DNA of 64,000 bases from a virus: positions 1 through 64,000 of the IMG/VR virus record IMGVR_UViG_3300039098_000071. The stretch is one strand, 5' to 3'. The first letter of the stretch is position 1; each line of letters begins with the position of its first letter. Made by a program: the position numbers and the translations under genes. Below are positions 1-64,000 of the stretch, piece after piece. The notes below the pieces were generated by a model. The model was not told where the DNA came from. It saw nothing but the letters and a program-made list of their open reading frames with translations, and did no database searches.

Positions 1-218
1 CAGTATAGCTGGCAGTTTAAAGTCTGGAATCTTCGGCCATGTAAACTTAAAGTTCTTAAAGAAGTCAACAAGTGGATTCAGTATAGCTGGCAGTTTGAAT
101 TTTGGAATCTTCGGCCACTTGAACTTGAAATTCTTGAAAAAATCAACGAGTGGGTTCAGTATCTTTGGCAGTTTTAATTCCGGAATCTTCGGCCATGCAA
201 ATTTAAAATCCTTGCAAA
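1..218 (-). repeat. 78-bp tandem repeats inside the tape measure gene
   Basis: Units begin at bases 1, 79 and 157, an exact 78-base period, giving a 26-residue protein repeat with the pattern F-K-F-x-W-P-K-I-P-x-x-K-L-P-x-I-L-N-P-L-V-D-F-F-K-N. Units are diverged at the DNA level but conserved in protein. The array continues out of the window. Confidence 0.9.
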
Positions 219-1815
219 AGTCTGATATTTTATCGACATATTTCAGAATAGATGAAACTACCTTCACTGTGGTAGTTTTCATGCCCATCCAGTCCGTGTC
301 CCATGCATACGCTAACCCTGCCACGGCTGCGATGAGCAATAATACTGGAGACGTGATTAAAGCAATCGCCGCACCGATCGCGAGTGCCGCTTTTGCAAGG
401 GCGGGATGGTCTTCAAAAAACGCAAACACTCTTGCCATAGCAGATACAAGGAAATTGAAAGCATCGATAAGCCCAAACACGACATGAGTAAGTGCCATCA
501 TTGCTGCTTCGTTGCCCCCCATATCGTCAAACATGCCAGCAAAGATCTTTTTAAAGCTTTCCACAATACGTGAAATTGATTTGAATGCTGGAGACAACTT
601 ATTTTTAATCGCTCTTATGAATCTCGATACTCGTGAAATTGTCTTGTCAAAAATTGGAACAAGCTTGCTTGCAAATGCTGTGCCGAGCTTCATAACCACT
701 GGTATCATTTTCGTGATGCCATCAACCAGCTTCTTGACATGAGGAGCCAGTGCCCCACCGATTATTATGGCGGCGCCTTCGAGTGCAGACTTCATCAGAG
801 CAATCGATCCCGACAGTGTATCGAGCTGCTGCCTTGCCATCGTCTCCGCTGCTCCGCCAGCATCGCGCAATGCACTCTCAAGTTCTCGAATTCCGTCAGT
901 GTTTTCGGTCAATGCCAACACTGCAGGCGCCGCCTCCACACCAAACAGTTTCATCGCGTCGGATGTGTCCATCCCTGCCGCGGTGAGTATGTCCAGAACT
1001 TCAGCAAAGGTGTGCGTTTCTAAACTGACGTCAGACGTTGACAGCCCCATGGCAGTAAGCCGTTCAATCATTGACTCGGTGGGGTTTAATAACCGCGAAA
1101 ACGCTCCACGTAATGCCGTGCCTGCCTGCTCGCCCTTGAACCCAGCATTGTATAGCATCCCGAGGATGCCGTTAACCTCTTCGATCTCCATTCCCATCGC
1201 GTTTGCGACCGGGCCGACGTATTTCAGGGACATCTCCAGTGCCTGCAACGTCGCTTTACTTGAACCGATGGTTTTTGCGAAAACATCAGCGACACGACTG
1301 GAGCTTTCAATACCAAGCCCAAACTGCCCGAGTGTAGATGTTACGACCTCTGTCGTTTTTGCCAGATCGTTCTGAGTCGCTGCTGCCAGGTCCATGATCG
1401 GCTGCAAATCCGATTTGGTCATGTTAGCAACGTCGTAACCAGCCGATGCCAGATCATAGAATGCGTCTGCTGCCTGCGATGCACTGAAAACAGTTGATTC
1501 TCCAAGTTCCTTCGAGACCGCAGCAATGTTTTCTTTCGTTGCCTCAAATGCTTCTCCGACCGCACCGGTCACGGACGCTGCATTTGCAATCGATTTCTCG
1601 AAATCCGTAAATGTTGAAATCGCATTTTTCGTTGCGACCACAATCATGCCAATGCCAGCAGCACTACCGAGAAGCGCAAAGTTTTTAAGCATGCTCCCAA
1701 CCGAACGCTTGATGTTGGAAGCCATCCGGTCAAACTTCGAACTGATACCAGTAAGCTTGCTTGTCGCGTTGTCTTTCAGATTAACAACAAGGTTCATCGT
1801 GGCGACATCAGTCAT
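1..1815 (-). CDS. Tail tape measure protein (3' end beyond window)
   Basis: About 605 residues are visible and the frame is still open at base 1. The start ATG (1813-1815) follows a GGAG-type ribosome site. The N-terminal part has the phage TP901-type tape measure look: a DFEKSIANAASVTG-like opening, long Ala/Gly helices, then hydrophobic segments around residues 440-510 that could sit in the tail tip or membrane. The visible end is a 26-residue tandem repeat. Tape measure proteins set tail length and are threaded inside the tail tube. It directly follows the tail chaperone (ATGA overlap) and the tail tube gene, the standard order. Function is confident from context and composition; total length is unknown. 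Confidence 0.88.
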   Translation of the reverse strand, partial: MTDVATMNLVVNLKDNATSKLTGISSKFDRMASNIKRSVGSMLKNFALLGSAAGIGMIVVATKNAISTFTDFEKSIANAASVTGAVGEAFEATKENIAAVSKELGESTVFSASQAADAFYDLASAGYDVANMTKSDLQPIMDLAAATQNDLAKTTEVVTSTLGQFGLGIESSSRVADVFAKTIGSSKATLQALEMSLKYVGPVANAMGMEIEEVNGILGMLYNAGFKGEQAGTALRGAFSRLLNPTESMIERLTAMGLSTSDVSLETHTFAEVLDILTAAGMDTSDAMKLFGVEAAPAVLALTENTDGIRELESALRDAGGAAETMARQQLDTLSGSIALMKSALEGAAIIIGGALAPHVKKLVDGITKMIPVVMKLGTAFASKLVPIFDKTISRVSRFIRAIKNKLSPAFKSISRIVESFKKIFAGMFDDMGGNEAAMMALTHVVFGLIDAFNFLVSAMARVFAFFEDHPALAKAALAIGAAIALITSPVLLLIAAVAGLAYAWDTDWMGMKTTTVKVVSSILKYVDKISDFCKDFKFAWPKIPELKLPKILNPLVDFFKNFKFKWPKIPKFKLPAILNPLVDFFKNFKFTWPKIPDFKLPAIL

Positions 1816-2042
1816 GTCGTGACTCCTTTCGCCTTATCTAACGCTTTTTTCATGCGTTCCGCCGGGTCTTCTCTGGGTGTCTCTACTTGTGGTTCTTGCG
1901 ATTCTTGCTCATCTCGTGTCACGAATTCAATGAGCATCTTGATGTCAGCACATCGAAGACTATCGATGTAGTCGAGGCGGTAACCGTAATGATAGGCTAC
2001 CGCCGCCGTAACTACTTTGTGGTCTTCTTCGCGGTAAAATCC
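1812..2042 (-). CDS. Tail assembly chaperone, -1 frameshift extension (gpT-like)
   Basis: An open frame of about 76 codons begins inside the end of the upstream chaperone gene, one base back (-1), and stops in the ATGA that starts the tape measure gene. Its own frame has two stop codons just upstream and no ATG until deep inside (about base 1935), so it is best explained as a frameshift-made C-terminal extension. This matches the G/G-T arrangement of many tailed phages between tail tube and tape measure. It encodes an aromatic-rich start (V-A-Y-H-Y-G-Y), a helix with L-D-Y-I-D-S-L, and a charged Glu/Lys tail. The exact fusion point is inferred. Confidence 0.7.
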   Translation of the reverse strand, partial: GFYREEDHKVVTAAVAYHYGYRLDYIDSLRCADIKMLIEFVTRDEQESQEPQVETPREDPAERMKKALDKAKGVTT

Positions 2043-2305
2043 GGCATCTCTGCGCCGTTTGCCCGGGCGATCTCATCAGACAACGTCTTCATGTTCGTCA
2101 TCGTGATATCATCGATCTCCTCGGTCGTAACGTCAGGGAATGCCATCTTCATCGTTTCTGTGACCATCTTATCGAGCAGCGCGAACTCATCATCCGTGCC
2201 TCCGGCGTATACTCGTTTCATTGCGCCGAACCGCAGTTCGCCAACCGTAAACTTTTCGCCGTTACGGAACGATGGCAGAGAAATCGTATCCACCACGTTA
2301 TGCAC
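2012..2305 (-). CDS. Tail assembly chaperone (gpG-like)
   Basis: About 97 residues if translation starts at the GTG (2303-2305) overlapping the tail tube stop (GTGCATAA); an upstream in-frame ATG at 2386 would overlap the tail tube gene by 89 bases and is less likely. No fold motif is obvious. It is assigned from position between tail tube and tape measure, size, and the frameshift-ready end. Such chaperones coat the tape measure during tail assembly and are absent from the virion. The zero-frame product ends in a Lys/Thr tail. Confidence 0.72.
   Translation of the reverse strand: MHNVVDTISLPSFRNGEKFTVGELRFGAMKRVYAGGTDDEFALLDKMVTETMKMAFPDVTTEEIDDITMTNMKTLSDEIARANGAEMPDFTAKKTTK
2036..2042 (-). 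promoter_or_regulatory. Candidate -1 ribosomal slip site
   Basis: On the minus strand this reads GGATTTT just before the zero-frame stop at 2012-2014. A shift from G GAT TTT to GGA TTT joins the chaperone to the downstream open frame. It is not a canonical X-XXY-YYZ heptamer: only the TTT codon re-pairs perfectly. The site is inferred from frame geometry. Confidence 0.5.
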
Positions 2306-2789
2306 CCGAATCCCATCTGATCTTGAAGTCGGTCGATGGGTCCTCGATTTGGAATGGTAGATCGCACTGCACAACCGTATCTGCATCGCCTATCGGCAGT
2401 TCGCCGCCGGTAATGAAACAGTTATTAGCACTGACATCAAGCCATTCAGAATCCTTCAACAGCTTGCCCCAAATGCTGAAATACTGTGGGTTTCCTGGGG
2501 AGTACGAATGCGTTGTTCCATCCAAATCATCTGTGTCACCAAGTGCCCACGCTAAGTATTCAGGTGTTACAAGTACCTGCGTAAGTGATCCCGTGATCGC
2601 AAGCTTACCGGGGTAGCTCATATCATTTGCTGCACCGATCTTACCAACGTTCACAACGTTTCTTGATAGACCAACCTTGAAATCTGCCGCAGTGATAAGA
2701 TCTGCGGCTGATGGATCGGTGTCTCGCCCAGACTTGACGTATATCGCGCCGTCTTTTCCGGTATAGTATGTTACTGTTCCTGCTGCCAT
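2298..2789 (-). CDS. Major tail tube protein
   Basis: 163 residues with a strong GGAGG ribosome site before ATG 2787-2789. Small beta-rich protein beginning with a Gly/Tyr-rich strand and ending in F-K-I-R-W-D. Placed directly before the tail chaperone and tape measure, the normal place for the tube subunit. Its C-terminal half (N-N-C-F-I-T-G-G ... V-Q-C-D-L-P-F, Cys124 and Cys142) is shared with two proteins encoded near the portal gene (18122-18535 and 18990-19409), so this virus carries three related tube-like proteins. The tube function is inferred from gene order and fold-type composition. Confidence 0.8.
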   Translation of the reverse strand: MAAGTVTYYTGKDGAIYVKSGRDTDPSAADLITAADFKVGLSRNVVNVGKIGAANDMSYPGKLAITGSLTQVLVTPEYLAWALGDTDDLDGTTHSYSPGNPQYFSIWGKLLKDSEWLDVSANNCFITGGELPIGDADTVVQCDLPFQIEDPSTDFKIRWDSGA

Positions 2790-2914
2790 GGTTTAATACC
2801 TCCAATATTTATCGTATGTGCTATTATCAGATGTTCTGCTATAAAAACGGCTGTTATACAAGTGTGTGCATAACGTAGCCTATATGTAGGCGGAGGTACA
2901 TACATGATGCATAC
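2790..2914. other. Divergent intergenic region
   Basis: Separates the minus-strand tail genes from the plus-strand island and must hold promoters for one or both. An AT-rich stretch precedes the plus-strand gene, and GGCGGAGGT lies at 2889-2897, about 18 bases before its ATG. A short 18-codon open frame from 2904 is not convincing. Confidence 0.5.
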
Positions 2915-3085
2915 ATGCCGGATACATCTGTACGCGTGCACCCAGTTACGAAAGACATGATGAAGGCACGCAGTCTAACACACGACGCCAACGGCAAAGC
3001 AACAGAGAGTTATGACAGCATAATCCGAAGAGGCATGGCTGCGCTCGAGCGAACAGAAATCAAAATCGATGTGAGCAAAATATGA
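2915..3085 (+). CDS. Small antitoxin-like / RHH-type protein
   Basis: 56 residues, too short for most gene callers. The sequence S-V-R-V-H-P-V-T-K-D-M and E-S-Y-D-S-I-I-R-R-G-M resembles small archaeal VapB/RHH-like antitoxins, where a beta strand is followed by an E-S/T-Y-D-x-I-I-R helix. Its stop overlaps the next start (ATGA), so it heads the plus-strand operon. A similar pattern (G-E-T-Y-D-D-I-L-I-R) is seen in the gene at 21436-21621. No cognate toxin is recognisable. A regulatory role is inference. Confidence 0.6.
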   Translation: MPDTSVRVHPVTKDMMKARSLTHDANGKATESYDSIIRRGMAALERTEIKIDVSKI

Positions 3086-3774
3086 AACGATCCAACGAAA
3101 GAGACATAAAGAAAGCAGCAAAGCGGATAAAACTAGCTGCGAAGGATTTTGAGGACAGAAAAATATCAGATGAGCGGTTAGCACGGATCGTAATCAAATA
3201 CGAGATTGGTCTGGACCCAATGCATTTTACACCGGACGAACTCGAAAAGATCCTCACGTTCAAAATACAAGCTGAAAAAAAGCTTGTAAAGAAATATGGG
3301 GATGATGATCATTCTGATCGGACCGGATTCGATCACAACCCATATCACAACCCACTCGGGCAGATCATGCAGAGGAAAGCAAAGCCAATGATCAGGAAAG
3401 CAATAAAGCTTGCGCATTGGTACATTGAAAACCGATACGGAAAGAACCCATTTAGATACGACAGTGCATTTACGAAATTCGCCGACGATATGCTAAAAGA
3501 GTACATTGATACGAACTTTTCTCAGAGTGATAAACTGAAACGTGAAATGATGCATGATATCCGGGACATCGTTGGATTCATGCAAAAGGAGGACATCTAT
3601 TATAGAGCGAGAGCCAAAGACTTCATCAATAAGTTTGTTGCAGAATTTAATCGCCGGTATCCGAACGGCATCGAGTTGACAGAACATGAAATCCACAACC
3701 TCCGTCTTTGGGATCGTCCGAACGGTAATCCAGAAGTGGACCGAGCACTACCGCCAGAAGTGGACCGAGCTTAA
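3082..3774 (+). CDS. Hypothetical charged helical protein
   Basis: 230 residues, very rich in Lys, Arg, Asp and Glu, with aromatic patches (W-Y-I-E-N-R-Y-G-K-N-P-F-R-Y) and no recognised domain. It ends with a short duplicated segment (P-E-V-D-R-A repeated) created by a 24-bp tandem repeat. Start overlaps the upstream small gene by 4 bases. The end overlaps a second frame that may also be translated (3686-3871). Its position before the head morphogenesis gene suggests a virion-assembly or accessory role, but nothing proves this. Confidence 0.7.
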   Translation: MKRSNERDIKKAAKRIKLAAKDFEDRKISDERLARIVIKYEIGLDPMHFTPDELEKILTFKIQAEKKLVKKYGDDDHSDRTGFDHNPYHNPLGQIMQRKAKPMIRKAIKLAHWYIENRYGKNPFRYDSAFTKFADDMLKEYIDTNFSQSDKLKREMMHDIRDIVGFMQKEDIYYRARAKDFINKFVAEFNRRYPNGIELTEHEIHNLRLWDRPNGNPEVDRALPPEVDRA

Positions 3775-3871
3775 ACAATACCATGACGACTGGTGGGTCG
3801 AATACACCGAATGGATGTACGAACACCCAGAGATGACACAAGAGCAGATATGGCAAAAATATACTCAATAG
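3686..3871 (+). CDS. Possible small overlapping protein
   Basis: 61 codons in another frame, overlapping both neighbours. The peptide is Trp/Tyr-rich and hydrophilic with a neat ending (E-M-T-Q-E-Q-I-W-Q-K-Y-T-Q), which looks like a real small protein. The 24-bp duplication gives Q-K-W-T-E-H-Y-R-Q-K-W-T-E-L here. No strong ribosome site is seen, and it could be a shadow of the gene at 3082-3774. Confidence 0.4.
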   Translation: MKSTTSVFGIVRTVIQKWTEHYRQKWTELKQYHDDWWVEYTEWMYEHPEMTQEQIWQKYTQ

Positions 3872-6135
3872 ACAAAGCTGAACGGCAAGCAACCCTTGCA
3901 ATCAACCGGATGTACGGTAAGTTGGCATCAGACATTGTGAATACCGATCTTGACTCTGCGTTAAATCGTTTCGGCGAGTCTGATAAACGACGACTCTATC
4001 TTGCCTTCATGCAAGCATATGCCGCCGGGGTGGTTGAGGCGAACCGACTTATCCGAAAGCATGCACCGAAACGAGTTTTCGCTGCTGATTACGTTGGCGA
4101 GGCGTATCCGCTGGAGGATGATCCTTATATTGCGCAGTACACCACCGAGGCGATCATGTCTCTCGAAGACATAGCCGTCAGTGACCGCAAGGAGATCAGG
4201 TGGCGGATGATGCATGCACTGGAGCGGGGGGCGTCAATCGAGAATACTACAAATGATCTGCTCAAATATTTCGATGGCGACCGAATCAGAGCAACACGTT
4301 TTGCCAGGACTGCCACGTCAGATATTTACAACCGTGCCACGCTACATCGGTATGAAGACAGCGGCGTGGTTGACGGTGTTCAATTCATGGCACATATTGA
4401 CAATCGCACCTCGGATGCGTGCAGAGTTTTAAATCGTACAATATGGGCAATCAATGATCCAGGCATTCAAACGCCGCCTCTACATTTTAATTGTTTCATC
4501 GAAGGGACACGACTCGAACCGACCGGTGATATTGTCGCGGCGTTCAGAGCAAGGTATGACGGGCAGGTCGTTGAACTTACGTTGTCCGATGGACGTAGAT
4601 TGACCGTCACCCCGAATCATATGCTCCTCACCCCGGATGGGTTTTTGGCTGCCCAATTTGCCAGCGAGGGCGACAACATAGTCTGCCGCACCACTCTCGA
4701 GAGGGGAATTGGAAGTGTTGATCCAAATAACAACGAGGTGTACCCCTTGGTCGAGGATGTATTTAGTGCGCTCAGCGTATCGCGCGGCGTGTGCACCGAA
4801 TCCATGCCAGCCACCCCCGTTGATCTCCACGGCGATGGGGCATTCGTCGATGGTGATATCGACGTTGTAACGTCCAAACGCCTTTTGCTGGGTGCACGAG
4901 ATTCCGCGGTCGTTGAGCATTTCAACGAACATGTCCTCGGTTCGACTAACCTTGAATCTGATGTTCTCCCGAGTTTTGGCAATCTTGCATCTATGCTCTT
5001 CAGTGTGGCGGACGCCGCGGATGGCCGCATGAGCGGAATCCGTGAGACGGCTCCGTTCTTCGGGGGACGTGTGAGCCATCCTAATATACATGGCGTCACT
5101 CCGATTTCGAAGGGATATACCACGCTCACCGAGACGATCCATAACGACCGACGGAGCAACACCGAATTCCTCGGCAAGCACCTTGACAGAAGTACCCGCG
5201 ACATATCGGGCAACGATCTGATCGACATCAACAACGATTCGTTTGGTGGTTGCAAGCCCCAACCCAGCAAGCCGTCTGTGTATCGTCGTGGCACCAACCC
5301 CGAAATGGTCGGCGAGTTGCTTACCACTCATGCCAGAATTATAGAGGGTCAACATCTCGGTGGTATCGATAACACACCGGCGCCGGGTGGGGACCCCAGC
5401 AACTTTCAACCAATCATAGATCGTAGTCGTGTTGATGCCGAACAGCTTCGACATCTGCTTGACGTCCATTCCGGAATGATAGAGCTCCAAGAAATAATCC
5501 ATATCAACGTCTTTCCGTTTCATGGATATATCTATGATTTCCAGACTATAAGTACTTTATGCATTGGCAATGGTGTTGTCACCTCTAATTGTCGATCACG
5601 TATAATTTGCTACTTTGGTAAAATACCTGGCGCCAGAGATTACACAAAAGATTTCGACCAGGAAACCATAAACAAAGCATTTCAAACATCAAACACATTC
5701 CGAAATAAGTATTGGAATCGATTCCCACGTACACGATCATCAGCCGTCCTCCAGAGGCATTACCTGTCAACCATAGATATAGACACGATCCGACTGGGAC
5801 TTACAAAATTAATCGACTCGAAAGCAATAACCGGCATAGAACACGATCGTCTCAAATTACTGAAAGCATTGTTACGCCGTCGTGTGATCGAGCGTGATTC
5901 ATCAATCATCGTTGACGCGTTCGGAAAGTCCCTGCTACTTGACGTGGCGCAACGAAACGCAATGCGCGCGGGACTGGCACAATTAATAAGATTGCAACGA
6001 CTGAAAATCGACAGAGCAACAGCCGAACTCCCGATATGGTTGGAGCTGACCCTGCCACGCAAAAAGCGAGAGATAAAAGACATGAAACTCACACTGTCAC
6101 AATATGAGATAGCACTCGATGAGTTACCATTCTAA
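3850..6135 (+). CDS. Head morphogenesis protein (SPP1 gp7 / Mu gpF type) with intein
   Basis: The extein halves (214 residues before and 181 after the intein) form a phage minor head protein of the SPP1 gp7/Mu F family: R-T-A-T-S-D-I-Y-N-R-A, then the family's core P-P-L-H-F-N|C-R-S. The intein interrupts the core exactly at this Cys. These proteins bind the portal and shape procapsids. ATG 3850 is preferred over 3793 because the first 19 codons of the longer frame look like a shadow of the upstream genes. The C-terminal part is a Lys/Arg/Leu-rich helical region. It lies on the strand opposite to the rest of the virion operon. The frame stays open through the intein despite a full antisense gene. 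Confidence 0.85.
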   Translation: MAKIYSIDKAERQATLAINRMYGKLASDIVNTDLDSALNRFGESDKRRLYLAFMQAYAAGVVEANRLIRKHAPKRVFAADYVGEAYPLEDDPYIAQYTTEAIMSLEDIAVSDRKEIRWRMMHALERGASIENTTNDLLKYFDGDRIRATRFARTATSDIYNRATLHRYEDSGVVDGVQFMAHIDNRTSDACRVLNRTIWAINDPGIQTPPLHFNCFIEGTRLEPTGDIVAAFRARYDGQVVELTLSDGRRLTVTPNHMLLTPDGFLAAQFASEGDNIVCRTTLERGIGSVDPNNNEVYPLVEDVFSALSVSRGVCTESMPATPVDLHGDGAFVDGDIDVVTSKRLLLGARDSAVVEHFNEHVLGSTNLESDVLPSFGNLASMLFSVADAADGRMSGIRETAPFFGGRVSHPNIHGVTPISKGYTTLTETIHNDRRSNTEFLGKHLDRSTRDISGNDLIDINNDSFGGCKPQPSKPSVYRRGTNPEMVGELLTTHARIIEGQHLGGIDNTPAPGGDPSNFQPIIDRSRVDAEQLRHLLDVHSGMIELQEIIHINVFPFHGYIYDFQTISTLCIGNGVVTSNCRSRIICYFGKIPGARDYTKDFDQETINKAFQTSNTFRNKYWNRFPRTRSSAVLQRHYLSTIDIDTIRLGLTKLIDSKAITGIEHDRLKLLKALLRRRVIERDSSIIVDAFGKSLLLDVAQRNAMRAGLAQLIRLQRLKIDRATAELPIWLELTLPRKKREIKDMKLTLSQYEIALDELPF
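4480..5523 (-). CDS. Antisense homing endonuclease-like gene inside the intein
   Basis: 347 residues encoded opposite the intein. Residues 5-135 hold three helix-turn-helix repeats with the pattern Y-x-S-G-M-x-x-K-Q-L-A-x-x-F-G-V-x-x-T-T-I, as in NUMOD-type DNA-binding modules. Residues about 190-265 match a Vsr/EDxHD-type endonuclease: T-E-D-M-F-V, then V-D-I-T-I-D, V-E-I-N-G-G-G-W-H-G and L-V-V-I-W-I. Its ATG lies opposite intein block F and its stop lies 12 bases beyond the intein N terminus, in extein DNA. Codons are exactly in register with the sense codons, so Leu TTA/CTA and Ser TCA must be avoided. The last 60 residues oppose the Hint N block and may be nonfunctional. A mobility role is inferred. 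Confidence 0.75.
   Translation of the reverse strand: MKRKDVDMDYFLELYHSGMDVKQMSKLFGINTTTIYDWLKVAGVPTRRRCVIDTTEMLTLYNSGMSGKQLADHFGVGATTIHRRLAGLGLATTKRIVVDVDQIVARYVAGTSVKVLAEEFGVAPSVVMDRLGERGISLRNRSDAMYIRMAHTSPEERSRLTDSAHAAIRGVRHTEEHRCKIAKTRENIRFKVSRTEDMFVEMLNDRGISCTQQKAFGRYNVDITIDECPIAVEINGGGWHGFGAHAARYAERTKYILDQGVHLVVIWINTSNSPLESGAADYVVALAGKLGSQKPIRGEEHMIRGDGQSTSIGQRKFNDLPVIPCSERRDNITGRFESCPFDETIKM
4492..5589 (+). other. Intein in the head morphogenesis protein
   Basis: 366 codons from Cys1 (4492-4494) to the terminal Asn (5587-5589), followed by Cys+1. The N block is C-F-I-E-G-T-R-L. Block B is V-T-P-N-H-M-L-L-T, with the T-x-x-H motif. Block F is F-H-G-Y-I-Y-D-F-Q-T, and the C block is G-N-G-V-V-T-S-N. 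The penultimate residue is Ser instead of the common His, which some active inteins tolerate. The Hint halves take roughly the first 65 and last 45 residues. The 250-residue middle has no LAGLIDADG motif and instead lies opposite an endonuclease gene on the minus strand. Splicing is predicted, not shown. Confidence 0.85.
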
Positions 6136-6138
6136 AGA

Positions 6139-6147
6139 TTTATATTA
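6139..6147 (+). promoter_or_regulatory. TATA box for the exonuclease gene
   Basis: TTTATATTA lies 29 bases before ATG 6168, the spacing expected for a leaderless archaeal transcript starting at or near the start codon. Confidence 0.6.
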
Positions 6148-6167
6148 AATGCGCCTAATATGTGACT

Positions 6168-6746
6168 ATGTCTTCAGAACCCACAAAGGTGTTTTTCGAT
6201 ACCGAATCCACGGGATTGCATCAACATACAACACTCATTAGCATCGGCGCGATAGCAGAAAACGGGGAAACATTTTATGCGGAATTTGCTGATTTCGATT
6301 GCAAGCAAGTCGATAATTGGATCAGTGAAAACGTTATCAAACACTTGCGATTTTATGGCAGTGAACACAAAGGCTATAATAATTGTAGCACACAATTAGC
6401 AGGAACGCATCAAGCAAAAACAGAGGCATTCGGAAACACACACTTCGTCAAAAACTGCTTTTTCGATTGGTTAACTGAAATAGGAGATGTAGAAATGTGG
6501 TCGGACTGTTTAGCATACGACTGGGTGCTATTCAACGAATTGATAGGAGGAGCAATGAGCATCCCGCAAAACGTGTATTATATCCCTTTCGATATTTGTA
6601 CAATGTTTAAATTACGTGGCATAGATCCAGACATATCACGAGAAGGGTTTACAGAGGACATGAAAATACAAAAGGGTGCTAAGCACAATGCACTACAGGA
6701 TGCAATAATAATAAAAGCGTGTTATGACAAACTTATGAAAAAGTAA
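6168..6746 (+). CDS. DEDD-family 3'-5' exonuclease (RNase T/DnaQ-like)
   Basis: 192 residues. Exo I is F-F-D-T-E-S-T-G-L, Exo II-type is A-Y-D-W-V-L-F-N-E-L, and Exo III is H-N-A-L-Q-D-A, giving the Asp/Glu metal ligands and catalytic His of the DEDDh group. It removes nucleotides from 3' ends of DNA or RNA. ATG 6168 is chosen because it fits the upstream TATA box; a GTG two codons earlier (6162) is possible. It lies alone, last in the plus-strand island, and may work in genome processing or repair. Confidence 0.85.
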   Translation: MSSEPTKVFFDTESTGLHQHTTLISIGAIAENGETFYAEFADFDCKQVDNWISENVIKHLRFYGSEHKGYNNCSTQLAGTHQAKTEAFGNTHFVKNCFFDWLTEIGDVEMWSDCLAYDWVLFNELIGGAMSIPQNVYYIPFDICTMFKLRGIDPDISREGFTEDMKIQKGAKHNALQDAIIIKACYDKLMKK

Positions 6747-6832
6747 TGTCGCTAACCTCTGACTAAATCTCTCAACACACAATCACAAGCACACAGTCAT
6801 AACTATGCCGCAGAGACGCTTACACTCACTCG
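6747..6832. other. Convergent intergenic region
   Basis: Between the plus-strand exonuclease and the end of the minus-strand tail operon. No convincing hairpin or gene seen. Confidence 0.4.
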
Positions 6833-7264
6833 TTAGATGGCTTTGTGGAGCAGTTTGACCACGAATCGTATTCGATATATGCGCTCTTCCAACTCGTGCA
6901 AAGTTATCGCCGGTTCAGTTCGCAACACAGACATCCCGTCGGAATCCAACGTGTCGGTTGTGTTGAACCATGTTATGACTGCAGATGCAATCTCCCTTAC
7001 GATCTTGCTGCCATGGACTACATTATTGTATGTCGTTGCATAGACGTCTATCGATAGATCGGTCGTATCGAACTGCGCTGACCTGCCTACCATTGCGGTA
7101 TGCTTTGCGCCATCCTTTGTATACTCCAAACATATCACCGGCGTACTCAGTGTACCGTCCCAGTGCTCTCGATATGTTTTGAGCGCCGTGAAATTTACCG
7201 TGTCAATCGTGTAAGCTGTGCCAATGCCTGTAAATATGATGTTACGCTGCGTCTGTGTAAGCAT
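6833..7264 (-). CDS. Tail terminator/completion-type protein
   Basis: 143 residues, mixed alpha/beta with V-I-C-L-E-Y-T-K and S-I-D-V-Y-A-T-T segments resembling phage minor tail or tail-terminator proteins that cap the tail before joining to the head. It is last in the minus-strand head-tail connector cluster, the expected position. No diagnostic motif; function rests on context. Confidence 0.55.
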   Translation of the reverse strand: MLTQTQRNIIFTGIGTAYTIDTVNFTALKTYREHWDGTLSTPVICLEYTKDGAKHTAMVGRSAQFDTTDLSIDVYATTYNNVVHGSKIVREIASAVITWFNTTDTLDSDGMSVLRTEPAITLHELEERIYRIRFVVKLLHKAI

Positions 7265-7267
7265 TAT

Positions 7268-7687
7268 TCAGTCCACTCCAGAAAACATATGATCAATCAA
7301 ATACGACTTGAACTCTACGAATGAGTATTTCCGGCCGGTCTTATCTGATAACTCCTTCATCAGCGCACGAAGATCATCTGCTGTGATGTCGGTTGATGCG
7401 GGACATTCTTGTTTGACATACCACGCCATCCCCATCAGTGTTGCGAACGGGTTGTTCCGCACGGTACGAACGATATCACATAAATATGGATTGTCTGAAT
7501 CATTCAGTAGATTCATGATATGACCGTACTTGATACGGCTAGCTTCTGCTGCATTATCATATCGATCGATTGTAACATGGGTTTTGATAGACGTACCGGT
7601 CGTTATATCACGTATTTCACCATCGACCACGTGCATTCCTGCCTTGCCGATTACTCTGTGCTGTTCTGTGTATTTGAGTGTCATCAT
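7268..7687 (-). CDS. Hypothetical virion-module protein
   Basis: 139 residues, not recognised. N-terminal strand-rich half and an Ala/Asp-rich helical C-terminal half (D-D-L-R-A-L-M-K-E-L). Overlaps the upstream gp10-like gene by 4 bases (ATGA), so it is translationally coupled within the connector/tail-completion cluster. Confidence 0.65.
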   Translation of the reverse strand: MMTLKYTEQHRVIGKAGMHVVDGEIRDITTGTSIKTHVTIDRYDNAAEASRIKYGHIMNLLNDSDNPYLCDIVRTVRNNPFATLMGMAWYVKQECPASTDITADDLRALMKELSDKTGRKYSFVEFKSYLIDHMFSGVD

Positions 7688-8124
7688 AGCTTACCTCGTT
7701 CAATTTGTGCCTTCACCCATTTCTTCGCCATCTCCATGATCTCATCTGCATATTCATCAGCGACCGGAGCAAACAGCGGTCTGGCTGGAATCTTCGATGT
7801 ACCGAATTCCAGTTGTGTTGCGATTAGTCCGATATCGCCTTCGGGCTTCACAATCCCGATATACACAGAATCGCCACGGATTTCATACTTGATTGCACTT
7901 TCAAGAGAGCCCGTATAATACCACTGGTTGCCGTGTCCTTTCTGTTCCACCCATGCAGCGGACAGTGGCGCCCAAGAAGGATCGCCTTCGTGGATGCGTT
8001 CAACCAGCGCGCGCTCATATCTTGCGCCGATTGCTTCTGCAAGCTTCCCGGTCTGCATGGTCTTCAGCCCCGCGAGAATCTTCGGGATGTTATTCTTGAC
8101 AATCACGGTTCGCTGTGTTACCAT
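7684..8124 (-). CDS. Tail completion protein (HK97 gp10 / Mu gpG-like)
   Basis: 146 residues from ATG 8122-8124, which has GAGG upstream and overlaps the preceding stop (ATGGTAA); an upstream in-frame start at 8160 is less likely. The pattern W-A-P-L-S-A-A-W-V-E-Q-K, then W-Y-Y-T-G-S-L-E-S-A-I and L-E-F-G-T-S-K-I-P-A-R-P-L-F is the hallmark of the phage virion morphogenesis/gp10 family needed for head-tail joining. Only the first two HTH-free domains are present and the length is normal. Confidence 0.85.
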   Translation of the reverse strand: MVTQRTVIVKNNIPKILAGLKTMQTGKLAEAIGARYERALVERIHEGDPSWAPLSAAWVEQKGHGNQWYYTGSLESAIKYEIRGDSVYIGIVKPEGDIGLIATQLEFGTSKIPARPLFAPVADEYADEIMEMAKKWVKAQIERGKL

Positions 8125-8252
8125 TCGCTGTCCTCGCATATCCGTCCTGTTCCATGACACGTGTCACACGGGACATCGTTGCCGGTCATACCGTCGATGA
8201 CATGTCCCTCGCCGCCGCACACAGCACAGATATGGCATGTTGTAAATTTCAT
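8118..8252 (-). CDS. Small zinc-ribbon protein
   Basis: 44 residues with C-x-x-C-A-V-C-G-G and C-D-T-C-H-G-T-G-R motifs, like a minimal DnaJ-type zinc module. It overlaps both neighbours: ATGA with the connector gene upstream and ATGGTAA with the gp10-like gene downstream, which supports real translation. Role unknown; it may act as an assembly chaperone. Confidence 0.7.
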   Translation of the reverse strand: MKFTTCHICAVCGGEGHVIDGMTGNDVPCDTCHGTGRICEDSEW

Positions 8253-8665
8253 CGCTGTTCTCTCCGGATTAAGAAGTATAATCTACTGTAGCCCCGAAGC
8301 TTCTTATATGTAGTTAGTTCTGTCAACTTTGCGATGCAACGCCAATATGATTTAATTGATCCAGTCGTATCTTCGTATATTTCAAGGACATCATTCGCCG
8401 AGACGTCACAATCGCCGTGGCATCGAAAGAATGCATCTCCTGTCTTGAACATTCCACCTGAGATAAAGTCAAGCGTCTCTACTGACATCGCTTTTGTTGA
8501 TAACTCCCCTCGCCCGAAATATCCCTTAACAGCGAGAGACGACTCTGTGGCAGGGGACCACGCGCCGGTGGTCTGATTTGTATCGCTGCCCACCGTCACC
8601 CGCAGCCGATTAATCGTATATGGGTGGTCCGTCGGCGTCCATGGGGTTTTGTCATCGCATGCCAT
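8249..8665 (-). CDS. Head-tail connector / head-closure protein
   Basis: 138 residues with T-I-N-R-L-R-V-T-V-G near the N terminus, V-K-G-Y-F-G-R-G in the middle and an aromatic C terminus, resembling small beta-barrel head-closure proteins. Located just before the gp10-like gene, the usual order. Assignment is by context and general composition. Confidence 0.55.
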   Translation of the reverse strand: MACDDKTPWTPTDHPYTINRLRVTVGSDTNQTTGAWSPATESSLAVKGYFGRGELSTKAMSVETLDFISGGMFKTGDAFFRCHGDCDVSANDVLEIYEDTTGSIKSYWRCIAKLTELTTYKKLRGYSRLYFLIRREQR

Positions 8666-8673
8666 GACATACC

Positions 8674-8964
8674 CTATGATATGGCGGCTTCAACGAGAAA
8701 CCGGTCTGGTTCGATGGTAATCCGACCGGCTGATCCAGTTGCTTTCACTTGCGCTCTGTACAACCCAACACCCGACGGAATCATATAATTATACGTATAT
8801 GTTCCGGACACAGATTGTGTCATTGCCACATCAGTAATGTCTAATGTACCGTCTGGCTTTTGTATCGAGATAGTTGTTGTACTGGGGTCTGCCGCCGTTC
8901 CAGCGACGTCAACAATCGTTGCTGTAATACCGATTGATTCACCGGTCTGATACACATCACTCAT
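8674..8964 (-). CDS. Ig-like beta-sandwich virion protein
   Basis: 96 residues. The strand pattern I-T-A-T-I-V-D ... S-G-T-Y-T-Y-N-Y ... G-L-Y-R-A-Q-V-K-A-T-G resembles Ig-like domains common on phage virions and in fibre N termini. Its ATG overlaps the stop of the small gene at 8961-9134. Probably a decoration or fibre-associated protein. Confidence 0.6.
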   Translation of the reverse strand: MSDVYQTGESIGITATIVDVAGTAADPSTTTISIQKPDGTLDITDVAMTQSVSGTYTYNYMIPSGVGLYRAQVKATGSAGRITIEPDRFLVEAAIS

Positions 8965-9134
8965 GAGCCACCTCCACTATGCGTTATCGATATGTCATAT
9001 TCTGTTGCTTTGGAGATCGTAATCAGCAGAGGATATGGCGTCACGACATCGACACATACACTATGATACTCGCTCATAGCATTAAGTCCAATAACCTGCG
9101 ACTGCTCCAGATAATTCGGGTATGTGAGTATCAT
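8961..9134 (-). CDS. Small hypothetical virion-module protein
   Basis: 57 residues between the large fibre-like gene and the Ig-like gene, with a 4-base ATGA overlap to the latter. It ends in a Gly-rich tail. Not recognised. Confidence 0.6.
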   Translation of the reverse strand: MILTYPNYLEQSQVIGLNAMSEYHSVCVDVVTPYPLLITISKATEYDISITHSGGGS

Positions 9135-9139
9135 GGTGG

Positions 9140-11746
9140 TTAGCTCGTGTATATTGTAATTATCCTCTGATCACAATCGGTCTCGGTGAACTTTAAGGTT
9201 ACTACGTCAGCATTCATCTCGGCTTGTGTTAGGTTTACCTTATACATCCCACTCGCAATCTCAGACACAGCATTGGTCAACGCTACAAATGCAGCACCGT
9301 CCTTGCTTACCGTGGCGGAAATCGTCTTTCCAGTCGCTGGCGTGACATGATCCGAACTCAGCACCATCAAGAATTCAAAGTTTGATAGCGCCACGTTCTT
9401 TGCAACACCAGACGGTAAATCATCTGTCTTTGTCTTGATTGCATCAACAACCGTATCGACCGTATCAATCTTGCCATCTGTTACACCGTGCAACGTTGTC
9501 GCCGTCCCTGCGACATCCGGGACAACTTTGTTCGGTGCATAGTTTGCCTGTGTTGTGGCGAGAGTTGCACCGTCGGTTCCTGTGAGCGTATCGAGGTCGG
9601 ATTGTGCCACATCGATCTTCGTTTCGTTTGCATTGACTTCTGTTATGATTGCGTTCTTGTCGGTCGTTGCTTCTGCCCGAGTTGGTGGATCGTAATCAGT
9701 GAGTGCAGCGTCACACTCCGTATTGACCTGTGTAAGTGCGGTGGTCCCCATGCAACTAGCACAAGTTGTGCCGTATGGCATCATCACGTATATGCTAGTT
9801 GTGTCTGGCGTCGTGACCCAGTTATCACCGCAGATCGTTGCGACTTTTGTCGTCCCGTTGTACGCACCCACAAGACGAACTTGCCCACGTCCAGTCCCGG
9901 CAATGATTCCAATCTGGCTACATAGATACGTGTCATTGACGCTCGACGCATAACTGCGCAGCGTAATCGTGGTTGCCGTAGCTGCCACAACCTTACCATG
10001 ATCTACCGTTAGCGGGGTGTCGTCCGGCACAATCTGATACTCAGACGTGTTGTCTGGTGTGGTTCTCCAGTCACGATCAACCACAACAACTTTCGTAGCG
10101 TCAACATAATCCACGATCGTGCGGGTCTGTCCTTGACCAGTACCGTTCACGATCACAATCAGATTACGATTGTACACGCCGTCTCCACCGTTCGCGGTTG
10201 TTGCAAGCGTGATCCCTGTCGATGAGCCTGCCTGTGCAGTGCCCGAGTGAATAGCAAATGCGCCGACCTCTCGCAACCTACGTCCTGCGCTCGTAGCAAC
10301 GTTGTGGGTGGCACCGGTTAATAGCTCATCCCACACAGCGTCCGCGTTCGCTGCAGTGGTTGGTGGGGTGGTGGTGTTTGCTCCATCTGTGCCACGCATA
10401 GCGTCGCCATTCAGTCCAGCGACGTCTGTTGCTATTGTATTGAGATCTACGGAATTTGTGTCCATCTCCTGCCTGATCTCAATTGCTGTCGGCGCAACGC
10501 CGGCGGCATCTGGTGTAACCGAGTTTCTGCTGGTAATCTCATCATCAAGATAATCCCCGAAGGAATTAGCAATTGTGTGCTCGCTCTTGAGTTCATCCCA
10601 AACGGCATCTGCATTTTGTACCGCCGTCGGTGCTGTGGTTCCGGGAGCTGTAACGAATACTTTTGTACCGTCGCCTGCAACAATCGTAAAAGCAGGAGCA
10701 CTGTCAATCGTTATTGTCTTCGTCGCACCCGTGTAAGCAGAGCATTTCCGCACACTCGGATAATCGCTGTCATTTGCGTCATAAACTACAACTGCTTGAT
10801 CTTTGTATGCGTCGTCATCGTTAGAGCCAGCCGTAAGCACAAATACTGTCTGGCTGGTCACCGATGCGATTGTGGTATCAATAAGAACGTTGGGATTGGT
10901 TCCACCACTCGGTGCTTGTTCAAGTGCATTCGCAGTATACCGAGCGACTCCACCGTCGTTTTCCACGAGCTCATTAAGTAAAGCAGTCGCCACACCTGGT
11001 TTCGATGCGGGGTCGTAGTTTACTGCCAGCAGGTGATCAAGATGAATGTCTGATAGTGCGGTCGCTACTTCGGCGGGTGTCGCTGCTACACCTGCCGCAT
11101 CTGGCACGACTGTGTTAAATCCGGTGGCTTTGTAGTCGTTCAAGGTTTCGGAAGGAACTACCAACTGATTCTTTGCACCGAATGATCCTGCGCCGGTGTG
11201 TCCGCTTATTGCCTCATCCCATATAGCGTCTGCATTCGCTGCCGACGTTGGTGCTGCCGCTACCATATCAGTGTTGGTGGTGGTGGTGTCGCAAAGTACA
11301 ACGCCTTGCACTTTGTTCGTTGCCGGATCATACCCCGCATCTGCAAAGTCTTTAAGGTCTATTAATGATTGTGCATCACTGTTCATCTGCACGACGTCGG
11401 TCTCCAGTTTGTCGGTGCCCAACACCAACGAATCGTATCTGTTTGCGGTCATGACTTCGCACTCGACCTTAATCGCAAGTGCACCAGATACGTGCACATA
11501 TACCCAAAGTGCCCCCAATGTATTGGAATCTGTGGCGTCGAGCACACAATAATATATGCCGTTACTGATATGAGTTGCACCGCCGCTATTCTTGTTCGCG
11601 AGCGTTGTAGCGCCATGCCTCCACAATTTTATGTCGGTATTCGCAATCGTGAGCCCGGTCTCTTCGGTATTGCCATCGGTGCTGTCAAGCATATACCCGA
11701 GCGGGATCTCCTGTGACGCTGTCGATTGTCGTATTGGAACCGTCAT
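9140..11746 (-). CDS. Large fibre-like structural protein
   Basis: 868 residues, very rich in Thr, Ala, Val and Asp. It contains three or more diverged copies of a module A-D-A-[IV]-W-D-E-L-x-x-x-H-T, each separated by beta-rich or coiled linker segments with V-V-P-D-A-A-G-V-A. This modular, low-complexity design is typical of phage fibres and appendage proteins. It begins next to the lectin-like gene (adjacent stop/start) and precedes the connector genes. Receptor binding or capsid-fibre function is inferred. Confidence 0.7.
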   Translation of the reverse strand: MTVPIRQSTASQEIPLGYMLDSTDGNTEETGLTIANTDIKLWRHGATTLANKNSGGATHISNGIYYCVLDATDSNTLGALWVYVHVSGALAIKVECEVMTANRYDSLVLGTDKLETDVVQMNSDAQSLIDLKDFADAGYDPATNKVQGVVLCDTTTTNTDMVAAAPTSAANADAIWDEAISGHTGAGSFGAKNQLVVPSETLNDYKATGFNTVVPDAAGVAATPAEVATALSDIHLDHLLAVNYDPASKPGVATALLNELVENDGGVARYTANALEQAPSGGTNPNVLIDTTIASVTSQTVFVLTAGSNDDDAYKDQAVVVYDANDSDYPSVRKCSAYTGATKTITIDSAPAFTIVAGDGTKVFVTAPGTTAPTAVQNADAVWDELKSEHTIANSFGDYLDDEITSRNSVTPDAAGVAPTAIEIRQEMDTNSVDLNTIATDVAGLNGDAMRGTDGANTTTPPTTAANADAVWDELLTGATHNVATSAGRRLREVGAFAIHSGTAQAGSSTGITLATTANGGDGVYNRNLIVIVNGTGQGQTRTIVDYVDATKVVVVDRDWRTTPDNTSEYQIVPDDTPLTVDHGKVVAATATTITLRSYASSVNDTYLCSQIGIIAGTGRGQVRLVGAYNGTTKVATICGDNWVTTPDTTSIYVMMPYGTTCASCMGTTALTQVNTECDAALTDYDPPTRAEATTDKNAIITEVNANETKIDVAQSDLDTLTGTDGATLATTQANYAPNKVVPDVAGTATTLHGVTDGKIDTVDTVVDAIKTKTDDLPSGVAKNVALSNFEFLMVLSSDHVTPATGKTISATVSKDGAAFVALTNAVSEIASGMYKVNLTQAEMNADVVTLKFTETDCDQRIITIYTS

Positions 11747-12573
11747 TATGATATCCTCTGTTGTTTATAATGATACATCGCTACTGGTATGGACAAACCA
11801 TCGGTGGGAACATAATAAGTTGAGGTGCGTAAGAAATTACAGAACGGGTCATGATAGAGCTGCATTACTTCTGCTGCTGACAACGCTCGGTCATATAAAT
11901 GAAGTGAATCAATAACACCCTTATAATTGCCGCCATACGAATCGCATGCCAACCCATGCCCAACTCGCATAGTCGAATCTGCTGTGGTCCATGCGCTATC
12001 GCCAAAAACATCGATCACGCCATTAACATAGATATGGACAGTAGTACCATCGTAAGTTACTACGGCGTGCTGTGATTTCCCACGAGTAATCGTATTGGGG
12101 CTGCCATTAATAGTCGACTGCCATGCTTCAGCACGAATCCCTTCATCGGAGATAGTAGCTGCATTTGTGTCATAAATTATTAAGCATGCATCTACGGTTG
12201 AACAAACACCCCATCCGCACAGCAGCTGCCCATAATACTCATCGTCCTTGTCGGCAGCAATCATCCGCACAGCAATCGTTCTGGGTGACGCTCCTGATAT
12301 CCCGATGTTACGGATGGTTTCTGCAACGTCACCAACACCATTGAACCCGATCCCGCCACCACTTATGGAGGGAACCCATCCCGAGCCTTGCATATTGGGC
12401 GCCATGTTCAACGTAAGATGATTCTTGTTGTACGAAATATCATGTGCCACGCTACCGGCACCCTCGTTAAACGGCCAGCACCCATAAAGCCCCAGCGACA
12501 ATGGATGTGTAATATCAAGCATAGCACCGGGCTTCGGCTTCGTTATCAAACTCTGTAAACCTGAAATCATCAT
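11746..12573 (-). CDS. LamG/concanavalin-like lectin-domain protein
   Basis: 275 residues. The core (about residues 25-250) matches the laminin-G-like/ConA fold used for cell-surface glycan binding: P-L-S-L-G-L-Y-G-C-W-P-F-N-E-G near the start, H-A-V-V-T-Y-D-G-T-T-V-H-I-Y-V-N-G in the middle, and I-D-S-L-H-L-Y-D-R-A-L-S-A-A-E near the end. It sits between small virion genes and the large fibre gene, so it is a good candidate for host adhesion. Confidence 0.8.
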   Translation of the reverse strand: MMISGLQSLITKPKPGAMLDITHPLSLGLYGCWPFNEGAGSVAHDISYNKNHLTLNMAPNMQGSGWVPSISGGGIGFNGVGDVAETIRNIGISGASPRTIAVRMIAADKDDEYYGQLLCGWGVCSTVDACLIIYDTNAATISDEGIRAEAWQSTINGSPNTITRGKSQHAVVTYDGTTVHIYVNGVIDVFGDSAWTTADSTMRVGHGLACDSYGGNYKGVIDSLHLYDRALSAAEVMQLYHDPFCNFLRTSTYYVPTDGLSIPVAMYHYKQQRIS

Positions 12574-12576
12574 CCC

Positions 12577-13179
12577 TTACCCAATACTGTCACCATATAT
12601 CGCCATAGCTTTGATGTGGCAGTTCACCGATGTAGCACCTTCTGACTGAAACACCACCCGGACTCTCCCGACTGCTGTAAGATCAAGCTGACACGTCCAA
12701 ATGTCTGCATCGTTCCAGATCACGTCTGCGTTATCTTTTGCATTCGTGAGCCCATCAACCAAATCTATTGTGGTGTTGGTTACGATCTCCCGACAGAGCC
12801 CCCATTCTCCATCTGCCACAACGCTGGAATCCTGAATGTACAATTTGTCTTCAGATGCAAATCCTGCGGTTGCTGCAACTGCTAATGCCGTCTCGCCCTG
12901 TGGCTCTGATGCAGTCATTGCCTCTGTGTCTGCGGTGCTGATCGTCGCATCGAACTCTGCAACTGTCACCCAGTCTTCGTTTCCTGATGTCGCCCCCGAA
13001 ACCTGAACAAGAAACTTTCCTGGATTCGTGTTTGCCATCGCTTCGACCGACGCATGAAATAATGCAAGCGTCAGCGCCAACTTTGTACTGACATCAAGAG
13101 CAGACCCCACAACTGTAGCAGGATGCGTTACTGCTTGATGCGCCAGTGCTTCTGCATAAGATTTTGAAATAGTTGCCAT
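12577..13179 (-). CDS. Hypothetical structural protein
   Basis: 200 residues, Ala/Thr/Val-rich with strand-forming segments, ending in C-H-I-K-A-M-A-I-Y-G-D-S. Not recognised beyond a beta-rich virion-like composition. In the operon just upstream of the lectin-like gene. Confidence 0.65.
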   Translation of the reverse strand: MATISKSYAEALAHQAVTHPATVVGSALDVSTKLALTLALFHASVEAMANTNPGKFLVQVSGATSGNEDWVTVAEFDATISTADTEAMTASEPQGETALAVAATAGFASEDKLYIQDSSVVADGEWGLCREIVTNTTIDLVDGLTNAKDNADVIWNDADIWTCQLDLTAVGRVRVVFQSEGATSVNCHIKAMAIYGDSIG

Positions 13180-13183
13180 GATA

Positions 13184-13534
13184 TTATCCTATCATATGCC
13201 CATAATATTTTAATCGCCGGGCCATCATTGCCTGGTATGCTGCAATTGCTACATCTGCAAGAGCATTGACTGCGGCGCTGGTGGGAGATACCCCCGGTAC
13301 GACCGTGGCAACCACTTCAATTGTGTCGCCGGCAATTATGCTATCGTGTTCTGCTTGTGTGATGTTCCCCGGCTCCGAACCAACTTCGAGCGATGTTGAT
13401 CCAATGAGACCTGCTGCAAGCGCACAGGATTTCCATGACAACCCCACAGAATTATTACCAAGTGGCGTATCAAAGTGAATTGCAATGCTATAACCAAAAT
13501 TGCCATCGGACTCCAAAACATGTATTTTTGACAT
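13184..13534 (-). CDS. Hypothetical virion-module protein
   Basis: 116 residues. N-terminal strands with I-A-I-H-F-D-T-P, a central S-x-L-E-V-G-S-E-P-G segment and an Ala-rich helical end. Its start lies two bases before the holin-like gene's stop on the same strand. Function not recognised. Confidence 0.6.
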   Translation of the reverse strand: MSKIHVLESDGNFGYSIAIHFDTPLGNNSVGLSWKSCALAAGLIGSTSLEVGSEPGNITQAEHDSIIAGDTIEVVATVVPGVSPTSAAVNALADVAIAAYQAMMARRLKYYGHMIG

Positions 13535-13535
13535 G

Positions 13536-13715
13536 TCACTCCATGTTCCAGACCAGCTCTTCTTTTGTTATCGCTCGCAGAATTATGTTCATCATCACAA
13601 GCATCGAAGCCTGTGTTGTAGTATCGAGTACGAAACTAAACTGCCCCATGGACACGATCGCTATCAGGGCGACTACGTTCGCCCACAGAGTTTTACTCTT
13701 TAGATATTGTTTCAT
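13536..13715 (-). CDS. Small holin-like membrane protein
   Basis: 59 residues: a basic start, one clear hydrophobic helix (W-A-N-V-V-A-L-I-A-I-V), a short loop, and a second amphipathic helix ending I-L-R-A-I-T-K-E-E-L-V-W. This pattern (S-K-T-x-W-A-N ... L-R-x-x-T-K-E) is common in small phage membrane proteins near lysis or tail genes. A holin-type role is possible but unproven, and no endolysin gene is adjacent. Confidence 0.65.
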   Translation of the reverse strand: MKQYLKSKTLWANVVALIAIVSMGQFSFVLDTTTQASMLVMMNIILRAITKEELVWNME

Positions 13716-13734
13716 AATTATACCATCCTATTAT

Positions 13735-13947
13735 TCATGGCTTTACATTGTTCTTACGTGCATCACGTGTGTTCGTTTTCTTGCTATCTGCTGTCTTCGT
13801 GCGCACCGCCCCCGGTATAGCTGGCGGCTTTACTTTAGTAGAAACTGGCTTAGTGATCTTCTCTGTCGGTTTCACTTTGACAGCGACTGGCTTGGATGGC
13901 TCTTGCACAGTCTTCTTTTTCCGATCTTTGGTGGGTTTGAATATCAT
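13735..13947 (-). CDS. Basic Lys/Pro-rich small protein
   Basis: 70 residues, almost entirely Lys, Pro, Val and Thr (K-P-V-A-V-K-V-K-P and similar repeats), probably disordered and strongly basic. It lies directly after the capsid gene on the same strand. It may bind DNA or the capsid interior; alternatively it is not translated. Confidence 0.5.
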   Translation of the reverse strand: MIFKPTKDRKKKTVQEPSKPVAVKVKPTEKITKPVSTKVKPPAIPGAVRTKTADSKKTNTRDARKNNVKP

Positions 13948-13988
13948 AATAAAAACGAAGGCCGGGTGATCCCGACCTCCTAAAGGTC

Positions 13989-14834
13989 TTATGCAAGTAT
14001 CGCGGTGATTGCATACACTGACATGTTCAGACTGGAACTGTTCGTGAAGACCGGTGCGACTGCCTGTCTGAATACATCCATCTGATACATTTTCGCGCCG
14101 AGTGTTGCTTCATCCCACTCCCTGACCTTAACCGGTCCATTACCGACCGCGGCGGGGGTTCCGTTTGATGCACCAACGATTGCAGACTTTGCAGTCACAT
14201 TATCATTGATGTAGATGTCAAGCTCAACGCCTGGGATCTTCGCAACCGACCCAGCCGCTTCGGATGGTGCGTAAGATGCCGTCGTTTCCATGAAGTCGAG
14301 CTGCATGTAGTCCGTATACACCGCTGTCGGCATAACGATGAAGTCCGCCTTATACGGTCTTATCGCTGCTACAGCAGTTGCCAGATCGAGCAACGGGTTT
14401 GCTGAAACGTCCGACCACTGCGCAGATGCGCCGCCAGTCTGTGGGCTGGTCTCAAATGCTGCTACAATCTTTTTGTCCATGATATTTGCCAGCCGCACGC
14501 CAGCACTGTTTATCTGGATCGTCAGCGGGTCGCCTGCCTTGCTCTTGTAAGTTGCCTCATCAGATGCTGCAACAAACACGCGATCCTTCTTCAGATCAAA
14601 GTCAACATGAGTAAATGCTGATCCGCCGATCTCCGACACCTCAAACTCCTCAACGTCTTCGTCAACAGCCGCAGCTGTCATGACCGGGATCGTTGCGGTG
14701 AGTTCCGGTACGGATACCGAGGTGCAAAGTGATACGAGGTTGCTCATTTCAAGCGCAGTTGTAAGGACACCGCTAACGATGTTCTTTGCATCAAGTGAGC
14801 CGCTTATGTCAGATGTTCCTATTAGTCCTGCCAT
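13989..14834 (-). CDS. Major capsid protein (HK97 fold)
   Basis: 281 residues from ATG 14832-14834, which has a GAGGTGAT ribosome site. Features of the HK97 fold: a long acidic N-arm, an E-loop-like strand region, a spine helix, A-D-F-I-V-M-P-T-A-V-Y as the P-domain strand, and a C-terminal A-domain ending D-V-F-R-Q-A-V-A-P-V-F. Gene order portal - protease/scaffold - decoration - capsid supports it. Confidence 0.87.
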   Translation of the reverse strand: MAGLIGTSDISGSLDAKNIVSGVLTTALEMSNLVSLCTSVSVPELTATIPVMTAAAVDEDVEEFEVSEIGGSAFTHVDFDLKKDRVFVAASDEATYKSKAGDPLTIQINSAGVRLANIMDKKIVAAFETSPQTGGASAQWSDVSANPLLDLATAVAAIRPYKADFIVMPTAVYTDYMQLDFMETTASYAPSEAAGSVAKIPGVELDIYINDNVTAKSAIVGASNGTPAAVGNGPVKVREWDEATLGAKMYQMDVFRQAVAPVFTNSSSLNMSVYAITAILA

Positions 14835-14847
14835 TTTAATCACCTCG

Positions 14848-15219
14848 TTAGTACAGCCCTACCCATATCGTTCCGGTGCCAGACGTCACAAAGTCTTCCA
14901 TCGCCGTGCCAGCAACTTCGTATGCTGCGCCATAAGCAGCCAACCGAACCGTACCAGCGGCGCCTGCCTCAACACTCTGCCCCGCTGCAATTGCTGCAGC
15001 GGTTGCTGTAACCTCTACCCTGCCCCACACAACGGCTCGGGCGTCAGTGTCTGCGGTCATAGCTTCGATCGCCACTGCAAACTTACCGGTGCCATCTACG
15101 GCACTCACAAAAAACTTGCCATTGGCGGAAGTATCAATCAACTGTCCTTTGGCGATGGTCTCCCCGGGTGTAACCTTGATTACAACCGCTTCATCGCCTT
15201 TTATATCTCCTGCTGTCAT
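14848..15219 (-). CDS. Capsid decoration protein (DUF2190-like)
   Basis: 123 residues, an Ala/Gly/Val-rich small beta-barrel: G-E-T-I-A-K-G-Q-L-I-D near residues 18-28, then A-V-A-I-E-A-M-T-A-D and an A-G-Q-S-V-E-A-G-A-A-G-T-V-R turn, the signature of DUF2190-type head decoration/fibre-base proteins. Located between the protease/scaffold and the capsid genes, as usual. Confidence 0.8.
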   Translation of the reverse strand: MTAGDIKGDEAVVIKVTPGETIAKGQLIDTSANGKFFVSAVDGTGKFAVAIEAMTADTDARAVVWGRVEVTATAAAIAAGQSVEAGAAGTVRLAAYGAAYEVAGTAMEDFVTSGTGTIWVGLY

Positions 15220-15230
15220 TTCTTTTCACC

Positions 15231-16643
15231 TCATAAAAATTCAACAGCCGTTACGCCGAGCTTCTGCATGTCAGCCGCAAAGCCTGCATCCTGTGTGTGG
15301 CTAGGTACGGTTGCATCGTCGAAAGCGGTTTTTCCCGCTGGCATTGCAGCGACCATTACTTCCGCATCCGTGATTGCCTGCTCAACTGAAGCAGTCTTGA
15401 GTGTCATCATGTCTGCTCTCTTTGCTGACAACTTCGTAGCGTCAATGTTTCCATCCACCCTGTAAGGAGCAGATAGCACGCTTGATGCGGTCACGAGCTC
15501 AACGTATCTGTCAACGAGTGAGGCACGCTTGATCTCATCGATCGTGTCTGCCTTGACCGAGGCGAACATCGGCTGTAGGTCATCATTCGGCGTCATCTTC
15601 ACAATCTCTGCGTCGTAATCTGCCTTCTGTTTCTCAAGAGCAAACTTGACAGCATCGTCAAGGTCCTCCTGTGTAAATGCGTCCGGTTCAGTGAGTTCCG
15701 GCGCTGCGTCTGGTATCGGTGATGGGGTGACCGCTGGGGGTTCCACCACCGGAGGCGCATCTGCGGGAACCAAGGTTCCGGGTGTTTCAATATCTATTTC
15801 TGTCATATTAGTCACCTGTTGATTTAATGGTGCTGTTGCGGTCTTCGTTGCCTCATCAAGCAACTTGCGCAACATCCTTTCGGTGTTAGAGATGATTGTG
15901 TCTTGTTTTTCTTTGTCCGCATCGCATGACAGCTTTACTTGCTTTACTCTGCTCAGTGCGTTGCGTAAATGTGGCAAATCAATCTTACCATCGTTGTCTT
16001 TGTATGGTAGGTGCCGCAGATTCTTGTTATCGCTAGTCTCGCCGTAGCACGACTCGATGTATGCGAAACTTGAATCGGGGAGCGAGTTTATGTATGCGGT
16101 TGACCATTCCGCCGCATGCATGACCGCTGCCGCTACCATCTCGAATTTTGAGCCAGTATAAGCCGGCTTTGCTGGAGGAGTAAACAGTGCTATGGATTGC
16201 GGCATCATCTGCTCAAGCATGCCGGTCTGTTCAAAGTCTGCTGTAACCTGCTCAACTGTACCGGTTGCACTCCACGAGCCCTGCCCAAATGGGGTCCAGG
16301 TGCCATTGGAGATCAACCCTGCCGCGGCTGGCTTTGTTACCGCTGCTGATGCGTGTATCCAGTTGCCGTCCTGCCACATCTTGGTGGTGTAACCGACCTG
16401 CGAATAATTATCGTTTGCAAGATCACAGGCATGCGGGTCAAGATCGTTGCAAACTCGGATAGGAATTCCCACTCCTCTCTCAATTATGCTGTCAACCGCC
16501 GCGGTCGTGATTCCCCATTCTGCCAAATTCTTTTTACCGATCTCGATTAACGGACCTGAAATTTCTATTGCGTGTTCGGGGATGTTCTCAGTGCGCTCTG
16601 CTGCAACACAATACGATGAAGCAGGAATGGCGATTGATTGCAT
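15231..16643 (-). CDS. Prohead protease/scaffold fusion
   Basis: 470 residues. The N-terminal 180 residues resemble a phage prohead-protease-like or capsid-maturation domain (I-E-I-S-G-P-L-I-E-I). A central segment contains L-R-H-L-P-Y-K-D-N-D-G-K-I-D-L-P-H-L, a module seen in phage head proteins. Then a Pro-rich linker and a C-terminal Glu/Lys/Ala coiled region fit a scaffold. No protease catalytic residues could be fixed with certainty. Starts a transcription unit with its own TATA box. Confidence 0.65.
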   Translation of the reverse strand: MQSIAIPASSYCVAAERTENIPEHAIEISGPLIEIGKKNLAEWGITTAAVDSIIERGVGIPIRVCNDLDPHACDLANDNYSQVGYTTKMWQDGNWIHASAAVTKPAAAGLISNGTWTPFGQGSWSATGTVEQVTADFEQTGMLEQMMPQSIALFTPPAKPAYTGSKFEMVAAAVMHAAEWSTAYINSLPDSSFAYIESCYGETSDNKNLRHLPYKDNDGKIDLPHLRNALSRVKQVKLSCDADKEKQDTIISNTERMLRKLLDEATKTATAPLNQQVTNMTEIDIETPGTLVPADAPPVVEPPAVTPSPIPDAAPELTEPDAFTQEDLDDAVKFALEKQKADYDAEIVKMTPNDDLQPMFASVKADTIDEIKRASLVDRYVELVTASSVLSAPYRVDGNIDATKLSAKRADMMTLKTASVEQAITDAEVMVAAMPAGKTAFDDATVPSHTQDAGFAADMQKLGVTAVEFL

Positions 16644-16667
16644 GCTTCGCTACTTTAATCAAGCAAG

Positions 16668-16675
16668 TATATAAA
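16668..16675 (-). promoter_or_regulatory. TATA box of the capsid operon
   Basis: Minus-strand TTTATATA after GGGG lies 25-32 bases before ATG 16643, giving a near leaderless start for the protease/scaffold, decoration and capsid genes. Confidence 0.65.
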
Positions 16676-16733
16676 CCCCTAATTATCGTTATGTCACGTT
16701 ATGATGTGCGATATATACCGATATACTACCAGA

Positions 16734-18125
16734 TCATGCATAACTCTCTTCCGGCATCTGCTCCGGAAACCCTGCCCTGCGTCGGAGTTCTGCCTGTGTG
16801 ATGTCTCCGTTCAATCGCATCTCGATCAGATCGCGTGATGATATGTCTGGAGTGAAAAGCGGTTCTGCAAACAGCGTGACTGTCTCGGACTTGATGCCGA
16901 TTTGTTCTAGCCACGGCAAGATGATCTCTGCTTCCATCGTTGCAAAGAATGTATCTCGCATTGAGGACACGAGATCATAATCATTTTTAGATACGGTTGA
17001 TCCTGAGTTGGTCCATGCATTCCCAACATCACCACCCGTTACATCGGACTGTAAGAGCCCTCGGTTGATCTCTTTGATGAGAGCATCTCGGTATTTTACA
17101 ATGTCGATCGTGCCACCGGGTGTCAGCATCTTAACGTCATCGCCCGCGGTTATTATGTCTTCGGTTGACTTGATTTTTTGGATCGCTGCGGTGTTGGCTT
17201 CTTGCACGGTCGTTGCCTGTGTATGCGTGATCTCACCTGCGGCGAGTGCACGAGACAATTCTCGCATGTCGATATGTAGCCTGCCGAGTCCGTGACGTTT
17301 TATATATTCGTTGTAATAATAAGTTGCATTCAGTAGAGATTTGAGTGGCGCCTCGATGTACGGAACCATGCTATCTCCATACATACCGAAGGTTGACCTG
17401 CCTTTTATATCCGTGAAATAATTGTATTTCGACCACATCCGGAACAGCGCAACATCATCACGCTCATAAACGATCTGCCCAGAGTTCCCCTCATCATGAA
17501 CGATCTTCGTGATATCACCGTGCGCCAAAACCTGCGTATCAATCGTACCAGGTGTTTCTTTTTCTGTCAACAACGAAATATAATCCATCGGCTGGACCAC
17601 CGGCTTGGTCAAATCATCATCCGTATCTTTTACGATCACTACTGCCGTGCCCATTTCGCACAATGTTCTGGCTACATCCTGTGACAGCGCAGAGAAATCA
17701 AGATCGGTCATCAGTGCGTCAATCTCAGACTGATCACTTTCATCACCGACTAAGCGCATCCCGTCTGTTAATTTCAGTGATAACGAAATGAATGCTCTGG
17801 AGACCTGCGCAGACATGCCTGATCTGGCGATCGCATAATATTTTGAGAATGTGTTCTCCGTGTCGACAACAAACTTTCCATAATACTCTGTTCCGGCGAC
17901 CTCGGTATCCCGCGTGGTAGGAATGCCGCTGATCGCAGCAGCAAGCATAGCGACCGAGTCATTCCGTGGTACGATCGCATGTTTCTGCGTGTACCGAGAG
18001 ACCTGTGTCCTCGTGATACCCTTTCCCACTGCCGTTGCAATCATAGCAGGAGGTGTGGATTCACGGTACATCGCCATGACTGAGCCGCCGACACCGAGTC
18101 GGTCAATATTGGATTGCCGGGTCAT
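16734..18125 (-). CDS. Portal protein
   Basis: 463 residues. Phage portal pattern: long alpha-helical stretches, P-M-D-Y-I-S-L-L region, crown/stem segments around V-P-Y-I-E-A-P-L-K-S-L-L-N-A-T-Y-Y-Y-N and a C-terminal L-R-R-R-A-G-F-P-E-Q-M-P-E-E, typical for portals. The dodecameric portal is the DNA entry ring and docks the terminase. ATGA overlap with the upstream tube-like gene. Confidence 0.88.
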   Translation of the reverse strand: MTRQSNIDRLGVGGSVMAMYRESTPPAMIATAVGKGITRTQVSRYTQKHAIVPRNDSVAMLAAAISGIPTTRDTEVAGTEYYGKFVVDTENTFSKYYAIARSGMSAQVSRAFISLSLKLTDGMRLVGDESDQSEIDALMTDLDFSALSQDVARTLCEMGTAVVIVKDTDDDLTKPVVQPMDYISLLTEKETPGTIDTQVLAHGDITKIVHDEGNSGQIVYERDDVALFRMWSKYNYFTDIKGRSTFGMYGDSMVPYIEAPLKSLLNATYYYNEYIKRHGLGRLHIDMRELSRALAAGEITHTQATTVQEANTAAIQKIKSTEDIITAGDDVKMLTPGGTIDIVKYRDALIKEINRGLLQSDVTGGDVGNAWTNSGSTVSKNDYDLVSSMRDTFFATMEAEIILPWLEQIGIKSETVTLFAEPLFTPDISSRDLIEMRLNGDITQAELRRRAGFPEQMPEESYA

Positions 18126-18535
18126 GACTGCTCCTTATGCGCGCCGCTCAAAAATTCAAACGTGACGTCCGCATTTGGATTAATCACATTAAAAAAGAGA
18201 TCACATGACACGAGCTCCTCGGATTCGCTTTTGGGTATGGTGGTCAAGTTGGTGAAAAAACAGTTTCTACATGTGATTTTGCCAAATCCGGTTTCATCGG
18301 TTCGGACTCGTCCAGTCACTGTAAACATATTTGCTTCGTCGGGTGGTATCCGTGCGTCTTGTAACACACGTATCAACTTGGCAGTGAACAGTGCGTATGA
18401 AATGTGTCCATCAAAATATCTCCGGAATGGTGGAAACCGCGCACCGTCAACAATACCAAATGTGGCATCAAACATGGTCGGTGATGCAGTATCACCAATC
18501 ACAAGAACCCCGTCATCACATTGATACTGCGTCAT
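18122..18535 (-). CDS. Tail-tube-like paralogue next to the portal
   Basis: 137 residues. The C-terminal half shares a pattern with the tail tube protein at 2298-2789: M-F-T-V-T-G-R-V, N-C-F-F-T, then S-C-D-L-F-F-N-V and A-D-V-T-F-E-F-L-S-G-A (Cys92 and Cys111). Overlaps the portal start (ATGA) and the adaptor gene stop. Probably a tube-fold protein recruited to the neck or capsid; the role is inferred. Confidence 0.65.
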   Translation of the reverse strand: MTQYQCDDGVLVIGDTASPTMFDATFGIVDGARFPPFRRYFDGHISYALFTAKLIRVLQDARIPPDEANMFTVTGRVRTDETGFGKITCRNCFFTNLTTIPKSESEELVSCDLFFNVINPNADVTFEFLSGAHKEQS

Positions 18536-18939
18536 GACTGCTCCTCATATTCCCCGATCCTGCGCCCGGTCGATCCCACCACGGATATACCGAGCGGTGT
18601 ATTGTACTTCTTTCCGTGTAATGCAAGATACTGCCCTATCCACTTGTTGGCAGTACTAAAATAGTAATCAGGCTGCGATTCGTTCCCGTCCGACCGCTGG
18701 AATCCGTCAACCTTGTAATTTGATCTTGGATCGAGTTCGCCCGGCGCAGAAGCAATCAGAGCACAGGCGAGATTGTTTACGGCATATGACAGCGTGTTAT
18801 TGCTTGCCGGAGTAGTAAGACCGTTCGCAAGCAAGATATCATCAACCAATCCCCTCGCAACAATTAGCTGCCGATCTACCAACGCGGTATTACTCGACTG
18901 ACATAAATCAATTATCTCTTGTGCTGATCCGAGAGCCAT
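18532..18939 (-). CDS. Head-tail adaptor-type protein
   Basis: 135 residues, mainly helical N-terminal half (A-Q-E-I-I-D-L-C) that resembles phage gp6/Ad1-type adaptors which dock under the portal, followed by a Tyr-rich segment (P-D-Y-Y-F-S-T-A-N-K-W-I-G-Q-Y). First gene of a minus-strand transcription unit with its own TATA box. Context-based. Confidence 0.5.
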   Translation of the reverse strand: MALGSAQEIIDLCQSSNTALVDRQLIVARGLVDDILLANGLTTPASNNTLSYAVNNLACALIASAPGELDPRSNYKVDGFQRSDGNESQPDYYFSTANKWIGQYLALHGKKYNTPLGISVVGSTGRRIGEYEEQS

Positions 18940-18963
18940 CCAGACGTTATTTATTCGTGCTGG

Positions 18964-18971
18964 TATAAAAA
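18964..18971 (-). promoter_or_regulatory. TATA box before the adaptor-portal operon
   Basis: Plus-strand TATAAAAA (minus TTTTTATA) lies 25-32 bases before ATG 18939. Confidence 0.6.
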
Positions 18972-18989
18972 TGATGCGGCGATATGATT

Positions 18990-19409
18990 CTATTCATCCC
19001 ATGTGATCACCAGGTTCGCAGGATCACACAACCTGAATACAAAATCGCACACAACACTTTGATCACCAACATGAAATCGTTTTATGGCTCTCATGCTCTT
19101 TCCACCCACGAGATAACATTCTTTACAACACGCCTGTATTGTAACATCATCACGGAGTATATGCCCACTGAGTATGAAAGATGGCTTTTCGGGGGGCGTA
19201 TCTGATACGGATACACTGCGACACAAAAGAGACGCAACTGCGGCGGTGACATTGATACACGACACACGACCAGATACCCATGACACCGGCTTATGCAAAG
19301 CAGACGGAACACTCGTGCGCACGCATATATCAAACGTTGCATTACTATCAATACCATCGATGATTAATGATCCATCGATCGCGGCAATGTGGGTCTCAAC
19401 AGTCATCAT
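18990..19409 (-). CDS. Second tail-tube-like paralogue
   Basis: 139 residues. Shares S-F-I-L-S-G-H-I-L, K-E-C-Y-L-V-G-G, V-V-C-D-F-V-F and L-V-I-T-W-D (Cys98 and Cys121) with the tail tube protein and the protein at 18122-18535. It has additional Cys residues. Upstream of the adaptor-portal unit; end of the preceding operon. Role unknown. Confidence 0.6.
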   Translation of the reverse strand: MMTVETHIAAIDGSLIIDGIDSNATFDICVRTSVPSALHKPVSWVSGRVSCINVTAAVASLLCRSVSVSDTPPEKPSFILSGHILRDDVTIQACCKECYLVGGKSMRAIKRFHVGDQSVVCDFVFRLCDPANLVITWDE

Positions 19410-19813
19410 GCCATCTCCGATATTTCCCGTTTGATCCGGTCGAGCAACGCATGAACATCATCCTCCAAATATTCATCTACAATGTCGAGCAAGAGATCGT
19501 TGATGATCCGGATGTCTTCTGCCACCGAACGATGCGCGGAATCATGCACGGACGCCGACGTCCATATCGTCTGTGTAACCCCAGCATATTTCAGGCGGTA
19601 TTTGGCAATGGAGATGGGCTCGTACTCCGGCCAGTCCAATTTCTTTTTAAGATCACATTCAAGCGTTCGTTTTTGCTTCAACTTGCGATCATTATAACAC
19701 CGGGCAAGGTCATACGTATCAAAAACGTGTGGCTTGCGTTTGGATCCACACAGTATACTTGTGCCGTAGAGTACGGAGTACCACCCGTCCTGTCGGTTAG
19801 TGTCCGTGTTCAT
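19406..19813 (-). CDS. Hypothetical protein
   Basis: 135 residues from ATG 19811-19813, which overlaps the preceding stop. Charged and Tyr-rich N-terminal half (L-A-R-C-Y-N-D-R-K-L-K-Q-K-R) and an acidic helical C-terminal half. Not recognised. Coupled by an ATGA overlap to the tube-like gene downstream. Confidence 0.6.
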   Translation of the reverse strand: MNTDTNRQDGWYSVLYGTSILCGSKRKPHVFDTYDLARCYNDRKLKQKRTLECDLKKKLDWPEYEPISIAKYRLKYAGVTQTIWTSASVHDSAHRSVAEDIRIINDLLLDIVDEYLEDDVHALLDRIKREISEMA

Positions 19814-20118
19814 TGCTTCACCCAGTTTTCCGAACCACATAGTGGGCATTTCCCACCGTCGCGGCACGCGTCAAATTTCACAACCGCCATGACTGCGTAA
19901 GAAGCTTGAAACTCAGTCATACCATGGCGTGGGTCTGCTTCATCTATGAGGTCTGCAAACAACGGCGACGCCTGCATAAGTTGGTCGGCAGGAAATGCCT
20001 GGTACACGTCGATCGCGCTGAAATCAAGCTCATCCACGTGCTTTTTCATCAACTCGATGAGGTGATTCACTTCGTGTGACTCTTCGCACGCCTTGATCAT
20101 CGCGTCGTACATGATCAT
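19810..20118 (-). CDS. Hypothetical protein with C-terminal zinc-knuckle tail
   Basis: 102 residues. Acidic helical body and a C-terminal tail C-R-D-G-G-K-C-P-L-C-G-S-E-N-W-V-K-Q, which could bind one metal. The same tail ends the upstream protein (C-P-L-C-G-S-K-N-W-V-K-R). Start chosen at the ATGA overlapping the upstream stop. Confidence 0.6.
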   Translation of the reverse strand: MIMYDAMIKACEESHEVNHLIELMKKHVDELDFSAIDVYQAFPADQLMQASPLFADLIDEADPRHGMTEFQASYAVMAVVKFDACRDGGKCPLCGSENWVKQ

Positions 20119-20300
20119 CGCTTCACCCAGTTCTTTGAGCCGCATAATGGACATCTGCCGCTCCCGCGATGAGCAAGCATCCAGTACGCCACACCAGGCA
20201 AGATCGCAAAGCACAGCAGTATGAACGTTATGATGAGACTGGCGCCCTTCGTTGGCGTCACGTACTGATCACAGTTTCCGCAAAATTTCTGTTTTGTCAT
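20115..20300 (-). CDS. Zinc-ribbon membrane protein
   Basis: 61 residues: C-G-N-C at the N terminus, one hydrophobic helix (L-I-I-T-F-I-L-L-C-F-A-I-L), then C-P-L-C-G-S-K-N-W-V-K-R, so the two Cys pairs can form one zinc ribbon across the membrane helix. ATG 20298-20300 overlaps the stop of the gene upstream. Confidence 0.65.
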   Translation of the reverse strand: MTKQKFCGNCDQYVTPTKGASLIITFILLCFAILPGVAYWMLAHRGSGRCPLCGSKNWVKR

Positions 20301-20509
20301 TTGATCCTCCCACCGAGTCGGATTGCATACATCCCAAACCCGATCAGAACAACGGCAGCAGCCGCACCAGCCGACACAAGGCACACAAAGCACAGCTCGG
20401 TGAATGTTGTTACAGACGGATTCGTTGATAAGAATGCCAGTGCATACCGCAACTCCATCACAGCGGCAATGATAAGTACGACCGGTGCCACATAGCGCAT
20501 TCCTTTCAT
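20297..20509 (-). CDS. Small two-helix membrane protein
   Basis: 70 residues with two hydrophobic segments (V-A-P-V-V-L-I-I-A-A-V and V-S-A-G-A-A-A-A-V-V-L-I-G). Starts at ATG 20507-20509 overlapping the upstream stop. Function unknown. Confidence 0.6.
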   Translation of the reverse strand: MKGMRYVAPVVLIIAAVMELRYALAFLSTNPSVTTFTELCFVCLVSAGAAAAVVLIGFGMYAIRLGGRIK

Positions 20510-21066
20510 TCGAGCACCCGTCCACGTCGATCGTGGTATGGACAATCAGCACACCCTATCTCTACTGCACGTGTGCGCTCGCCACATACGACATCGCGCC
20601 ACATCGCGCCACGTTGTCGGTGCACTTGCTTGTTGGTGTCTTCGAGCATGGAACGTGACTTGTAGTGTTCGACCGACGGCAAAGCACAACGACACCTTGC
20701 CGGTATGCGCTGATCGAATAACAGATCATGTTTGCGCTGCGACTTAAGCAGCCTGCCCAATGCTATGATCTCGCCGCGTGTCTGATTGAATACGTCGTTC
20801 CTGCTGCACACAGCAACACATGAGAACCCATATTCTGCCAGCCGATGCTTCATGAATGCTCCGATTGATTCACCGTCTGCCATCTCGCCGCGTGCAATCA
20901 CACGTGCTGCATTGTGTGTGCAACGAGACAATTCGGCTGTATCAATCGGATCAACCGACGCTATTGTCACCGCGCGCGGTAACGGTGACGACGGAAGCAG
21001 CAGCGAGATGTATACACGGTCACACGTTTTGCTGAGTGCTTTATGAAGCTGTTTAACTGTTGTCAT
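20506..21066 (-). CDS. Paralogue A of a tandem pair, with Cys-rich extension
   Basis: 186 residues from the ATG behind AAGGAGGAAACAAG. Residues 1-115 match the neighbouring gene at 21053-21415: P-L-P-R-A-V-T-I-A-S-V-D-P-I-D, then F-S-C-V-A-V-C-S-R-N-D-V-F and L-G-R-L-L. This copy has a C-terminal extension with several Cys and His residues (C-R-C-A-L-P, E-I-G-C-A-D-C-P-Y-H). Family not recognised. Confidence 0.65.
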   Translation of the reverse strand: MTTVKQLHKALSKTCDRVYISLLLPSSPLPRAVTIASVDPIDTAELSRCTHNAARVIARGEMADGESIGAFMKHRLAEYGFSCVAVCSRNDVFNQTRGEIIALGRLLKSQRKHDLLFDQRIPARCRCALPSVEHYKSRSMLEDTNKQVHRQRGAMWRDVVCGERTRAVEIGCADCPYHDRRGRVLE

Positions 21067-21415
21067 TTCTTGTTTCCTCCTTGTTATGTGACCCAAGCAG
21101 CCGCTCGAGTGCTATGATCTGGTCACGTGTCCGATCAAATTCGTCGTCCCTACTACACACAGCAACACCAATGAATCCACGCTCTGCCAACTGTTGCGTC
21201 ACGAATGCATCGACGGATTCCCCTGCTGGGATATCCCCATGGACAATCGAACTCACCGCATGCCACATGCAAACAGATAGTTCGTCGAGATCGATTGGAT
21301 CAACTGATGCAATGGTCACCGCGCGCGGTAATGGCGGTGAGTAGAGTGCAAATGACACGTACACATCGTCACAGATTCCAGCAAACTCTTTGCTGAGTTG
21401 TTTAACGGTTTTCAT
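21053..21415 (-). CDS. Paralogue B of a tandem pair
   Basis: 120 residues with a GGAGGAAA ribosome site before ATG 21413-21415. Close relative of the downstream gene over its whole length. It lacks the Cys-rich extension. The two arose by tandem duplication. Function unknown. Confidence 0.65.
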   Translation of the reverse strand: MKTVKQLSKEFAGICDDVYVSFALYSPPLPRAVTIASVDPIDLDELSVCMWHAVSSIVHGDIPAGESVDAFVTQQLAERGFIGVAVCSRDDEFDRTRDQIIALERLLGSHNKEETRNDNS

Positions 21416-21435
21416 TTCTTGGTTTCCTCCATAAC

Positions 21436-21621
21436 TTATCCCACGTATGTTCTACAGATATGCGCATCATCCAGTTCATCCATTCGTAACTCGGTCGAAT
21501 CTCGGTCGTTGCGCATCAGTCTGATCAGGATGTCGTCGTACGTCTCACCTTTGATACCATGTGTCCGGAGCTGGTTTCTGACACCCTTCGTTACAGATAT
21601 AGTTGTTAATTCAGTGTCCAT
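21436..21621 (-). CDS. Antitoxin-like small protein (VapB/RHH type)
   Basis: 61 residues from ATG 21619-21621, which fits a TATA-like TTTAAGTA at 21645-21652; a start at 21642 is too near that box. The pattern T-T-I-S-V-T-K-G-V-R-N-Q-L and G-E-T-Y-D-D-I-L-I-R-L-M is typical of archaeal VapB-like antitoxins. No toxin is adjacent. May be a regulator. Confidence 0.65.
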   Translation of the reverse strand: MDTELTTISVTKGVRNQLRTHGIKGETYDDILIRLMRNDRDSTELRMDELDDAHICRTYVG

Positions 21622-21657
21622 TATATCGTTATACGCATTCATAGTACTTAAATGCTG

Positions 21658-22077
21658 TCATGAATCGGTGTGCTGTCTATCACACGCTTGCTCCGGAAGC
21701 GACAATGTCCATGTAGCCGGCTTATCGTCGGACTTCATGAGGATTCCGTACTTCCGCCTGATCTGCGCAAGCTTCTGATGCGTGATCGAAGACACCGAGT
21801 CCTTCGCGACCTCCACACACGTGAACGACCAGCGGTCCTGTGCGATACAGAAATCATAGATCTCTTGAATTATGTCTGCATGCCGATAGTGCCGGTACAA
21901 TCGCAATGGGTCATCATACAGTTCGCCATAGTACTCGATCGCCTCTTCACGCCCCATGCGCTTTGCTTGCGGGGAGGACAGCAGCATGCTCACGTATTTG
22001 CACTTCTCGCTACACAGACGAGCAGACGGGTGTTGTGGAGGAAAGAACCCCCCACATATCCGGCAGGGAATGTTCAC
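21658..22077 (-). CDS. Zinc-finger/wHTH protein, copy 1 of a three-member family
   Basis: 139 residues. A GTG start (22075-22077) with GAGGT upstream is preferred. N-terminal C-R-I-C-G ... L-C-S-E-K-C zinc finger, then the family motif G-R-E-E-A-I-E-Y-Y-G-E-L-Y-D-D-P-L-R-L, then an I-Y-D-F-C-I helix and a probable winged helix with K-L-A-Q-I-R-R-K-Y-G. Related copies lie at 51641-52090 and 52373-52822. Likely DNA-binding; unknown family. Confidence 0.7.
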   Translation of the reverse strand: MNIPCRICGGFFPPQHPSARLCSEKCKYVSMLLSSPQAKRMGREEAIEYYGELYDDPLRLYRHYRHADIIQEIYDFCIAQDRWSFTCVEVAKDSVSSITHQKLAQIRRKYGILMKSDDKPATWTLSLPEQACDRQHTDS

Positions 22078-22078
22078 T

Positions 22079-22363
22079 TTATACCTCACAATAAGAAGGT
22101 CCAAATGCTTTAAACGTCTTTATTATACGCATCCGTACACCAAACACCCGCACCATGCCAGTTGTCCGATCCGCAACAACACAGCCCTTTGGCGGCGATC
22201 CTTCGAGCACATGAGTTTCCACCCTGTATTTCGAGTCGTCATACGACATCAATTCTGATGACAGCCATTCCCGAGGACACGAACCACATCCATAACGGTC
22301 CTCAGCATACTGCTTTGCTTTGTTAACGCATTCTACAAATAGCGTCTCTCTTGTTTGTTTCAT
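22079..22363 (-). CDS. Hypothetical protein
   Basis: 94 residues with C-G-S-C-P-R near residue 26 and a central strand region (V-V-A-D-R-T-T-G-M-V-R-V-F). Not recognised. Sits between the MCM gene and the zinc-finger/wHTH gene. Confidence 0.6.
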   Translation of the reverse strand: MKQTRETLFVECVNKAKQYAEDRYGCGSCPREWLSSELMSYDDSKYRVETHVLEGSPPKGCVVADRTTGMVRVFGVRMRIIKTFKAFGPSYCEV

Positions 22364-22375
22364 GAATATACCTCA

Positions 22376-24535
22376 CTAATTGGGATTCTGTCTGTAATGT
22401 TCAACCGTGCTTTCCACAAGTCCTGCAGGTGCACCCATGTCTTCCAGCTTTGCAGTGATCATCGCGAAGCCTGGCGCGCGCATGTAGTAGCGCGGTATGC
22501 CTTCGTACTCTTTCATCTCGGTGTGGACCAACTTCTTGATCGTCTCGATCGTCCACTCTGCGGGGGGTGCATATTTTGCAGTCGGTGCATGGCTCAACTC
22601 GGACACGTCAACCCACTCACATGTTTTACTCCACAGTTCCCGCACAAAATCAAAATCCATATCTGTAAGCACCGAACGTCCATTGATCTGTGCGGACAAC
22701 TCGAGAAGCAGAGTAATGTCTTGTCCCACTCGGTTACTATGGATAGTATCATGCTTGCGCAGTTCATTAACAAAATCAAGTATTCTGTCGCTGTCGTTTT
22801 CCCGATTGACCTGTATCTTGCTACACACTGTGAAATAATCATGGATCGCTGGGTTATATAACAATTTCGATAACACGATGTCACTGATCTTCGTATCATG
22901 TGCATCGAGATGATGTTTATCAAGTTGCCGAGATCTATTCCGAATGAAAAATAAGATCATCCACCGATCCACATCAGGGTATGGCTGTCCGGTATGCCAG
23001 TCCAGCCCCCGATCGTGCCACTCATTGATCATTGCTCCATGCGCGTTCTCTTCTGAGAAGGGTGTGTGCACACCGTCGTCATGATCACGAATCCAGGCGA
23101 ACTCGAATCGTTTTTGTTCATTGGTCACCTGTGGTAATGGATTAGATGTGCCGATAACACAAGCACTCTTCAACAACGATGTCCTATTCCCTGCCACCTC
23201 CTTACTGATCATAGAACTACGCAACACCGAACGCAACAATGGCATCATTTTCGATGCTTGCATGTATACCTCATCGATCACAACCATGTTATACCGCGAT
23301 AGCAGCCCTGCCTCGGGCACGGTAACCGTCGAATCATTTACCTTTAGCTGCGCAGTGGAACCATACAATCCGGGTCCTGACAATGATATAGCCTCCTGTA
23401 TCTTAAATTGCTGGGTTATAGACGCCAAACAAAATCGGGGGGTGCTTGTCTTGCCTACTCCGGGTTCTCCGATTGCCAGCACGTTAGCAGACGTGTATCC
23501 CTGCAAGTTCGCAAGATATGAAAGCAATATCGCTGCTTTATACCAATCCATCCCGTGTATGTGCTTGCCGAGCCGATCATCATGTTGTGCGTCAATCTTG
23601 GATATGAGTTGCCACACAACATGTTCACCTGGCGACAATTCGATGGAGGATGGATTCGGCATGACATCATCAACAGAGATCATAAACAGATGATACCCTG
23701 ATCGAGTGTTGCGCAAGAACACAGCAGCATTGAATTCCCCAGACGGAACCGGCACCAATGAAATGATTGGAAGATCGTTAAAGTCGTCTGTGATAACTTG
23801 TGATACATACCCCGCGCATGACAGATCTTTCGAGGGGGACCGAGTCATCTTACGTCCACACTCTTCGTGATCACACAAAAGGTCCTTGCGCTCAAAAGAG
23901 GACATCATCGAGTTCCCGCACACACACGAGTAGTGATATGCAAGCGGAATCGCAATCCTGGGGTTTCCACCAACGTGATTGAGTTTTATTATCTGGATGC
24001 GCTCAAGTTCGGTGTAGTCAAGAGACCGCACACACTGATTGAGATGTGATGAGAAGCCATATACCGTATATGGATTTTTCCGGAGTGTGTCCATGGTATT
24101 TGTGTAATCAAACACCATATCAACAGGGATGTCTCCGTTAACTTCAACACATCGTTTGTATTCCGCAAACTCATGCCGTTTCTGAATGTTGTCACCGATG
24201 CGTCGGACACATTCCATAAAGAACCAGTCTGTAAAAAACCCGTCATGGTCTACAACATCACATTTTCTCAATTGTGACCGCATCACATTTTTCGATTGCG
24301 CAGTGTAATCGGCGCCATTGAAGACGTCGTCGCAGTGTGGGGTTCGTCCGTAATTGAGATAATGCGGTCGTAACAACTCAAATGTTTTTGTGTACCTTCG
24401 CCGCTGTTCGCCTTTGCTTCGTAGGATGTCCTTTGTAACATCTAAAAAACGTTTTTCATTTCCCTCAAAATATTTCGCATATTTGACATAATGGGCTTCT
24501 TGTTCGCGCAGAGCATCTGGGGACAGCATCGACAT
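22376..24535 (-). CDS. mcm: MCM-like replicative helicase
   Basis: 719 residues, the size of archaeal MCM. An N-terminal helical/OB region contains a zinc-binding C-V-C-G ... C-D-H-E-E-C-G. The AAA+ part holds Walker A G-E-P-G-V-G-K-T-S (about residue 360) and Walker B M-V-V-I-D-E-V-Y-M, with the G-T-S-N-P-L-P sensor-1 strand. It unwinds DNA at replication forks. Divergent from host MCMs in the loops. Directly downstream of an RHH gene and close to the inverted-repeat origin candidate, suggesting origin-linked replication. Confidence 0.85.
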   Translation of the reverse strand: MSMLSPDALREQEAHYVKYAKYFEGNEKRFLDVTKDILRSKGEQRRRYTKTFELLRPHYLNYGRTPHCDDVFNGADYTAQSKNVMRSQLRKCDVVDHDGFFTDWFFMECVRRIGDNIQKRHEFAEYKRCVEVNGDIPVDMVFDYTNTMDTLRKNPYTVYGFSSHLNQCVRSLDYTELERIQIIKLNHVGGNPRIAIPLAYHYSCVCGNSMMSSFERKDLLCDHEECGRKMTRSPSKDLSCAGYVSQVITDDFNDLPIISLVPVPSGEFNAAVFLRNTRSGYHLFMISVDDVMPNPSSIELSPGEHVVWQLISKIDAQHDDRLGKHIHGMDWYKAAILLSYLANLQGYTSANVLAIGEPGVGKTSTPRFCLASITQQFKIQEAISLSGPGLYGSTAQLKVNDSTVTVPEAGLLSRYNMVVIDEVYMQASKMMPLLRSVLRSSMISKEVAGNRTSLLKSACVIGTSNPLPQVTNEQKRFEFAWIRDHDDGVHTPFSEENAHGAMINEWHDRGLDWHTGQPYPDVDRWMILFFIRNRSRQLDKHHLDAHDTKISDIVLSKLLYNPAIHDYFTVCSKIQVNRENDSDRILDFVNELRKHDTIHSNRVGQDITLLLELSAQINGRSVLTDMDFDFVRELWSKTCEWVDVSELSHAPTAKYAPPAEWTIETIKKLVHTEMKEYEGIPRYYMRAPGFAMITAKLEDMGAPAGLVESTVEHYRQNPN

Positions 24536-24541
24536 GCTCCA

Positions 24542-24688
24542 TCACGCATCGGCGGTTATCAACAATGTTCTAATCGCGGTTCTGATTAAGTCACTGCGAT
24601 TGAGGTATGCGCCGCTCGACACCAACTTCTCGATCTTTTCTCCGTCGTCTGCGGAGAGTTGACAGGATACATAGACAACTGATCTCAT
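24542..24688 (-). CDS. Ribbon-helix-helix regulator upstream of MCM
   Basis: 48 residues: R-S-V-V-Y-V-S-C-Q-L-S as the DNA-contacting strand, then G-E-K-I-E-K-L-V and R-S-D-L-I-R-T-A-I-R helices, a CopG/MetJ-type fold. A TATA box sits 23-32 bases upstream. The MCM gene follows after 6 bases, so this may control replication genes. Confidence 0.8.
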   Translation of the reverse strand: MRSVVYVSCQLSADDGEKIEKLVSSGAYLNRSDLIRTAIRTLLITADA

Positions 24689-24710
24689 ATATTACACTCA
24701 CACGCTATGC

Positions 24711-24720
24711 TATATATATG
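24711..24720 (-). promoter_or_regulatory. TATA box for the RHH-MCM operon
   Basis: TATATATATG on the plus strand (minus CATATATATA), 23-32 bases before the RHH start at 24688. Confidence 0.6.
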
Positions 24721-24779
24721 TTTCGTGTGGTTGTGTTGGCGTATTCGAGTATTTATATATTAACATCCTCTGTAGTTGT

Positions 24780-24845
24780 GCATACTACATACATACATAC
24801 ATTACACACAAATACCATTTATACATTCATTCATTCATTCATACC
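24780..24845. repeat. Short tandem repeats beside the origin candidate
   Basis: CATA-type repeats (about 24785-24800) and CATT-type repeats (about 24824-24842). Low-complexity AT-rich DNA next to the inverted repeat; it could be a DNA unwinding element. Confidence 0.6.
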
Positions 24846-24869
24846 TCAAATACTGTGTACAGAAAATAT

Positions 24870-24956
24870 TTTGTGTTAATTGTGTTAAAAGTTAGCTACT
24901 GCTATCGATTTGCTTGTGTTAATTTTGTGTTAATTTTGTGTTAATTTTGTGTTAAT
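24870..24956 (+). repeat. Left arm of the 87-bp inverted repeat
   Basis: Contains GTGTTAATTTT iterons at an 11-base period (one helical turn) over about 24917-24956, and two spaced GTGTTAA boxes at 24873-24888. Confidence 0.95.
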
Positions 24957-25021
24957 AGCAAAAATAGTGTTAAACGTAATACTCATTTCATGGGGGCACA
25001 CATTTTAACACTCTGCGCAGA

Positions 25022-25108
25022 ATTAACACAAAATTAACACAAAATTAACACAAAATTAACACAAGCAAATCGATAGCAGTAGCTAACTTTTAACACAATT
25101 AACACAAA
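25022..25108 (-). repeat. Right arm of the 87-bp inverted repeat
   Basis: Exact reverse complement of 24870-24956, checked base by base. Confidence 0.95.
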
Positions 25109-25180
25109 CACACGCCCCCCCCCCACATATTCTCGGGCACCGACCAAAAGACATAACCCAACACAATACAATATCATACT

Positions 25181-25324
25181 ATGCGAGCAGGCAAATCGAT
25201 ATCAATGGATCTGGACACGTGGCTCAGGATCAGCAGCATAGCGAACGAAGAGGCAGACGGCGACATCAGCGCAGCAATAGAGACGTTGTGCACAGAAGCG
25301 ATTGAGCAGAGAGGCAAGGCATGA
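25181..25324 (+). CDS. Small RHH-type protein beside the origin
   Basis: 47 residues: K-S-I-S-M-D-L-D-T-W-L-R-I followed by a helix with A-N-E-E-A-D-G-D-I-S-A-A-I-E-T-L. The strand-helix-helix pattern suits a CopG-like repressor. The stop overlaps the next start (ATGA). May autoregulate the origin operon. Confidence 0.65.
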   Translation: MRAGKSISMDLDTWLRISSIANEEADGDISAAIETLCTEAIEQRGKA

Positions 25325-25758
25325 ATCAAATATTTTCAATCATGAAATTATTGTGGGAACAGGAGGATGCGCCAATGAGCACAGGACGCATCATGGGACG
25401 TGTCGGGTGTTCCGAGTCGGAACTGCAGGACGCGCTCCGGCGATTGATTGCACAGAAGATCGTTAAGATGGACACCCGGCGAGTTTTGCTTGCGACACAC
25501 CAAAGCACGCCACTACAGACCAGTGATCCGATCAACACAATATTTCTCCAGCAGCTCGAGATCACCTCGCCACTCAGCGATCAGTCGTTTGTGGAGTTTT
25601 TCAACATTCCGCTTTCAGACGTGCGAGCACACCTACGCGCACTCGACAGAGATGGAATGATAGGATTGGAATCAATCAACATGCAATTCGTAACAATGAT
25701 GGGTGGGCGATGGCACATTTTCAAGCGATTGCTTGCGGAATTGGTTGCGCGCCACTAA
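25321..25758 (+). CDS. Double winged-helix protein, candidate replication initiator
   Basis: 145 residues with two similar winged-helix units: residues 1-60 (I-M-K-L-L-W-E-Q-E-D-A-P-M-S-T-G-R-I and L-R-R-L-I-A-Q-K-I-V-K) and residues 75-145 (F-F-N-I-P-L-S-D-V-R-A-H-L-R-A-L-D-R-D-G-M-I). Located immediately after the iteron palindrome with an RHH partner, the layout of initiator-iteron systems. No AAA+ domain, so it would recruit helicase by DNA binding alone. The initiator role is inferred. Confidence 0.65.
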   Translation: MNQIFSIMKLLWEQEDAPMSTGRIMGRVGCSESELQDALRRLIAQKIVKMDTRRVLLATHQSTPLQTSDPINTIFLQQLEITSPLSDQSFVEFFNIPLSDVRAHLRALDRDGMIGLESINMQFVTMMGGRWHIFKRLLAELVARH

Positions 25759-26032
25759 TCGAATTTATGCCGCCGGGGTAAAAGAGTGTGGTGACATGGA
25801 CAATTGAATGTGATCCCGGCGGCGGTATGCCTGCGTTGTGTTTTGGAGGAGTGAACCAATGACAACAGATTACTATCGTTCTGCTCACACAAATAGTTTT
25901 CTGTGATTCTGATTCAGAGCCGATTTAAGCGCCTCAGATTTTCAGACACACCACCACATCAAAAAAAGTAGATCGCCGCACACGTGGCGGCGCAGCACAG
26001 AAGAACAACGATATGATTGCACTGTTTGATTA
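25759..26032. other. Noncoding region between convergent genes
   Basis: Contains an 8-bp inverted pair CCGCCGGG (25770-25777) and CCCGGCGG (25815-25822), a strong GGAGG site followed by a 15-codon open frame at 25859-25906, and a terminator-like hairpin at 25974-25992. The 15-codon frame may be a leader peptide or chance. Confidence 0.5.
25965..25993 (-). terminator. Probable terminator of the 26033-27362 operon
   Basis: On the minus strand a CGCCGC/GCGGCG hairpin (25974-25992) is followed by a run of seven T (opposite AAAAAAA at about 25961-25967). Confidence 0.55.
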
Positions 26033-26269
26033 TCACTGCTCCATCTCATGCACCCTCTCTTCCGCCATATACGAAACAAACATCTCTCTGATGTCTTGAT
26101 ACACATCTACAGCATCTCTTTCACCACACGTATCGGCATACGCCCGCACATCAGCAATCGAGCAGTCACCGATTGCATCGAATAGATCGGATGGCATCGG
26201 ACCGAAGCTGCCATACGTCCGGAACAATGCAAGTATGTTGTCGATATCGATTGTGATCATTCGTCCCAT
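26033..26269 (-). CDS. Hypothetical small acidic protein
   Basis: 78 residues, acidic and helical (D-V-R-A-Y-A-D-T-C-G-E-R-D). GAGGT ribosome site. Last gene of its operon. Not recognised. Confidence 0.55.
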   Translation of the reverse strand: MGRMITIDIDNILALFRTYGSFGPMPSDLFDAIGDCSIADVRAYADTCGERDAVDVYQDIREMFVSYMAEERVHEMEQ

Positions 26270-26272
26270 GTC

Positions 26273-26533
26273 TTACCTCTCCGTTCCAACGAGCAACGCG
26301 ATGCCAGCAAACAGTACGGACACAGCAATCAGAAGAATTCCGATCACGATAATGCTGCCAGGCACACACATGAAGACAAACACACCGAATGCCGTCGCTC
26401 CGGTCGCACCGATCATGCTCGCTATATGATACGCAAGGGAGATCATCGATTGTGCGACTATAGCATCGAGAATGAATAGAGCGGCAGCAAGGCACAGCAT
26501 TATGATTGCAGTTATGGTTTGTATGGTTTTCAT
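26273..26533 (-). CDS. Small membrane protein with several helices
   Basis: 86 residues with about three hydrophobic helices (I-M-L-C-L-A-A-A-L-F-I, G-A-T-G-A-T-A-F-G-V-F-V-F, I-I-V-I-G-I-L-L-I-A-V). Function unknown; ends one base within the next gene's stop. Confidence 0.6.
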   Translation of the reverse strand: MKTIQTITAIIMLCLAAALFILDAIVAQSMISLAYHIASMIGATGATAFGVFVFMCVPGSIIVIGILLIAVSVLFAGIALLVGTER

Positions 26534-27063
26534 TATTCACATCCCTCCATGGCTTCTTTCAATATGCTTTCTTTCTTTTGCTCGATACAAAGAACAACCC
26601 GTCGCCGTTTACTTGTCATGGTTCGTATCAATGACCTCAGTTTAGCAACTGATATAAGCACATCCGGCACATGGGGTCTCGCTTGCGCCAACGCTGCGGC
26701 ATCATAATTATATGCATCTGCCTTTTCCAGCAGCTTCTTTTTATATGGGTTATATCGCCACAGTTCAGTGGCTCGTTTCTCGCAGTTTTGTGCATCGTTA
26801 TTTAGCTTGTTGTTCTGCGCGTCGATGTCGGCAGTGGGATCAGGCGAATGTATATACGGATACATGACGTTGTACGTGTCTTGTCTCGAATGTAAATAGT
26901 TCTGCATATCTGGGGGTGCGTGTCGTAGCAACTGATAATACTCTGAACGAGTTGCGCCAATTCGCAACCACGTTTCTGTGATACAGCTGTGCAATTCGCT
27001 GATATCATTCTGTAATCCGGTGTTGTAATCCTCCAATGTTGATATCGCATCAATTGTTATCAT
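26533..27063 (-). CDS. Coiled-coil hypothetical protein
   Basis: 176 residues, predicted helical throughout with Asn/Asp/Lys-rich heptads (D-I-D-A-Q-N-N-K-L-N-N-D-A-Q) and a basic C-terminal region (M-T-S-K-R-R-R-V). Not recognised. Confidence 0.6.
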   Translation of the reverse strand: MITIDAISTLEDYNTGLQNDISELHSCITETWLRIGATRSEYYQLLRHAPPDMQNYLHSRQDTYNVMYPYIHSPDPTADIDAQNNKLNNDAQNCEKRATELWRYNPYKKKLLEKADAYNYDAAALAQARPHVPDVLISVAKLRSLIRTMTSKRRRVVLCIEQKKESILKEAMEGCE

Positions 27064-27065
27064 TA

Positions 27066-27362
27066 TTAATCACTCCAAGCGTGTATGATCTCATCATGCG
27101 GCGTTTGCAAAACTTTTATAAGTGTGTCACTGTCGATGTCGAGCACAACCACAAGATCTTTGTACATACTGATGTTGAGTGAACACAGCTCATCACACTG
27201 TTTTTCAAGTGTGTAACACAGTGCGAGGTACGCGTCTTCGTTTAGCAATACGCACCATGCGGTTAAATTGTTCTCTCGCAACACACGTATTTTTTCGCAG
27301 ATGTCATCCTCGATCGTTTCGGCAAGCGACATACTGAACGGCACAACAATTTCTATTGGCAT
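27066..27362 (-). CDS. Hypothetical small protein
   Basis: 98 residues from ATG 27360-27362, which lies 26 bases after the conserved promoter motif; the in-frame GTG/ATG upstream at 27404 overlaps that motif and is rejected. Alternating Asp/Leu (V-V-V-L-D-I-D-S-D-T-L-I) near the end. Not recognised. Confidence 0.6.
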   Translation of the reverse strand: MPIEIVVPFSMSLAETIEDDICEKIRVLRENNLTAWCVLLNEDAYLALCYTLEKQCDELCSLNISMYKDLVVVLDIDSDTLIKVLQTPHDEIIHAWSD

Positions 27363-27382
27363 AATGTGTATGGTGGCATGCA

Positions 27383-27400
27383 GGTACTTAAGGGTTCTGC
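27383..27400 (-). promoter_or_regulatory. Conserved virus promoter motif
   Basis: Minus strand reads GCAGAACCCTTAAGTACC. The same AACC-(C/T)-TTAAGTA motif recurs at 32347, 56375, 56711, 40880 and 62403, each oriented toward a nearby gene. It fills the one-gene gap after the terminase stop at 27401. Confidence 0.65.
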
Positions 27401-28729
27401 TCATGTCCGATGTGCCCCGCCATGCGCAGACAAGAACCCAGGCGGCAGTCGCACAGGTGGTTTATTTGCCTCTGAAAACAGCAGATACCGGCAGCAATCC
27501 ATACCATGGTCGTTCTCTTTCGTCGGTTCCTCTTTTGCGCTTTTGTCCTTCCACAGATACCCCTGAAATTCGGTGGTGGTGTGCGTCGGCTTCTTTGCAT
27601 TGATGAGGTGCTGGTCAACCTCGGTCAATGCATCGGAAAAGAAATACACCCCTGCCTTTCCTGCCACGTTGAACGTCAGTTTTGAGTACACTTCTTGTAT
27701 GCCTTCACTGACGTTCTTGATTGCCGCAGTTGTCTCTACTCCGTACTTCTCGAGCGTTGCGCGCCCTTCTGCGTCGTGGTCTGCATACGTTATATCGATT
27801 GTTTCTCCTTCCGACAACCTCGTGATGTCTCGTGCGTGGTCCTCAACCAGTCGGCGAGACATGTATATTTCTCGATACATATATGCGGCGTCGTCCGGGT
27901 CAAACGCAAACCACTGACACACGAACGGATTGGTGTATCCAAAGTCCACTACCCTAACACGCCGCCAGTCGGCAGGTATCTCGAACGACTCAATCACGTG
28001 TCTGGTCGGATCGAACACAGGATACACCAGCCCCTCGAATGCGGTCCATTTCCCGAGCACGTACCTGTCTCGATACATCCCCTTGAAATCGTCGAGACGA
28101 TAAATGTAATCTTCCGGGTTAAACGTGTTTTGCAACGCGTTGCTCTCAACAACAGAGGTAAGGCGGGATCCATCCTTTTTCGATCGCGGCAGGTCCTCGT
28201 AAAATCGTTTGTACAGAAAATGCTCTGGATACCCCGGATTGGTAGCCATGAATATCTGCCGCATCGGAACGTTCGCCTGTCGCAAACGACCAAGCAACAT
28301 GACATAATCATCCTCGTTGATCTCGACCGCTTCATCAACGGCGATCCATCCCACCTCGAGTGATCCCCACTTATCCGGGTCGTCCAGTCCGCCGTAGATG
28401 ATTTCACTGCCGTTTGCAAGCGCAATCAACTGTTCCGATTTGTTATGATTCAGAATCGCATCGGGTGGTATGACTGGCTGCCCACCAGTCCCGCGCAGAA
28501 GTGTTCGAAGAGTGGTATGCCTGAGGCTCTTCATTGTCTTGCGCACAATCAGCCCGAAGTTGCCGGGATAGTACACGCTCAGGAAATACGCCTTCTCGCA
28601 CAGTATCTTTGTCTTCCCTGCACCAAATGCACCGCTGTACAATAGCTCAGGTGTGACGTCCTCCATGAACTTTCGCTGTCCTGGCAGCAGCTCAAGTTTC
28701 TGTTGGTTCGGGGTATTTGCTCTGGTCAA
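27401..28729 (-). CDS. terL: Terminase large subunit
   Basis: 442 residues. Walker A S-G-A-F-G-A-G-K-T (residues 32-40), Walker B W-I-A-V-D-E-A (about 130), and an RNase H-like nuclease domain with V-V-D-F-G-Y-T-N-P, Y-A-D-H-D-A-E-G and N-D-H-G-M-D-C-C-R-Y. It powers DNA packaging and cuts concatemers. The start region overlaps the small subunit gene. Confidence 0.93.
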   Translation of the reverse strand: MTRANTPNQQKLELLPGQRKFMEDVTPELLYSGAFGAGKTKILCEKAYFLSVYYPGNFGLIVRKTMKSLRHTTLRTLLRGTGGQPVIPPDAILNHNKSEQLIALANGSEIIYGGLDDPDKWGSLEVGWIAVDEAVEINEDDYVMLLGRLRQANVPMRQIFMATNPGYPEHFLYKRFYEDLPRSKKDGSRLTSVVESNALQNTFNPEDYIYRLDDFKGMYRDRYVLGKWTAFEGLVYPVFDPTRHVIESFEIPADWRRVRVVDFGYTNPFVCQWFAFDPDDAAYMYREIYMSRRLVEDHARDITRLSEGETIDITYADHDAEGRATLEKYGVETTAAIKNVSEGIQEVYSKLTFNVAGKAGVYFFSDALTEVDQHLINAKKPTHTTTEFQGYLWKDKSAKEEPTKENDHGMDCCRYLLFSEANKPPVRLPPGFLSAHGGAHRT

Positions 28730-29243
28730 AATCGTACATCTTCACGCTGTGCTGAATGTTCACTGCGTCAGACTCTCCCCTGATCTTCCGGGCGGTCTCA
28801 ACGATCTTGACCTGCACAGAGTTCAGTCGTGACAACGCATTATACAATGCTGTCATGTCTGCGGTGGTTTCCGGTGGCACGGTCACGTATAGCTCGCCGT
28901 CTTCGGTCGTCTGTGTCACCGCATTAAGTGCAGAAAAGATCAGTGGCTTGACCGCATCGATCTCGCTCATAGCACTGTCGAGCTGCTCAAGTTCCTTGAT
29001 CTTTGCATCAACCACAACCGCCGCAGAGGACTCCTGTATGCCCTCTCTGACTGCGGCATCACGTAGCGCCACTCGGTCTCGCCACTTGTACTTTTGAGAC
29101 CATCTTTTCATCGTGTCTACACTTGGTGTATTCTTCGAGTTTCGTTTGTGTAGCCGTTCGTGTAATTTCACTATGCTGCGCGATGCACCAATGGTGTAGT
29201 ACACCTCGAATGCCTTGTCAACATCGATGAGACTCTTTGCCAT
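28692..29243 (-). CDS. terS: Terminase small subunit
   Basis: 183 residues with an N-terminal HTH-type region (V-D-T-M-K-R-W-S-Q-K-Y-K-W) and a helical oligomerisation part, as in TerS. Directly upstream of and overlapping terL. The N-terminal region resembles phage TerS that recognise packaging sites. Confidence 0.82.
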   Translation of the reverse strand: MAKSLIDVDKAFEVYYTIGASRSIVKLHERLHKRNSKNTPSVDTMKRWSQKYKWRDRVALRDAAVREGIQESSAAVVVDAKIKELEQLDSAMSEIDAVKPLIFSALNAVTQTTEDGELYVTVPPETTADMTALYNALSRLNSVQVKIVETARKIRGESDAVNIQHSVKMYDFDQSKYPEPTET

Positions 29244-29264
29244 GCTCTATAATATACTTGATGT

Positions 29265-29280
29265 GGTATTTTAAGTTTTC
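29265..29280 (-). promoter_or_regulatory. TATA-like promoter of the terminase operon
   Basis: Minus strand GAAAACTTAAAATACC; its CTTAAAAT lies 25-32 bases before ATG 29243. Confidence 0.6.
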
Positions 29281-29289
29281 TCTGCTTTG

Positions 29290-29532
29290 TCACACATTCT
29301 CCGCCCACGGATCGATCTTGTCATGCAAACGATACAGCTTTGTCCCTCGCCAACACTCGTGCGGCGTCTCCTCGTGCCCAACATGCACCAATTCCCCCCG
29401 CAACTGGAAGTAGCGCAGGAGGGAGGGATTGACCCGCACGTCGTGATGTGCAAACGACTTGTTATGTCGCCTACACCACAAGACAACTTTCGCCCACGCA
29501 TCATATCGCTTACCTTTGTGTCTACACCCCAT
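29290..29532 (-). CDS. Hypothetical small protein
   Basis: 80 residues, His/Arg/Trp-rich with a basic start, mostly helical. A GGAG site precedes ATG 29530-29532. Not recognised. It ends 46 bases upstream of the terminase promoter. Confidence 0.55.
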   Translation of the reverse strand: MGCRHKGKRYDAWAKVVLWCRRHNKSFAHHDVRVNPSLLRYFQLRGELVHVGHEETPHECWRGTKLYRLHDKIDPWAENV

Positions 29533-29534
29533 TG

Positions 29535-29747
29535 TTACCGCTCCAGCTTAGCACAATGTACTTCATAATGTGTTGATGCTAATATCACAGCCTCACGTAA
29601 TTCCGATGGGGTATAGTACCCATTATAGATTTGTGATTCTATTGTATCCACAAGCATGTGGAACATGGAATCTGTACGATATCTATACTCAGCAAAATGA
29701 TCACGTGCATGGTTCTGCAAATCTGCTATGTGTTCGGTTGTTGGCAT
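29535..29747 (-). CDS. Hypothetical small protein
   Basis: 70 residues from ATG 29745-29747 behind GAGGAGG. His/Tyr-rich helical protein (H-A-R-D-H-F-A-E-Y-R-Y-R). Not recognised. A longer frame starting at 29807 overlaps the upstream gene. Confidence 0.55.
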   Translation of the reverse strand: MPTTEHIADLQNHARDHFAEYRYRTDSMFHMLVDTIESQIYNGYYTPSELREAVILASTHYEVHCAKLER

Positions 29748-29749
29748 AC

Positions 29750-30019
29750 TTACAGCCTCCTCTCTGCCATTCTGTCGATGATCACCGCAAGCTTCTTGAC
29801 TGCACACATGCCGTTAAGCATGAGCCACTGGCAGTCCTCTCTGCATCGTCCGCCGAACGGACAGTGTTTGCGCTGAAGGGGTTTATCAGCAGCTATGACC
29901 CGGATCGCTGTTGTTGGATCTACCAGGTGCTCGCAGTTCCGGCATTTAAACTGCCACGTCTCGGTGTGTTGTGATGCGGTTCCGCAGCGTGGGCATACGT
30001 AGCCGGTCCATGGGGTCAT
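29750..30019 (-). CDS. Zinc-ribbon protein
   Basis: 89 residues: C-P-R-C-G and F-K-C-R-N-C form one ribbon; a second Cys set (C-P-F-G-G-R-C-R-E-D-C) follows, as in small archaeal Fe-S or zinc proteins. ATGA overlap with the upstream gene. Function unknown. Confidence 0.65.
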   Translation of the reverse strand: MTPWTGYVCPRCGTASQHTETWQFKCRNCEHLVDPTTAIRVIAADKPLQRKHCPFGGRCREDCQWLMLNGMCAVKKLAVIIDRMAERRL

Positions 30020-30222
30020 TTGTAACACCTGCCGAAATTGCTAAAGTCTTGTTCTACTTCTTTTAATGACATGTTCTTTTTGATCGCCGCCCATGATATC
30101 ATGCATTTCTTATCACAGAAAATCGGGATGGTGTCGGCTTCATCCAGAATATGCATCACATAATTACTAAAATACCGGTGTGCGTGGGACTTGAAACAAT
30201 ACGCACATGATCGTTCCGTCAT
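30016..30222 (-). CDS. FCS/MYM-type zinc-finger protein
   Basis: 68 residues: C-A-Y-C-F at the start and F-C-D-K-K-C-M-I-S-W in the middle, a four-Cys FCS/MYM-like finger. A regulatory or nucleic-acid-binding role is inferred. Confidence 0.6.
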   Translation of the reverse strand: MTERSCAYCFKSHAHRYFSNYVMHILDEADTIPIFCDKKCMISWAAIKKNMSLKEVEQDFSNFGRCYK

Positions 30223-30377
30223 GTCTCCACCTTGTCTCCAACCTTCTCTACGTATATCCTGACATAGTCACCCTCGTTTATGTCGTGCACTTTGCACGCT
30301 TTCCGGATTGTGACACGGTGGAGTGTTTGCACCATGCATATCCCGCAATCTATCTTATCTTCTGTTTGTTCTGTCAT
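30219..30377 (-). CDS. AbrB/SpoVT-type small protein
   Basis: 52 residues from ATG 30375-30377. Swapped-hairpin pattern V-T-I-R-K-A-C-K-V-H-D-I-N-E-G-D-Y-V-R-I-Y-V, as in AbrB-like DNA binders. Preceded by an acidic Cys pair (C-G-I-C). Confidence 0.65.
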   Translation of the reverse strand: MTEQTEDKIDCGICMVQTLHRVTIRKACKVHDINEGDYVRIYVEKVGDKVET

Positions 30378-30378
30378 A

Positions 30379-30774
30379 TTATACATATCCTGCAATTTTA
30401 ATTGCTGCATCGTCTCCGTATAATGTAACTGCTCGATTGCACCAAAACTTAAGCCACTTCATGCAATCGGTACGGATCGGATCGTCGCATTGATCATCCA
30501 ATGCATTTATTCGATCTATCCACGGCGTGATAAATGCAACGTCTTGATCGTTCGAGTCTGGATAATCCCGCATTTCCGTATAAATATCATATAGATACTT
30601 ATTAAAAAATCCATACAATGCTACCGCCCCACTACGTTTCGCGGCACGTGGGCGAACAGCGTACTTTGGATCACATACGTCATACGTTTCTGGTACACAC
30701 GGGGATACAGACACGTATGCCTTGTTACCATACTCTTCTATACACACTTGTCCGATTGTAATATCTAATGTCAT
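30379..30774 (-). CDS. Hypothetical protein
   Basis: 131 residues, Tyr/Asp-rich, with F-N-K-Y-L-Y-D-I-Y-T-E-M and an ending K-I-A-G-Y-V. Not recognised. Between the methyltransferase and the AbrB-like gene. Confidence 0.6.
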   Translation of the reverse strand: MTLDITIGQVCIEEYGNKAYVSVSPCVPETYDVCDPKYAVRPRAAKRSGAVALYGFFNKYLYDIYTEMRDYPDSNDQDVAFITPWIDRINALDDQCDDPIRTDCMKWLKFWCNRAVTLYGDDAAIKIAGYV

Positions 30775-30776
30775 GT

Positions 30777-31949
30777 TTATTTCTCCTGATCAAAATACGT
30801 TTCTATATGTGGCGTGTGCGCCATACTGCGCTCCCTGATTAATGTCTCATAATCCGGATTCAGTTCGAAGCCGATCGCATTCCGGTTCAGCTTGCGGCAG
30901 ACCTCCAGTACTGTGCCGGATCCGCAGAACGGATCAAGCACCGTGCCAGTGACCCAGCCGGCGCCACATGAGCAGGCGGTCCAGCCGGTTGTCTCGATCG
31001 ATGTTATGCCGCGTGGGACCCCCTGCCACTGGTTCGATGCGTCCATGGGCTTCTGGTCGTTCGCACCACGGACCCCCTTCTCAGCAGACACGTCTTGCTG
31101 CGGCACAAATTCACGATCAACTATCCGCGCCCGGATGTGCCCGCAATCCGGGCATATCTCTGCGGGGCACGCCGCCCTGATCATCGGATCTATTAGTGTA
31201 GTCGGGAATGTGGCAAAATGCGACTCTGGGTACGGTTTCGTGTTTATGGTCCAGACGTCACCCGGATTCTTTCCGAGCGAGTGAAATGCGTTCGGTGCTT
31301 TGCTACCGCCAGGTGGGTCACGCATGCCATTGGGTTTGTATGCTTTCTGTGCGTTCTCTGTTCGTTTCACTTCCTTTTGGGTCCGCCCATAATGCGCACG
31401 GGGATTGTTCTGTGCATGCGGCGTACCGGCATCGCCGCCCTTCCGGCTCCACACTTCAGCGTATTTCGCAGGGACCCGGACCGCATCGAGATCGAACCAG
31501 TACTTTTTGCTCTTTGTAAGCATGTAAACCGGCTCATACTTGTTTGCAAACCTGTCACGCACGCTGGATGGCATCCCATTACTTTTGTGCCAGATAATTC
31601 TATTCCTTAATATAAATCCCTGCTCATCGATCATCCGCATGATTAGCCGCTCGTTCTGCATGGTGAGGCATTTTGCAGTAGTGTTACCCGAACCACCGTA
31701 ACTGTCACCATGGTTCCAGAATAAGACCGCTGTAGGCTTCATAACACGTTTTATCTCCGCCGTAACCTCCAGCAGCCGATCATGATACTCTTCGAGCGTT
31801 GGTTCAAGCCCGATCTGCCCATCGACTTGATAATCTCTCAGAAAGTAATATGGCGGACTCGTAACTATTGTATCTATACTGTCTGCCGGTACACAACGCA
31901 ATAATTCAATGCAATCACCTATCTCATACGTTTGTGAGGATACCGTCAT
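30777..31949 (-). CDS. DNA N4-cytosine-type methyltransferase
   Basis: 390 residues from the ATG at 31947-31949, which fits a TATA box; a longer upstream frame has no promoter. T-S-P-P-Y catalytic motif (about residue 35) and, near the end, V-L-D-P-F-C-G-S-G-T for SAM binding plus F-E-L-N, in beta-type order. A Cys-rich insertion (C-P-D-C-G ... C-S-C-G) is unusual. No restriction enzyme is adjacent, so it may protect viral DNA. Confidence 0.85.
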   Translation of the reverse strand: MTVSSQTYEIGDCIELLRCVPADSIDTIVTSPPYYFLRDYQVDGQIGLEPTLEEYHDRLLEVTAEIKRVMKPTAVLFWNHGDSYGGSGNTTAKCLTMQNERLIMRMIDEQGFILRNRIIWHKSNGMPSSVRDRFANKYEPVYMLTKSKKYWFDLDAVRVPAKYAEVWSRKGGDAGTPHAQNNPRAHYGRTQKEVKRTENAQKAYKPNGMRDPPGGSKAPNAFHSLGKNPGDVWTINTKPYPESHFATFPTTLIDPMIRAACPAEICPDCGHIRARIVDREFVPQQDVSAEKGVRGANDQKPMDASNQWQGVPRGITSIETTGWTACSCGAGWVTGTVLDPFCGSGTVLEVCRKLNRNAIGFELNPDYETLIRERSMAHTPHIETYFDQEK

Positions 31950-31970
31950 GGTACACTGATATGATACTTG

Positions 31971-31983
31971 ATAGTATATATAG
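31971..31983 (-). promoter_or_regulatory. TATA box of the methyltransferase gene
   Basis: ATAGTATATATAG (minus CTATATATACTAT) 22-34 bases before ATG 31949. Confidence 0.6.
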
Positions 31984-32050
31984 CCATCGGTCGCAAACCT
32001 GATACCACAAGAGAAACAAACACTCGTCCGTGCCACCTTGCTATGCGGAG

Positions 32051-32149
32051 ATGGTCGTAATCTGCGCCGACTGCCGGCAGCCGCACCTCTGCAAAGATAA
32101 GATTGCCGACGGCTCCTGTGCATTAAAACAAGTCGAAGAGCAGAAATGA
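32051..32149 (+). CDS. Tiny Cys-rich protein
   Basis: 32 residues: C-A-D-C-R-Q-P-H-L-C and G-S-C, possibly a miniature zinc finger. GGAG directly before the ATG. Lies between divergent genes. Low certainty. Confidence 0.4.
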   Translation: MVVICADCRQPHLCKDKIADGSCALKQVEEQK

Positions 32150-32196
32150 TAGTACAGACGACCGCGGCAAGTGGGGTTTTGCTGGTGTGATCGCGA

Positions 32197-32328
32197 TCAT
32201 CTGCCCAACACAACATTACGACACTGGTATTTAAACGTTGTGTAACAAAGGAGGCAGCAGGCGACTGCCAAAAAAGAATGAAGGATTGTGGATGCCCATG
32301 AAATGTGTAGTGTGTTGTCGCCTGCCAT
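32197..32328 (-). CDS. Tiny membrane peptide under a shared promoter
   Basis: 43 residues with one hydrophobic helix (F-L-A-V-A-C-C-L-L-C-Y). ATG 32326-32328 lies about 20 bases from the palindromic promoter at 32347-32364. Plausible small membrane protein; no homologue recognised. Confidence 0.45.
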   Translation of the reverse strand: MAGDNTLHISWASTILHSFLAVACCLLCYTTFKYQCRNVVLGR

Positions 32329-32346
32329 AACTATCTACGCCCCCAA

Positions 32347-32364
32347 GGTACTTAAGGGTTCTGC
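32347..32364. promoter_or_regulatory. Palindromic-core, possibly bidirectional promoter
   Basis: GGTACTTAAGGGTTCTGC. The CTTAAG core is palindromic; a start codon lies 19-24 bases to the left on the minus strand (32328) and 28-30 bases to the right on the plus strand (32381). Confidence 0.5.
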
Positions 32365-32380
32365 ACATAACACACATCAC

Positions 32381-32644
32381 ATGACAGAAATGAGACGCAT
32401 TAAGATCACCCACGAAGATTACAAACAACTCGATTCAGAATTCAACGCCGATTCTGCGCGCAATGCACCGGCTGGGTTCCTTGTGCATAGTGTGCTCGAA
32501 CAGAATGCCGAACTTAAGCAGCGCGTGAAAGAACTTGAATTGTTATTATCGCGGGTCGCCACAATGAATGTATCGAACGCAAAAAACAGAAATGCGGCGT
32601 GGGACACACTGGACGCCGCTGTCATCGAGTTAAAAACGATGTGA
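32381..32644 (+). CDS. Coiled-coil small protein
   Basis: 87 residues. Helical with Leu heptads (L-E-Q-N-A-E-L-K-Q-R-V-K-E-L-E-L-L-L). ATG 32381 is preferred over the earlier frame because of the upstream promoter motif. Role unknown; might be an early regulator. Confidence 0.6.
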   Translation: MTEMRRIKITHEDYKQLDSEFNADSARNAPAGFLVHSVLEQNAELKQRVKELELLLSRVATMNVSNAKNRNAAWDTLDAAVIELKTM

Positions 32645-32656
32645 TATCAAAGTCGG

Positions 32657-33004
32657 TTACTTTAGATCATTGATGCAACACGAACATAATGCTCGACCAT
32701 TGTAGCAAACCAGATCATCATCCTTCCCACATTCATCACATTGGTGTTCATTGATCCAATCATATAGCCCTCTGATCAGCGCATCGCGACAATCATCAAC
32801 CATGCCAATCGGTAACTGGGAGACATCCGCATCACGCACCCAGCGCGTCCGTATAGCAATATAATCAGTGTCTCCATATATGATCTCGCCAGAGTCGTAA
32901 ACAATCTTCTTTGCTTCTTTTGCCGTCGATGCAACGACCGCGAACCCGCCCACGTTTTCACCGTTGTTGCATACGTAATATCCTCTTTTATTCATGTTTC
33001 TCAT
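32657..33004 (-). CDS. Zinc-ribbon hypothetical protein
   Basis: 115 residues: an N-terminal strand region (G-Y-Y-V-C-N-N-G-E-N-V-G-G-F-A), then a C-terminal ribbon Q-C-D-E-C-G ... C-S-C-C-I. Not recognised. Confidence 0.6.
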   Translation of the reverse strand: MRNMNKRGYYVCNNGENVGGFAVVASTAKEAKKIVYDSGEIIYGDTDYIAIRTRWVRDADVSQLPIGMVDDCRDALIRGLYDWINEHQCDECGKDDDLVCYNGRALCSCCINDLK

Positions 33005-33012
33005 GTCCCATG

Positions 33013-33285
33013 TTATGATGGTCGTGTATAAACAATCCGATACACATTCTGTATCACGTTTTTGCTCCGCACACGCACAGTCTCCGTACCGACCTTCATA
33101 ATTCCCTTTCGATGTATAAGTCGTTGTATGTCATTCACATCTATCCCAATTGCCTTTACGTCACGTAACATGAACCGCTTGGTATCATGTGCCGCGCACC
33201 ACTCTGAAAGCTTGCGATAAGCAATGCGTGGCGCGCCAGGTGCATTGATATACTGATTACCGCTCGATGCTGTTCCCATAATCAC
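33013..33285 (-). CDS. Winged-helix-like small protein
   Basis: 90 residues with an HTH-like segment (R-K-L-S-E-W-C-A-A-H-D-T-K-R-F) and a strand-rich end (V-R-V-R-S-K-N-V-I-Q-N-V). Likely DNA-binding. Confidence 0.55.
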   Translation of the reverse strand: MIMGTASSGNQYINAPGAPRIAYRKLSEWCAAHDTKRFMLRDVKAIGIDVNDIQRLIHRKGIMKVGTETVRVRSKNVIQNVYRIVYTRPS

Positions 33286-33473
33286 ACCTCGGTGTCGTCG
33301 TCTTCGGTTTTTTGCAATGTGTCAACCATGTCCATCTTTCCTTCTATTATTCCTTCGTCTTTTGCTATGTCAGCTTCAATCCGCAAGATTCGCATCTTGT
33401 TTCCATCGATCCTGTGCCGGAGCGCGGCGACCTCTGCCTTGGTCGCTTGTATTATTTCATCAATTGTTTTCAT
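33282..33473 (-). CDS. Small coiled-coil protein
   Basis: 63 residues, charged helical heptads (R-H-R-I-D-G-N-K-M-R-I-L-R-I-E-A-D-I). ATGA overlap with the wHTH gene downstream. Confidence 0.55.
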   Translation of the reverse strand: MKTIDEIIQATKAEVAALRHRIDGNKMRILRIEADIAKDEGIIEGKMDMVDTLQKTEDDDTEV

Positions 33474-33476
33474 TAT

Positions 33477-34622
33477 TCATACCTCGAATGTTGATGCCCT
33501 GCGTCGCCCGGAATTGGTTTTCTCGATCTGCTCCAAGCATATTATTGTCTGATCGTACTGCACATCTGTCATCTGTCCCGATGCAGCAGGACCATAAATA
33601 CCGATGTATTCGGCATAAGCCCGGAATGCCTGTATCGGTATCGGGTCGTCTTCGGGGATCATGCCAGCTTCTTTCGCAAACTTCCACAACCGGAATATAA
33701 CCATACCATCACTGAAATCCACACCAGACCGCCCCTTTCCAGATCCACGCATCCCATACCCGGCAACGCTGCATGATGCGACGTCTGCGATGACAGCGAG
33801 CGCAGACATTGCGGTGTGTGTAACGTTGTGCCGCCAGCAGTACAACAGTCCGCCCATAACCGTCGTGTTCTTTCCTGTCTCCGACCCATGAAATAATGAC
33901 GGAAACCGCTTGCGTGGATTATCAATCTTTCCTACCACGTCAGTGATCGTCAGGTCGTACAAAGCGGATCGAAAAGAAGAGGTATGACTGGTTTGTGCAG
34001 TTTGCTCTTTCGCTCGTTGTGCGTCACGCTCTTCTGCAATCCTCTCCATCTCTTCGTTGCGTCTTATCTGCTCCAAAAATACCTCCGGGAATTGCTCAAA
34101 CTTAATCATCGCCGGCACAGATGCATTTAGCAACGTATACCGTCCAGCCAGTCCTTGTTCTTCTTCGGGCATGTGTACAATCTCCACCTCCCCAGTCACA
34201 ACGTAAGACCCCGGCGCCACTACATATTGCCAGTTCGCGCGGACCTCCCCCGCATCTTCCGTAGCGATGTTCTGCTTTGCTTTGATATCTTTCGTGAAAT
34301 AAAAGTAATGCCGCCCTACCCGCTTGCGACTCGTGACTGATAGAGTCGGTAGCACCCGATTATTCGGTGTAATCCCGATGTCGTCGATGTCGATGATCAC
34401 CAGTCCGTCATCACCGGTTGCAGCTATCCCGACGTTCTTTCCGCTTCGTAGATGCCGAACTGCCTGCTTGACGGTGATCCTTGCCGTCGGTGCTTTCCAT
34501 GACCCGACCGATAAGTCCGGGTCTTTATCTTCTGACAGTTTAAAGTACCACGGCACATAATCCGGCTTTCCCGAAGTTAAGAGCGCGTTGAATCGTTCGA
34601 ACTCTTCGGTGTTCTGTTGCAT
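33477..34622 (-). CDS. PrimPol-type primase-polymerase
   Basis: 381 residues from the ATG at 34620-34622 with a GGAG ribosome site; the stop of a small gene upstream overlaps it. The AEP core contains L-V-I-I-D-I-D-D for the metal-binding Asp pair (about residue 70), R-H-Y-F-Y-F and G-E-V-R-A-N-W-Q-Y-V-V-A-P-G-S, as in prim-pol N-terminal domains of viral replication proteins. It would make primers and extend them. The C-terminal part is helical with C-R-H-N-V-T-H-T. No family B polymerase was found in this window. Confidence 0.82.
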   Translation of the reverse strand: MQQNTEEFERFNALLTSGKPDYVPWYFKLSEDKDPDLSVGSWKAPTARITVKQAVRHLRSGKNVGIAATGDDGLVIIDIDDIGITPNNRVLPTLSVTSRKRVGRHYFYFTKDIKAKQNIATEDAGEVRANWQYVVAPGSYVVTGEVEIVHMPEEEQGLAGRYTLLNASVPAMIKFEQFPEVFLEQIRRNEEMERIAEERDAQRAKEQTAQTSHTSSFRSALYDLTITDVVGKIDNPRKRFPSLFHGSETGKNTTVMGGLLYCWRHNVTHTAMSALAVIADVASCSVAGYGMRGSGKGRSGVDFSDGMVIFRLWKFAKEAGMIPEDDPIPIQAFRAYAEYIGIYGPAASGQMTDVQYDQTIICLEQIEKTNSGRRRASTFEV

Positions 34623-34768
34623 TATTTCTCCATTTCTTCGCAAACGACATAATCATCCGCCCATGTGCACCATCTGGCATTGCACATATTGCTTTGATCA
34701 TGTATGTTTATATGCATGCATGTCTGCATGTTACACTTATTGTACCCACTGCAAATCAATTTTTCCAT
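34622..34768 (-). CDS. Small Cys-rich protein upstream of PrimPol
   Basis: 48 residues with several Cys (L-I-C-S-G-Y-N-K-C-N-M-Q-T-C and D-D-Y-V-V-C-E-E). A GGTGGTGG site precedes its ATG. TAATG overlap with the PrimPol start supports translation. Confidence 0.5.
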   Translation of the reverse strand: MEKLICSGYNKCNMQTCMHINIHDQSNMCNARWCTWADDYVVCEEMEK

Positions 34769-34790
34769 GTATGCCACCACCTAAAAAATA

Positions 34791-34822
34791 TAAAAAAGAG
34801 AGATTATAAAAACTCCTCTCTC
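34791..34822 (-). terminator. Terminator then promoter before PrimPol
   Basis: On the minus strand a GAGAG/CTCTC hairpin (34798-34822) overlapping the end of the upstream gene is followed by a T-rich run (34782-34797). The same AT-rich tract (TTTTTTATATTTTTT) could serve as TATA box for the next unit. Confidence 0.5.
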
Positions 34823-34983
34823 ATCCGACAGTCGATCTGCTTGAGTCTGCGTATAGCATCCTCTACATCAGAATCCGAATCGAAACTTACCTTGAGATCC
34901 CAATACGTCTCGCCTTTCGCGCTCATCTTCTTTGTGATCGTGTCGTGAATTGGGAGTGTTGCATACACTATTGATTCTGTCAT
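34804..34983 (-). CDS. Hypothetical small protein
   Basis: 59 residues from ATG 34981-34983, overlapping the upstream stop. Ser/Asp-rich with acidic helices (D-S-D-S-D-V-E-D-A-I). Not recognised. Confidence 0.55.
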   Translation of the reverse strand: MTESIVYATLPIHDTITKKMSAKGETYWDLKVSFDSDSDVEDAIRRLKQIDCRMREEFL

Positions 34984-35168
34984 GCCTTGTTCGCCGCCGC
35001 CGTTGCAATGGCAGATATACTCACCGACACCATGTATGCGATCCACACACCCCACATCAGATCAGATGCATCGATATGACAGAGCAACAAGTACCACAAC
35101 CCTACCGAACATGCCATTACTGGTAATGTGCATATTATCGCCACGACGTCTGCTGCATTGCCCATCAT
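34980..35168 (-). CDS. Small two-helix membrane protein
   Basis: 62 residues with two hydrophobic helices (V-V-A-I-I-C-T-L-P-V-M and W-I-A-Y-M-V-S-V-S-I-S-A-I). Overlaps both neighbours. Function unknown. Confidence 0.6.
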   Translation of the reverse strand: MMGNAADVVAIICTLPVMACSVGLWYLLLCHIDASDLMWGVWIAYMVSVSISAIATAAANKA

Positions 35169-36703
35169 TCTACTCCTGGGTAAAACTCGTCGTGGACATC
35201 GATCTGCTGCTCGAGTGTTTCGCCATCGACATTGTGCGCAATTTGTCGCTGTGGCGCCGAATAATCTGTTGCCTCCCGAGATTTTTGTTGCAGGTCCTCG
35301 ATACTACCCCTATATTCAACCGTGACTATTGGAATCTTCTTTTTTCTGCTTTGTCCCTTCGGTGTAACCCAACGGGATGAATACACGAGTTTCATCGGCA
35401 GAAACGCTATTCTGCCGCCCGAGTTTTCAGCAATCCGTTTATTCATGAACAGCGACGCCATAGTCCCCTCGATGCTGTTTCTTCCGGACGTCCTGTACTT
35501 CCACACGCTACCAACACTGTTCTGGCCCTCGATGATAAATGTCAGGATTCCCTGCATTTTGGTATCCTTATCTTTCAGAAACCCATGCGTGCCGTCGGGG
35601 TCATGCACAAATTCTCTTGTACCGTCTGGCTTCATGACGATCCAATCAACGCCATCGCCCCACCATATCATGCCTCTACCTCCATATTTTGCATAAAATG
35701 TTCTAAAGCTTTCGGTGGGGTCGTCTGACAACAACCGAATTGGAATCTCGGTGCATTCATCACCCATCAGATTAGTCATCGTTTGATCAATGATGAAATC
35801 CTCATTGTCGTCCTTATCAGGGGTCGTAAAGATAAAATGGTCGTATGTAACCGTAGACCGTCCTTTGCCACTTGCATACACGTCCCCCTTTTTACCAATT
35901 CTGACACCGCCAGCCTCCCGCATGTTGAGGTTGAGCCCCCGAATCATCGGAGCAATTGGTCGCAGCTGTTGTAATACCGACGGTACATAGTCAGCAGATT
36001 CAGACTGTGTGGGTGGTGTAGTTACTATATCAGTGTTGTTGTCTTTGTGTCCTTCGATGCAGTTCAGAACGGCATCGATCGTGTCGTGCTCCTTTCCGCA
36101 TATCTTGCAGGTGTGCTTTTTCGACGTGGGTGGTGGCACGATCTCTGCCTCGATCACGGGCGGCTCTTCAGTATGTGCATCCTTTGCACTAACTTGTTCC
36201 GGTTCCTTAATCTCTTCCGGCGCTTCCGGCACAACGATTCCCGCATCCGCACTATCCACAACGTCGCTTGCTTGCGTTTCCGGTGCTTCGAAATTCCCGG
36301 GTTGCGGGGGAACCATGTTCTGGTCGGCGTCAAACGTCCATTTCTCTACATCATCTACTGCATTCAGCATCATCGTCTCAGAGATGTTGTCCCGCGCCAG
36401 ACTTTCCTTACCAGAACCGAGCTTGCCAACTGCAATGATATGACGGCATCGCTTACCGCCATCCTTAAACGTGTCGCAAGAGCACCCAATGCCCTTTTTC
36501 GTGAAAGCGACCACGTACATCTGATCGTTTTCGTTCTCGTTAGCAACGACGATTGAATATAGTCCTGCCTCTCCGAGCCGGGCAAACGTGTACATGCCAT
36601 CGTCCATTTCCGCATTCGCTGCAACGTCTTCTCCCTTCACTATTCCTGCTGTTAGCGGGTCGATTACGCCCGCCCATGTTATGTTATGGTCTGTTTTAGT
36701 CAT
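35165..36703 (-). CDS. SWIM zinc-finger protein with Gp3/RDF-like domain
   Basis: 512 residues from ATG 36701-36703 behind AGAGGAG. Near the N terminus C-S-C-D-T-F-K-D-G-G-K-R-C-R-H-I-I-A is a SWIM zinc finger. A Pro/Glu linker leads to a C-H-type finger (H-T-C-K-I-C-G) and then a C-terminal region like phage Gp3/recombination-directionality domains: G-V-R-I-G-K-K-G, Y-D-H-F-I-F-T-T, I-I-E-G-Q-N. Such proteins are often phage replication or recombination factors. The SWIM addition is unusual. Confidence 0.65.
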   Translation of the reverse strand: MTKTDHNITWAGVIDPLTAGIVKGEDVAANAEMDDGMYTFARLGEAGLYSIVVANENENDQMYVVAFTKKGIGCSCDTFKDGGKRCRHIIAVGKLGSGKESLARDNISETMMLNAVDDVEKWTFDADQNMVPPQPGNFEAPETQASDVVDSADAGIVVPEAPEEIKEPEQVSAKDAHTEEPPVIEAEIVPPPTSKKHTCKICGKEHDTIDAVLNCIEGHKDNNTDIVTTPPTQSESADYVPSVLQQLRPIAPMIRGLNLNMREAGGVRIGKKGDVYASGKGRSTVTYDHFIFTTPDKDDNEDFIIDQTMTNLMGDECTEIPIRLLSDDPTESFRTFYAKYGGRGMIWWGDGVDWIVMKPDGTREFVHDPDGTHGFLKDKDTKMQGILTFIIEGQNSVGSVWKYRTSGRNSIEGTMASLFMNKRIAENSGGRIAFLPMKLVYSSRWVTPKGQSRKKKIPIVTVEYRGSIEDLQQKSREATDYSAPQRQIAHNVDGETLEQQIDVHDEFYPGVE

Positions 36704-37074
36704 TCTGTTTTCTCCTCTGGTCGTTTCGGTAAATACATCCAATGCGATATATCAGGTATGCCATGCACGCACTTGGATACCAGTGCCTCGTTTCGGAACG
36801 TGTGCGACACACTATCATACCACATTGTCTCCATCACACCATCGTTCCGCAATGCTAACACCGTTGTATGTACTTGCGGCAACATGTCACAAGTAGAAAC
36901 CCACTCGCCCCTTCGCATGCTATGATCTGTCTTCCGCAGTTCGTATCCCTCACATTTCAATATTTGGTCCATGATGTCGTCAGAGAGTACCATCAGCGAC
37001 GTGTATGGTGCGCCCGTCTCAAAGAATGCCCAGTATCCGTCGCCGATTCGGTCGATCATGTGTTTTGCTCGCAT
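36700..37074 (-). CDS. DUF551-containing protein
   Basis: 124 residues. C-terminal part G-E-W-V-S-T-C-D-M-L-P-Q-V-H-T-T-V-L and S-H-W-M-Y-L-P-K-R-P-E matches the DUF551 W-v-x-x-x-d-x-l-P ... H-W-x-x-L-P pattern common in phages. Function of the family is unknown. Confidence 0.75.
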   Translation of the reverse strand: MRAKHMIDRIGDGYWAFFETGAPYTSLMVLSDDIMDQILKCEGYELRKTDHSMRRGEWVSTCDMLPQVHTTVLALRNDGVMETMWYDSVSHTFRNEALVSKCVHGIPDISHWMYLPKRPEEKTE

Positions 37075-37077
37075 TAT

Positions 37078-37242
37078 TCAATCCTCCCACGAAACATGCC
37101 CGCCCGCAATCTCGACAAACTTGACTGTGGTAGTAAGCAAGGCTTCTGCTGTTTTAAGCGGCCCTTCTTCGTCTGCTCCGCCTTTCACCAGCCCTTCGGC
37201 AAAAAGCCGTATTACACGCTGCGGTATCTCTTGTTCAGTCAT
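37078..37242 (-). CDS. Small hypothetical protein
   Basis: 54 residues, helical then ending G-G-H-V-S-W-E-D. Between two genes with tight spacing, so it is probably translated. Confidence 0.55.
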   Translation of the reverse strand: MTEQEIPQRVIRLFAEGLVKGGADEEGPLKTAEALLTTTVKFVEIAGGHVSWED

Positions 37243-37583
37243 ATCTGGTCACCCATCCTTATTTTTGCTATCCCATCGTATCCGACAAGTGCATCACCGA
37301 CCGCTCGCTCAACCTCTTTGGCAGCACCACGTGGACGAATCTTGATAGTGATCGCCTGATCAAGCGCAGCGTCACGAGACAATACGCCACGCACCACATA
37401 GCCACGCGCCATGAGTTCGAGCACGTAACTCCGAACGCTACCATCGCTGTGTATCCCTTCCGCTTCCAACGCTGCCGCAACCATATCGACCGTGACCACA
37501 CCGTCCACACCAACCAGATCTCGGAGACGCACAGCGATCTTCGCAGCTGTGATATGGCGGGGTGTCCATGTATCGTCACGCAT
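37239..37583 (-). CDS. Winged-helix-like protein
   Basis: 114 residues from ATG 37581-37583. Pattern G-V-V-T-V-D-M-V-A-A-A-L-E-A-E-G followed by S-V-R-S-Y-V-L-E-L-M-A-R-G-Y-V-V-R suggests a winged helix. Probable regulator. Confidence 0.6.
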   Translation of the reverse strand: MRDDTWTPRHITAAKIAVRLRDLVGVDGVVTVDMVAAALEAEGIHSDGSVRSYVLELMARGYVVRGVLSRDAALDQAITIKIRPRGAAKEVERAVGDALVGYDGIAKIRMGDQI

Positions 37584-37806
37584 GATTATCACCGAACACA
37601 CACTGAAACCCCTCAATAACACGATATGACTGATTAGGAACATTGTCATACCGTCTGCCAGACATGCGGAGATAGACCATGCTCATCATTGCATCGCGGT
37701 CTGATCGTTGCCACGTATCGACTCCGAGCTCTGCTAATGTTGCGGCAATAGATTCAACTGATGCCGCCCCCGGTATGAGTGATGGGTTGTACATGTCTTC
37801 ACTCAT
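37576..37806 (-). CDS. Hypothetical small protein
   Basis: 76 residues from ATG 37804-37806. Ends in Q-S-Y-R-V-I-E-G-F-Q-C-V-F-G-D. Not recognised; coupled by overlap. Confidence 0.55.
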   Translation of the reverse strand: MSEDMYNPSLIPGAASVESIAATLAELGVDTWQRSDRDAMMSMVYLRMSGRRYDNVPNQSYRVIEGFQCVFGDNHA

Positions 37807-37993
37807 TCTTATCACCTGATTCAATTGCATACATATACATATTTGTTGCCGCATGCAACACGCGGGGTGACATCCTTCCAAATGCTTCGGGCGACACACG
37901 CATGTTCCGTGCCTGCTGCTCAACCAGCCACGTATAATCCGTCTGTTCTTGTTCGGTCCATTCATCGAAGCCGTCTGGGATTAATGAAGTCAT
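37799..37993 (-). CDS. Hypothetical small protein
   Basis: 64 residues from ATG 37991-37993. Trp/Gln/Glu-rich helical start (E-W-T-E-Q-E-Q-T-D-Y-T-W-L). Overlaps both neighbours. Confidence 0.55.
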   Translation of the reverse strand: MTSLIPDGFDEWTEQEQTDYTWLVEQQARNMRVSPEAFGRMSPRVLHAATNMYMYAIESGDKNE

Positions 37994-38115
37994 GCTACGT
38001 CCTCCATGGAAACACCACATTGCCTAACTCGCACGTCGTTGCCGAATGCTCGCTTTAGCGTATCGGTGATCCATTCAATCTTCGCACCATCTGGTATGTT
38101 GTCAATTACGATCAT
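37990..38115 (-). CDS. Tiny hypothetical protein
   Basis: 41 residues (I-V-I-D-N-I-P-D-G-A-K-I-E-W at the start). ATGA overlap with the next gene supports translation. Confidence 0.5.
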   Translation of the reverse strand: MIVIDNIPDGAKIEWITDTLKRAFGNDVRVRQCGVSMEDVA

Positions 38116-38118
38116 CAG

Positions 38119-38286
38119 TCATACCTCGTAATACACATTGATAAAATTAGCGATGGATGCCGCCGCTATCCCGCAACAAAACCCAACGGTCATCGGGTCG
38201 ACGGCATATCTCGCACATATCATCTGCGCAGTGATTACACATATTATGGTGACAAGTGCGTACACGACAATGTTCATTCCGTTCAT
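38119..38286 (-). CDS. Small two-helix membrane protein
   Basis: 55 residues with two hydrophobic segments (V-V-Y-A-L-V-T-I-I-C-V-I and V-G-F-C-C-G-I-A-A-A). Tight spacing and ATGA overlap with the gene upstream. Confidence 0.6.
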   Translation of the reverse strand: MNGMNIVVYALVTIICVITAQMICARYAVDPMTVGFCCGIAAASIANFINVYYEV

Positions 38287-38597
38287 ATCTCGGTTCCTCC
38301 TTTATATGCTTCTGCCCATATAAGCGCCTTCAAAACGTCGCTCGCAACAACTTGCCCGATCACGGAATCTGATTGACTCGGATCATATTCTTGCGTAATC
38401 CAATTACCATCACCATCCCACATCGCAAGTTCCGCGTCGGGTGATCGCATACCTTCCGTGCGCAGCGAGTCGATCTCAGCATCATAATTCTGGCAATAGT
38501 TCCCGCCGCCAAACTGCACAGAAACACACACACCATTGGCGAATGTGATGTGAAACCCCTTGTTGTCAAGGATCTTGAACCCTGGTGTAGTCTTCAT
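38283..38597 (-). CDS. Hypothetical small beta-rich protein
   Basis: 104 residues: F-H-I-T-F-A-N-G-V-C-V-S-V-Q-F-G-G-G-N-Y-C then an acidic region and a helical end. Phage-like but function unknown. Confidence 0.6.
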   Translation of the reverse strand: MKTTPGFKILDNKGFHITFANGVCVSVQFGGGNYCQNYDAEIDSLRTEGMRSPDAELAMWDGDGNWITQEYDPSQSDSVIGQVVASDVLKALIWAEAYKGGTEI

Positions 38598-39118
38598 ATC
38601 TTGCCTCGCATCAGAGTAATGAACCCACGTAGTACACGAGTCGTTCTGCCCACAACATTCCCATGCCCGCTATGCGCTGCTGCACGCGCCATCATCTGCG
38701 ATAACACATACTGCTCTGCGATCGGCCATTCATCGAACCCGATCTCATCCAGTGCGCTGGCTGCGGAGGATTGCGACCACAATCTTTCCTGGCACTTGCG
38801 CAGTTCACGTTTGAACTCTATAGTCTTTCCTTCTGAGTGACGTAATTGCAGTCTCGACTTCGCAACCGTCTCCGCTTGTTCTGACCGCTCTTTCAAATCC
38901 TCGAATCCAGAATGTGTTCCGAGCAGCGCAGTACCCAACCGCTCCGCCTCTTCTGACGTCAGCGTCTTTGGGATGCTAATCGGATACTCGCCGGTGCCCG
39001 CACGAATCACTCTTATCTTTACCGATCCGTCAGACGCACGAGTAACCCGAAGATTTTCCACGATCGAATCCTCATCAACAAGTGGCAAGGATGTTTCGTA
39101 TATTACAACTTCTTTCAT
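38594..39118 (-). CDS. Hypothetical helical protein
   Basis: 174 residues. N-terminal strand-rich part (I-S-I-P-K-T-L-T-S-E-E-A-E-R), then long charged coiled-coil helices (I-E-F-K-R-E-L-R-K-C-Q-E-R-L). Not recognised. Confidence 0.6.
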   Translation of the reverse strand: MKEVVIYETSLPLVDEDSIVENLRVTRASDGSVKIRVIRAGTGEYPISIPKTLTSEEAERLGTALLGTHSGFEDLKERSEQAETVAKSRLQLRHSEGKTIEFKRELRKCQERLWSQSSAASALDEIGFDEWPIAEQYVLSQMMARAAAHSGHGNVVGRTTRVLRGFITLMRGKI

Positions 39119-39123
39119 CGTTT

Positions 39124-39306
39124 TCAGTCCTCCTCTTCTGTAGTCATATCATAAATCCCAACCATTCCTTCGAATATCAGCCTGTCCACTGGATATGCTT
39201 CAGTTGGCTCCGGATTTCCTGTTGCAAGCACTCGGTCGTTGCCATACGTCAAATCGGCGATGCGTTTTTCTACATCATCTCGATGCGCATTCGTCAGCCA
39301 TTTCAT
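39124..39306 (-). CDS. Small hypothetical protein
   Basis: 60 residues, acidic end (M-T-T-E-E-E-D). Not recognised. Overlaps the upstream gene. Confidence 0.5.
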   Translation of the reverse strand: MKWLTNAHRDDVEKRIADLTYGNDRVLATGNPEPTEAYPVDRLIFEGMVGIYDMTTEEED

Positions 39307-39497
39307 CGTTTTCCGTCCTCCTTTAGTATGATGTTTAGTCCATGTCCAGTGATGTTTGATTTCTCCGCCGCCGCGAATACCTCGCTCATGAACTGCGTCT
39401 GTGTTGCCGCAATCGTTCCTGACACATCTGTGTCGAGTACGATCTCATATATTCGTGGGGGAATAGGTTCTCCGATTTTCTGTTTGTATTCACTCAT
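39303..39497 (-). CDS. Small hypothetical protein
   Basis: 64 residues with Y-E-I-V-L-D-T-D-V-S-G and a helical end. Not recognised. Confidence 0.5.
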   Translation of the reverse strand: MSEYKQKIGEPIPPRIYEIVLDTDVSGTIAATQTQFMSEVFAAAEKSNITGHGLNIILKEDGKR

Positions 39498-39500
39498 GAT

Positions 39501-39629
39501 TCAGTCCTCCCATGTCTTCTCTCGGTTGTTTCCAGAATACTGATCTGCTGCGGTCGTCCCCGACTCTGCGCAATATGCCAGAAATACCGCCTCAAATTCT
39601 GCTCTTGTTTTCAATATGTGTTTGCTCAT
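39501..39629 (-). CDS. Tiny hypothetical protein
   Basis: 42 residues ending E-K-T-W-E-D. Part of a run of tightly packed small genes. Confidence 0.5.
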   Translation of the reverse strand: MSKHILKTRAEFEAVFLAYCAESGTTAADQYSGNNREKTWED

Positions 39630-39632
39630 GAT

Positions 39633-39839
39633 TCATTCCTCGTTTAGGTCCCGCAGAGTTATGTACGAAGCATTAAACCGTAGCATAACGGGTTTCGAGG
39701 TGATCTCAAACGTCTCTCCGTTTGCCATCGCTCGTCGCGCTTTCCAGAGGTTGTATGGCGTCTCGTTTATATGCAACTTGAATGCCCTTTTGAACGCTTC
39801 GTATACAGACTCTCCCGCGTGTGCTTCGATTTCTATCAT
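39633..39839 (-). CDS. Small hypothetical protein
   Basis: 68 residues: E-A-F-K-R-A-F-K-L-H-I-N and a strand end. Not recognised. Confidence 0.5.
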   Translation of the reverse strand: MIEIEAHAGESVYEAFKRAFKLHINETPYNLWKARRAMANGETFEITSKPVMLRFNASYITLRDLNEE

Positions 39840-39842
39840 GAT

Positions 39843-40013
39843 TTAATCATCCACAACATCCTTTTGTCTTGCATCTGATATTGCAATGCGGTATTCTACG
39901 GTGTCGTGCTTTCCTGCGAATTGTATACTCTCGTACACAGCTTTCTCGTGTTTCTGGTGTTCAAAGCAGAACATATTCTCATCTCTGCATCCCGGACAGT
40001 TGTTTCTTGCCAT
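39843..40013 (-). CDS. Small Cys/His protein; start uncertain
   Basis: 56 residues from ATG 40011-40013 (N-N-C-P-G-C-R-D-E-N-M-F-C-F-E-H metal-type motif). A longer version from about 40160 would fit a TATA-like box near 40200 less well than its own ribosome site. First gene of this operon. Confidence 0.5.
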   Translation of the reverse strand: MARNNCPGCRDENMFCFEHQKHEKAVYESIQFAGKHDTVEYRIAISDARQKDVVDD

Positions 40014-40261
40014 TGTTCTCGCCTTCTTGCTCTTCCGAGCATGCACCGGTTGGGCAGCGAACCCCATAGAGTCGGTAACTCGCCGATGCCATACGTGATT
40101 TCGATCCGCCTGCGAAGCAACAGGGGATAACGGTTTTGTTGCAGCGTTTGCTGTGCGCATTTCAGCGCATTGCAACAATACTACATAGTATCTAATCGTA
40201 TATAAACTTATCGTTTGCGTGCGCAATTACAGATTTCATACACAATATGGAATACCGTCTG

Positions 40262-40301
40262 CATAAAAAAAAGAGACATAAGAGTATTGTGGTAATACTC
40301 T
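40262..40301 (-). terminator. Terminator after the HTH/coiled-coil gene
   Basis: On the minus strand AGAGTATT-ACCAC-AATACTCT (40281-40301) is a perfect 8-bp hairpin followed by a T-rich run (40264-40272). Confidence 0.7.
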
Positions 40302-40318
40302 TTCGTCCACTACGATAT

Positions 40319-40840
40319 TCATATCTCAACCCGATCCAGAACAACCGGTATCCCTTCGGCGACCAGTCTTAATTTTCTGTCGCTATCATTCCGTTCATTC
40401 CGCACCCTGACATGATCTGTTTTAAGTGTCGCAAGTTCACTCTCGCGTGTGTCGAGTCGATGCTTTGTTCTCTCAAGTTCCCGCTCAAGTTCGGTGATTC
40501 TTGCGTCCTTCTCTTCTTCGATCGCCCGGTGATCGACCTTGACAACTTTCTTCCTTCGATCTCCTGCATAGATTCCCAACTCCTTAAGTCTCTTAGTGAT
40601 CGGGTTCTTTTTGATGTTGATCCCATCTTCATATCGAAGGGTGCCGGCTATCTTATCTGCTCCGATCCCGGCATTGTACAATTCCGATATCTTCTCATCA
40701 AAGAAATCGATCTTGCCACCCACTGCAATCTCGTATGCAGAAGGTTTCTTTGCCCGCTCAACAGCGACGTGATGAGAAACAACTTTCCCATACTTCTTCT
40801 CGTTCCATTGTCCGTATCCGCGTCCATTCACAAATGTCAT
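40319..40840 (-). CDS. HTH plus coiled-coil regulator candidate
   Basis: 173 residues from the ATG at 40838-40840; a GTG at 40876 is too close to the promoter box. HTH-like segments around L-Y-N-A-G-I-G-A-D-K-I-A-G-T and I-T-K-R-L-K-E-L-G-I, then a long Arg/Glu coiled coil (I-T-E-L-E-R-E-L-E-R-T-K-H-R-L). A dimerising regulator is plausible. Confidence 0.6.
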   Translation of the reverse strand: MTFVNGRGYGQWNEKKYGKVVSHHVAVERAKKPSAYEIAVGGKIDFFDEKISELYNAGIGADKIAGTLRYEDGINIKKNPITKRLKELGIYAGDRRKKVVKVDHRAIEEEKDARITELERELERTKHRLDTRESELATLKTDHVRVRNERNDSDRKLRLVAEGIPVVLDRVEI

Positions 40841-40879
40841 TTTTGCCAACCATCCTATGATTATTACTTTGCCCACAAA

Positions 40880-40895
40880 GTACTTAAAGGTTTCC
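40880..40895 (-). promoter_or_regulatory. Conserved promoter motif
   Basis: Minus strand GGAAACCTTTAAGTAC (AAACC plus TTTAAGTA), upstream of the HTH/coiled-coil gene, with a leader of about 16 bases to ATG 40840. Confidence 0.6.
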
Positions 40896-40944
40896 TCGCA
40901 CGTTCACTACCACCATTCAACCCCCAGATAAGACTGCACCACTC

Positions 40945-40998
40945 ATCACCAGAACGTCGCACACGCCGCATATATGGAAGCCGCCAGAGCGTCACAGA
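40945..40998 (+). repeat. Diverged repeat, copy 1 (coding-like)
   Basis: About 54 bases resembling 41766-41820. Read on the plus strand, the two give R-T-S-H-T-P-H-I-W-K-P and E-R-H-R-A with most base changes at third codon positions. No start codon is found in frame nearby. It is a degraded gene piece or an unknown conserved element. Confidence 0.5.
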
Positions 40999-41107
40999 GC
41001 AACGATCGCAAAGCCATGTTATGGAAAGTATGCTCTCAGTTCCACTATAAAGAATTCACACGAACAAACAAAAGAATGTAAAAAATATAGAAGACAGGGG
41101 TGGTGGA
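40999..41107. other. Intergenic region
   Basis: No gene recognised beyond the diverged repeat just upstream; AT-rich before the end of the next minus-strand gene. Confidence 0.4.
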
Positions 41108-41626
41108 TTATACTCCACCGCGTCCCGGCCCAACTTGACTCTCTTCTGGCGCACTGTCCGGCCAGTCTGAGGGTGTCCGTGGCTCGATGTAACTATCAAT
41201 CAGGTTTGTGATGTTATCGAAGTACGTATTGCCTCTCTCAAAGTCCCATATCTGGATCCCCGTAATCAACCGAGCACTCTGGCAAGTAACAAACTCGCGA
41301 TGTATCATCTCAAGCATGTTAGCAATAAGTTTGATGTCCTTATTTTCAGGTTCTGGGAGATCCTCAAGCTGTGGCACAACATAATTAAGTATGCCGTGAC
41401 TCTCCGGGCAGTCCAACAACGGCAACGACTGCAAAAACGCCCACTGCACTTTGGCATCTTCTACTCGATCCTTCAGTCGTATCAAGTCTGCTGCGACTAC
41501 GAATCCATCGGACTGATCAGCGGCTTGCGACTTCAGGACGCCGTAATGCCAGTCTCTCAAAAACGATGCAACGTAACACAACTGCATGTTCGGGATTCTT
41601 TCAGGTAGTTCTGTATTGTCTGTCAT
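41108..41626 (-). CDS. Hypothetical protein
   Basis: 172 residues, largely helical with an acidic/Gln end. Contains V-A-S-F-L-R-D-W-H-Y-G and a Pro-rich tail (P-R-T-P-S-D-W-P). Not recognised. A TATA box (41651-41660) precedes it. Confidence 0.6.
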   Translation of the reverse strand: MTDNTELPERIPNMQLCYVASFLRDWHYGVLKSQAADQSDGFVVAADLIRLKDRVEDAKVQWAFLQSLPLLDCPESHGILNYVVPQLEDLPEPENKDIKLIANMLEMIHREFVTCQSARLITGIQIWDFERGNTYFDNITNLIDSYIEPRTPSDWPDSAPEESQVGPGRGGV

Positions 41627-41650
41627 TATGTACTACATGGTCGAGCATCA

Positions 41651-41660
41651 AATATAAAAA
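41651..41660 (-). promoter_or_regulatory. TATA box
   Basis: AATATAAAAA (minus TTTTTATATT) 25-34 bases before ATG 41626. Confidence 0.6.
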
Positions 41661-41765
41661 CGTATCGATTTGCGAAGGCATGCTGTAAATCGATGCCATA
41701 ATGTCATTTGCCAGAGATGTAAGCACATCGGCACGATTCGGCACACGATAAGATCATACACACCA

Positions 41766-41820
41766 ATCATAGAACGTCGCACACACCACATATATGGAAG
41801 CCGACGGAACGCCACAGAGC
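41766..41820 (+). repeat. Diverged repeat, copy 2 (coding-like)
   Basis: Second copy of the element at 40945-40998; see there. About 820 bases apart, in noncoding gaps on both sides of the 41108-41626 gene. Confidence 0.5.
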
Positions 41821-41828
41821 CATGGCAA

Positions 41829-42125
41829 TCAGAAGTAAACATATGTGACAGCGAGCGCGGCGGCGATGACCCATGGCGCATACTTTTCGATCTCGTACAA
41901 TCTGCCGCCAATCTCTTCTGTATCAGCATCCATAACCGAAGTACGAACTTCCAGATCGTTGATATGTGCTTCCAGATCGCGAAACGTCTTTTTTATGTCA
42001 CTGATGTCAGCAGCAATCCGGGAATTAATCTCTTCTTGTCGTGCAAGCATCTGACAAATCTGTGATAATACAGCGTCGTGGCTGTGATCATTGTGCCTGG
42101 CAACGGTGCCAATTTTTTCTGACAT
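41829..42125 (-). CDS. Coiled-coil, tail-anchored membrane protein
   Basis: 98 residues: long coiled coil (I-S-D-I-K-K-T-F-R-D-L-E-A-H-I-N-D-L-E) and one C-terminal hydrophobic helix (W-V-I-A-A-A-L-A-V-T-Y-V-Y-F). A membrane-anchored adaptor or holin-like protein is possible. Confidence 0.65.
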   Translation of the reverse strand: MSEKIGTVARHNDHSHDAVLSQICQMLARQEEINSRIAADISDIKKTFRDLEAHINDLEVRTSVMDADTEEIGGRLYEIEKYAPWVIAAALAVTYVYF

Positions 42126-42146
42126 GACGGACTACATGACACACGC

Positions 42147-42157
42147 ATATAAAAAAG
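42147..42157 (-). promoter_or_regulatory. TATA box
   Basis: CATATAAAAAA (minus TTTTTTATATG) 22-32 bases before ATG 42125. Confidence 0.6.
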
Positions 42158-42198
42158 TGCCTATCCGCCGCATGTTCCGACGGATCGGTGGTAAAATG

Positions 42199-42378
42199 CT
42201 ATTGGCGCCCACGGTTTCTATTAAACATGTCTCGCCGATGTTCGATAACAAGCACAGATAAGACCGCGCACATCATGAGAATCATTAATAGATCACCGAT
42301 ACACCCATAAATATGTAGTTCAATCGTTATTATCGTGCACATAAATAGTAAGAAATCCACTCTGCCGGGTCTTGTCAT
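42199..42378 (-). CDS. Small membrane protein
   Basis: 59 residues from ATG 42376-42378, overlapping the upstream stop. Two hydrophobic segments (F-L-L-F-M-C-T-I-I-T-I and L-L-M-I-L-M-M-C-A-V-L). Function unknown. Confidence 0.55.
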   Translation of the reverse strand: MTRPGRVDFLLFMCTIITIELHIYGCIGDLLMILMMCAVLSVLVIEHRRDMFNRNRGRQ

Positions 42379-42557
42379 GTCTCTTCGGTTACCGGGTCGA
42401 TTCCATGTTCTTCCAAAAACTTGGGTCGCCGAATTGGCGAGATCCCGCAGTCTTCGCACTCATTGACGAGGCGCCCGTAAACACGACACCGCCCGCCGTA
42501 TTCATTGTATATTCGTTTGATATGCCCACAACGTCCCGCCTTCTCGTCAAAGTTCAT
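42375..42557 (-). CDS. Small zinc-type protein
   Basis: 60 residues: C-G-H ... C-R-V-Y and N-E-C-E-D-C-G-I could bind one metal. Not recognised. Confidence 0.55.
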   Translation of the reverse strand: MNFDEKAGRCGHIKRIYNEYGGRCRVYGRLVNECEDCGISPIRRPKFLEEHGIDPVTEET

Positions 42558-42698
42558 TTAGTCCACCTTCGGTTTCTGTACAGCGCTAATAACGAAAGTG
42601 ATCCTCGATCCCTCCACTATCCCGAGCACTTCACGATCGATGATTGGGATAACGATCCTTCCAGCCCTGTCTACGGTTGCATAGATGTCTCTGCTCAT
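42558..42698 (-). CDS. AbrB-type DNA-binding protein
   Basis: 46 residues from ATG 42696-42698. A-T-V-D-R-A-G-R-I-V-I-P then a swapped-hairpin end, a classical AbrB/MazE pattern. Probably a transcription regulator. Confidence 0.75.
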   Translation of the reverse strand: MSRDIYATVDRAGRIVIPIIDREVLGIVEGSRITFVISAVQKPKVD

Positions 42699-42991
42699 AT
42701 TCCATCCTCCGGAACCGATACGTGCCAGATGCCGGATAACGTGCTCCACATCTGGTATTTCTTTTCGATGAAATTACATGCTTCTTCCGGGGTTACATCC
42801 CGATTACACACCCCATCATTATGTATCAATGTGTTGGGGAACGTGTCGTCATTGATTTTGACGATTGCGCACTTATCGCCGATTTTGAACAATTTCCCGC
42901 AGACCGGGCATTTCTTACCCCATTCGATTGCAGTGGCAACATCCTCCGTATACATAATAGCAGACATCTTAACCGATCTTGTGTCGATCAT
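42695..42991 (-). CDS. Zinc-ribbon hypothetical protein
   Basis: 98 residues with K-C-P-V-C-G-K-L-F-K-I-G-D-K-C and a helical end. Overlaps the AbrB gene downstream. Confidence 0.6.
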   Translation of the reverse strand: MIDTRSVKMSAIMYTEDVATAIEWGKKCPVCGKLFKIGDKCAIVKINDDTFPNTLIHNDGVCNRDVTPEEACNFIEKKYQMWSTLSGIWHVSVPEDGI

Positions 42992-43197
42992 GATTTGTCG
43001 TCCTCCACATCGCGCTTCTTCTGCTCATCGATGAGTCTGTACACTCTCAATATGATGTCCACATCGATCTCGTTCCATGTCATCATGTTAAGCATGCTGA
43101 CCCGATGATAATGTTTCATCGTGTCGTTTGGCGTCAGTGCGTCAAGCGTCGTCGGCGTTGCGACCGGCGTCGGTCCTTCGAGGAATTCGTCTCTCAT
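42988..43197 (-). CDS. Hypothetical small protein
   Basis: 69 residues from ATG 43195-43197 with a GGAG site. Helical acidic/Arg end (V-Y-R-L-I-D-E-Q-K-K-R-D-V-E-D-D). First gene of its operon. Confidence 0.55.
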   Translation of the reverse strand: MRDEFLEGPTPVATPTTLDALTPNDTMKHYHRVSMLNMMTWNEIDVDIILRVYRLIDEQKKRDVEDDKS

Positions 43198-43356
43198 GTT
43201 TTTGATCTCCTGCGCATTTGCGCAAGTGTGTAATGGTTCGCAATGGTTATAAATGTTTCGATCTACCATCTGAAACCAGAAAAAGAAATTCTAATTCCCG
43301 CGAATTCGAGGGAATTAAAAAATGGGGGTGGCAGGTTATGCCCGCTTCACACATCA
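43198..43356. other. Intergenic region with terminator
   Basis: Between the small-gene operon and the T4SS-like operon; contains a hairpin at 43293-43316 and otherwise nothing recognised. Confidence 0.5.
43280..43316 (-). terminator. Terminator at the end of the T4SS-like operon
   Basis: AATTCCC/GGGAATT inverted pair (43293-43316), with T-rich sequence on the minus strand at 43280-43288. Confidence 0.6.
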
Positions 43357-43512
43357 TCAACCAACCAACAACCACTGCCAGTATCGAATACCGACGATCA
43401 CAGCAGCAACATTCACAGCGAGCCATCCGAGCCACATCATTATTTTCAACATATTCCTACCTATAGTACCGTGAATAATAATGTTTTCGGCGTATTTATA
43501 TGCTATATTCAT
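43357..43512 (-). CDS. Small membrane protein in the T4SS-like operon
   Basis: 51 residues, one hydrophobic helix (L-A-V-N-V-A-A-V-I-V-G) and a C-terminal W-Q-W. Strong GGAGG site. It follows the VirB4-like gene after 15 bases, so likely co-transcribed. Confidence 0.6.
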   Translation of the reverse strand: MNIAYKYAENIIIHGTIGRNMLKIMMWLGWLAVNVAAVIVGIRYWQWLLVG

Positions 43513-43527
43513 CTGGTTTCCTCCGTT

Positions 43528-45894
43528 CTAAATGAGTTTTAATTGCCGTTCGCAATTGTCAACGATGGTTTGTTCCACTTTGCCGCTTGTCACTGTTCGT
43601 AGGTGCAAATCAGCATATTCTTTCAAATTCGCTGACGATGTCACAAACCACCATTTATCAATTCGAGCAGACAGATCTAACCGTTCGGTCTTGTCCATGA
43701 CGTCTGATCGATTATTCTTTCCCGTTTCGTACTCAAAACCAATTACGTAGCTATTAGGCAGCTCCATCATAACGTCACAATCCATGCCGTTGTCATTGAT
43801 CGTGGTCTTCAGTCCCTTCAACTTGCCGATCTCAGCGATTAAATGCGTCATGATGAAATGCTCGGGTGATTGATTACTCGGAAGATTCCTGATCATGAAG
43901 TCGGCAGTTCCACGCCCAATAATCTTCGAGCCATTGACCCGAGTATACGCTCCACCAACGAGCTGTGGATCCGTCAGGTGCTCGATCTGCGAGTGTGTCA
44001 GATCCCGGCATCGATGAATGTCTTTCGACATATCCATAGGAGCCGACGCGTCCACGTTCACACCATTTGCAGATGCTTCGATGAGTTTCTTTTCGATCTG
44101 CGCGGGAGGTGTCTTAAATTTCATCGCGTTCTTTCCCGAGATTAGGTATCCTTCACCACGTTCGAGTCCCGGTAGGTCTGCCGCTTGCGCCATAGTAAGT
44201 CCCATCATCGATCCTAACTGCTTCGAGTATGCCGTGGCGATGCGCATAACGATCGTTAGAGCGACGTTGTTGATGATCGCTTCGTCAACACCGCTCTTCA
44301 TCACATCGGCGAGGTCCTGTGTGACCAAGATCAATCCCATCTTCTTGAATCTGCACGTTTTGATGATGTTATGCACGTGGATCGAGTTGGATGCAAGGAT
44401 CGCCCATGCCTCGTCTATCACAACACTTCGGAAGCCTCGGTCAGATTCAGACATGTACTCATACAGTGAACTCATGAGCATGTACATTACCGCATTCTGC
44501 ACGTCAGCCGGAACATTTGATATGTCATAATTGATCAATTTGCCATCGAATTTTATCGAAGTCTGCCCGTTGAAAAACGACTCGTACGTTCCACCGTCGG
44601 CAAAACGCTTGACCTTTGATGCCAGTGCCATGGCAGCAACACGATCAGACTGAATGATATCGAATTCCGTTTTGATGCGTCCGTTAATGTATGACGCCAA
44701 AACCTCATAAAACTCTCCGATCGTCGGCATTTCTTTGTTCCAAGTACTCCGATCATTTGTAATCCCTTTAGTCTCATAGAGAACGTTTATGCAAGTATCG
44801 AGAATTGACTTGCCTGCGTCCGTAACTCCGCCCGTAAGCATCTCGAAAAATGCTGGCAAACTCTGTTTCCTTACTGATAGCGAAGACCGCCCGAGGTCAA
44901 ACGGATTCATCGTGGTAGGCGATCCTTCCTGTATGATAATGTTCTCTCCATTGAACTCAGCAACCAATCCGGAGTACTCGCCCTTCGGATCGATGATGAT
45001 AACATCTTTCCCAGTTTCCAAGTCACGCATGATAAACAACGAGATCATGAATGACTTACCAGAACCAGACGATGCAAACACCGCCATATTATAATTCATC
45101 ATCGATGAATCGAACCTGTTTATGTGAATCGGCATGCCAGATGCATGCTCCCAGATCACAGTCTCCGCCGTTGGATTCGTGTCAATCCGTGCCCTACCAG
45201 GGAGTGCTATCGTCATGGCTGCGCTGGTCGTGTCCATGTGTCTGGCAGTCTCCAGATCATCGATGCCTACAGGCATCATCGACATGTGTCCTCTTGTGTT
45301 TCGGTATACCATCCGTTCCGGCTTGATCATTATTCCTTGCAGCGCCGACCACAACGACGCCACATTTGTCTCGAGCACTCGCTCATCATCTGCATGCACA
45401 CTAAAATATGTAGCAAAGTCAAACATGCGCTCCTCACCGCGCTGGATCGATGCAAGTCGTTTCGTCAACGAGCCGAGCTGCGAAGCCTCCGATAAGGACA
45501 GTTCCTTCTTTTCAATGCGAGCGAGTTCCTGGCTGGTCTTCAATTTATCGATCGATTTCTCGATCTTCTTCATCGCGACGTCATTGTCGATAGGCGAGAT
45601 GTGCTGTGAGAAGTCTACCCTCCCTGATGCATCGTTAATCAGGTGATACATCCAGTTTGGTTTCATCGTTCCGGGAATCCCCACCATGGCAAGGATCGAA
45701 TGCTTCTCATCACCGATCTGAATATGATCGGGCTCATCGACCACCACGGTTGGCGTGATCAATCGTTTCAGCATCGAAGCATCCCCGGTCACGTCCATGT
45801 CGATGTTCGTTGGCACGCTCGGGGTACGCAACTTGCGCACGATAACAGAGTTTCCTTTCAGGAAATACCGTTTTAAAGACGTTAGTTTATTCAT
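43528..45894 (-). CDS. VirB4-like ATPase with C-terminal nuclease-like domain
   Basis: 788 residues from the ATG at 45892-45894. N-terminal scaffold, then Walker A A-S-S-G-S-G-K-S and Walker B V-V-I-D-E-A-W of a VirB4/TraC family motor that drives type IV secretion. The last about 120 residues hold D-V-M-M-E-L, G-F-E-Y-E-T-G-K and a neighbouring helix, matching PD-(D/E)XK-type nucleases. The nuclease fusion is uncommon. It belongs to an operon with VirB2-, VirB6- and VirB3-like genes; VirD4, VirB11 and a relaxase were not found. Confidence 0.83.
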   Translation of the reverse strand: MNKLTSLKRYFLKGNSVIVRKLRTPSVPTNIDMDVTGDASMLKRLITPTVVVDEPDHIQIGDEKHSILAMVGIPGTMKPNWMYHLINDASGRVDFSQHISPIDNDVAMKKIEKSIDKLKTSQELARIEKKELSLSEASQLGSLTKRLASIQRGEERMFDFATYFSVHADDERVLETNVASLWSALQGIMIKPERMVYRNTRGHMSMMPVGIDDLETARHMDTTSAAMTIALPGRARIDTNPTAETVIWEHASGMPIHINRFDSSMMNYNMAVFASSGSGKSFMISLFIMRDLETGKDVIIIDPKGEYSGLVAEFNGENIIIQEGSPTTMNPFDLGRSSLSVRKQSLPAFFEMLTGGVTDAGKSILDTCINVLYETKGITNDRSTWNKEMPTIGEFYEVLASYINGRIKTEFDIIQSDRVAAMALASKVKRFADGGTYESFFNGQTSIKFDGKLINYDISNVPADVQNAVMYMLMSSLYEYMSESDRGFRSVVIDEAWAILASNSIHVHNIIKTCRFKKMGLILVTQDLADVMKSGVDEAIINNVALTIVMRIATAYSKQLGSMMGLTMAQAADLPGLERGEGYLISGKNAMKFKTPPAQIEKKLIEASANGVNVDASAPMDMSKDIHRCRDLTHSQIEHLTDPQLVGGAYTRVNGSKIIGRGTADFMIRNLPSNQSPEHFIMTHLIAEIGKLKGLKTTINDNGMDCDVMMELPNSYVIGFEYETGKNNRSDVMDKTERLDLSARIDKWWFVTSSANLKEYADLHLRTVTSGKVEQTIVDNCERQLKLI

Positions 45895-46738
45895 TCTTAA
45901 CCTCCACTGCATCCGATAGATAATCGATTCCTTTCCTTCCTATTCCTGTCGTAACCATCATGAGCATCGTTGCCAGGTCTGACTTTTGGAGACGTTCGGA
46001 AATCACGCCTGATCTCATCAGGTTTTTCGTGATCACGGCTGCATGGTCGCCGATGACTTTCACCGCGTCGTGTGTCTGTGCATCTATAGACAGAATCATG
46101 AAATACATTGGTTCCTGCACATTCTCATCTTCACAACGCTTCTTATAATCGTTTAGATGTGCAACCAAGTATTTCTGATGCTTCTCCGGCATGGCTCGTG
46201 CGTTATGTAGCATTGCATCGATGTAATCGGATGTGTTGTATGCAAACGTGTATCTTACGATCTGGATCTTACACGGCAGGGCATTCAAAAAGTGCTTGTC
46301 CATGTCAATTCTCGTATCCACATCGGCATCGTTGACACGATCAGAGTTCAGTGCAGTCATCGATAACGCAACGCACACATTCCCTTCTTTGTTGAGATAC
46401 CAGCCATCAGCGATGCTGACAGTGCCGGATAGGTCTTTCGCTATCCGATTATGCCGATCGGCGACGTAAGGAGTGATCGCCCACCTTGCCATCCGGTATG
46501 CTTTGATGTCCAACTTTCCGAAGACGATTACTGCAATGAGCGGCACGTAAATTATGATCGGTATCCGGAACACCATCGACTCCCACGTGAACCCCATACT
46601 TACGATCAATTCATACCATTTTATCACGGCAATCGCTGAAATAAGCAATATCAGTCCGTGCCTCGTTGTTAATCCGAACCACGGTTTTGGCTCGAATTCC
46701 AAATCTTCTGGTACATCGTACCCCTGTTTTATATCCAT
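45887..46738 (-). CDS. PrgI/VirB3-like membrane protein
   Basis: 283 residues from ATG 46736-46738 with an AAAGGAG site. Two hydrophobic segments near the start (L-I-L-L-I-S-A-I-A-V-I and I-I-I-Y-V-P-L-I-A-V-I), typical of the PrgI family that links VirB4 to the inner membrane, and a long cytoplasmic domain. Overlaps the VirB4-like gene. Confidence 0.7.
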   Translation of the reverse strand: MDIKQGYDVPEDLEFEPKPWFGLTTRHGLILLISAIAVIKWYELIVSMGFTWESMVFRIPIIIYVPLIAVIVFGKLDIKAYRMARWAITPYVADRHNRIAKDLSGTVSIADGWYLNKEGNVCVALSMTALNSDRVNDADVDTRIDMDKHFLNALPCKIQIVRYTFAYNTSDYIDAMLHNARAMPEKHQKYLVAHLNDYKKRCEDENVQEPMYFMILSIDAQTHDAVKVIGDHAAVITKNLMRSGVISERLQKSDLATMLMMVTTGIGRKGIDYLSDAVEVKNE

Positions 46739-46740
46739 TA

Positions 46741-47607
46741 TTACACTCCTTTGGCAGCTATGTATGTGATCTTCTGAATTGCTGGCGTTGGGTTCCAAAT
46801 CACGTAGAAAAATACCATGATCGGCGTGAATAATGCGATCAACATCACCGCAAGCCCGGCAATGTCCCCACCCCACCCAGCGACCGGGGTCGAGCTATGT
46901 GTGATACATGCTGCACCGATCCGCCAGATCGTCGCTATTGCAAACCCTAAAAATATGTTGATTGTGATTATCAAGAGCAGAAACACGCCGTGCCTCGCTG
47001 TCTTCTCAAACGTCCACAGCAACCAGGCATACACCCACACAATACACGAGATGTAGATCAAGTGGAACCGGACCAAATAGAATATCCCTTCTGCAAAGAT
47101 TCCGATCGTATAAGCAATCACCATGACTGCACCAAAAGGTGATGTGACACCTGCCGCCATCAGGTCTCGAGCCACATGCACAGGCGCTACGATAAATGAC
47201 ATTTCCTGATTGATCAGCAACAACAACATGATTAGGGACAGCCCCTGCGCAATCATGAAAGTAGATATGATTGATCGTTTCAACAGATTAATCATGCCAG
47301 CCTCGTTATCTCCGAAGTCCGCCCCAAACTGCTTCAGGACATACCCAATGAGAGTGGCAAGCAATAATATCTTGAAAAGATCGAATGCTATCCACGAGTG
47401 TTCAGCGTACATCTGTGTTAACCAGCCTTGACTCATAACGTCAGGCGATACGACTGCCACGCTTTCGATGAAGTCTATTGCCGAGCCACCCTCGACCGTT
47501 GCCTGCATCGTCTGATTCGTTGCGTTCAGATCGGCTCCAGTAAATCCGACCGATTTCTGCGCAATCGATGTGAATTCTTGATCCAGATCAACTAAATTGT
47601 AAAACAT
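46741..47607 (-). CDS. VirB6/TrbL-like polytopic membrane protein
   Basis: 288 residues with about five to six hydrophobic helices (V-A-V-V-S-P-D, L-I-M-L-L-L-L-I, V-M-V-I-A-Y-T-I-G-I-F, F-L-L-L-I-I-T-I-N-I, V-M-L-I-A-L-F-T-P-I). Size, topology and position beside VirB4- and VirB2-like genes suit a VirB6-like channel protein. Confidence 0.68.
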   Translation of the reverse strand: MFYNLVDLDQEFTSIAQKSVGFTGADLNATNQTMQATVEGGSAIDFIESVAVVSPDVMSQGWLTQMYAEHSWIAFDLFKILLLATLIGYVLKQFGADFGDNEAGMINLLKRSIISTFMIAQGLSLIMLLLLINQEMSFIVAPVHVARDLMAAGVTSPFGAVMVIAYTIGIFAEGIFYLVRFHLIYISCIVWVYAWLLWTFEKTARHGVFLLLIITINIFLGFAIATIWRIGAACITHSSTPVAGWGGDIAGLAVMLIALFTPIMVFFYVIWNPTPAIQKITYIAAKGV

Positions 47608-48612
47608 TTATTTAAGCAACCCCATTACAAGGAAATATAAAACAATACAGATCACGAGAATGTTGAAAAACTCCACTGGTGTCTCCCTCGGATCTGCCTC
47701 TTCTTCTTCGGCATGCACAATGACCACGTCGGCATCGATTGCATCAAAAGGGGTATGCAATTTCACCGACACATCGGTGATTGGTTCACGTGACGCAAAC
47801 AGGTTTCTGCCGCATGGTGCCAGTCCATTACTGTCTTCGTACACATGCTTGCGCAGTTCCATCCATTCAAACCCGTCGGAGGTGTTTCGCAACAGATGGT
47901 AGGCGTGTTTCATGTATTCCCCGGCGTTCGTTGCGATACTGATTCCCGTCACATTTGCCGGTATACTTACCTCCAACAAATACACTCTGCCAGAACAATT
48001 AGTGATCGTCGCATGCACAACATGATCGGGCACCACCCATTTCATGAACGACATCCGATCAGATAAACGAGTCGTTGCACTTTGCTGATTGTCCTTACAC
48101 TCGCACTTAACCGTCACGTCATTCGTAACCACGCACGCATTACCGTGCACAGAAACCGATTGTTGATTGGTTACTTCGTATGTGATCCAGTGTTTCGTCC
48201 TAAATCCTTTGTACCCACAGTATCCCGTCGTGTAATACACTTCTGTCGGGTCATCGGTGTATACCACACCATTCTCATCGATGAGGGTATGCTTAAACCC
48301 ATGGATGCAAACATATCCCCACGAAACATCATCAGCGCGCCCACCGACATCAACAAACCGGGTGCTGCTCAGGAGTCCCCAAGTGGCAGGATCCCACATA
48401 ACAGCCTGGTTCAGGTCACCACGGTGGAAACGATAGAAATATGAACGTAGAGATTTATCTGGGGAATTTGATATCCCACTCCAGTCGCCACAGTCGCTCA
48501 CGTTTTCGTCGATTGCATGCAGGGCATCGGTGTATCCGGCAACTGCGACCGACGATGTCATGAGCATCATCACAATCACAACGATTTGATGGATGATACG
48601 ATCCATAGACAT
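47608..48612 (-). CDS. Surface-exposed membrane protein in the T4SS-like operon
   Basis: 334 residues: an N-terminal signal (I-V-V-I-V-M-M-L-M-T-S-S-V-A-V-A-G), a beta-rich Cys-containing ectodomain (V-N-G-N-A-C-V-V region) and one C-terminal helix (I-L-V-I-C-I-V-L-Y-F-L). Likely an envelope- or pilus-associated protein. Overlaps the pilin-like gene by 37 bases, so the exact start is uncertain. Confidence 0.6.
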   Translation of the reverse strand: MSMDRIIHQIVVIVMMLMTSSVAVAGYTDALHAIDENVSDCGDWSGISNSPDKSLRSYFYRFHRGDLNQAVMWDPATWGLLSSTRFVDVGGRADDVSWGYVCIHGFKHTLIDENGVVYTDDPTEVYYTTGYCGYKGFRTKHWITYEVTNQQSVSVHGNACVVTNDVTVKCECKDNQQSATTRLSDRMSFMKWVVPDHVVHATITNCSGRVYLLEVSIPANVTGISIATNAGEYMKHAYHLLRNTSDGFEWMELRKHVYEDSNGLAPCGRNLFASREPITDVSVKLHTPFDAIDADVVIVHAEEEEADPRETPVEFFNILVICIVLYFLVMGLLK

Positions 48613-48890
48613 AGATACAATGCCGCCACGGCTTTCATGACGTCAATTACTTTCTTTTGTCCGTTCGCACTCAGTGCAGACCCACCGACCGCTATGCATA
48701 TAACGCCGACCAACAGCCCGATCGGGACGACGTACCAAAACACGTCTGATAATAGGTCAACCACCCACTCAAGCATGTCGTCGGCAGATTTACCCGTCTC
48801 ATCGAGCGGATTCTTTGCAGCCGCCACTGTACTCACACACAGCAACAGCAAGAACACAGAGAGTGTGGTGTGTTTGTTTATGTTCATCAT
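48576..48890 (-). CDS. VirB2/TrbC-like pilin
   Basis: 104 residues: a signal peptide (L-S-V-F-L-L-L-L-C-V-S-T-V-A-A-A), then two hydrophobic helices (V-P-I-G-L-L-V-G-V-I-C-I-A and A-V-A-A-L-Y-L-C-L-W-I-V), the TrbC/VirB2 layout. A conjugation-like pilus or surface filament is inferred. Confidence 0.65.
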   Translation of the reverse strand: MMNINKHTTLSVFLLLLCVSTVAAAKNPLDETGKSADDMLEWVVDLLSDVFWYVVPIGLLVGVICIAVGGSALSANGQKKVIDVMKAVAALYLCLWIVSSIKSL

Positions 48891-49153
48891 TCCCCCATAT
48901 CAAGTCCAGCAATCATAACAAGCAATGTAACCGGAAGACCGGCATACCTCTCTGGTGATATCTTCAAATCTTCGAGCAGAGCCTTCAATCCCACTCTGCC
49001 GTCATTCTGCACGCGTGTCGTAACGAATCTCCACGCATCTGTTCCCTGGTCAATCTGTATATTACAATTCATGTATGTCTGCATTTGTCGCCCATAGTAT
49101 AAAAAAGTATCGCCACGGCTCATGGCAACAACACACGACACATACAGACACAT
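48887..49153 (-). CDS. First gene of the T4SS-like operon (hypothetical)
   Basis: 88 residues from ATG 49151-49153. Starts with a hydrophobic stretch (L-Y-V-S-C-V-V-A-M), then a soluble region with L-K-A-L-L-E-D-L-K-I-S-P-E-R. Not recognised. Confidence 0.5.
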   Translation of the reverse strand: MCLYVSCVVAMSRGDTFLYYGRQMQTYMNCNIQIDQGTDAWRFVTTRVQNDGRVGLKALLEDLKISPERYAGLPVTLLVMIAGLDMGE

Positions 49154-49158
49154 TGCGC

Positions 49159-49599
49159 CTAATGCATCAACCAGCGGATTGGCGTCTTTGTGAAGAGATG
49201 GTCCTCGATGAGGTGGAGTAAGTACCCAACAAAGAACCCGAGCGTGGCAACCCCCGCCACGTCCTGCGTGGTGAACAGCCACGTAAAATGATAAACTACG
49301 ATCATCGACCAACAAAGCCCATACAGCGAGTGCATGACACCTCTGTGCCCCTTGCCAAAAATCATCGCGAGTGGAGCATAGCCGAAAAGCCAGTACAATC
49401 TCCAGAAGCCAAAGAAGTGCCATGACTTGATGATAGCACGCCTTGAGTCGATGTCTGGAGCAATTGATCCGACAGAACAGAAAAAAATAAACAACGCACA
49501 GGACATCACTGTGAATATTGATGGCTGACGCATAAACAATGCCGCCGCTATCAATACGCCAATCGAAGACGATATCAACAGATGTGATGTCCCGTGCAT
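49159..49599 (-). CDS. YdjM-like membrane metal-dependent hydrolase
   Basis: 146 residues with four hydrophobic helices and the YdjM/LexA-induced hydrolase motifs: H-L-L-I-S-S-S, A-P-D-I-D-S-R, G-H-R-G-V-M-H-S and L-L-H-L-I-E-D-H, suggesting His/Asp metal ligands. The reaction is not known. Near the T4SS-like operon start. Confidence 0.75.
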   Translation of the reverse strand: MHGTSHLLISSSIGVLIAAALFMRQPSIFTVMSCALFIFFCSVGSIAPDIDSRRAIIKSWHFFGFWRLYWLFGYAPLAMIFGKGHRGVMHSLYGLCWSMIVVYHFTWLFTTQDVAGVATLGFFVGYLLHLIEDHLFTKTPIRWLMH

Positions 49600-49605
49600 G
49601 AGAAT

Positions 49606-49863
49606 CTACCGATCAATCTCTTCTATCTGCTGCAGGATGAAATCCGTTGACAAACATTCCGGGTCTTCTGCAACATCACCGGCATGCTCGATAAGAATGT
49701 CGCACACGTCGCCACGCATACGCACCTTTTCTCTACGCTGTCTCTGCCGCTCTGCAAGCTCATCTCTGTGTTTGGAATAGTAATCCCTACACCTATTGTT
49801 TATCTGCTCTCTGTTGCGCTCGTAGTAGCGCCTATCAGCATACAATCGTGATAGTGATACCAT
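49606..49863 (-). CDS. Basic coiled-coil protein
   Basis: 85 residues: R-R-Y-Y-E-R-N-R-E-Q-I-N-N-R-C-R-D-Y-Y and E-R-Q-R-Q-R-R-E-K-V-R form a strongly charged helix, typical of DNA- or RNA-binding scaffolds. Not recognised. Confidence 0.55.
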   Translation of the reverse strand: MVSLSRLYADRRYYERNREQINNRCRDYYSKHRDELAERQRQRREKVRMRGDVCDILIEHAGDVAEDPECLSTDFILQQIEEIDR

Positions 49864-49864
49864 G

Positions 49865-50044
49865 TCATATCACCGCCTTCAACCAGCGTCGTTCACAAAC
49901 CCCGACCGGAGACATGCGATGAACGTCCCCGAACGGGTCGATGAGTGGTGATGATGTGCATCGTCGCATGTACACACCACCCGAGCCAACCTGAACCAAT
50001 CCACCTTTTGTTATGTGCCCGGATGCAGTGAATGTTGTACTCAT
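49865..50044 (-). CDS. Small hypothetical protein
   Basis: 59 residues from ATG 50042-50044, beta-rich start (F-T-A-S-G-H-I-T-K-G-G-L-V-Q-V). Overlaps the upstream zinc gene stop. Confidence 0.5.
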   Translation of the reverse strand: MSTTFTASGHITKGGLVQVGSGGVYMRRCTSSPLIDPFGDVHRMSPVGVCERRWLKAVI

Positions 50045-50190
50045 CCTTCCACCTTCCGCCAGTTGCACTCAACTGCGCCACCACATACCGGGCACCGTCG
50101 CGGATGCCCAGCAATGCGCGGGAGTTCCAGTTTGCATTCTCCAACAAACGGATACTCACCAGAACAATCATTGCAAATATATTTAGTCAT
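50041..50190 (-). CDS. Zinc-ribbon small protein
   Basis: 49 residues: I-C-N-D-C-S-G-E-Y ... R-R-C-P-V-C-G-G-A-V, a treble-clef-like zinc ribbon. Overlaps the downstream start. Confidence 0.65.
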   Translation of the reverse strand: MTKYICNDCSGEYPFVGECKLELPRIAGHPRRCPVCGGAVECNWRKVEG

Positions 50191-50195
50191 TCTCA

Positions 50196-50345
50196 TTACC
50201 TCATCAAGAACGTGTCCACATATTTTTTCTTGTATCTGCCTGCCACAATCGCGTCGTCGAGCCCGTAAAGATATTCCCGCAGCTCGGTAATGTCACACTT
50301 ATCTTCGATGGCGCTTTGTGTGTAATATGCATCGGTGATTGCCAT
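50196..50345 (-). CDS. Small hypothetical protein
   Basis: 49 residues, acidic helix plus a Lys/Tyr tail (G-R-Y-K-K-K-Y-V-D-T-F). Overlaps its neighbour by one base. Confidence 0.5.
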   Translation of the reverse strand: MAITDAYYTQSAIEDKCDITELREYLYGLDDAIVAGRYKKKYVDTFLMR

Positions 50346-50704
50346 CACTCCACCTCCTCAAGATATTCATCAACAGTCATAACCGGTGTTTCCTCAAGGT
50401 CCAGCAGCGCATTCATCAATCCATCGTGCAAATGGTCGATGTCATGCAGATCCACAGCATCGATGAACCCCTGTATTGCTCGATCCTTCGTAACACATCT
50501 CTTTGAGTGTGTCAACGTTAGTCCAGTCGTCCGCTCGGTCGCCACCCACATCTCATCATCGAAAAGTGGATGTTGGTGCACGATGAATCTGATTCCCTTG
50601 TGCTCGTGCTCATCGATGTCTGTGTAGTCTGGGATCAGCACAGCGATGTCTTTTATCATGTCTCCTGTCGTTTGCAGGGACATGAACGGTTCGTTTGGTC
50701 TCAT
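50345..50704 (-). CDS. Shared-domain family protein, short copy
   Basis: 119 residues. Contains K-G-I-R-F-I-V-H-Q-H ... W-V-A-T-E-R-T-T-G, found again in the longer protein at 50701-51453. A mosaic paralogue family; function unknown. Confidence 0.6.
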   Translation of the reverse strand: MRPNEPFMSLQTTGDMIKDIAVLIPDYTDIDEHEHKGIRFIVHQHPLFDDEMWVATERTTGLTLTHSKRCVTKDRAIQGFIDAVDLHDIDHLHDGLMNALLDLEETPVMTVDEYLEEVE

Positions 50705-51453
50705 TTCTTCTCCTTACGCAAATTGTTATATTCATCGATCGATATCATTTTCGCTGCTTCAACCCGAGGGACAGCAGACATAATCGCATGGCATGTACTT
50801 AACACACCCTTCTCATCGACCATGTCTCTGAATGCGGCACTTGCTCGGATCGGATCTGGAAATCTTACGCCGAATGGGACGGTACCACCTGATATGCGCT
50901 CTGTTGCAACCCATTTCTCGCGATCGTGAAACACATCTCGATGAATCAGATACTTAATACCACGGTATACGTGGGATGTCATGTCAAGCCCATGCTCAAG
51001 CTCGATGACATGCGCGTCGATGTTACCCGATACAAACATGGTATCGACATCAATTTTTCTCATTTCACGCAAGTATTCCTTGGTTGCAGCCGCCTCGTAT
51101 GATGCAACGTCTGGATACGTGGTGTCTCCAAACGCCTCTCCATCATACGTAACGTCTTGATACACGGTGTCTCCACCCGTCTCGTCGTCGTCGATGATGA
51201 CCCGTTTCTCTTCGTATGTCCATCCGGACACATCACTGTCGAAATCATACCACACATCACAAACTATGCCGACCAAGCCACTCAGTGGCTCCGCTGGCAT
51301 GTCTATCTTCGTGTCTGGTGCATTCATCATTTCTTGGATCTCAGCGATGTCTTCCGGTCCAACGGGACCATATACGCCACAAATGATCACACCGTCCGGG
51401 TGTCCGTCGCCGTGGTCTCGCCACACGGTCACTGAAATGTTTTCTTGTATCAT
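50701..51453 (-). CDS. Shared-domain family protein, long copy
   Basis: 250 residues from ATG 51451-51453. N-terminal domain V-T-V-W-R-D-H-G-D-G-H-P-D-G-V-I-I-C-G-V-Y-G and L-V-G-I-V-C-D-V resemble the protein at 56922-57266, while the C-terminal part resembles the short copy at 50345-50704. So it joins two domains seen separately. Confidence 0.62.
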   Translation of the reverse strand: MIQENISVTVWRDHGDGHPDGVIICGVYGPVGPEDIAEIQEMMNAPDTKIDMPAEPLSGLVGIVCDVWYDFDSDVSGWTYEEKRVIIDDDETGGDTVYQDVTYDGEAFGDTTYPDVASYEAAATKEYLREMRKIDVDTMFVSGNIDAHVIELEHGLDMTSHVYRGIKYLIHRDVFHDREKWVATERISGGTVPFGVRFPDPIRASAAFRDMVDEKGVLSTCHAIMSAVPRVEAAKMISIDEYNNLRKEKK

Positions 51454-51644
51454 GATACCACAATTCCGATCGAATCCACAATCTCTTTGATCTCTTCGGA
51501 TGATATCCCAAGCCCCATCTGGCAATCTTCGCATCCCAATACGTGTTTTTGATATGCACCGAAATCATTCGTCCATGCGTCAGTTGCGCACAATTTTTCG
51601 TATAGTGCCTCTCCGACCGGGCACAGTATTGTTTCTGTTGTCAT
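51450..51644 (-). CDS. Small Cys-containing protein
   Basis: 64 residues: I-L-C-P-V-G-E-A-L and L-G-C-E-D-C-Q-M-G-L-G-I. ATGA-coupled with the long copy downstream. Confidence 0.55.
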   Translation of the reverse strand: MTTETILCPVGEALYEKLCATDAWTNDFGAYQKHVLGCEDCQMGLGISSEEIKEIVDSIGIVVS

Positions 51645-52090
51645 GATTGCAACTCCGTTATCTCCTTATTATCTGGTAGCACAAACTTCCACACCGAAAC
51701 ATGCCGCGTACCTGCCCCGTTAATCTCTCGCTCCCCGGAGATGTGCATAACATGATGCACGCGACCGATCGCACCAAGAACGTAGTAATCAAGCTTTCCA
51801 TCAAACCCTTCTGCGATCTCTTCTGCGGTAAATGTCGTCTTCTGGTGGTCAATGCAATAATTGTAGATATGCCGAAGATGCGGCATATACTTGGAATATC
51901 CGATGCTGCGGAGCGGATCGTCGAATCGTGCTCCGTAGTGCTCAATGGCTGCCTCTCGCCCCATCTTGATTGCTTGCGGGCGTTTTATGTACTTTCCGAT
52001 GTATGCACATCGGAGCGTGTCATATACAATGTTGCCCTTTGTCATGTCGAACTCTTTCAGACATATCGGGCATGTTTTCTTTTGTGTCAT
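51641..52090 (-). CDS. Zinc-finger/wHTH protein, copy 2
   Basis: 149 residues: C-P-I-C-L ... L-R-C-A-Y-I finger, G-R-E-A-A-I-E-H-Y-G-A-R-F-D-D-P-L-R-S motif, I-Y-N-Y-C-I helix and a wHTH-like end with T-F-T-A-E-E-I. Same family as 21658-22077 and 52373-52822. Confidence 0.7.
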   Translation of the reverse strand: MTQKKTCPICLKEFDMTKGNIVYDTLRCAYIGKYIKRPQAIKMGREAAIEHYGARFDDPLRSIGYSKYMPHLRHIYNYCIDHQKTTFTAEEIAEGFDGKLDYYVLGAIGRVHHVMHISGEREINGAGTRHVSVWKFVLPDNKEITELQS

Positions 52091-52124
52091 AATTCCTCCA
52101 TTCCTATCTTTTACTTACACGTTG

Positions 52125-52376
52125 TTACTTGCATTGTTCCTGCGGCACCACGTCGTATACCTCGACGCCGCCATGGCAGACTGGGTATCCAGTTGGTCTG
52201 CTTTTGACAAACGCGATGGTCCCATCACTGCGCATGTCCAAAAACGTGCCGGTATCAACGATCCGAGACGTATGTGTATCGAAGTTGATCAGTCTGACCG
52301 CCCCATCTGTGATGGCACTGTAATATATGACTTGTCCTGCTTGCAGTAACCTTATGATCTCTTCTTTGTCGTTCAT
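52125..52376 (-). CDS. Hypothetical small protein
   Basis: 83 residues from ATG 52374-52376. Beta-rich: I-Y-Y-S-A-I-T-D-G-A-V-R-L-I-N-F and G-T-I-A-F-V-K. It carries the same leader (CTCCATTCCTATCT on the plus strand) as the gene at 51641-52090, a sign of local duplication. Confidence 0.6.
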   Translation of the reverse strand: MNDKEEIIRLLQAGQVIYYSAITDGAVRLINFDTHTSRIVDTGTFLDMRSDGTIAFVKSRPTGYPVCHGGVEVYDVVPQEQCK

Positions 52377-52822
52377 ATTTCCTCCATTCCTATCTTGCAC
52401 TCCCAGATTGTTAACTGTCCCGTCCCTGCCGCGTTCATCTCGGTATGCCTGGTATGATAGACGGCGCCATGATCCCTTGCTATGTATCCGAGCATCTGCG
52501 ATGTTATGTTAGTCGGAATACCCTCTACCTGCTCGATTGTGAAGGTCGATCGGTTGTGCGCGATGCAATAGTCATAGATGCGCCGGATTGCAGCGGCATG
52601 CCGGGTGTGCATGACCAGCCTCAGCGGGTCATCAAACATCTCGCCGTATTGCTCGATTGCCTGCTCCTTGGTCATTGACACTGCAGCGGGTCGGTGTTCG
52701 TTCTGTGCCCACCGCAGGGCGATGTATCGGCATCGGTCCGAGCCGTATCTCGTGGTTGCTGTCTCCGCATCAAACGGCTTTCCGCAGAGGCGGCAGTTCC
52801 GATGATATATGATTTTGGTCAT
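52373..52822 (-). CDS. Zinc-finger/wHTH protein, copy 3
   Basis: 149 residues from ATG 52820-52822: C-R-L-C-G ... S-D-R-C-R-Y, K-E-Q-A-I-E-Q-Y-G-E-M-F-D-D-P-L-R-L, I-Y-D-Y-C-I and T-F-T-I-E-Q-V. Third family member. Likely DNA-binding regulators. Confidence 0.7.
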   Translation of the reverse strand: MTKIIYHRNCRLCGKPFDAETATTRYGSDRCRYIALRWAQNEHRPAAVSMTKEQAIEQYGEMFDDPLRLVMHTRHAAAIRRIYDYCIAHNRSTFTIEQVEGIPTNITSQMLGYIARDHGAVYHTRHTEMNAAGTGQLTIWECKIGMEEI

Positions 52823-53031
52823 AGCAATCCTCCGATTATGAGGAGAGATACGCCAATTATAATCCACCATCCGATCAACAGCACGAATAGTTCCAATCTG
52901 CACCGACGTCGATATGCCTCGATCGTCTGAGTATACAAAACATATATTGCTATCAATACGAGACACATCGTCACAACGACAACAAAAACCGCAATCATTG
53001 CCATTCCTATCTCGATCATCAAGTTGTTCAT
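52819..53031 (-). CDS. Two-helix membrane protein
   Basis: 70 residues with two strong hydrophobic helices (A-V-F-V-V-V-V-T-M-C-L-V-L and L-F-V-L-L-I-G-W-W-I-I-I-G). Overlaps the zinc-finger gene downstream. Confidence 0.6.
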   Translation of the reverse strand: MNNLMIEIGMAMIAVFVVVVTMCLVLIAIYVLYTQTIEAYRRRCRLELFVLLIGWWIIIGVSLLIIGGLL

Positions 53032-53034
53032 GTT

Positions 53035-53424
53035 CTACTCCTCGTGCACTGGTGCAAATTGTTTCCGTACGAGGTCAGGCGTTTCATAGATGTTGCTGAT
53101 CACAGCAACGCCATCATTCACGACGTAACCATACAATCCACGTGCTCCGGTCGTGTCGGTTGCCTCGAAACATCCGATATCATCCGAGAATACAACCGTC
53201 TTAACTCCGGATGTAGTCAGTATAATGTCGCCCTCGTAGATCTCGCGACCGTTGCGATCGTTGAAGCCGGTATATGGCATCAATTCGTATTCATCGAGAT
53301 TGTGCGGTAATGTGCCGAGTTCGTCGGTACTAAATTCTACAGCATTCAGCCCGCAGTGGATCCCGGAGACCCCGCGCATCTCGCGTATTTCCGGGTCCCA
53401 TGCTCTGTATTTGTGTGTTGTCAT
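53035..53424 (-). CDS. YopX-family protein
   Basis: 129 residues: K-Y-R-A-W-D-P, L-M-P-Y-T-G-F-N-D-R-N-G-R-E-I-Y-E-G-D-I-I-L and V-I-S-N-I-Y-E-T-P match the YopX domain of phage/plasmid proteins of unknown function. Confidence 0.85.
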   Translation of the reverse strand: MTTHKYRAWDPEIREMRGVSGIHCGLNAVEFSTDELGTLPHNLDEYELMPYTGFNDRNGREIYEGDIILTTSGVKTVVFSDDIGCFEATDTTGARGLYGYVVNDGVAVISNIYETPDLVRKQFAPVHEE

Positions 53425-53428
53425 CAGT

Positions 53429-53617
53429 TCACTCCTCCCGAGATATGGCGGATTGCTTCCTCAATGCCCACACTCGAGCATACCATACTGTTGCCAGCAC
53501 CGCAGCAAGTAGTAACGCCTCAATGCGTCCGGTGTCTGCAAACAGCATGCAGCCCATTCCTATCACAACTGCCATCATGATCTGTTCCCATGTCTTGATT
53601 GGTTTCACTTCTTTCAT
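53429..53617 (-). CDS. Small membrane protein
   Basis: 62 residues with two hydrophobic helices (I-M-M-A-V-V-I-G-M-G-C and A-L-L-L-A-A-V-L-A-T-V). Unknown function. Confidence 0.55.
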   Translation of the reverse strand: MKEVKPIKTWEQIMMAVVIGMGCMLFADTGRIEALLLAAVLATVWYARVWALRKQSAISREE

Positions 53618-53619
53618 GA

Positions 53620-54009
53620 TTATTCACTCCTTTGCGACGTCGTTTCCGACGCACGTTGCTCTCGGAACATTTTTGTAAGCATGGCATTGGTCTGCACACT
53701 ACCATCTGCCATTTGTGCCGGTACAGAACTCGTGAATTCGTCCCACGCAGTTAAAGCCACGCGTGCGGTGTTCTTTATCCCACCGTCGATATAATCCATA
53801 TCAGTGGTGTGGAAATGGAAAACGACACCGAACCCGTTGTGTCCGTGCCAGTCGAACCTTTCGAACCAAAAGCTGTATCCGTATCTATTACCCCATCCAA
53901 GATGGGTTAGCTTGTCGTGTGAGGTCCACCCACGTTCCATCATTTTTATGCGCAGATCATTCACATCCATTCTTTCAATGTCGATCTCGTTCATATCGTT
54001 TATTGTCAT
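53620..54009 (-). CDS. Hypothetical protein
   Basis: 129 residues, aromatic-rich (W-G-N-R-Y-G-Y-S-F-W-F-E-R-F-D-W-H). Not recognised. Confidence 0.55.
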   Translation of the reverse strand: MTINDMNEIDIERMDVNDLRIKMMERGWTSHDKLTHLGWGNRYGYSFWFERFDWHGHNGFGVVFHFHTTDMDYIDGGIKNTARVALTAWDEFTSSVPAQMADGSVQTNAMLTKMFREQRASETTSQRSE

Positions 54010-54011
54010 GA

Positions 54012-54458
54012 TTATTCACTCCTGCCGTCAATCGTTCGGTCCACTCTGTCCATTATGGCTTCGCATGTGTAGCTATGCATGTCATGCCACATGACACAGT
54101 TTTTAGCTACGTCGAACCGTTCCGACAATCCAGCATCTTTGAAAATGTGTATCCGCATGCAACGTTCGGACCACACCGATCCAGTCGTGAACAGTGCTCG
54201 CATCCCAATCACTCTGAAATACTGATTGGCGGCGCAGATCTCGTCGCCCTCAAGCGGGTATGGCTGACCGACTCCGACGTACTCATTGTCTAATAGCTTT
54301 CCATACACGATGTGGTCGCTTGTCATGTACGGTGCGCACTCGCACAGGAAACGGAAGCCCAATGGCACCGTGTTTGTGGGCACGTAAGTTGCACATCGTC
54401 CGTTTCCGACTGCAAAACTCTTTCCGAGTATTCCTTCGTTGTTTGTATGTGTTGTCAT
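54012..54458 (-). CDS. Hypothetical protein
   Basis: 148 residues with F-R-F-L-C-E-C-A-P-Y and I-H-I-F-K-D-A-G-L-S. Not recognised. First gene of its operon, with AGGAGAACC upstream. Confidence 0.55.
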   Translation of the reverse strand: MTTHTNNEGILGKSFAVGNGRCATYVPTNTVPLGFRFLCECAPYMTSDHIVYGKLLDNEYVGVGQPYPLEGDEICAANQYFRVIGMRALFTTGSVWSERCMRIHIFKDAGLSERFDVAKNCVMWHDMHSYTCEAIMDRVDRTIDGRSE

Positions 54459-54698
54459 GTTCAGGTTCTCCTGTAATAATTAGCTGACTGTAATGAAACG
54501 TCCAATCCTATCTGAATACTTGTGGTTGTTCTCATGATTCATTCCTTCTTATTTATTAATCCCGTCAACTATGTTATGGACGGAAAGGACGGAAAGGACG
54601 ATTATAGCCTATTACCCCTCTATAAATATTTGCCAACCCCACAATAGTAGAATCGTCCATACCGTACTTTCCGTCATGTAATGTTGGCAAACATTTAA
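54459..54698. other. Intergenic region with repeats
   Basis: Contains a triple GGACGGAAAGGACGGAAAGGACG direct repeat (about 54578-54600) and a facing AATCGTCC/GGACGATT pair, a likely operator. A 24-codon frame (54461-54535) with a good ribosome site ends just before the downstream start and may be a leader. Otherwise no gene. Confidence 0.5.
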
Positions 54699-56102
54699 TT
54701 ATATCGTTGGTGATAATATCACCCCGGACCAGCGGCGACTGTAGTTTCCCGCATCTTTGTCGAATCCTTTATCGTCCACAAATTCATGGTCATTCCGTAA
54801 AGACCGGTTTAATTTCTTCTTGGTTTTGGCAGTGAAACCATGTTCTTGACAATACCTAAGATAAGACTTGTATAACGATTCGAATGATATAAAATTGTCT
54901 GGATCATACGTTATTTCAACGCAGTCCATTATAAACGCCGTAACAGAGTCTGAATGTTTTACATAGAACTCTTTTACTTCATCTATGCTGGTTTTCTTCG
55001 AGAAATCCATATTATCATTCAATCGCTGGAGTCCTTCGATCGCCAGGTTTAATATGCCTGCCAATTCTGATTCCGTGGTCAAAGACTTATAGTAATTCTT
55101 GGTGTCGTCCTTGCCAACGAACGTTTTCTTGAAATTGAACATCATAACCCGTCTCCAGAACGCTATCGTTTCGTCATGCGTCCGTGGCAGCTCGTTTGCA
55201 CTAAAAATCAGTTTGGCATGATTTACAAAATTGAAGGGGTTCTGAAACTTTCTTTCTGCTAGCAAACGATCGCCCCCCGTCAATCCTTTCAACTTACCAC
55301 TGTATTCCAAGTCTCTGTGACTCAAATCACCTGCTATGTTCGCTAACTTGCCATATAGTTCTGCCAACGTAAAATTTCTATCAAAATTCTGCAATTCAAC
55401 CGTTGACACATTGTCGTTGCCGAGAAATGCAGATAACACACTCAAAAGAGTCCCTTTGCCATTTCCTCCGCTGCCATAAAACATAAACCACCTCTGTATA
55501 GAATAGTTTTTAACCAAACAGTAACCAAACAACTCTATTATACTGTCTCGTTCATTCTTATCAGAGAGCACAGTTTCAAGGAAATCTTCGAACATTGGGC
55601 ATTTGGCGGCGGGGTCATATATTACGGGGATCTTCTGCAGAAAATACAGATCTGGTGAATGGTCGGTGAATTCAAATGTCGTTGTGTTCAATACGCCATT
55701 CTGTAATGCGATTTCGTGTTCGTTGTTGTCAAATATGCTGCGGTCAACATATCTTTTCCGCTCAACATGTCCCACCACTTCTCCGACTGATCTGGTTGAT
55801 ACACGTCGCCCACCGGTGGATCGTTCGACCATCCCTTTGATATAAGTCTTTGCATCCGGCACATATATTCCATCAACATATCGGTATATAGTTTCCGTAT
55901 CAGAGATCGTCAAAAAACGCTGCCCGCTTTTCTCGGTCAACCAAACCGAGAAATTGTTCGGGACAAACTTCGCTTCCTCGAAAAACTCCGGTAAATGATT
56001 GATTGTCACATCGCGACCGGAACCATTAAGTACCTCTCCACCAAAGTTATAAGTGGATTCTGTTGATTTGGGGGTTGCCGCCCCCGCTGCATTTTTATTC
56101 AT
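54699..56102 (-). CDS. SF3-type (D5-like) replicative helicase
   Basis: 467 residues. Around the middle F-Y-G-S-G-G-N-G-K-G-T-L is Walker A, with L-A-N-I-A-G-D-L as Walker B-type and L-I-F-S-A-N-E-L-P as motif C; the C-terminal part ends with a wHTH-like region (R-S-L-R-N-D-H-E-F-V-D-D-K-G-F). The D5N-like N-terminal region lies before the ATPase. Such helicases unwind viral DNA. This is the second replicative helicase in the window, in addition to MCM. Confidence 0.85.
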   Translation of the reverse strand: MNKNAAGAATPKSTESTYNFGGEVLNGSGRDVTINHLPEFFEEAKFVPNNFSVWLTEKSGQRFLTISDTETIYRYVDGIYVPDAKTYIKGMVERSTGGRRVSTRSVGEVVGHVERKRYVDRSIFDNNEHEIALQNGVLNTTTFEFTDHSPDLYFLQKIPVIYDPAAKCPMFEDFLETVLSDKNERDSIIELFGYCLVKNYSIQRWFMFYGSGGNGKGTLLSVLSAFLGNDNVSTVELQNFDRNFTLAELYGKLANIAGDLSHRDLEYSGKLKGLTGGDRLLAERKFQNPFNFVNHAKLIFSANELPRTHDETIAFWRRVMMFNFKKTFVGKDDTKNYYKSLTTESELAGILNLAIEGLQRLNDNMDFSKKTSIDEVKEFYVKHSDSVTAFIMDCVEITYDPDNFISFESLYKSYLRYCQEHGFTAKTKKKLNRSLRNDHEFVDDKGFDKDAGNYSRRWSGVILSPTI

Positions 56103-56105
56103 TAG

Positions 56106-56276
56106 TCACTCCTTTTCAAACATCACCGCACCATCTGGTGTGAGTGACACTCGCATCACATCTCCTGCATGCAGATCAAGCGTACGCATTGCAATGCGGG
56201 GCATGTTGATCGTATGCGCATTGGTCGATTGCTGAACTTTCCGAGTCCCGAGTTGTATATTCGTGTCGAAAGACAT
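56106..56276 (-). CDS. AbrB-type transcription regulator
   Basis: 56 residues: R-K-V-Q-Q-S ... I-N-M-P-R-I-A-M-R-T-L-D-L-H-A-G-D-V-M-R-V is an AbrB/MazE-type swapped hairpin. GGAG for the helicase gene lies in its last codons. Promoter 56299-56315 is strong. Confidence 0.75.
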   Translation of the reverse strand: MSFDTNIQLGTRKVQQSTNAHTINMPRIAMRTLDLHAGDVMRVSLTPDGAVMFEKE

Positions 56277-56298
56277 GTAATAACATGTGTTCGTTGAG

Positions 56299-56315
56299 GT
56301 ATATAAAGGTTTCTG
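56299..56315 (-). promoter_or_regulatory. Strong BRE/TATA promoter
   Basis: Minus strand CAGAAACCTTTATATACC; TTTATATA lies 25-32 bases before ATG 56276. Confidence 0.75.
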
Positions 56316-56374
56316 TTAGAGTGAAATGCACCCACCAAAACCAACCCATCCAGTCATATCTTTGGTGCGCAACC

Positions 56375-56390
56375 GGAACCCTTAAGTACG
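56375..56390 (+). promoter_or_regulatory. Conserved promoter motif
   Basis: GGAACCCTTAAGTACG, 13-28 bases before an ATG at 56403 (a 41-codon frame to 56528 that is not convincing as protein). It probably also drives the tiny gene at 56582. Confidence 0.6.
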
Positions 56391-56581
56391 TTCACGCCAA
56401 CTATGTATGTGGTTTCTCTTGTTTTCCCCCAGGGGGTTTGCCACCCCCGTCCCCTTCTTCTTCAGCATTTCAGAATCACAGAGTATTCTAACAATACTCG
56501 CAAGTACACTACAGAACAAAGAAGATAGGACCGGACCGTCCGTTCCAGCACCAAAACACCTATCACATATCACAGCAAAAC

Positions 56582-56692
56582 ATGAAACCCATGACACGCA
56601 ACAAAAAAGACGGCTCTCAGTCGGGACGCAAGGATGGCGGACGGGGCAGAAACCAGACGGACAAATGCCGCCACCCGGCAAAAAAGAAATAG
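56582..56692 (+). CDS. Small Gly/Lys/Arg-rich protein
   Basis: 36 residues: N-K-K-D-G-S-Q-S-G-R-K-D-G-G-R-G-R-N ... C-R-H-P-A-K-K-K, like short basic archaeal peptides of unknown role. No ribosome site is obvious. Confidence 0.5.
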   Translation: MKPMTRNKKDGSQSGRKDGGRGRNQTDKCRHPAKKK

Positions 56693-56710
56693 CGAGGCAT
56701 GTAGCAGATC

Positions 56711-56726
56711 AGAAACCTTTAAGTGG
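56711..56726 (+). promoter_or_regulatory. Conserved promoter motif
   Basis: AGAAACCTTTAAGTGG, with TTTAAGTG about 30 bases before ATG 56749. Confidence 0.65.
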
Positions 56727-56748
56727 TGTCAGTGACATAGATAACATC

Positions 56749-56925
56749 ATGGCAGAAGACACACGAGAGCCAATCGTGCGCATGACGTTGCGCATACCAG
56801 AATCACTCATCAACGAATTCGAGAGCATCACCACGCACGAAGATGCCAGGTCGATGAATGTGGCGGTGTGCAACTCGATAAGAGAAACCATTGCACGACA
56901 CCACAAATGCGAAGGAGATGAATGA
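56749..56925 (+). CDS. Ribbon-helix-helix regulator
   Basis: 58 residues: I-V-R-M-T-L-R-I-P-E-S-L-I-N-E-F-E-S-I, then M-N-V-A-V-C-N-S-I-R-E-T-I, a clear CopG-type RHH. ATGA overlap with the next gene. Head of the operon containing the NrdD-like protein. Confidence 0.82.
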   Translation: MAEDTREPIVRMTLRIPESLINEFESITTHEDARSMNVAVCNSIRETIARHHKCEGDE

Positions 56926-57266
56926 TGGAAACAAAAGCAACCGTCCATGCGTGGGTAAATAACCAGAACCCCGACCGGATCGTCATCAACGGAATATGGG
57001 GCAACGTGACCACAAGAGACATATCACAGATCGAAGATGATCTATCAGATGCAAAGTTGTCGATCCCACGAATCGACTCGAAATCAGTCGTTGGCATACG
57101 TTGCGTATTGGCACGCAAGCAATCATACAGCGTTGTGAACACATGGACGTGTGCAGTCGAGGGATATGTCATCTATGACCATCTGACGACAGAAACAACG
57201 ATTGTGTCGTGTGATGAGTTCGAGAAGAGATATAATGTCTGCTATCGGTTCGGCGAGGAAACATGA
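56922..57266 (+). CDS. Shared-domain family protein
   Basis: 114 residues: V-H-A-W-V-N-N-Q-N-P-D-R-I-V-I-N-G-I-W-G and S-V-V-G-I-R-C-V-L-A-R-K, a match to the N-terminal half of 50701-51453. Function unknown. Confidence 0.6.
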   Translation: MMETKATVHAWVNNQNPDRIVINGIWGNVTTRDISQIEDDLSDAKLSIPRIDSKSVVGIRCVLARKQSYSVVNTWTCAVEGYVIYDHLTTETTIVSCDEFEKRYNVCYRFGEET

Positions 57267-57424
57267 AAACAGAACGGGCACAGCAGATCCAGAGTATCAC
57301 CGCTCGCCTTGAGATGGCAGCCGACAGAGAGATCGGCGAGTCCAACAACGAATGGTATCGCCTGATGAATCGTATCTCATCATCAATCGACATTTATCTA
57401 ATCGAACAGGAGTTGAAGCTATGA
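57263..57424 (+). CDS. Small hypothetical protein
   Basis: 53 residues, helical (I-Q-S-I-T-A-R-L-E-M-A-A-D-R). Overlaps both neighbours by 4 bases, which supports translation. Confidence 0.6.
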   Translation: MKTERAQQIQSITARLEMAADREIGESNNEWYRLMNRISSSIDIYLIEQELKL

Positions 57425-57786
57425 AAGCAGACACGTATGAATACAAACCAATCGATATACCCATCGAAGAGATGAGTTACAACCAGTACCTTGAGCTCAC
57501 CCTCGCATGGTTGGAAGACACAAACGACGGCGAGCTGCTGGACCTGGTGAGCCCGCTTGAGTGCCCGATCCACAAGTGGATAAAAGAGACAAATCGGATA
57601 TGCAGTGGTGACACGATCCCGAACACTGCTAAATGTCCAGTTTGCGGCTACTACGAATGTCCAGACTGCCACAGCCACAAAGTCGATGTGTTATCGAGAG
57701 TAACTGGGTACTTACAGGTTGTATCGGGCTGGAACAGCGCGAAGACACAGGAATTTGAAGACAGAACGCGATACGACGTGTCTTAA
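57421..57786 (+). CDS. Stand-alone NrdD C-terminal glycyl-radical domain
   Basis: 121 residues. The end matches the glycyl-radical end of anaerobic (class III) ribonucleotide reductase: zinc site C-P-V-C-G-Y-Y-E-C-P-D-C (Cys72, 75, 80, 83) and R-V-T-G-Y with the radical Gly96, then W-N-S-A-K-T-Q-E and R-T-R-Y. The large catalytic NrdD body is missing, so it may act like YfiD/GrcA: a spare radical domain that repairs an oxygen-damaged host enzyme and keeps dNTP supply during infection. This role is inference; a truncated remnant is the alternative. Confidence 0.85.
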   Translation: MKADTYEYKPIDIPIEEMSYNQYLELTLAWLEDTNDGELLDLVSPLECPIHKWIKETNRICSGDTIPNTAKCPVCGYYECPDCHSHKVDVLSRVTGYLQVVSGWNSAKTQEFEDRTRYDVS

Positions 57787-57821
57787 GAAAACCATCGCCA
57801 AAGATTCAATAGAAATACGAA

Positions 57822-57852
57822 CCCCGCCCGGATAAGCGGGGCATTCTTTTTT
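57822..57852 (+). terminator. Terminator between convergent genes
   Basis: CCCCGC (57822-57827) and GCGGGG (57836-57841) form a hairpin followed by TTCTTTTTT (57844-57852), after the NrdD-like gene. Confidence 0.8.
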
Positions 57853-59249
57853 CAGTTCAGCCAGATCAATCGGTCCACATTTCCATCTGATACAACAAGC
57901 GAAACCAGATCATCGATGTTGATGACTTCCGTGGTGCCCATGCGATTCAGCGTGAGCGTGAGTCCATCGTCTGGCACATCCCGATACACCGCAAACTCGG
58001 ACAACGAAGTGTATATCCGTGGTCCATGCATGTCTATGATCTTGAAGTACTGCCCCATCGCGACACATGGAAGCTTAACAAGCTCTCCGGATTCGGTGAT
58101 GGTTGCATCGTCTACGACTGTGGTCCAGTCATGCCCGTCCGTAGACACCTGTACGTCGAACGTCATCGGGACGTCGAGTTTGAACATGGCTACTCTGATC
58201 GCTGAGGATTGTACCACATCACCCATATCAAATGTTAAGGTGGGGTCGAGGTCATCGATCTTTGAAAACCAATGCGTCTCTACGTCGCCGTCTATGGTGT
58301 TCTCAACTGGATACTTTGTGCGATATACAGTCGATGCCACGACCGAGTCAGGCGTGACCCATTCGCTTGGGGTATCGCCATGATCAACGATTCCCGTAAC
58401 GGCATACGCATAATTATACTTCTCGATCACGCCGTACCTGACCCTTGCGTATCCATTCTCGCCCCAGTTCTCGCCCCAACAATTCTTGATGAACCAACAG
58501 CCATCTGAATCGTTCCAACCGACCACAACAACGGCGTGGTTCGCCCAACCGAGATTGCCAACAAACGCTGGTTCATATACTCCGGATCGATAATAATACC
58601 AGTCTTCCGGAACAGAGATCACGACCGAGATCGGACCATGTTCTTGGATTGCATACTTAAATGAGTCCGTGGTCGGCGCAACATAAACACACTCTTCTAT
58701 CTGCCACGCGATACTCTCCCAGTTTTCGCACGTCTCGCAGTCTCTCGTATTCTTTGCAATGTATGGATAGCATGCCTCATTCGGGATCCCGATGTCTCGC
58801 GCATACTTCAGTACTTCATCCGGCCATCCACCGCCACACGATCCAGTGTTTGTACATGATATCAGATGTTGTTCCGAAAGGTCAACGGTTTTGCCCGTCT
58901 CGATGAGTATCTTCGACTCGATCGCGCCGGTTGCACCGAATGCCCAGCAACTCCCGCATGATCCTTGGTGTTTCACCGGAGTCGTCCCGTTGTTTTCTCT
59001 CCAGTCAAACGCTGGTGGATACATCGGCATTGGTGGCGCGTATATAACACGATCATCTTCATCAGGGACCGATGCAACAGCACCACCGAGTGCAGCCTTT
59101 TCATTGTCGCACAATCCCGACACTGACGTCGTGCCGCTCTCCCATACCGGGGCTTCTCCTGCGATTGCAGTGAGCGCCCGGGTTTCATCTGTTGCTGCTG
59201 CGTTCGCGCAAAACAGCAACAGAAGTATCAGTATTATGAATTGCTTCAT
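57852..59249 (-). CDS. Secreted papain-like cysteine protease with discoidin domain
   Basis: 465 residues. Signal peptide (residues 1-20), prosegment, then the C1A catalytic core: H-Q-G-S-C-G-S-C-W-A-F (Gln and catalytic Cys, about 93-103), N-H-A-V-V-V-V-G-W (His, about 237) and K-N-C-W-G-E-N-W-G (Asn). The C-terminal 150 residues look like an F5/8-type discoidin sugar-binding domain (T-F-D-V-Q-V-S-T-D-G-H-D-W). It would act outside the cell, on host envelope proteins or as a defence factor. Own TATA box. Confidence 0.87.
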   Translation of the reverse strand: MKQFIILILLLLFCANAAATDETRALTAIAGEAPVWESGTTSVSGLCDNEKAALGGAVASVPDEDDRVIYAPPMPMYPPAFDWRENNGTTPVKHQGSCGSCWAFGATGAIESKILIETGKTVDLSEQHLISCTNTGSCGGGWPDEVLKYARDIGIPNEACYPYIAKNTRDCETCENWESIAWQIEECVYVAPTTDSFKYAIQEHGPISVVISVPEDWYYYRSGVYEPAFVGNLGWANHAVVVVGWNDSDGCWFIKNCWGENWGENGYARVRYGVIEKYNYAYAVTGIVDHGDTPSEWVTPDSVVASTVYRTKYPVENTIDGDVETHWFSKIDDLDPTLTFDMGDVVQSSAIRVAMFKLDVPMTFDVQVSTDGHDWTTVVDDATITESGELVKLPCVAMGQYFKIIDMHGPRIYTSLSEFAVYRDVPDDGLTLTLNRMGTTEVINIDDLVSLVVSDGNVDRLIWLN

Positions 59250-59271
59250 GCGCAGTATCTACGACTGCGCG

Positions 59272-59282
59272 GTATAAAAACG
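59272..59282 (-). promoter_or_regulatory. TATA box of the protease gene
   Basis: GTATAAAAACG (minus CGTTTTTATAC), 23-33 bases before ATG 59249. Confidence 0.65.
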
Positions 59283-59327
59283 GTTTGTTAAAATGAACTT
59301 GTTTATACTTTGCTGGCAATGTGTTAT

Positions 59328-59951
59328 CTACGTGGGGTCCACACATCGATTAATTGTTAGCACAACGTCGAGTATGTCGATCACATCATCATAATTCATG
59401 TCCGCACGGTCACCATCGATTGATACGTTGTCTGGATCGGAGACATGATTCAGTAGCTGGATTGCATCGCGCACATCAACTATTCGATCTCTGTTTACAT
59501 CGCCCATGAGCGGAGTGATCGTGACCGATCCGTGGATATAATCACTGTGCATCAGGATATCATACTCATCTCTTAAGATTGTGTTCATTACGTGTAACAG
59601 CGTTGTTTCACCGCACTCGCCGATTGCCGTAATTCGAACACTGCCAAAAAATCGATCGCCTGTCAATGTCATGTCATCAGAACCCGTGTACATCCCAACA
59701 AATCCACCACTGTCTTTGATTGCTGTCACCACAAACCCATAATCGCCGCATTCCCCGGCAGTCATCTCGATAACAGAATCGTTATATTGAATGCATACAT
59801 GTCCATGATGAAACGTCGTGTCTGTTACATGTATTTCAACAAGCGTAGTACACCCTTCTTGCAATTCTATATCATCTATTGATATCGTGTTTTCTGCTGC
59901 TGCGCTCGACGCAAAAAGCAGCAATACCAAAAATGTTATGATGTGTTTCAT
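59328..59951 (-). CDS. Secreted cohesin/dockerin protein
   Basis: 207 residues from ATG 59949-59951: signal peptide (F-L-V-L-L-L-F-A-S-S-A-A-A), a cohesin-like domain (V-E-I-H-V-T-D-T-T-F-H-H-G-H-V) and a C-terminal type I dockerin with two Ca-binding repeats (G-D-V-N-R-D-R-I-V-D and D-M-N-Y-D-D-V-I-D-I). The longer frame starting at 60023 is less likely. Cohesin-dockerin pairs build extracellular complexes. Confidence 0.82.
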   Translation of the reverse strand: MKHIITFLVLLLFASSAAAENTISIDDIELQEGCTTLVEIHVTDTTFHHGHVCIQYNDSVIEMTAGECGDYGFVVTAIKDSGGFVGMYTGSDDMTLTGDRFFGSVRITAIGECGETTLLHVMNTILRDEYDILMHSDYIHGSVTITPLMGDVNRDRIVDVRDAIQLLNHVSDPDNVSIDGDRADMNYDDVIDILDVVLTINRCVDPT

Positions 59952-59955
59952 GGTA

Positions 59956-59988
59956 TTAAAATTAAAAGGTGGCGCCAATTGCGGCGCC
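59956..59988 (-). terminator. Terminator between the two dockerin genes
   Basis: Two GGCGCC blocks (59971-59976 and 59983-59988) form a hairpin on the minus strand followed by TTTTAATTTTAA (59957-59968). Confidence 0.7.
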
Positions 59989-59997
59989 AATTGTATT

Positions 59998-60924
59998 CTA
60001 CTCACCCGTGTTCCCGGTAGCAATGTTCAAGATGTGTATTGCATCGCGAACATTTAACACTCCATCTGCCACGACATCAGCGACATCAAGATTTATCGCT
60101 GTGTTGTCTGGATCAACAATGTACGTGATCACCATCAGGGCATCAAGAGAATCTACCGTGCCGTCGCCGTTCACATCACCCATGACAATTACTGCCACCG
60201 GAATCGTTATCTGTGTGGTGGCGCCATCGTCATCTGTAACAGTCGCTACAATGTCGTAAGTACCCGGCAGAACATTTGCTGGCATCTGGAACTCGTATTC
60301 ATAACGGTCACCTGATACATAGTTATATTCCACGATTCCGAGACCTATCGGAGTTAAATCAAACGTGACGATTGCAATCGTACCGTCGGGGTCCGAAGCA
60401 GTGACACCGATTCTGCCACTTCCACCCGGTGCAAAGTCCGTGGCGTGAATATCTGTTATCACAGGATCCAAATTATCAGATATGATCTCGACAGACCCAG
60501 CATTGACAGCCGATACAATTTCGATTGCATTTGGGTCGCTCAAACATATCGCGTCCATCGACAACGGCGACACATCACCAATGCTCCCGACGGCAGTCAC
60601 CTGCAAAGTACACATTGTTAGATCGCCAGTCTTGCCACCACCAAGTGACAGTATAACGATTCGGACAGACGTTGCAGATGCTTCTAGATTATACTTTGTC
60701 CAATCAAGATCACCATTGAGAACACCGGTAATCTCAATCACAGTTGGATCATACGTAATGTCTACCTGCCCGGCGGCAACATCCGTGGCGTTGCAGACCA
60801 CAACCGGGATGCCCGCCGATGCACCAGGACATAGTTGTACGTCATCTATTGTCATGACGTTGTCCTCTGCGGCGACAGCAGTCGCGCACAAGAGGAGTAC
60901 CAATATAGCTACAATTGATTTCAT
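59998..60924 (-). CDS. Secreted cohesin / Ig-like / dockerin protein
   Basis: 308 residues: signal peptide (V-A-I-L-V-L-L-L-C-A-T-A-V-A-A), cohesin-like domain (about 25-150; V-D-I-T-Y-D-P-T-V-I-E-I), an Ig-like/PKD-type domain (V-T-A-S-D-P-D-G-T-I-A) and a dockerin (G-D-V-N-G-D-G-T-V-D-S-L). It can probably bind the sister protein or host surface dockerins, a scaffold-like arrangement. Confidence 0.85.
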   Translation of the reverse strand: MKSIVAILVLLLCATAVAAEDNVMTIDDVQLCPGASAGIPVVVCNATDVAAGQVDITYDPTVIEITGVLNGDLDWTKYNLEASATSVRIVILSLGGGKTGDLTMCTLQVTAVGSIGDVSPLSMDAICLSDPNAIEIVSAVNAGSVEIISDNLDPVITDIHATDFAPGGSGRIGVTASDPDGTIAIVTFDLTPIGLGIVEYNYVSGDRYEYEFQMPANVLPGTYDIVATVTDDDGATTQITIPVAVIVMGDVNGDGTVDSLDALMVITYIVDPDNTAINLDVADVVADGVLNVRDAIHILNIATGNTGE

Positions 60925-60946
60925 CAGTCATGTCTGCGATTGGGTA

Positions 60947-60957
60947 CTATAAAAAAG
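60947..60957 (-). promoter_or_regulatory. TATA box of the cohesin gene
   Basis: CTATAAAAAAG (minus CTTTTTTATAG), 23-33 bases before ATG 60924. Confidence 0.6.
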
Positions 60958-61001
60958 TTATTCAAATTACCAAATGCAGAACCGGGTTTGGCATTTTGCT
61001 A

Positions 61002-61706
61002 TCATGGCTTGTACTTCGTACTCACTACCTCGGTAATCGTTTTAGCTGTCTTCGGACCGATATTTGGCACCGATACGAGTTCGCTCACGGTCGCAGACAT
61101 GATCGCTCGCGGCGTATGAAAATGATTAAGCAGTCTTGTCGCTGTATCTACTCCTACCCCCATGATAGAAGTGATAAGATAGATTTGTTTTTCATCCAAA
61201 GATAGGTGAGAGCGTTTCCCGTGGGGGGATGGTTTGCCTGTGTGGTTATCTAATTGCGCTTTCTTTGCTGCTATAACTAGCATCTCCGCCGTATCATGTG
61301 TGCTCATTGTCCAGATGATCGGCACGCGAAATCCATTTGCGATGGCATATAATTTCCCACGAATTGAATTTGGATGTATGCCAGGGCGCAGCGTATACAG
61401 TTCCATCAGTTCCTGCCCCTCGATTATGAGAGCGGGGCGCCGATACTCGCGTGCCAGATCTGCGACCTGCCGCATGAGATACCCCTTTTCATGCTGTTCG
61501 TTTTCGTCAAACGCGCTGTGCAAGAAATCCGGAAACGTCTTGCGCTCAAACGCAATTTCTGGCGAAACGACATAATCACCAACCTCGAGCGTTTCAACAC
61601 GGGGTATGACTGAATAGTCGTTTGTAGAACATGCCTCGAGTTCATCTATGATCTCGGATGGCTCTCTCGAATCAACGACCACCTCGACCTCTTGCGATGG
61701 TTTCAT
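61002..61706 (-). CDS. ERCC4/XPF-type structure-specific nuclease
   Basis: 234 residues. E-V-E-V-V-V-D-S-R-E-P and E-V-G-D-Y-V-V, then A-F-E-R-K-T-F-P-D-F, give the ERCC4 nuclease G-D-n-E-R-K-x-x-x-D. The C-terminal half has two helix-hairpin-helix units (S-I-M-G-V-G-V-D-T-A-T-R and V-P-N-I-G-P-K-T-A-K). No helicase domain, like archaeal XPF short forms. Likely cleaves branched replication or recombination DNA. Confidence 0.87.
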   Translation of the reverse strand: MKPSQEVEVVVDSREPSEIIDELEACSTNDYSVIPRVETLEVGDYVVSPEIAFERKTFPDFLHSAFDENEQHEKGYLMRQVADLAREYRRPALIIEGQELMELYTLRPGIHPNSIRGKLYAIANGFRVPIIWTMSTHDTAEMLVIAAKKAQLDNHTGKPSPHGKRSHLSLDEKQIYLITSIMGVGVDTATRLLNHFHTPRAIMSATVSELVSVPNIGPKTAKTITEVVSTKYKP

Positions 61707-62275
61707 CTGTCCACCATCGACATAATCAGATCTGCCATGCGGCTTGCAGGTGGTGGGGTTTTATATGTGTAATCAACATACATATTGCTGGAATAACCAA
61801 ACCGATATTCGATTTCATTTGCGAATCCCACAATGTCCACAGCAGTATCTTTGCCACCGTCACGTCCAAGTAGCCATTCTATGTTGAGCTCCAGTCTGAT
61901 CACTTGATCGTACGTGCTCATCCAGTTCATAGCGATTTGATGCATCACACGCATCGTTTTCATGTGCACATCAAATGGTGAGTCTTCGTGATCAACGAAT
62001 CGCCGCATGTACATCATGTTGTCAAGGAGGGTCCGGTCGCACAAAATGACCTGTGCGCCAGTATCCATTGCGATGAGTTCCCGCCGCAACTGTTCCGTAA
62101 AGATCCAGGTCTGCGCATCAAATGTTGTTTCCATTCCTGTCTGGAATGGACATTCTCGTGCGACTTCGTTAACACACACACACGTTATGTCACGCTCGGT
62201 TAGCTCTTTTTCGATCTTTAATAAAAGCGTTGTCTTTCCGCTGCCGTGCACCCCAGTTAATGCGAATTTGATCAT
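61703..62275 (-). CDS. P-loop nucleotide kinase-like protein (AAA_28 type)
   Basis: 190 residues: Walker A G-V-H-G-S-G-K-T-T (8-16), the L-C-D-R-T-L-L-D-N motif (about 87) and a C-terminal helix, as in AAA_28/NadR-like ATPases and small kinases. Overlaps the ERCC4 gene by 4 bases. Substrate unknown. Confidence 0.75.
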   Translation of the reverse strand: MIKFALTGVHGSGKTTLLLKIEKELTERDITCVCVNEVARECPFQTGMETTFDAQTWIFTEQLRRELIAMDTGAQVILCDRTLLDNMMYMRRFVDHEDSPFDVHMKTMRVMHQIAMNWMSTYDQVIRLELNIEWLLGRDGGKDTAVDIVGFANEIEYRFGYSSNMYVDYTYKTPPPASRMADLIMSMVDR

Positions 62276-62368
62276 GTGGTTTCTCCTGCAGAATTGTGTT
62301 CAGCCAGCGCGCCGGGTATGGATCCCGTTCACAAACATGGTGTTGTTTATACGGTCACGCTGACTGAG

Positions 62369-62384
62369 TCGGCGTTAGCCGACA
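62369..62384 (-). other. Hairpin in the leader of the P-loop gene
   Basis: GTCGGCGTTAGCCGAC is a perfect 6-bp inverted repeat around a 4-base loop. It lies just after the promoter motif at 62403 on the minus strand. Also a possible tiny 12-codon frame downstream. Confidence 0.5.
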
Positions 62385-62402
62385 ATATATATTGGATGTG
62401 CA

Positions 62403-62420
62403 GATACTTAAGGGTTCTGC
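62403..62420 (-). promoter_or_regulatory. Conserved promoter motif before the P-loop/ERCC4 operon
   Basis: Minus strand GCAGAACCCTTAAGTATC, about 128 bases upstream of ATG 62275, so the transcript would have a long leader, unlike the leaderless units. Confidence 0.55.
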
Positions 62421-62421
62421 T

Positions 62422-63228
62422 TCATTCTATGATGGGGATTGTACCACCAGACACTCTGAAGTTTTTCACGTATGCATAATAGCCACCCGCAGAGTATTGG
62501 TGTACATACAACTGAATTAGATCACCAGATTTCCATCCAGAGATGTCTGCCGACTTTGCAACATAAGTAACGGCGTCGGTCGATCTTTCGGTACCCACCA
62601 CTGAACCGTTTTTATAGATTCTGCCATATGCAGTTTTATTAAGAGAACTGGTCTTCATATCGAATGCGATGCGGAGCGTGCCCGAGATATGTTGGGTCTT
62701 GATCTCAAATTCTTTTAGCTTTACATACGTTGTGGAGGCGGTGTTCTCTTCTGTATCATCCGTCGCAAGCCGTTCATCCCCCGCAAAGAATGTTGATAGT
62801 GCGGGGTTTATAACGATGCCAGCGGCATGGACGTCGCCAGCAGTGATGGATGTTGCCCCGGCATCCACATCAATGATCGCCAACAAGATGTCCCCCGACG
62901 GAATTGCGGGCGGATAAACAGGGTCCGACGTACCACCCGCATGATTAGCACCCTGTACTATGATAGGATTGGTGCTGGTGGGGTCATAAGTAACCAAGTC
63001 TTTTCGGTACAATGTAGCATGAGAGGATGCCAATGCCAAGTTTTTAATGGTGGTCTCTGTATATGTGCTACCATCAACGTAACATCTCCCGACCGCCACA
63101 TTTATACTCATGCTTGCCCCCGCAGACACCGTAAGCCCGTTAAGCACACCCCACGTCTTCGCTGCGAGTAGCATGTTATTCAACTGCACGTTTTCCAGTA
63201 CTTCGCCAGATGAAAAATCTAATGTCAT
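62422..63228 (-). CDS. Tail fibre/baseplate-type protein
   Basis: 268 residues from ATG 63226-63228. N-terminal fibre-like segment (G-V-L-N-G-L-T-V-S-A-G-A-S-M), an A-I-P-S-G-D-I-L-L-A region typical of phage tail fibre N termini, and a beta-rich C terminus with I-S-G-T-L-R-I-A-F-D. Coupled to the gene upstream. Confidence 0.6.
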   Translation of the reverse strand: MTLDFSSGEVLENVQLNNMLLAAKTWGVLNGLTVSAGASMSINVAVGRCYVDGSTYTETTIKNLALASSHATLYRKDLVTYDPTSTNPIIVQGANHAGGTSDPVYPPAIPSGDILLAIIDVDAGATSITAGDVHAAGIVINPALSTFFAGDERLATDDTEENTASTTYVKLKEFEIKTQHISGTLRIAFDMKTSSLNKTAYGRIYKNGSVVGTERSTDAVTYVAKSADISGWKSGDLIQLYVHQYSAGGYYAYVKNFRVSGGTIPIIE

Positions 63229-63230
63229 GT

Positions 63231-63605
63231 TCACACGTCCGATAATGTTGTCCGTATCTGATATTTGAGCTCAAATGCAACGGTCTTCGGTATCACAGTG
63301 TGTATCATGTGATTCATAAGCGTTCCGCCCGTTGCTGCATTGATGGCGCCGACCTCAGTTAGGTTGTTTCCGTTCGCCTCGCCAGCACCAACAAGCATCT
63401 GAAGCCGAACATCTTTTGCAATGGGTTTCGTCCTGCCAGAGATTGCGCTGCGGTTTGACCCGTCTGGGAGTACCTCTGTCTCAAGCGCCGTGTCGCTTGC
63501 AGCCGCGGCAGTTGTGCCGGTCCCGATAGCGATGTGTGTTGGCATCGTGACAGAGTCGCCATAGATAACGTCACGTAACGAGTTAAGGAATGCATCAACA
63601 ATCAT
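63231..63605 (-). CDS. Phage tail-associated protein
   Basis: 124 residues: T-H-I-A-I-G-T-G-T-T-A-A-A-A-S-D-T-A-L-E-T-E pattern, typical of short phage tail-collar or tail-tip proteins. Function from similarity of composition and order. Confidence 0.6.
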   Translation of the reverse strand: MIVDAFLNSLRDVIYGDSVTMPTHIAIGTGTTAAAASDTALETEVLPDGSNRSAISGRTKPIAKDVRLQMLVGAGEANGNNLTEVGAINAATGGTLMNHMIHTVIPKTVAFELKYQIRTTLSDV

Positions 63606-63859
63606 GTCCCATCACCTGCGTATAATATTACTGGCGCCCCCCGGCGATCACCTATTGCGGTCTCGCCGAGGATGCCATGCCCTATCAGGAATGACGTGTT
63701 GATATCTCGTTTATAAATATATAAATAGTCTGTTACACCAATGTCTTCCTCGATCGACATGAAACTCAATACAGTGTCTGTCGCCGAGCCAATGCACTCT
63801 TCAAGTCGTTTCAGTCGAGTGTCGATATCATTAATGAACGTTGCAAGAGGATTGTTCAT
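63602..63859 (-). CDS. Small tail-tip-module protein
   Basis: 85 residues, helical start (L-A-T-F-I-N-D-I-D-T-R-L-K-R-L-E-E) then a strand end (Y-L-Y-I-Y-K-R-D-I-N). Overlaps the upstream gene. Confidence 0.5.
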   Translation of the reverse strand: MNNPLATFINDIDTRLKRLEECIGSATDTVLSFMSIEEDIGVTDYLYIYKRDINTSFLIGHGILGETAIGDRRGAPVILYAGDGT

Positions 63860-64000
63860 ACTTCCTCCATTTCAAGTTGATTGTATATGAATTTAACGCC
63901 TACGTTCATCGAACTGCTCTGGATCTTCATGACTTTGTTTATTGCTATCCCCGGTTCGCTGATTGTAAGCAGCACGTTGTCTCCCGCCTTGAGATCGTCA
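63856..64000 (-). CDS. Tail/baseplate protein, C-terminal end only
   Basis: About 47 residues enter from the right edge and stop at 63856-63858: D-L-K-A-G-D-N-V-L-L-T-I and G-V-K-F-I-Y-N-Q-L. The 5' part lies outside the window. Assigned only by position upstream of the fibre genes. Confidence 0.5.
   Translation of the reverse strand, partial: DDLKAGDNVLLTISEPGIAINKVMKIQSSSMNVGVKFIYNQLEMEEV

Follow-up and report, generated by a model that had tools for sequence, protein, structure and literature searches.

A predicted homing endonuclease gene encoded antisense, in exact codon register, to an intein in a phage head morphogenesis gene

The window analysed here is a DNA stretch of 64,000 nucleotides from the IMG/VR virus record IMGVR_UViG_3300039098_000071, and it contains a MuF-type head protein gene interrupted by an intein whose complementary strand carries, in exact codon register, a long open frame for a Vsr/EDxHD-like nuclease. 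Considered together with its relatives, this locus is very probably a mobile intein with a divided layout, in which the splicing intein is encoded in sense and the homing endonuclease in antisense. Gene structure, register, folds, selection on each strand, the promoter, Shine-Dalgarno and start signals of the relatives and the presence/absence polymorphism were established by computation, and from these we infer splicing, cleavage, the cut site and expression. In the proposed mechanism, the plus strand would be translated as MuF-intein-MuF, and the intein would splice itself out, yielding the intact head protein. A separate homing endonuclease gene would occupy the minus strand, starting at an ATG complementary to intein block F and served by its own promoter inside the DNA for blocks G and F. 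Its product, reading a long target by three helix-turn-helix (HTH) modules, would cleave MuF alleles that lack the intein, at their H-x-N↓C-R site (the arrow marks the insertion point), and repair from an intein-bearing copy would install the intein and the nuclease gene jointly. Such loci likely form a class of mobile elements in their own right, both ancient and widespread, whose C-terminal intein blocks are encoded by DNA that also serves as antisense promoter, ribosome site and start codon.

In this way, a single DNA stretch of ~250-350 codons is shared by two functionally distinct, unrelated proteins across numerous phage genera, one of the rare clear examples of extended double coding on opposite strands, with selection measurable on each of them. 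The arrangement explains why phage head genes can contain large inteins with a middle that has no recognizable resemblance, and it brings to light a family of genes that annotation has overlooked.

Organization of the locus

The first-pass annotation had placed on the minus strand a 347-residue open reading frame (ORF) in exact codon register across a 366-codon intein, and both the coordinates and the shared codon boundaries were borne out. The two overlapping ORFs are:

3793-6135 (+): MuF-intein-MuF sense ORF, 780 aa
4480-5523 (-): predicted homing endonuclease gene (347 aa), antisense to the intein and in exact codon register

The sense ORF fully encloses the minus ORF, the codon boundaries of both being 1 mod 3, and the stop codon of the antisense gene falls just beyond the intein, in the N-extein. 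Exact register makes dual coding possible, since only the Leu codons TTA and CTA and the Ser codon TCA become stops on the opposite strand and can be avoided by synonymous codons. Among the 21 Leu and 21 Ser codons of the antisense ORF none is one of these three, as had been noticed at first pass; 8.4 were predicted from the codon usage of this virus (P(0) = 8e-5).

In the same region (3082-6746), MuF and its neighbours lie on the plus strand and most of the surrounding long ORFs on the minus strand; the antisense nuclease is therefore co-oriented with the rest of the genome in the window. Terminase large subunit families (phrog_2 and phrog_2666) were matched by two minus-strand ORFs, 27401-28729 and 43528-45912, and no PHROGs match was obtained for the large ORFs 9140-11746 (-), of 868 aa, and 22376-24535 (-), of 719 aa. 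The virus seems only remotely related to known phages.

The sense strand

The features of the sense ORF are the following:

3793..4491 (+): N-extein, MuF / SPP1 gp7-like head morphogenesis protein (PF04233), ending in PPLHFN↓
4492..5589 (+): intein of 366 aa, C1 to N366 (PF14890, profile and Foldseek matches to the Mtu RecA and KlbA inteins, boundaries)
4603..4644 (+): intein block B, T-V-T-P-N-H-M-L-L-T-P-D-G-F, whose antisense shadow is the nuclease tail E-H-M-I-R-G-D-G
4828..4839 (+): H-G-D-G motif opposite antisense P-I-A-V, with nearly invariant antisense wobble positions
5518..5547 (+): intein block F, F-H-G-Y-I-Y-D-F-Q-T, whose complement carries the nuclease ATG (5521-5523)
5557..5589 (+): intein block G, L-C-I-G-N-G-V-V-T-S-N↓C, with penultimate Ser, not His
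5590..6135 (+): C-extein of the MuF protein, starting CRSRI

The sense ORF matched Phage_Mu_F (PF04233, 1.4e-11) and the SPP1 gp7 family (TIGR01641, 1e-16), both interrupted by the intein (PF14890), and the insertion point coincides with a conserved MuF site, H-x-N↓C-R-S/C, which in the window reads HFN↓CRSRI. The intein begins with C1 at 4492, invariant in the alignment; block B holds its T-x-x-H signature as TPNH (residues 40-43, T40 and H43 invariant), and blocks F (YIYDF) and G are present with the terminal Asn (N366, 5587-5589) and the following Cys. The penultimate His of block G, which is usual for inteins and not universal, is absent in the window (Ser-Asn), and part of the family has His-Asn. 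The PF14890 score of the window intein (28.8) lies below the gathering cut-off of 35.8, and 28 of 29 family members match this model.

Structure prediction of the sense intein was confident for residues 1-70, 80-128 and 316-366 and disordered for 131-313, with pLDDT values of 80-98 in the Hint halves and ~30 in the middle, from an alignment that includes shadow conservation from the antisense gene. The Foldseek matches of this model were inteins, the Mtu RecA intein being recovered with probability 1.00, as expected for a Hint fold. On sequence features and the predicted fold, the insert is assigned to the class 1 Hint inteins, all tested features being present except the usual penultimate His, and is predicted to splice. 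A related-locus search with the whole sense protein as query found no relative.

The antisense nuclease

The antisense protein comprises the following parts:

5401..5502 (-): HTH repeat 1, aa 8-41 (domain and fold evidence)
5263..5364 (-): HTH repeat 2, aa 54-87, PF02796 HTH_7 (domain and fold evidence)
5125..5226 (-): HTH repeat 3, aa 100-133 (domain and fold evidence)
4648..4944 (-): Vsr/I-Bth0305I-like nuclease domain, aa 194-292, with conserved E196, Y219, N220, D222, E233, H240 and R252

The three HTH repeats and Vsr/EDxHD-like nuclease initially proposed for the minus strand were substantiated by HMM and fold searches. HMM searches returned MTES_1575, DUF559 and Vsr matches, and REase_MTES_1575 was matched by 59 of the 62 antisense family members. 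The structural model of the antisense protein reached a mean pLDDT of 87 (~97 in the nuclease domain), and its best Foldseek matches were Vsr (1vsr, 1cw0) and I-Bth0305I (3r3p), with probability 1.00 and E values of 0.003-0.009. A phmmer search of the antisense protein against PDB gave nothing useful; profile and Foldseek searches did yield matches. The acidic and His residues E196, D222, E233 and H240 were conserved among the antisense homologues. Judged by its modelled fold, the nuclease is placed in the Vsr/EDxHD group and would be expected to cleave DNA.

Distribution of the overlap and a free-standing homologue

A tblastn search with the minus-strand protein matched 121 phage records, and the leading matches lay antisense to MuF or head morphogenesis genes, or to hypothetical proteins in the same place. 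The phage groups with matches included those of Gordonia, Salmonella, Klebsiella, Vibrio, Idiomarinaceae, Pseudomonas, Edwardsiella and Aggregatibacter, among others, and the antisense protein was found to be conserved among phages of several bacterial phyla. Moreover, a pattern search of IMG/VR confirmed 351 relatives, of which 80 loci were kept, and nine bacterial genomes were added. It was verified that the sense frame remained open across the nuclease, in exact register, in 99 of 100 IMG/VR and phage loci, the exception being the free-standing copy of phage P1068, and the same overlap was present in every bacterial locus examined. The overlap is shared by more than 100 homologous loci, from phages of several genera, IMG/VR and bacterial genomes, and is confirmed as a widespread and conserved arrangement. 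In the IMG/VR loci with placeable boundaries, the intein occupied the MuF-type H-x-N↓C-R-C site. In two bacterial genomes, antisense-nuclease inteins were observed in other genes: in a lysin-like protein gene (L124, judged by eye from the sequence) and in a host gene other than MuF (L123). In all the annotated phage regions fetched except P1068, the sense gene alone was annotated. Inteins of the same family with a sense-encoded nuclease in their middle, which the first-pass annotation had named as evidence against its reading, were not seen in this family.

Across the overlaps of 76 non-redundant loci, TTA, CTA and TCA codons numbered 0 against 530 expected; the zero itself holds by definition, as the loci were chosen with an open sense frame, and the weight lies in the distance from expectation and in the control. 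This control is provided by Acinetobacter phage P1068 (L021), in which a homologous nuclease gene adjoins an uninterrupted MuF gene instead of lying inside it. The P1068 nuclease gene (1953-2846, +) overlaps the end of the intein-free MuF gene by 7 bp, its complementary frame is closed, and its stop-making Leu/Ser codons number 13, where 11.7 would be expected. In related Acinetobacter phages, what follows the MuF gene is different.

Selection on each strand

The first-pass annotation had suggested that both strands may be under selection, and this was corroborated in relatives by the distribution of substitutions over codon positions, which places the two selective regimes mostly in different segments. 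The window sequence has no close relative, and substitutions were counted within four sets of closely related family members (one Jersey-type, two from Gordonia and one from Vibrio); sense codon position 1 is the antisense wobble position. In the nuclease core, substitutions at sense positions 1/2/3 amounted to 272/58/136, compared with 343/252/942 in the exteins, 33/12/62 in the intein N-block and 2/4/15 in the C-block. The antisense wobble share of substitutions was 58% in the middle of the element vs 22% in the exteins (Fisher p=5e-47, from counts that pool the groups and take sites as independent, the direction in the core being the same in each group). At 329 variable codons, the antisense amino acid varied at 146 and the sense amino acid at 272. 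This pattern indicates that the core is selected mainly as an antisense protein, and the splicing blocks and exteins as a sense protein.

These data bear on the explanation that the minus ORF stays open by chance, as a by-product of plus-strand codon bias, and yields no protein. It is generally known that exact-register antisense frames stay open easily under strong codon bias; nevertheless, this explanation is extremely unlikely here, considering the conservation across phages of several phyla, the invariant putative catalytic residues and the confident fold, the accumulation of substitutions at the antisense rather than the sense wobble position, and a free-standing homologue without any sense frame.

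There also appears to be local double selection. In the wide alignment, most of the conserved antisense columns varied at the antisense wobble position, and the four columns opposite sense H-G-D-G did not; at this motif, the sense G and D were more conserved than the antisense P and I. The segment V-D-L-H-G-D-G, earlier noted as facing the nuclease core, is partly a shadow of the nuclease; that the whole of it is such a shadow was considered and rejected, given that the antisense wobble of P229-I230-A231-V232 is almost invariant. From this comparison of sequences, the H-G-D-G segment appears to be under double selection, and its being missing from L123 indicates that it is not essential. A sense function for the near-invariant sense Pro 78, 84 and 106 was rejected, these residues being the complements of nuclease Trp 267, 261 and 239.

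Expression signals nested in the intein blocks

In the typical family member, block F reads G-H-V-Y-D-L-Q, the complement of its His codon CAT is the nuclease ATG, and the complement of GAC-CTC-CAA, TTGGAGGTC, provides a Shine-Dalgarno sequence 8 nt upstream. The block-F Leu was encoded by CTC in 49 of 53 loci vs 12.4 expected (p=1e-26), CTC accounting for 33% elsewhere in the intein N-part; a control with ordinary inteins offered two usable cases only. Further upstream, relatives present a σ70 promoter on the complement of S-L-Y-I-A-N-G-V-L-S-S-N. The promoter match averaged 9.8/12 vs 6.6 in synonymous recodings (combined p=2e-31), a perfect 12/12 TTGACA-N17/18-TATAAT occurred at a fixed place in 18 of 62 loci, and the distance from the end of the –10 element to the block-F start codon was exactly 26 nt in 35 of the 62. 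Across 821 kb of flanking sequence, scanned on both strands, 12/12 sites were absent and four sites scored at least 11.

In the window, the corresponding signals are weak:

5554..5582 (-): promoter-like GTGACA-17-TAAAGT, 9/12, placed as the conserved promoter of the relatives
5537-5542 (complement): Shine-Dalgarno-like GGAAAT, 13 nt before the ATG

Promoter-like sites of the 9/12 level numbered 79 in the window vs 70 expected, so that such strength is not unusual there. Taking the family as a whole, the nuclease gene is probably transcribed from its own promoter within the block G/F DNA. Some loci (L023, L025, L034 and others) carry perfect 12/12 σ70 promoters nested in the coding sequence of the last intein residues, and in this subgroup the usual penultimate His is replaced by Ser; a –35 box needing TCA-AGY there is perhaps the reason for the penultimate Ser.

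Comparison with known systems

The intein endonucleases known so far form part of the intein polypeptide. Canonical mobile inteins, such as PI-MtuI, PI-SceI and PI-PfuI, resemble the present element in having an in-frame Hint domain for self-splicing at a conserved position within a conserved gene, a nuclease between blocks B and F, and a homing-type distribution. Their nuclease (LAGLIDADG or HNH) is, however, encoded in sense as an intein domain, whereas the present element has a nuclease gene of its own on the complementary strand, in exact register and with nested expression signals, facing a sense middle predicted to be unstructured. Vsr-like/EDxHD homing endonucleases are also known from fractured split-intein loci; fractured genes, split inteins and free-standing Vsr-like endonuclease genes in phages were reportedly described by Dassa et al. 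in 2009. In those loci intein halves likewise flank a Vsr-like homing gene, but they form two separate ORFs, whereas the window and its relatives have one continuous sense ORF with the gene in antisense, and no split is needed.

The I-Bth0305I-type Vsr-like/EDxHD homing endonucleases share with the antisense protein the nuclease fold and a multi-domain DNA-binding layout; they were described from group I introns, and antisense placement to an intein, as present here, is not described in the accessible part of that source (PMC3943268). The ShiLan-type insertion, which carries a hidden, out-of-frame HNH nuclease on the same strand (PMC11855218), is similar in that a homing nuclease overlaps an open in-frame insertion of a phage gene; it differs in its same-strand shifted frame, its HNH family and its lack of a splicing domain, where the present element has Hint blocks and an antisense nuclease. 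The same paper cites a preprint for overlapping reading frames in actinophages (PMC11855218). All the parts of the element described here belong to known families, and its layout has, as far as checked, no described counterpart, the nearest being the same-strand ShiLan insertion. In the literature searched, no precedent for an antisense nuclease in an intein was found, a 2025 actinobacteriophage intein preprint aside. This preprint, by Gosselin, Arsenault and Gogarten, reportedly mentions non-canonical intein architecture in its title and may include Gordonia cases.

Mobility and decay

Intein-free alleles were found in close siblings of intein-bearing phages: the extein protein was 98.7% identical in Gordonia Jabberwocky and 98.9% identical in Salmonella FSL SP-101. 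In addition, the exteins of Vivi2 and Keitabear were 99%/97% identical and their inteins only 35%, indicating that inteins have been exchanged at this site. As phages with and without the intein exist, homing is open to direct crosses. The intein-free siblings also speak against the antisense protein being a phage regulator or a repair enzyme, a reading prompted by its HTH repeats, which match regulators too, and by Vsr itself being a mismatch repair enzyme. Such a role is highly improbable for a protein that accompanies inteins at one site in unrelated phages, whose site is uninterrupted in the intein-free siblings, and that counts a homing endonuclease, I-Bth0305I, among its closest solved relatives.

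A decayed copy was recognized in a Thiotrichales genome (L121, 2896-4305), where the intein is intact and the nuclease lacks its ATG and carries a stop and an in-frame deletion of ~70 codons. Antisense stops beside an intact intein had been named at the outset as contrary evidence, and L121 is the one such case; its nuclease being otherwise degraded as well, the copy is read from its sequence as homing-cycle decay, a state that the cycle predicts, and not as a refutation.

L121 is also relevant to the explanation that the antisense nuclease alone matters and the plus strand is simply stop-free, the insert remaining unspliced, as proposed for the ShiLan insertion. The sense middle is indeed variable and predicted to be disordered, and the ShiLan case suggests that some insertions hide a nuclease and do not splice. 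An unspliced insert is nonetheless very unlikely in this family: conservation extends to blocks A, B, F and G, the terminal Asn and the following Cys, the substitutions within these blocks fall at sense position 3, the Hint fold is matched at probability 1.00, the site is a conserved head-protein motif, and L121 keeps its intein frame after decay of the nuclease. For a spliced, mobile intein, the intein-free alleles, the unrelated inteins between near-identical exteins and the decayed copy indicate homing at the level of sequence comparison.

The origin of the arrangement may be illustrated by P1068. By analogy with the collaborative homing of introns (PMC3984707), the P1068 locus suggests that a nuclease gene standing free beside its target may later have been taken up by an intein inserted at that site.
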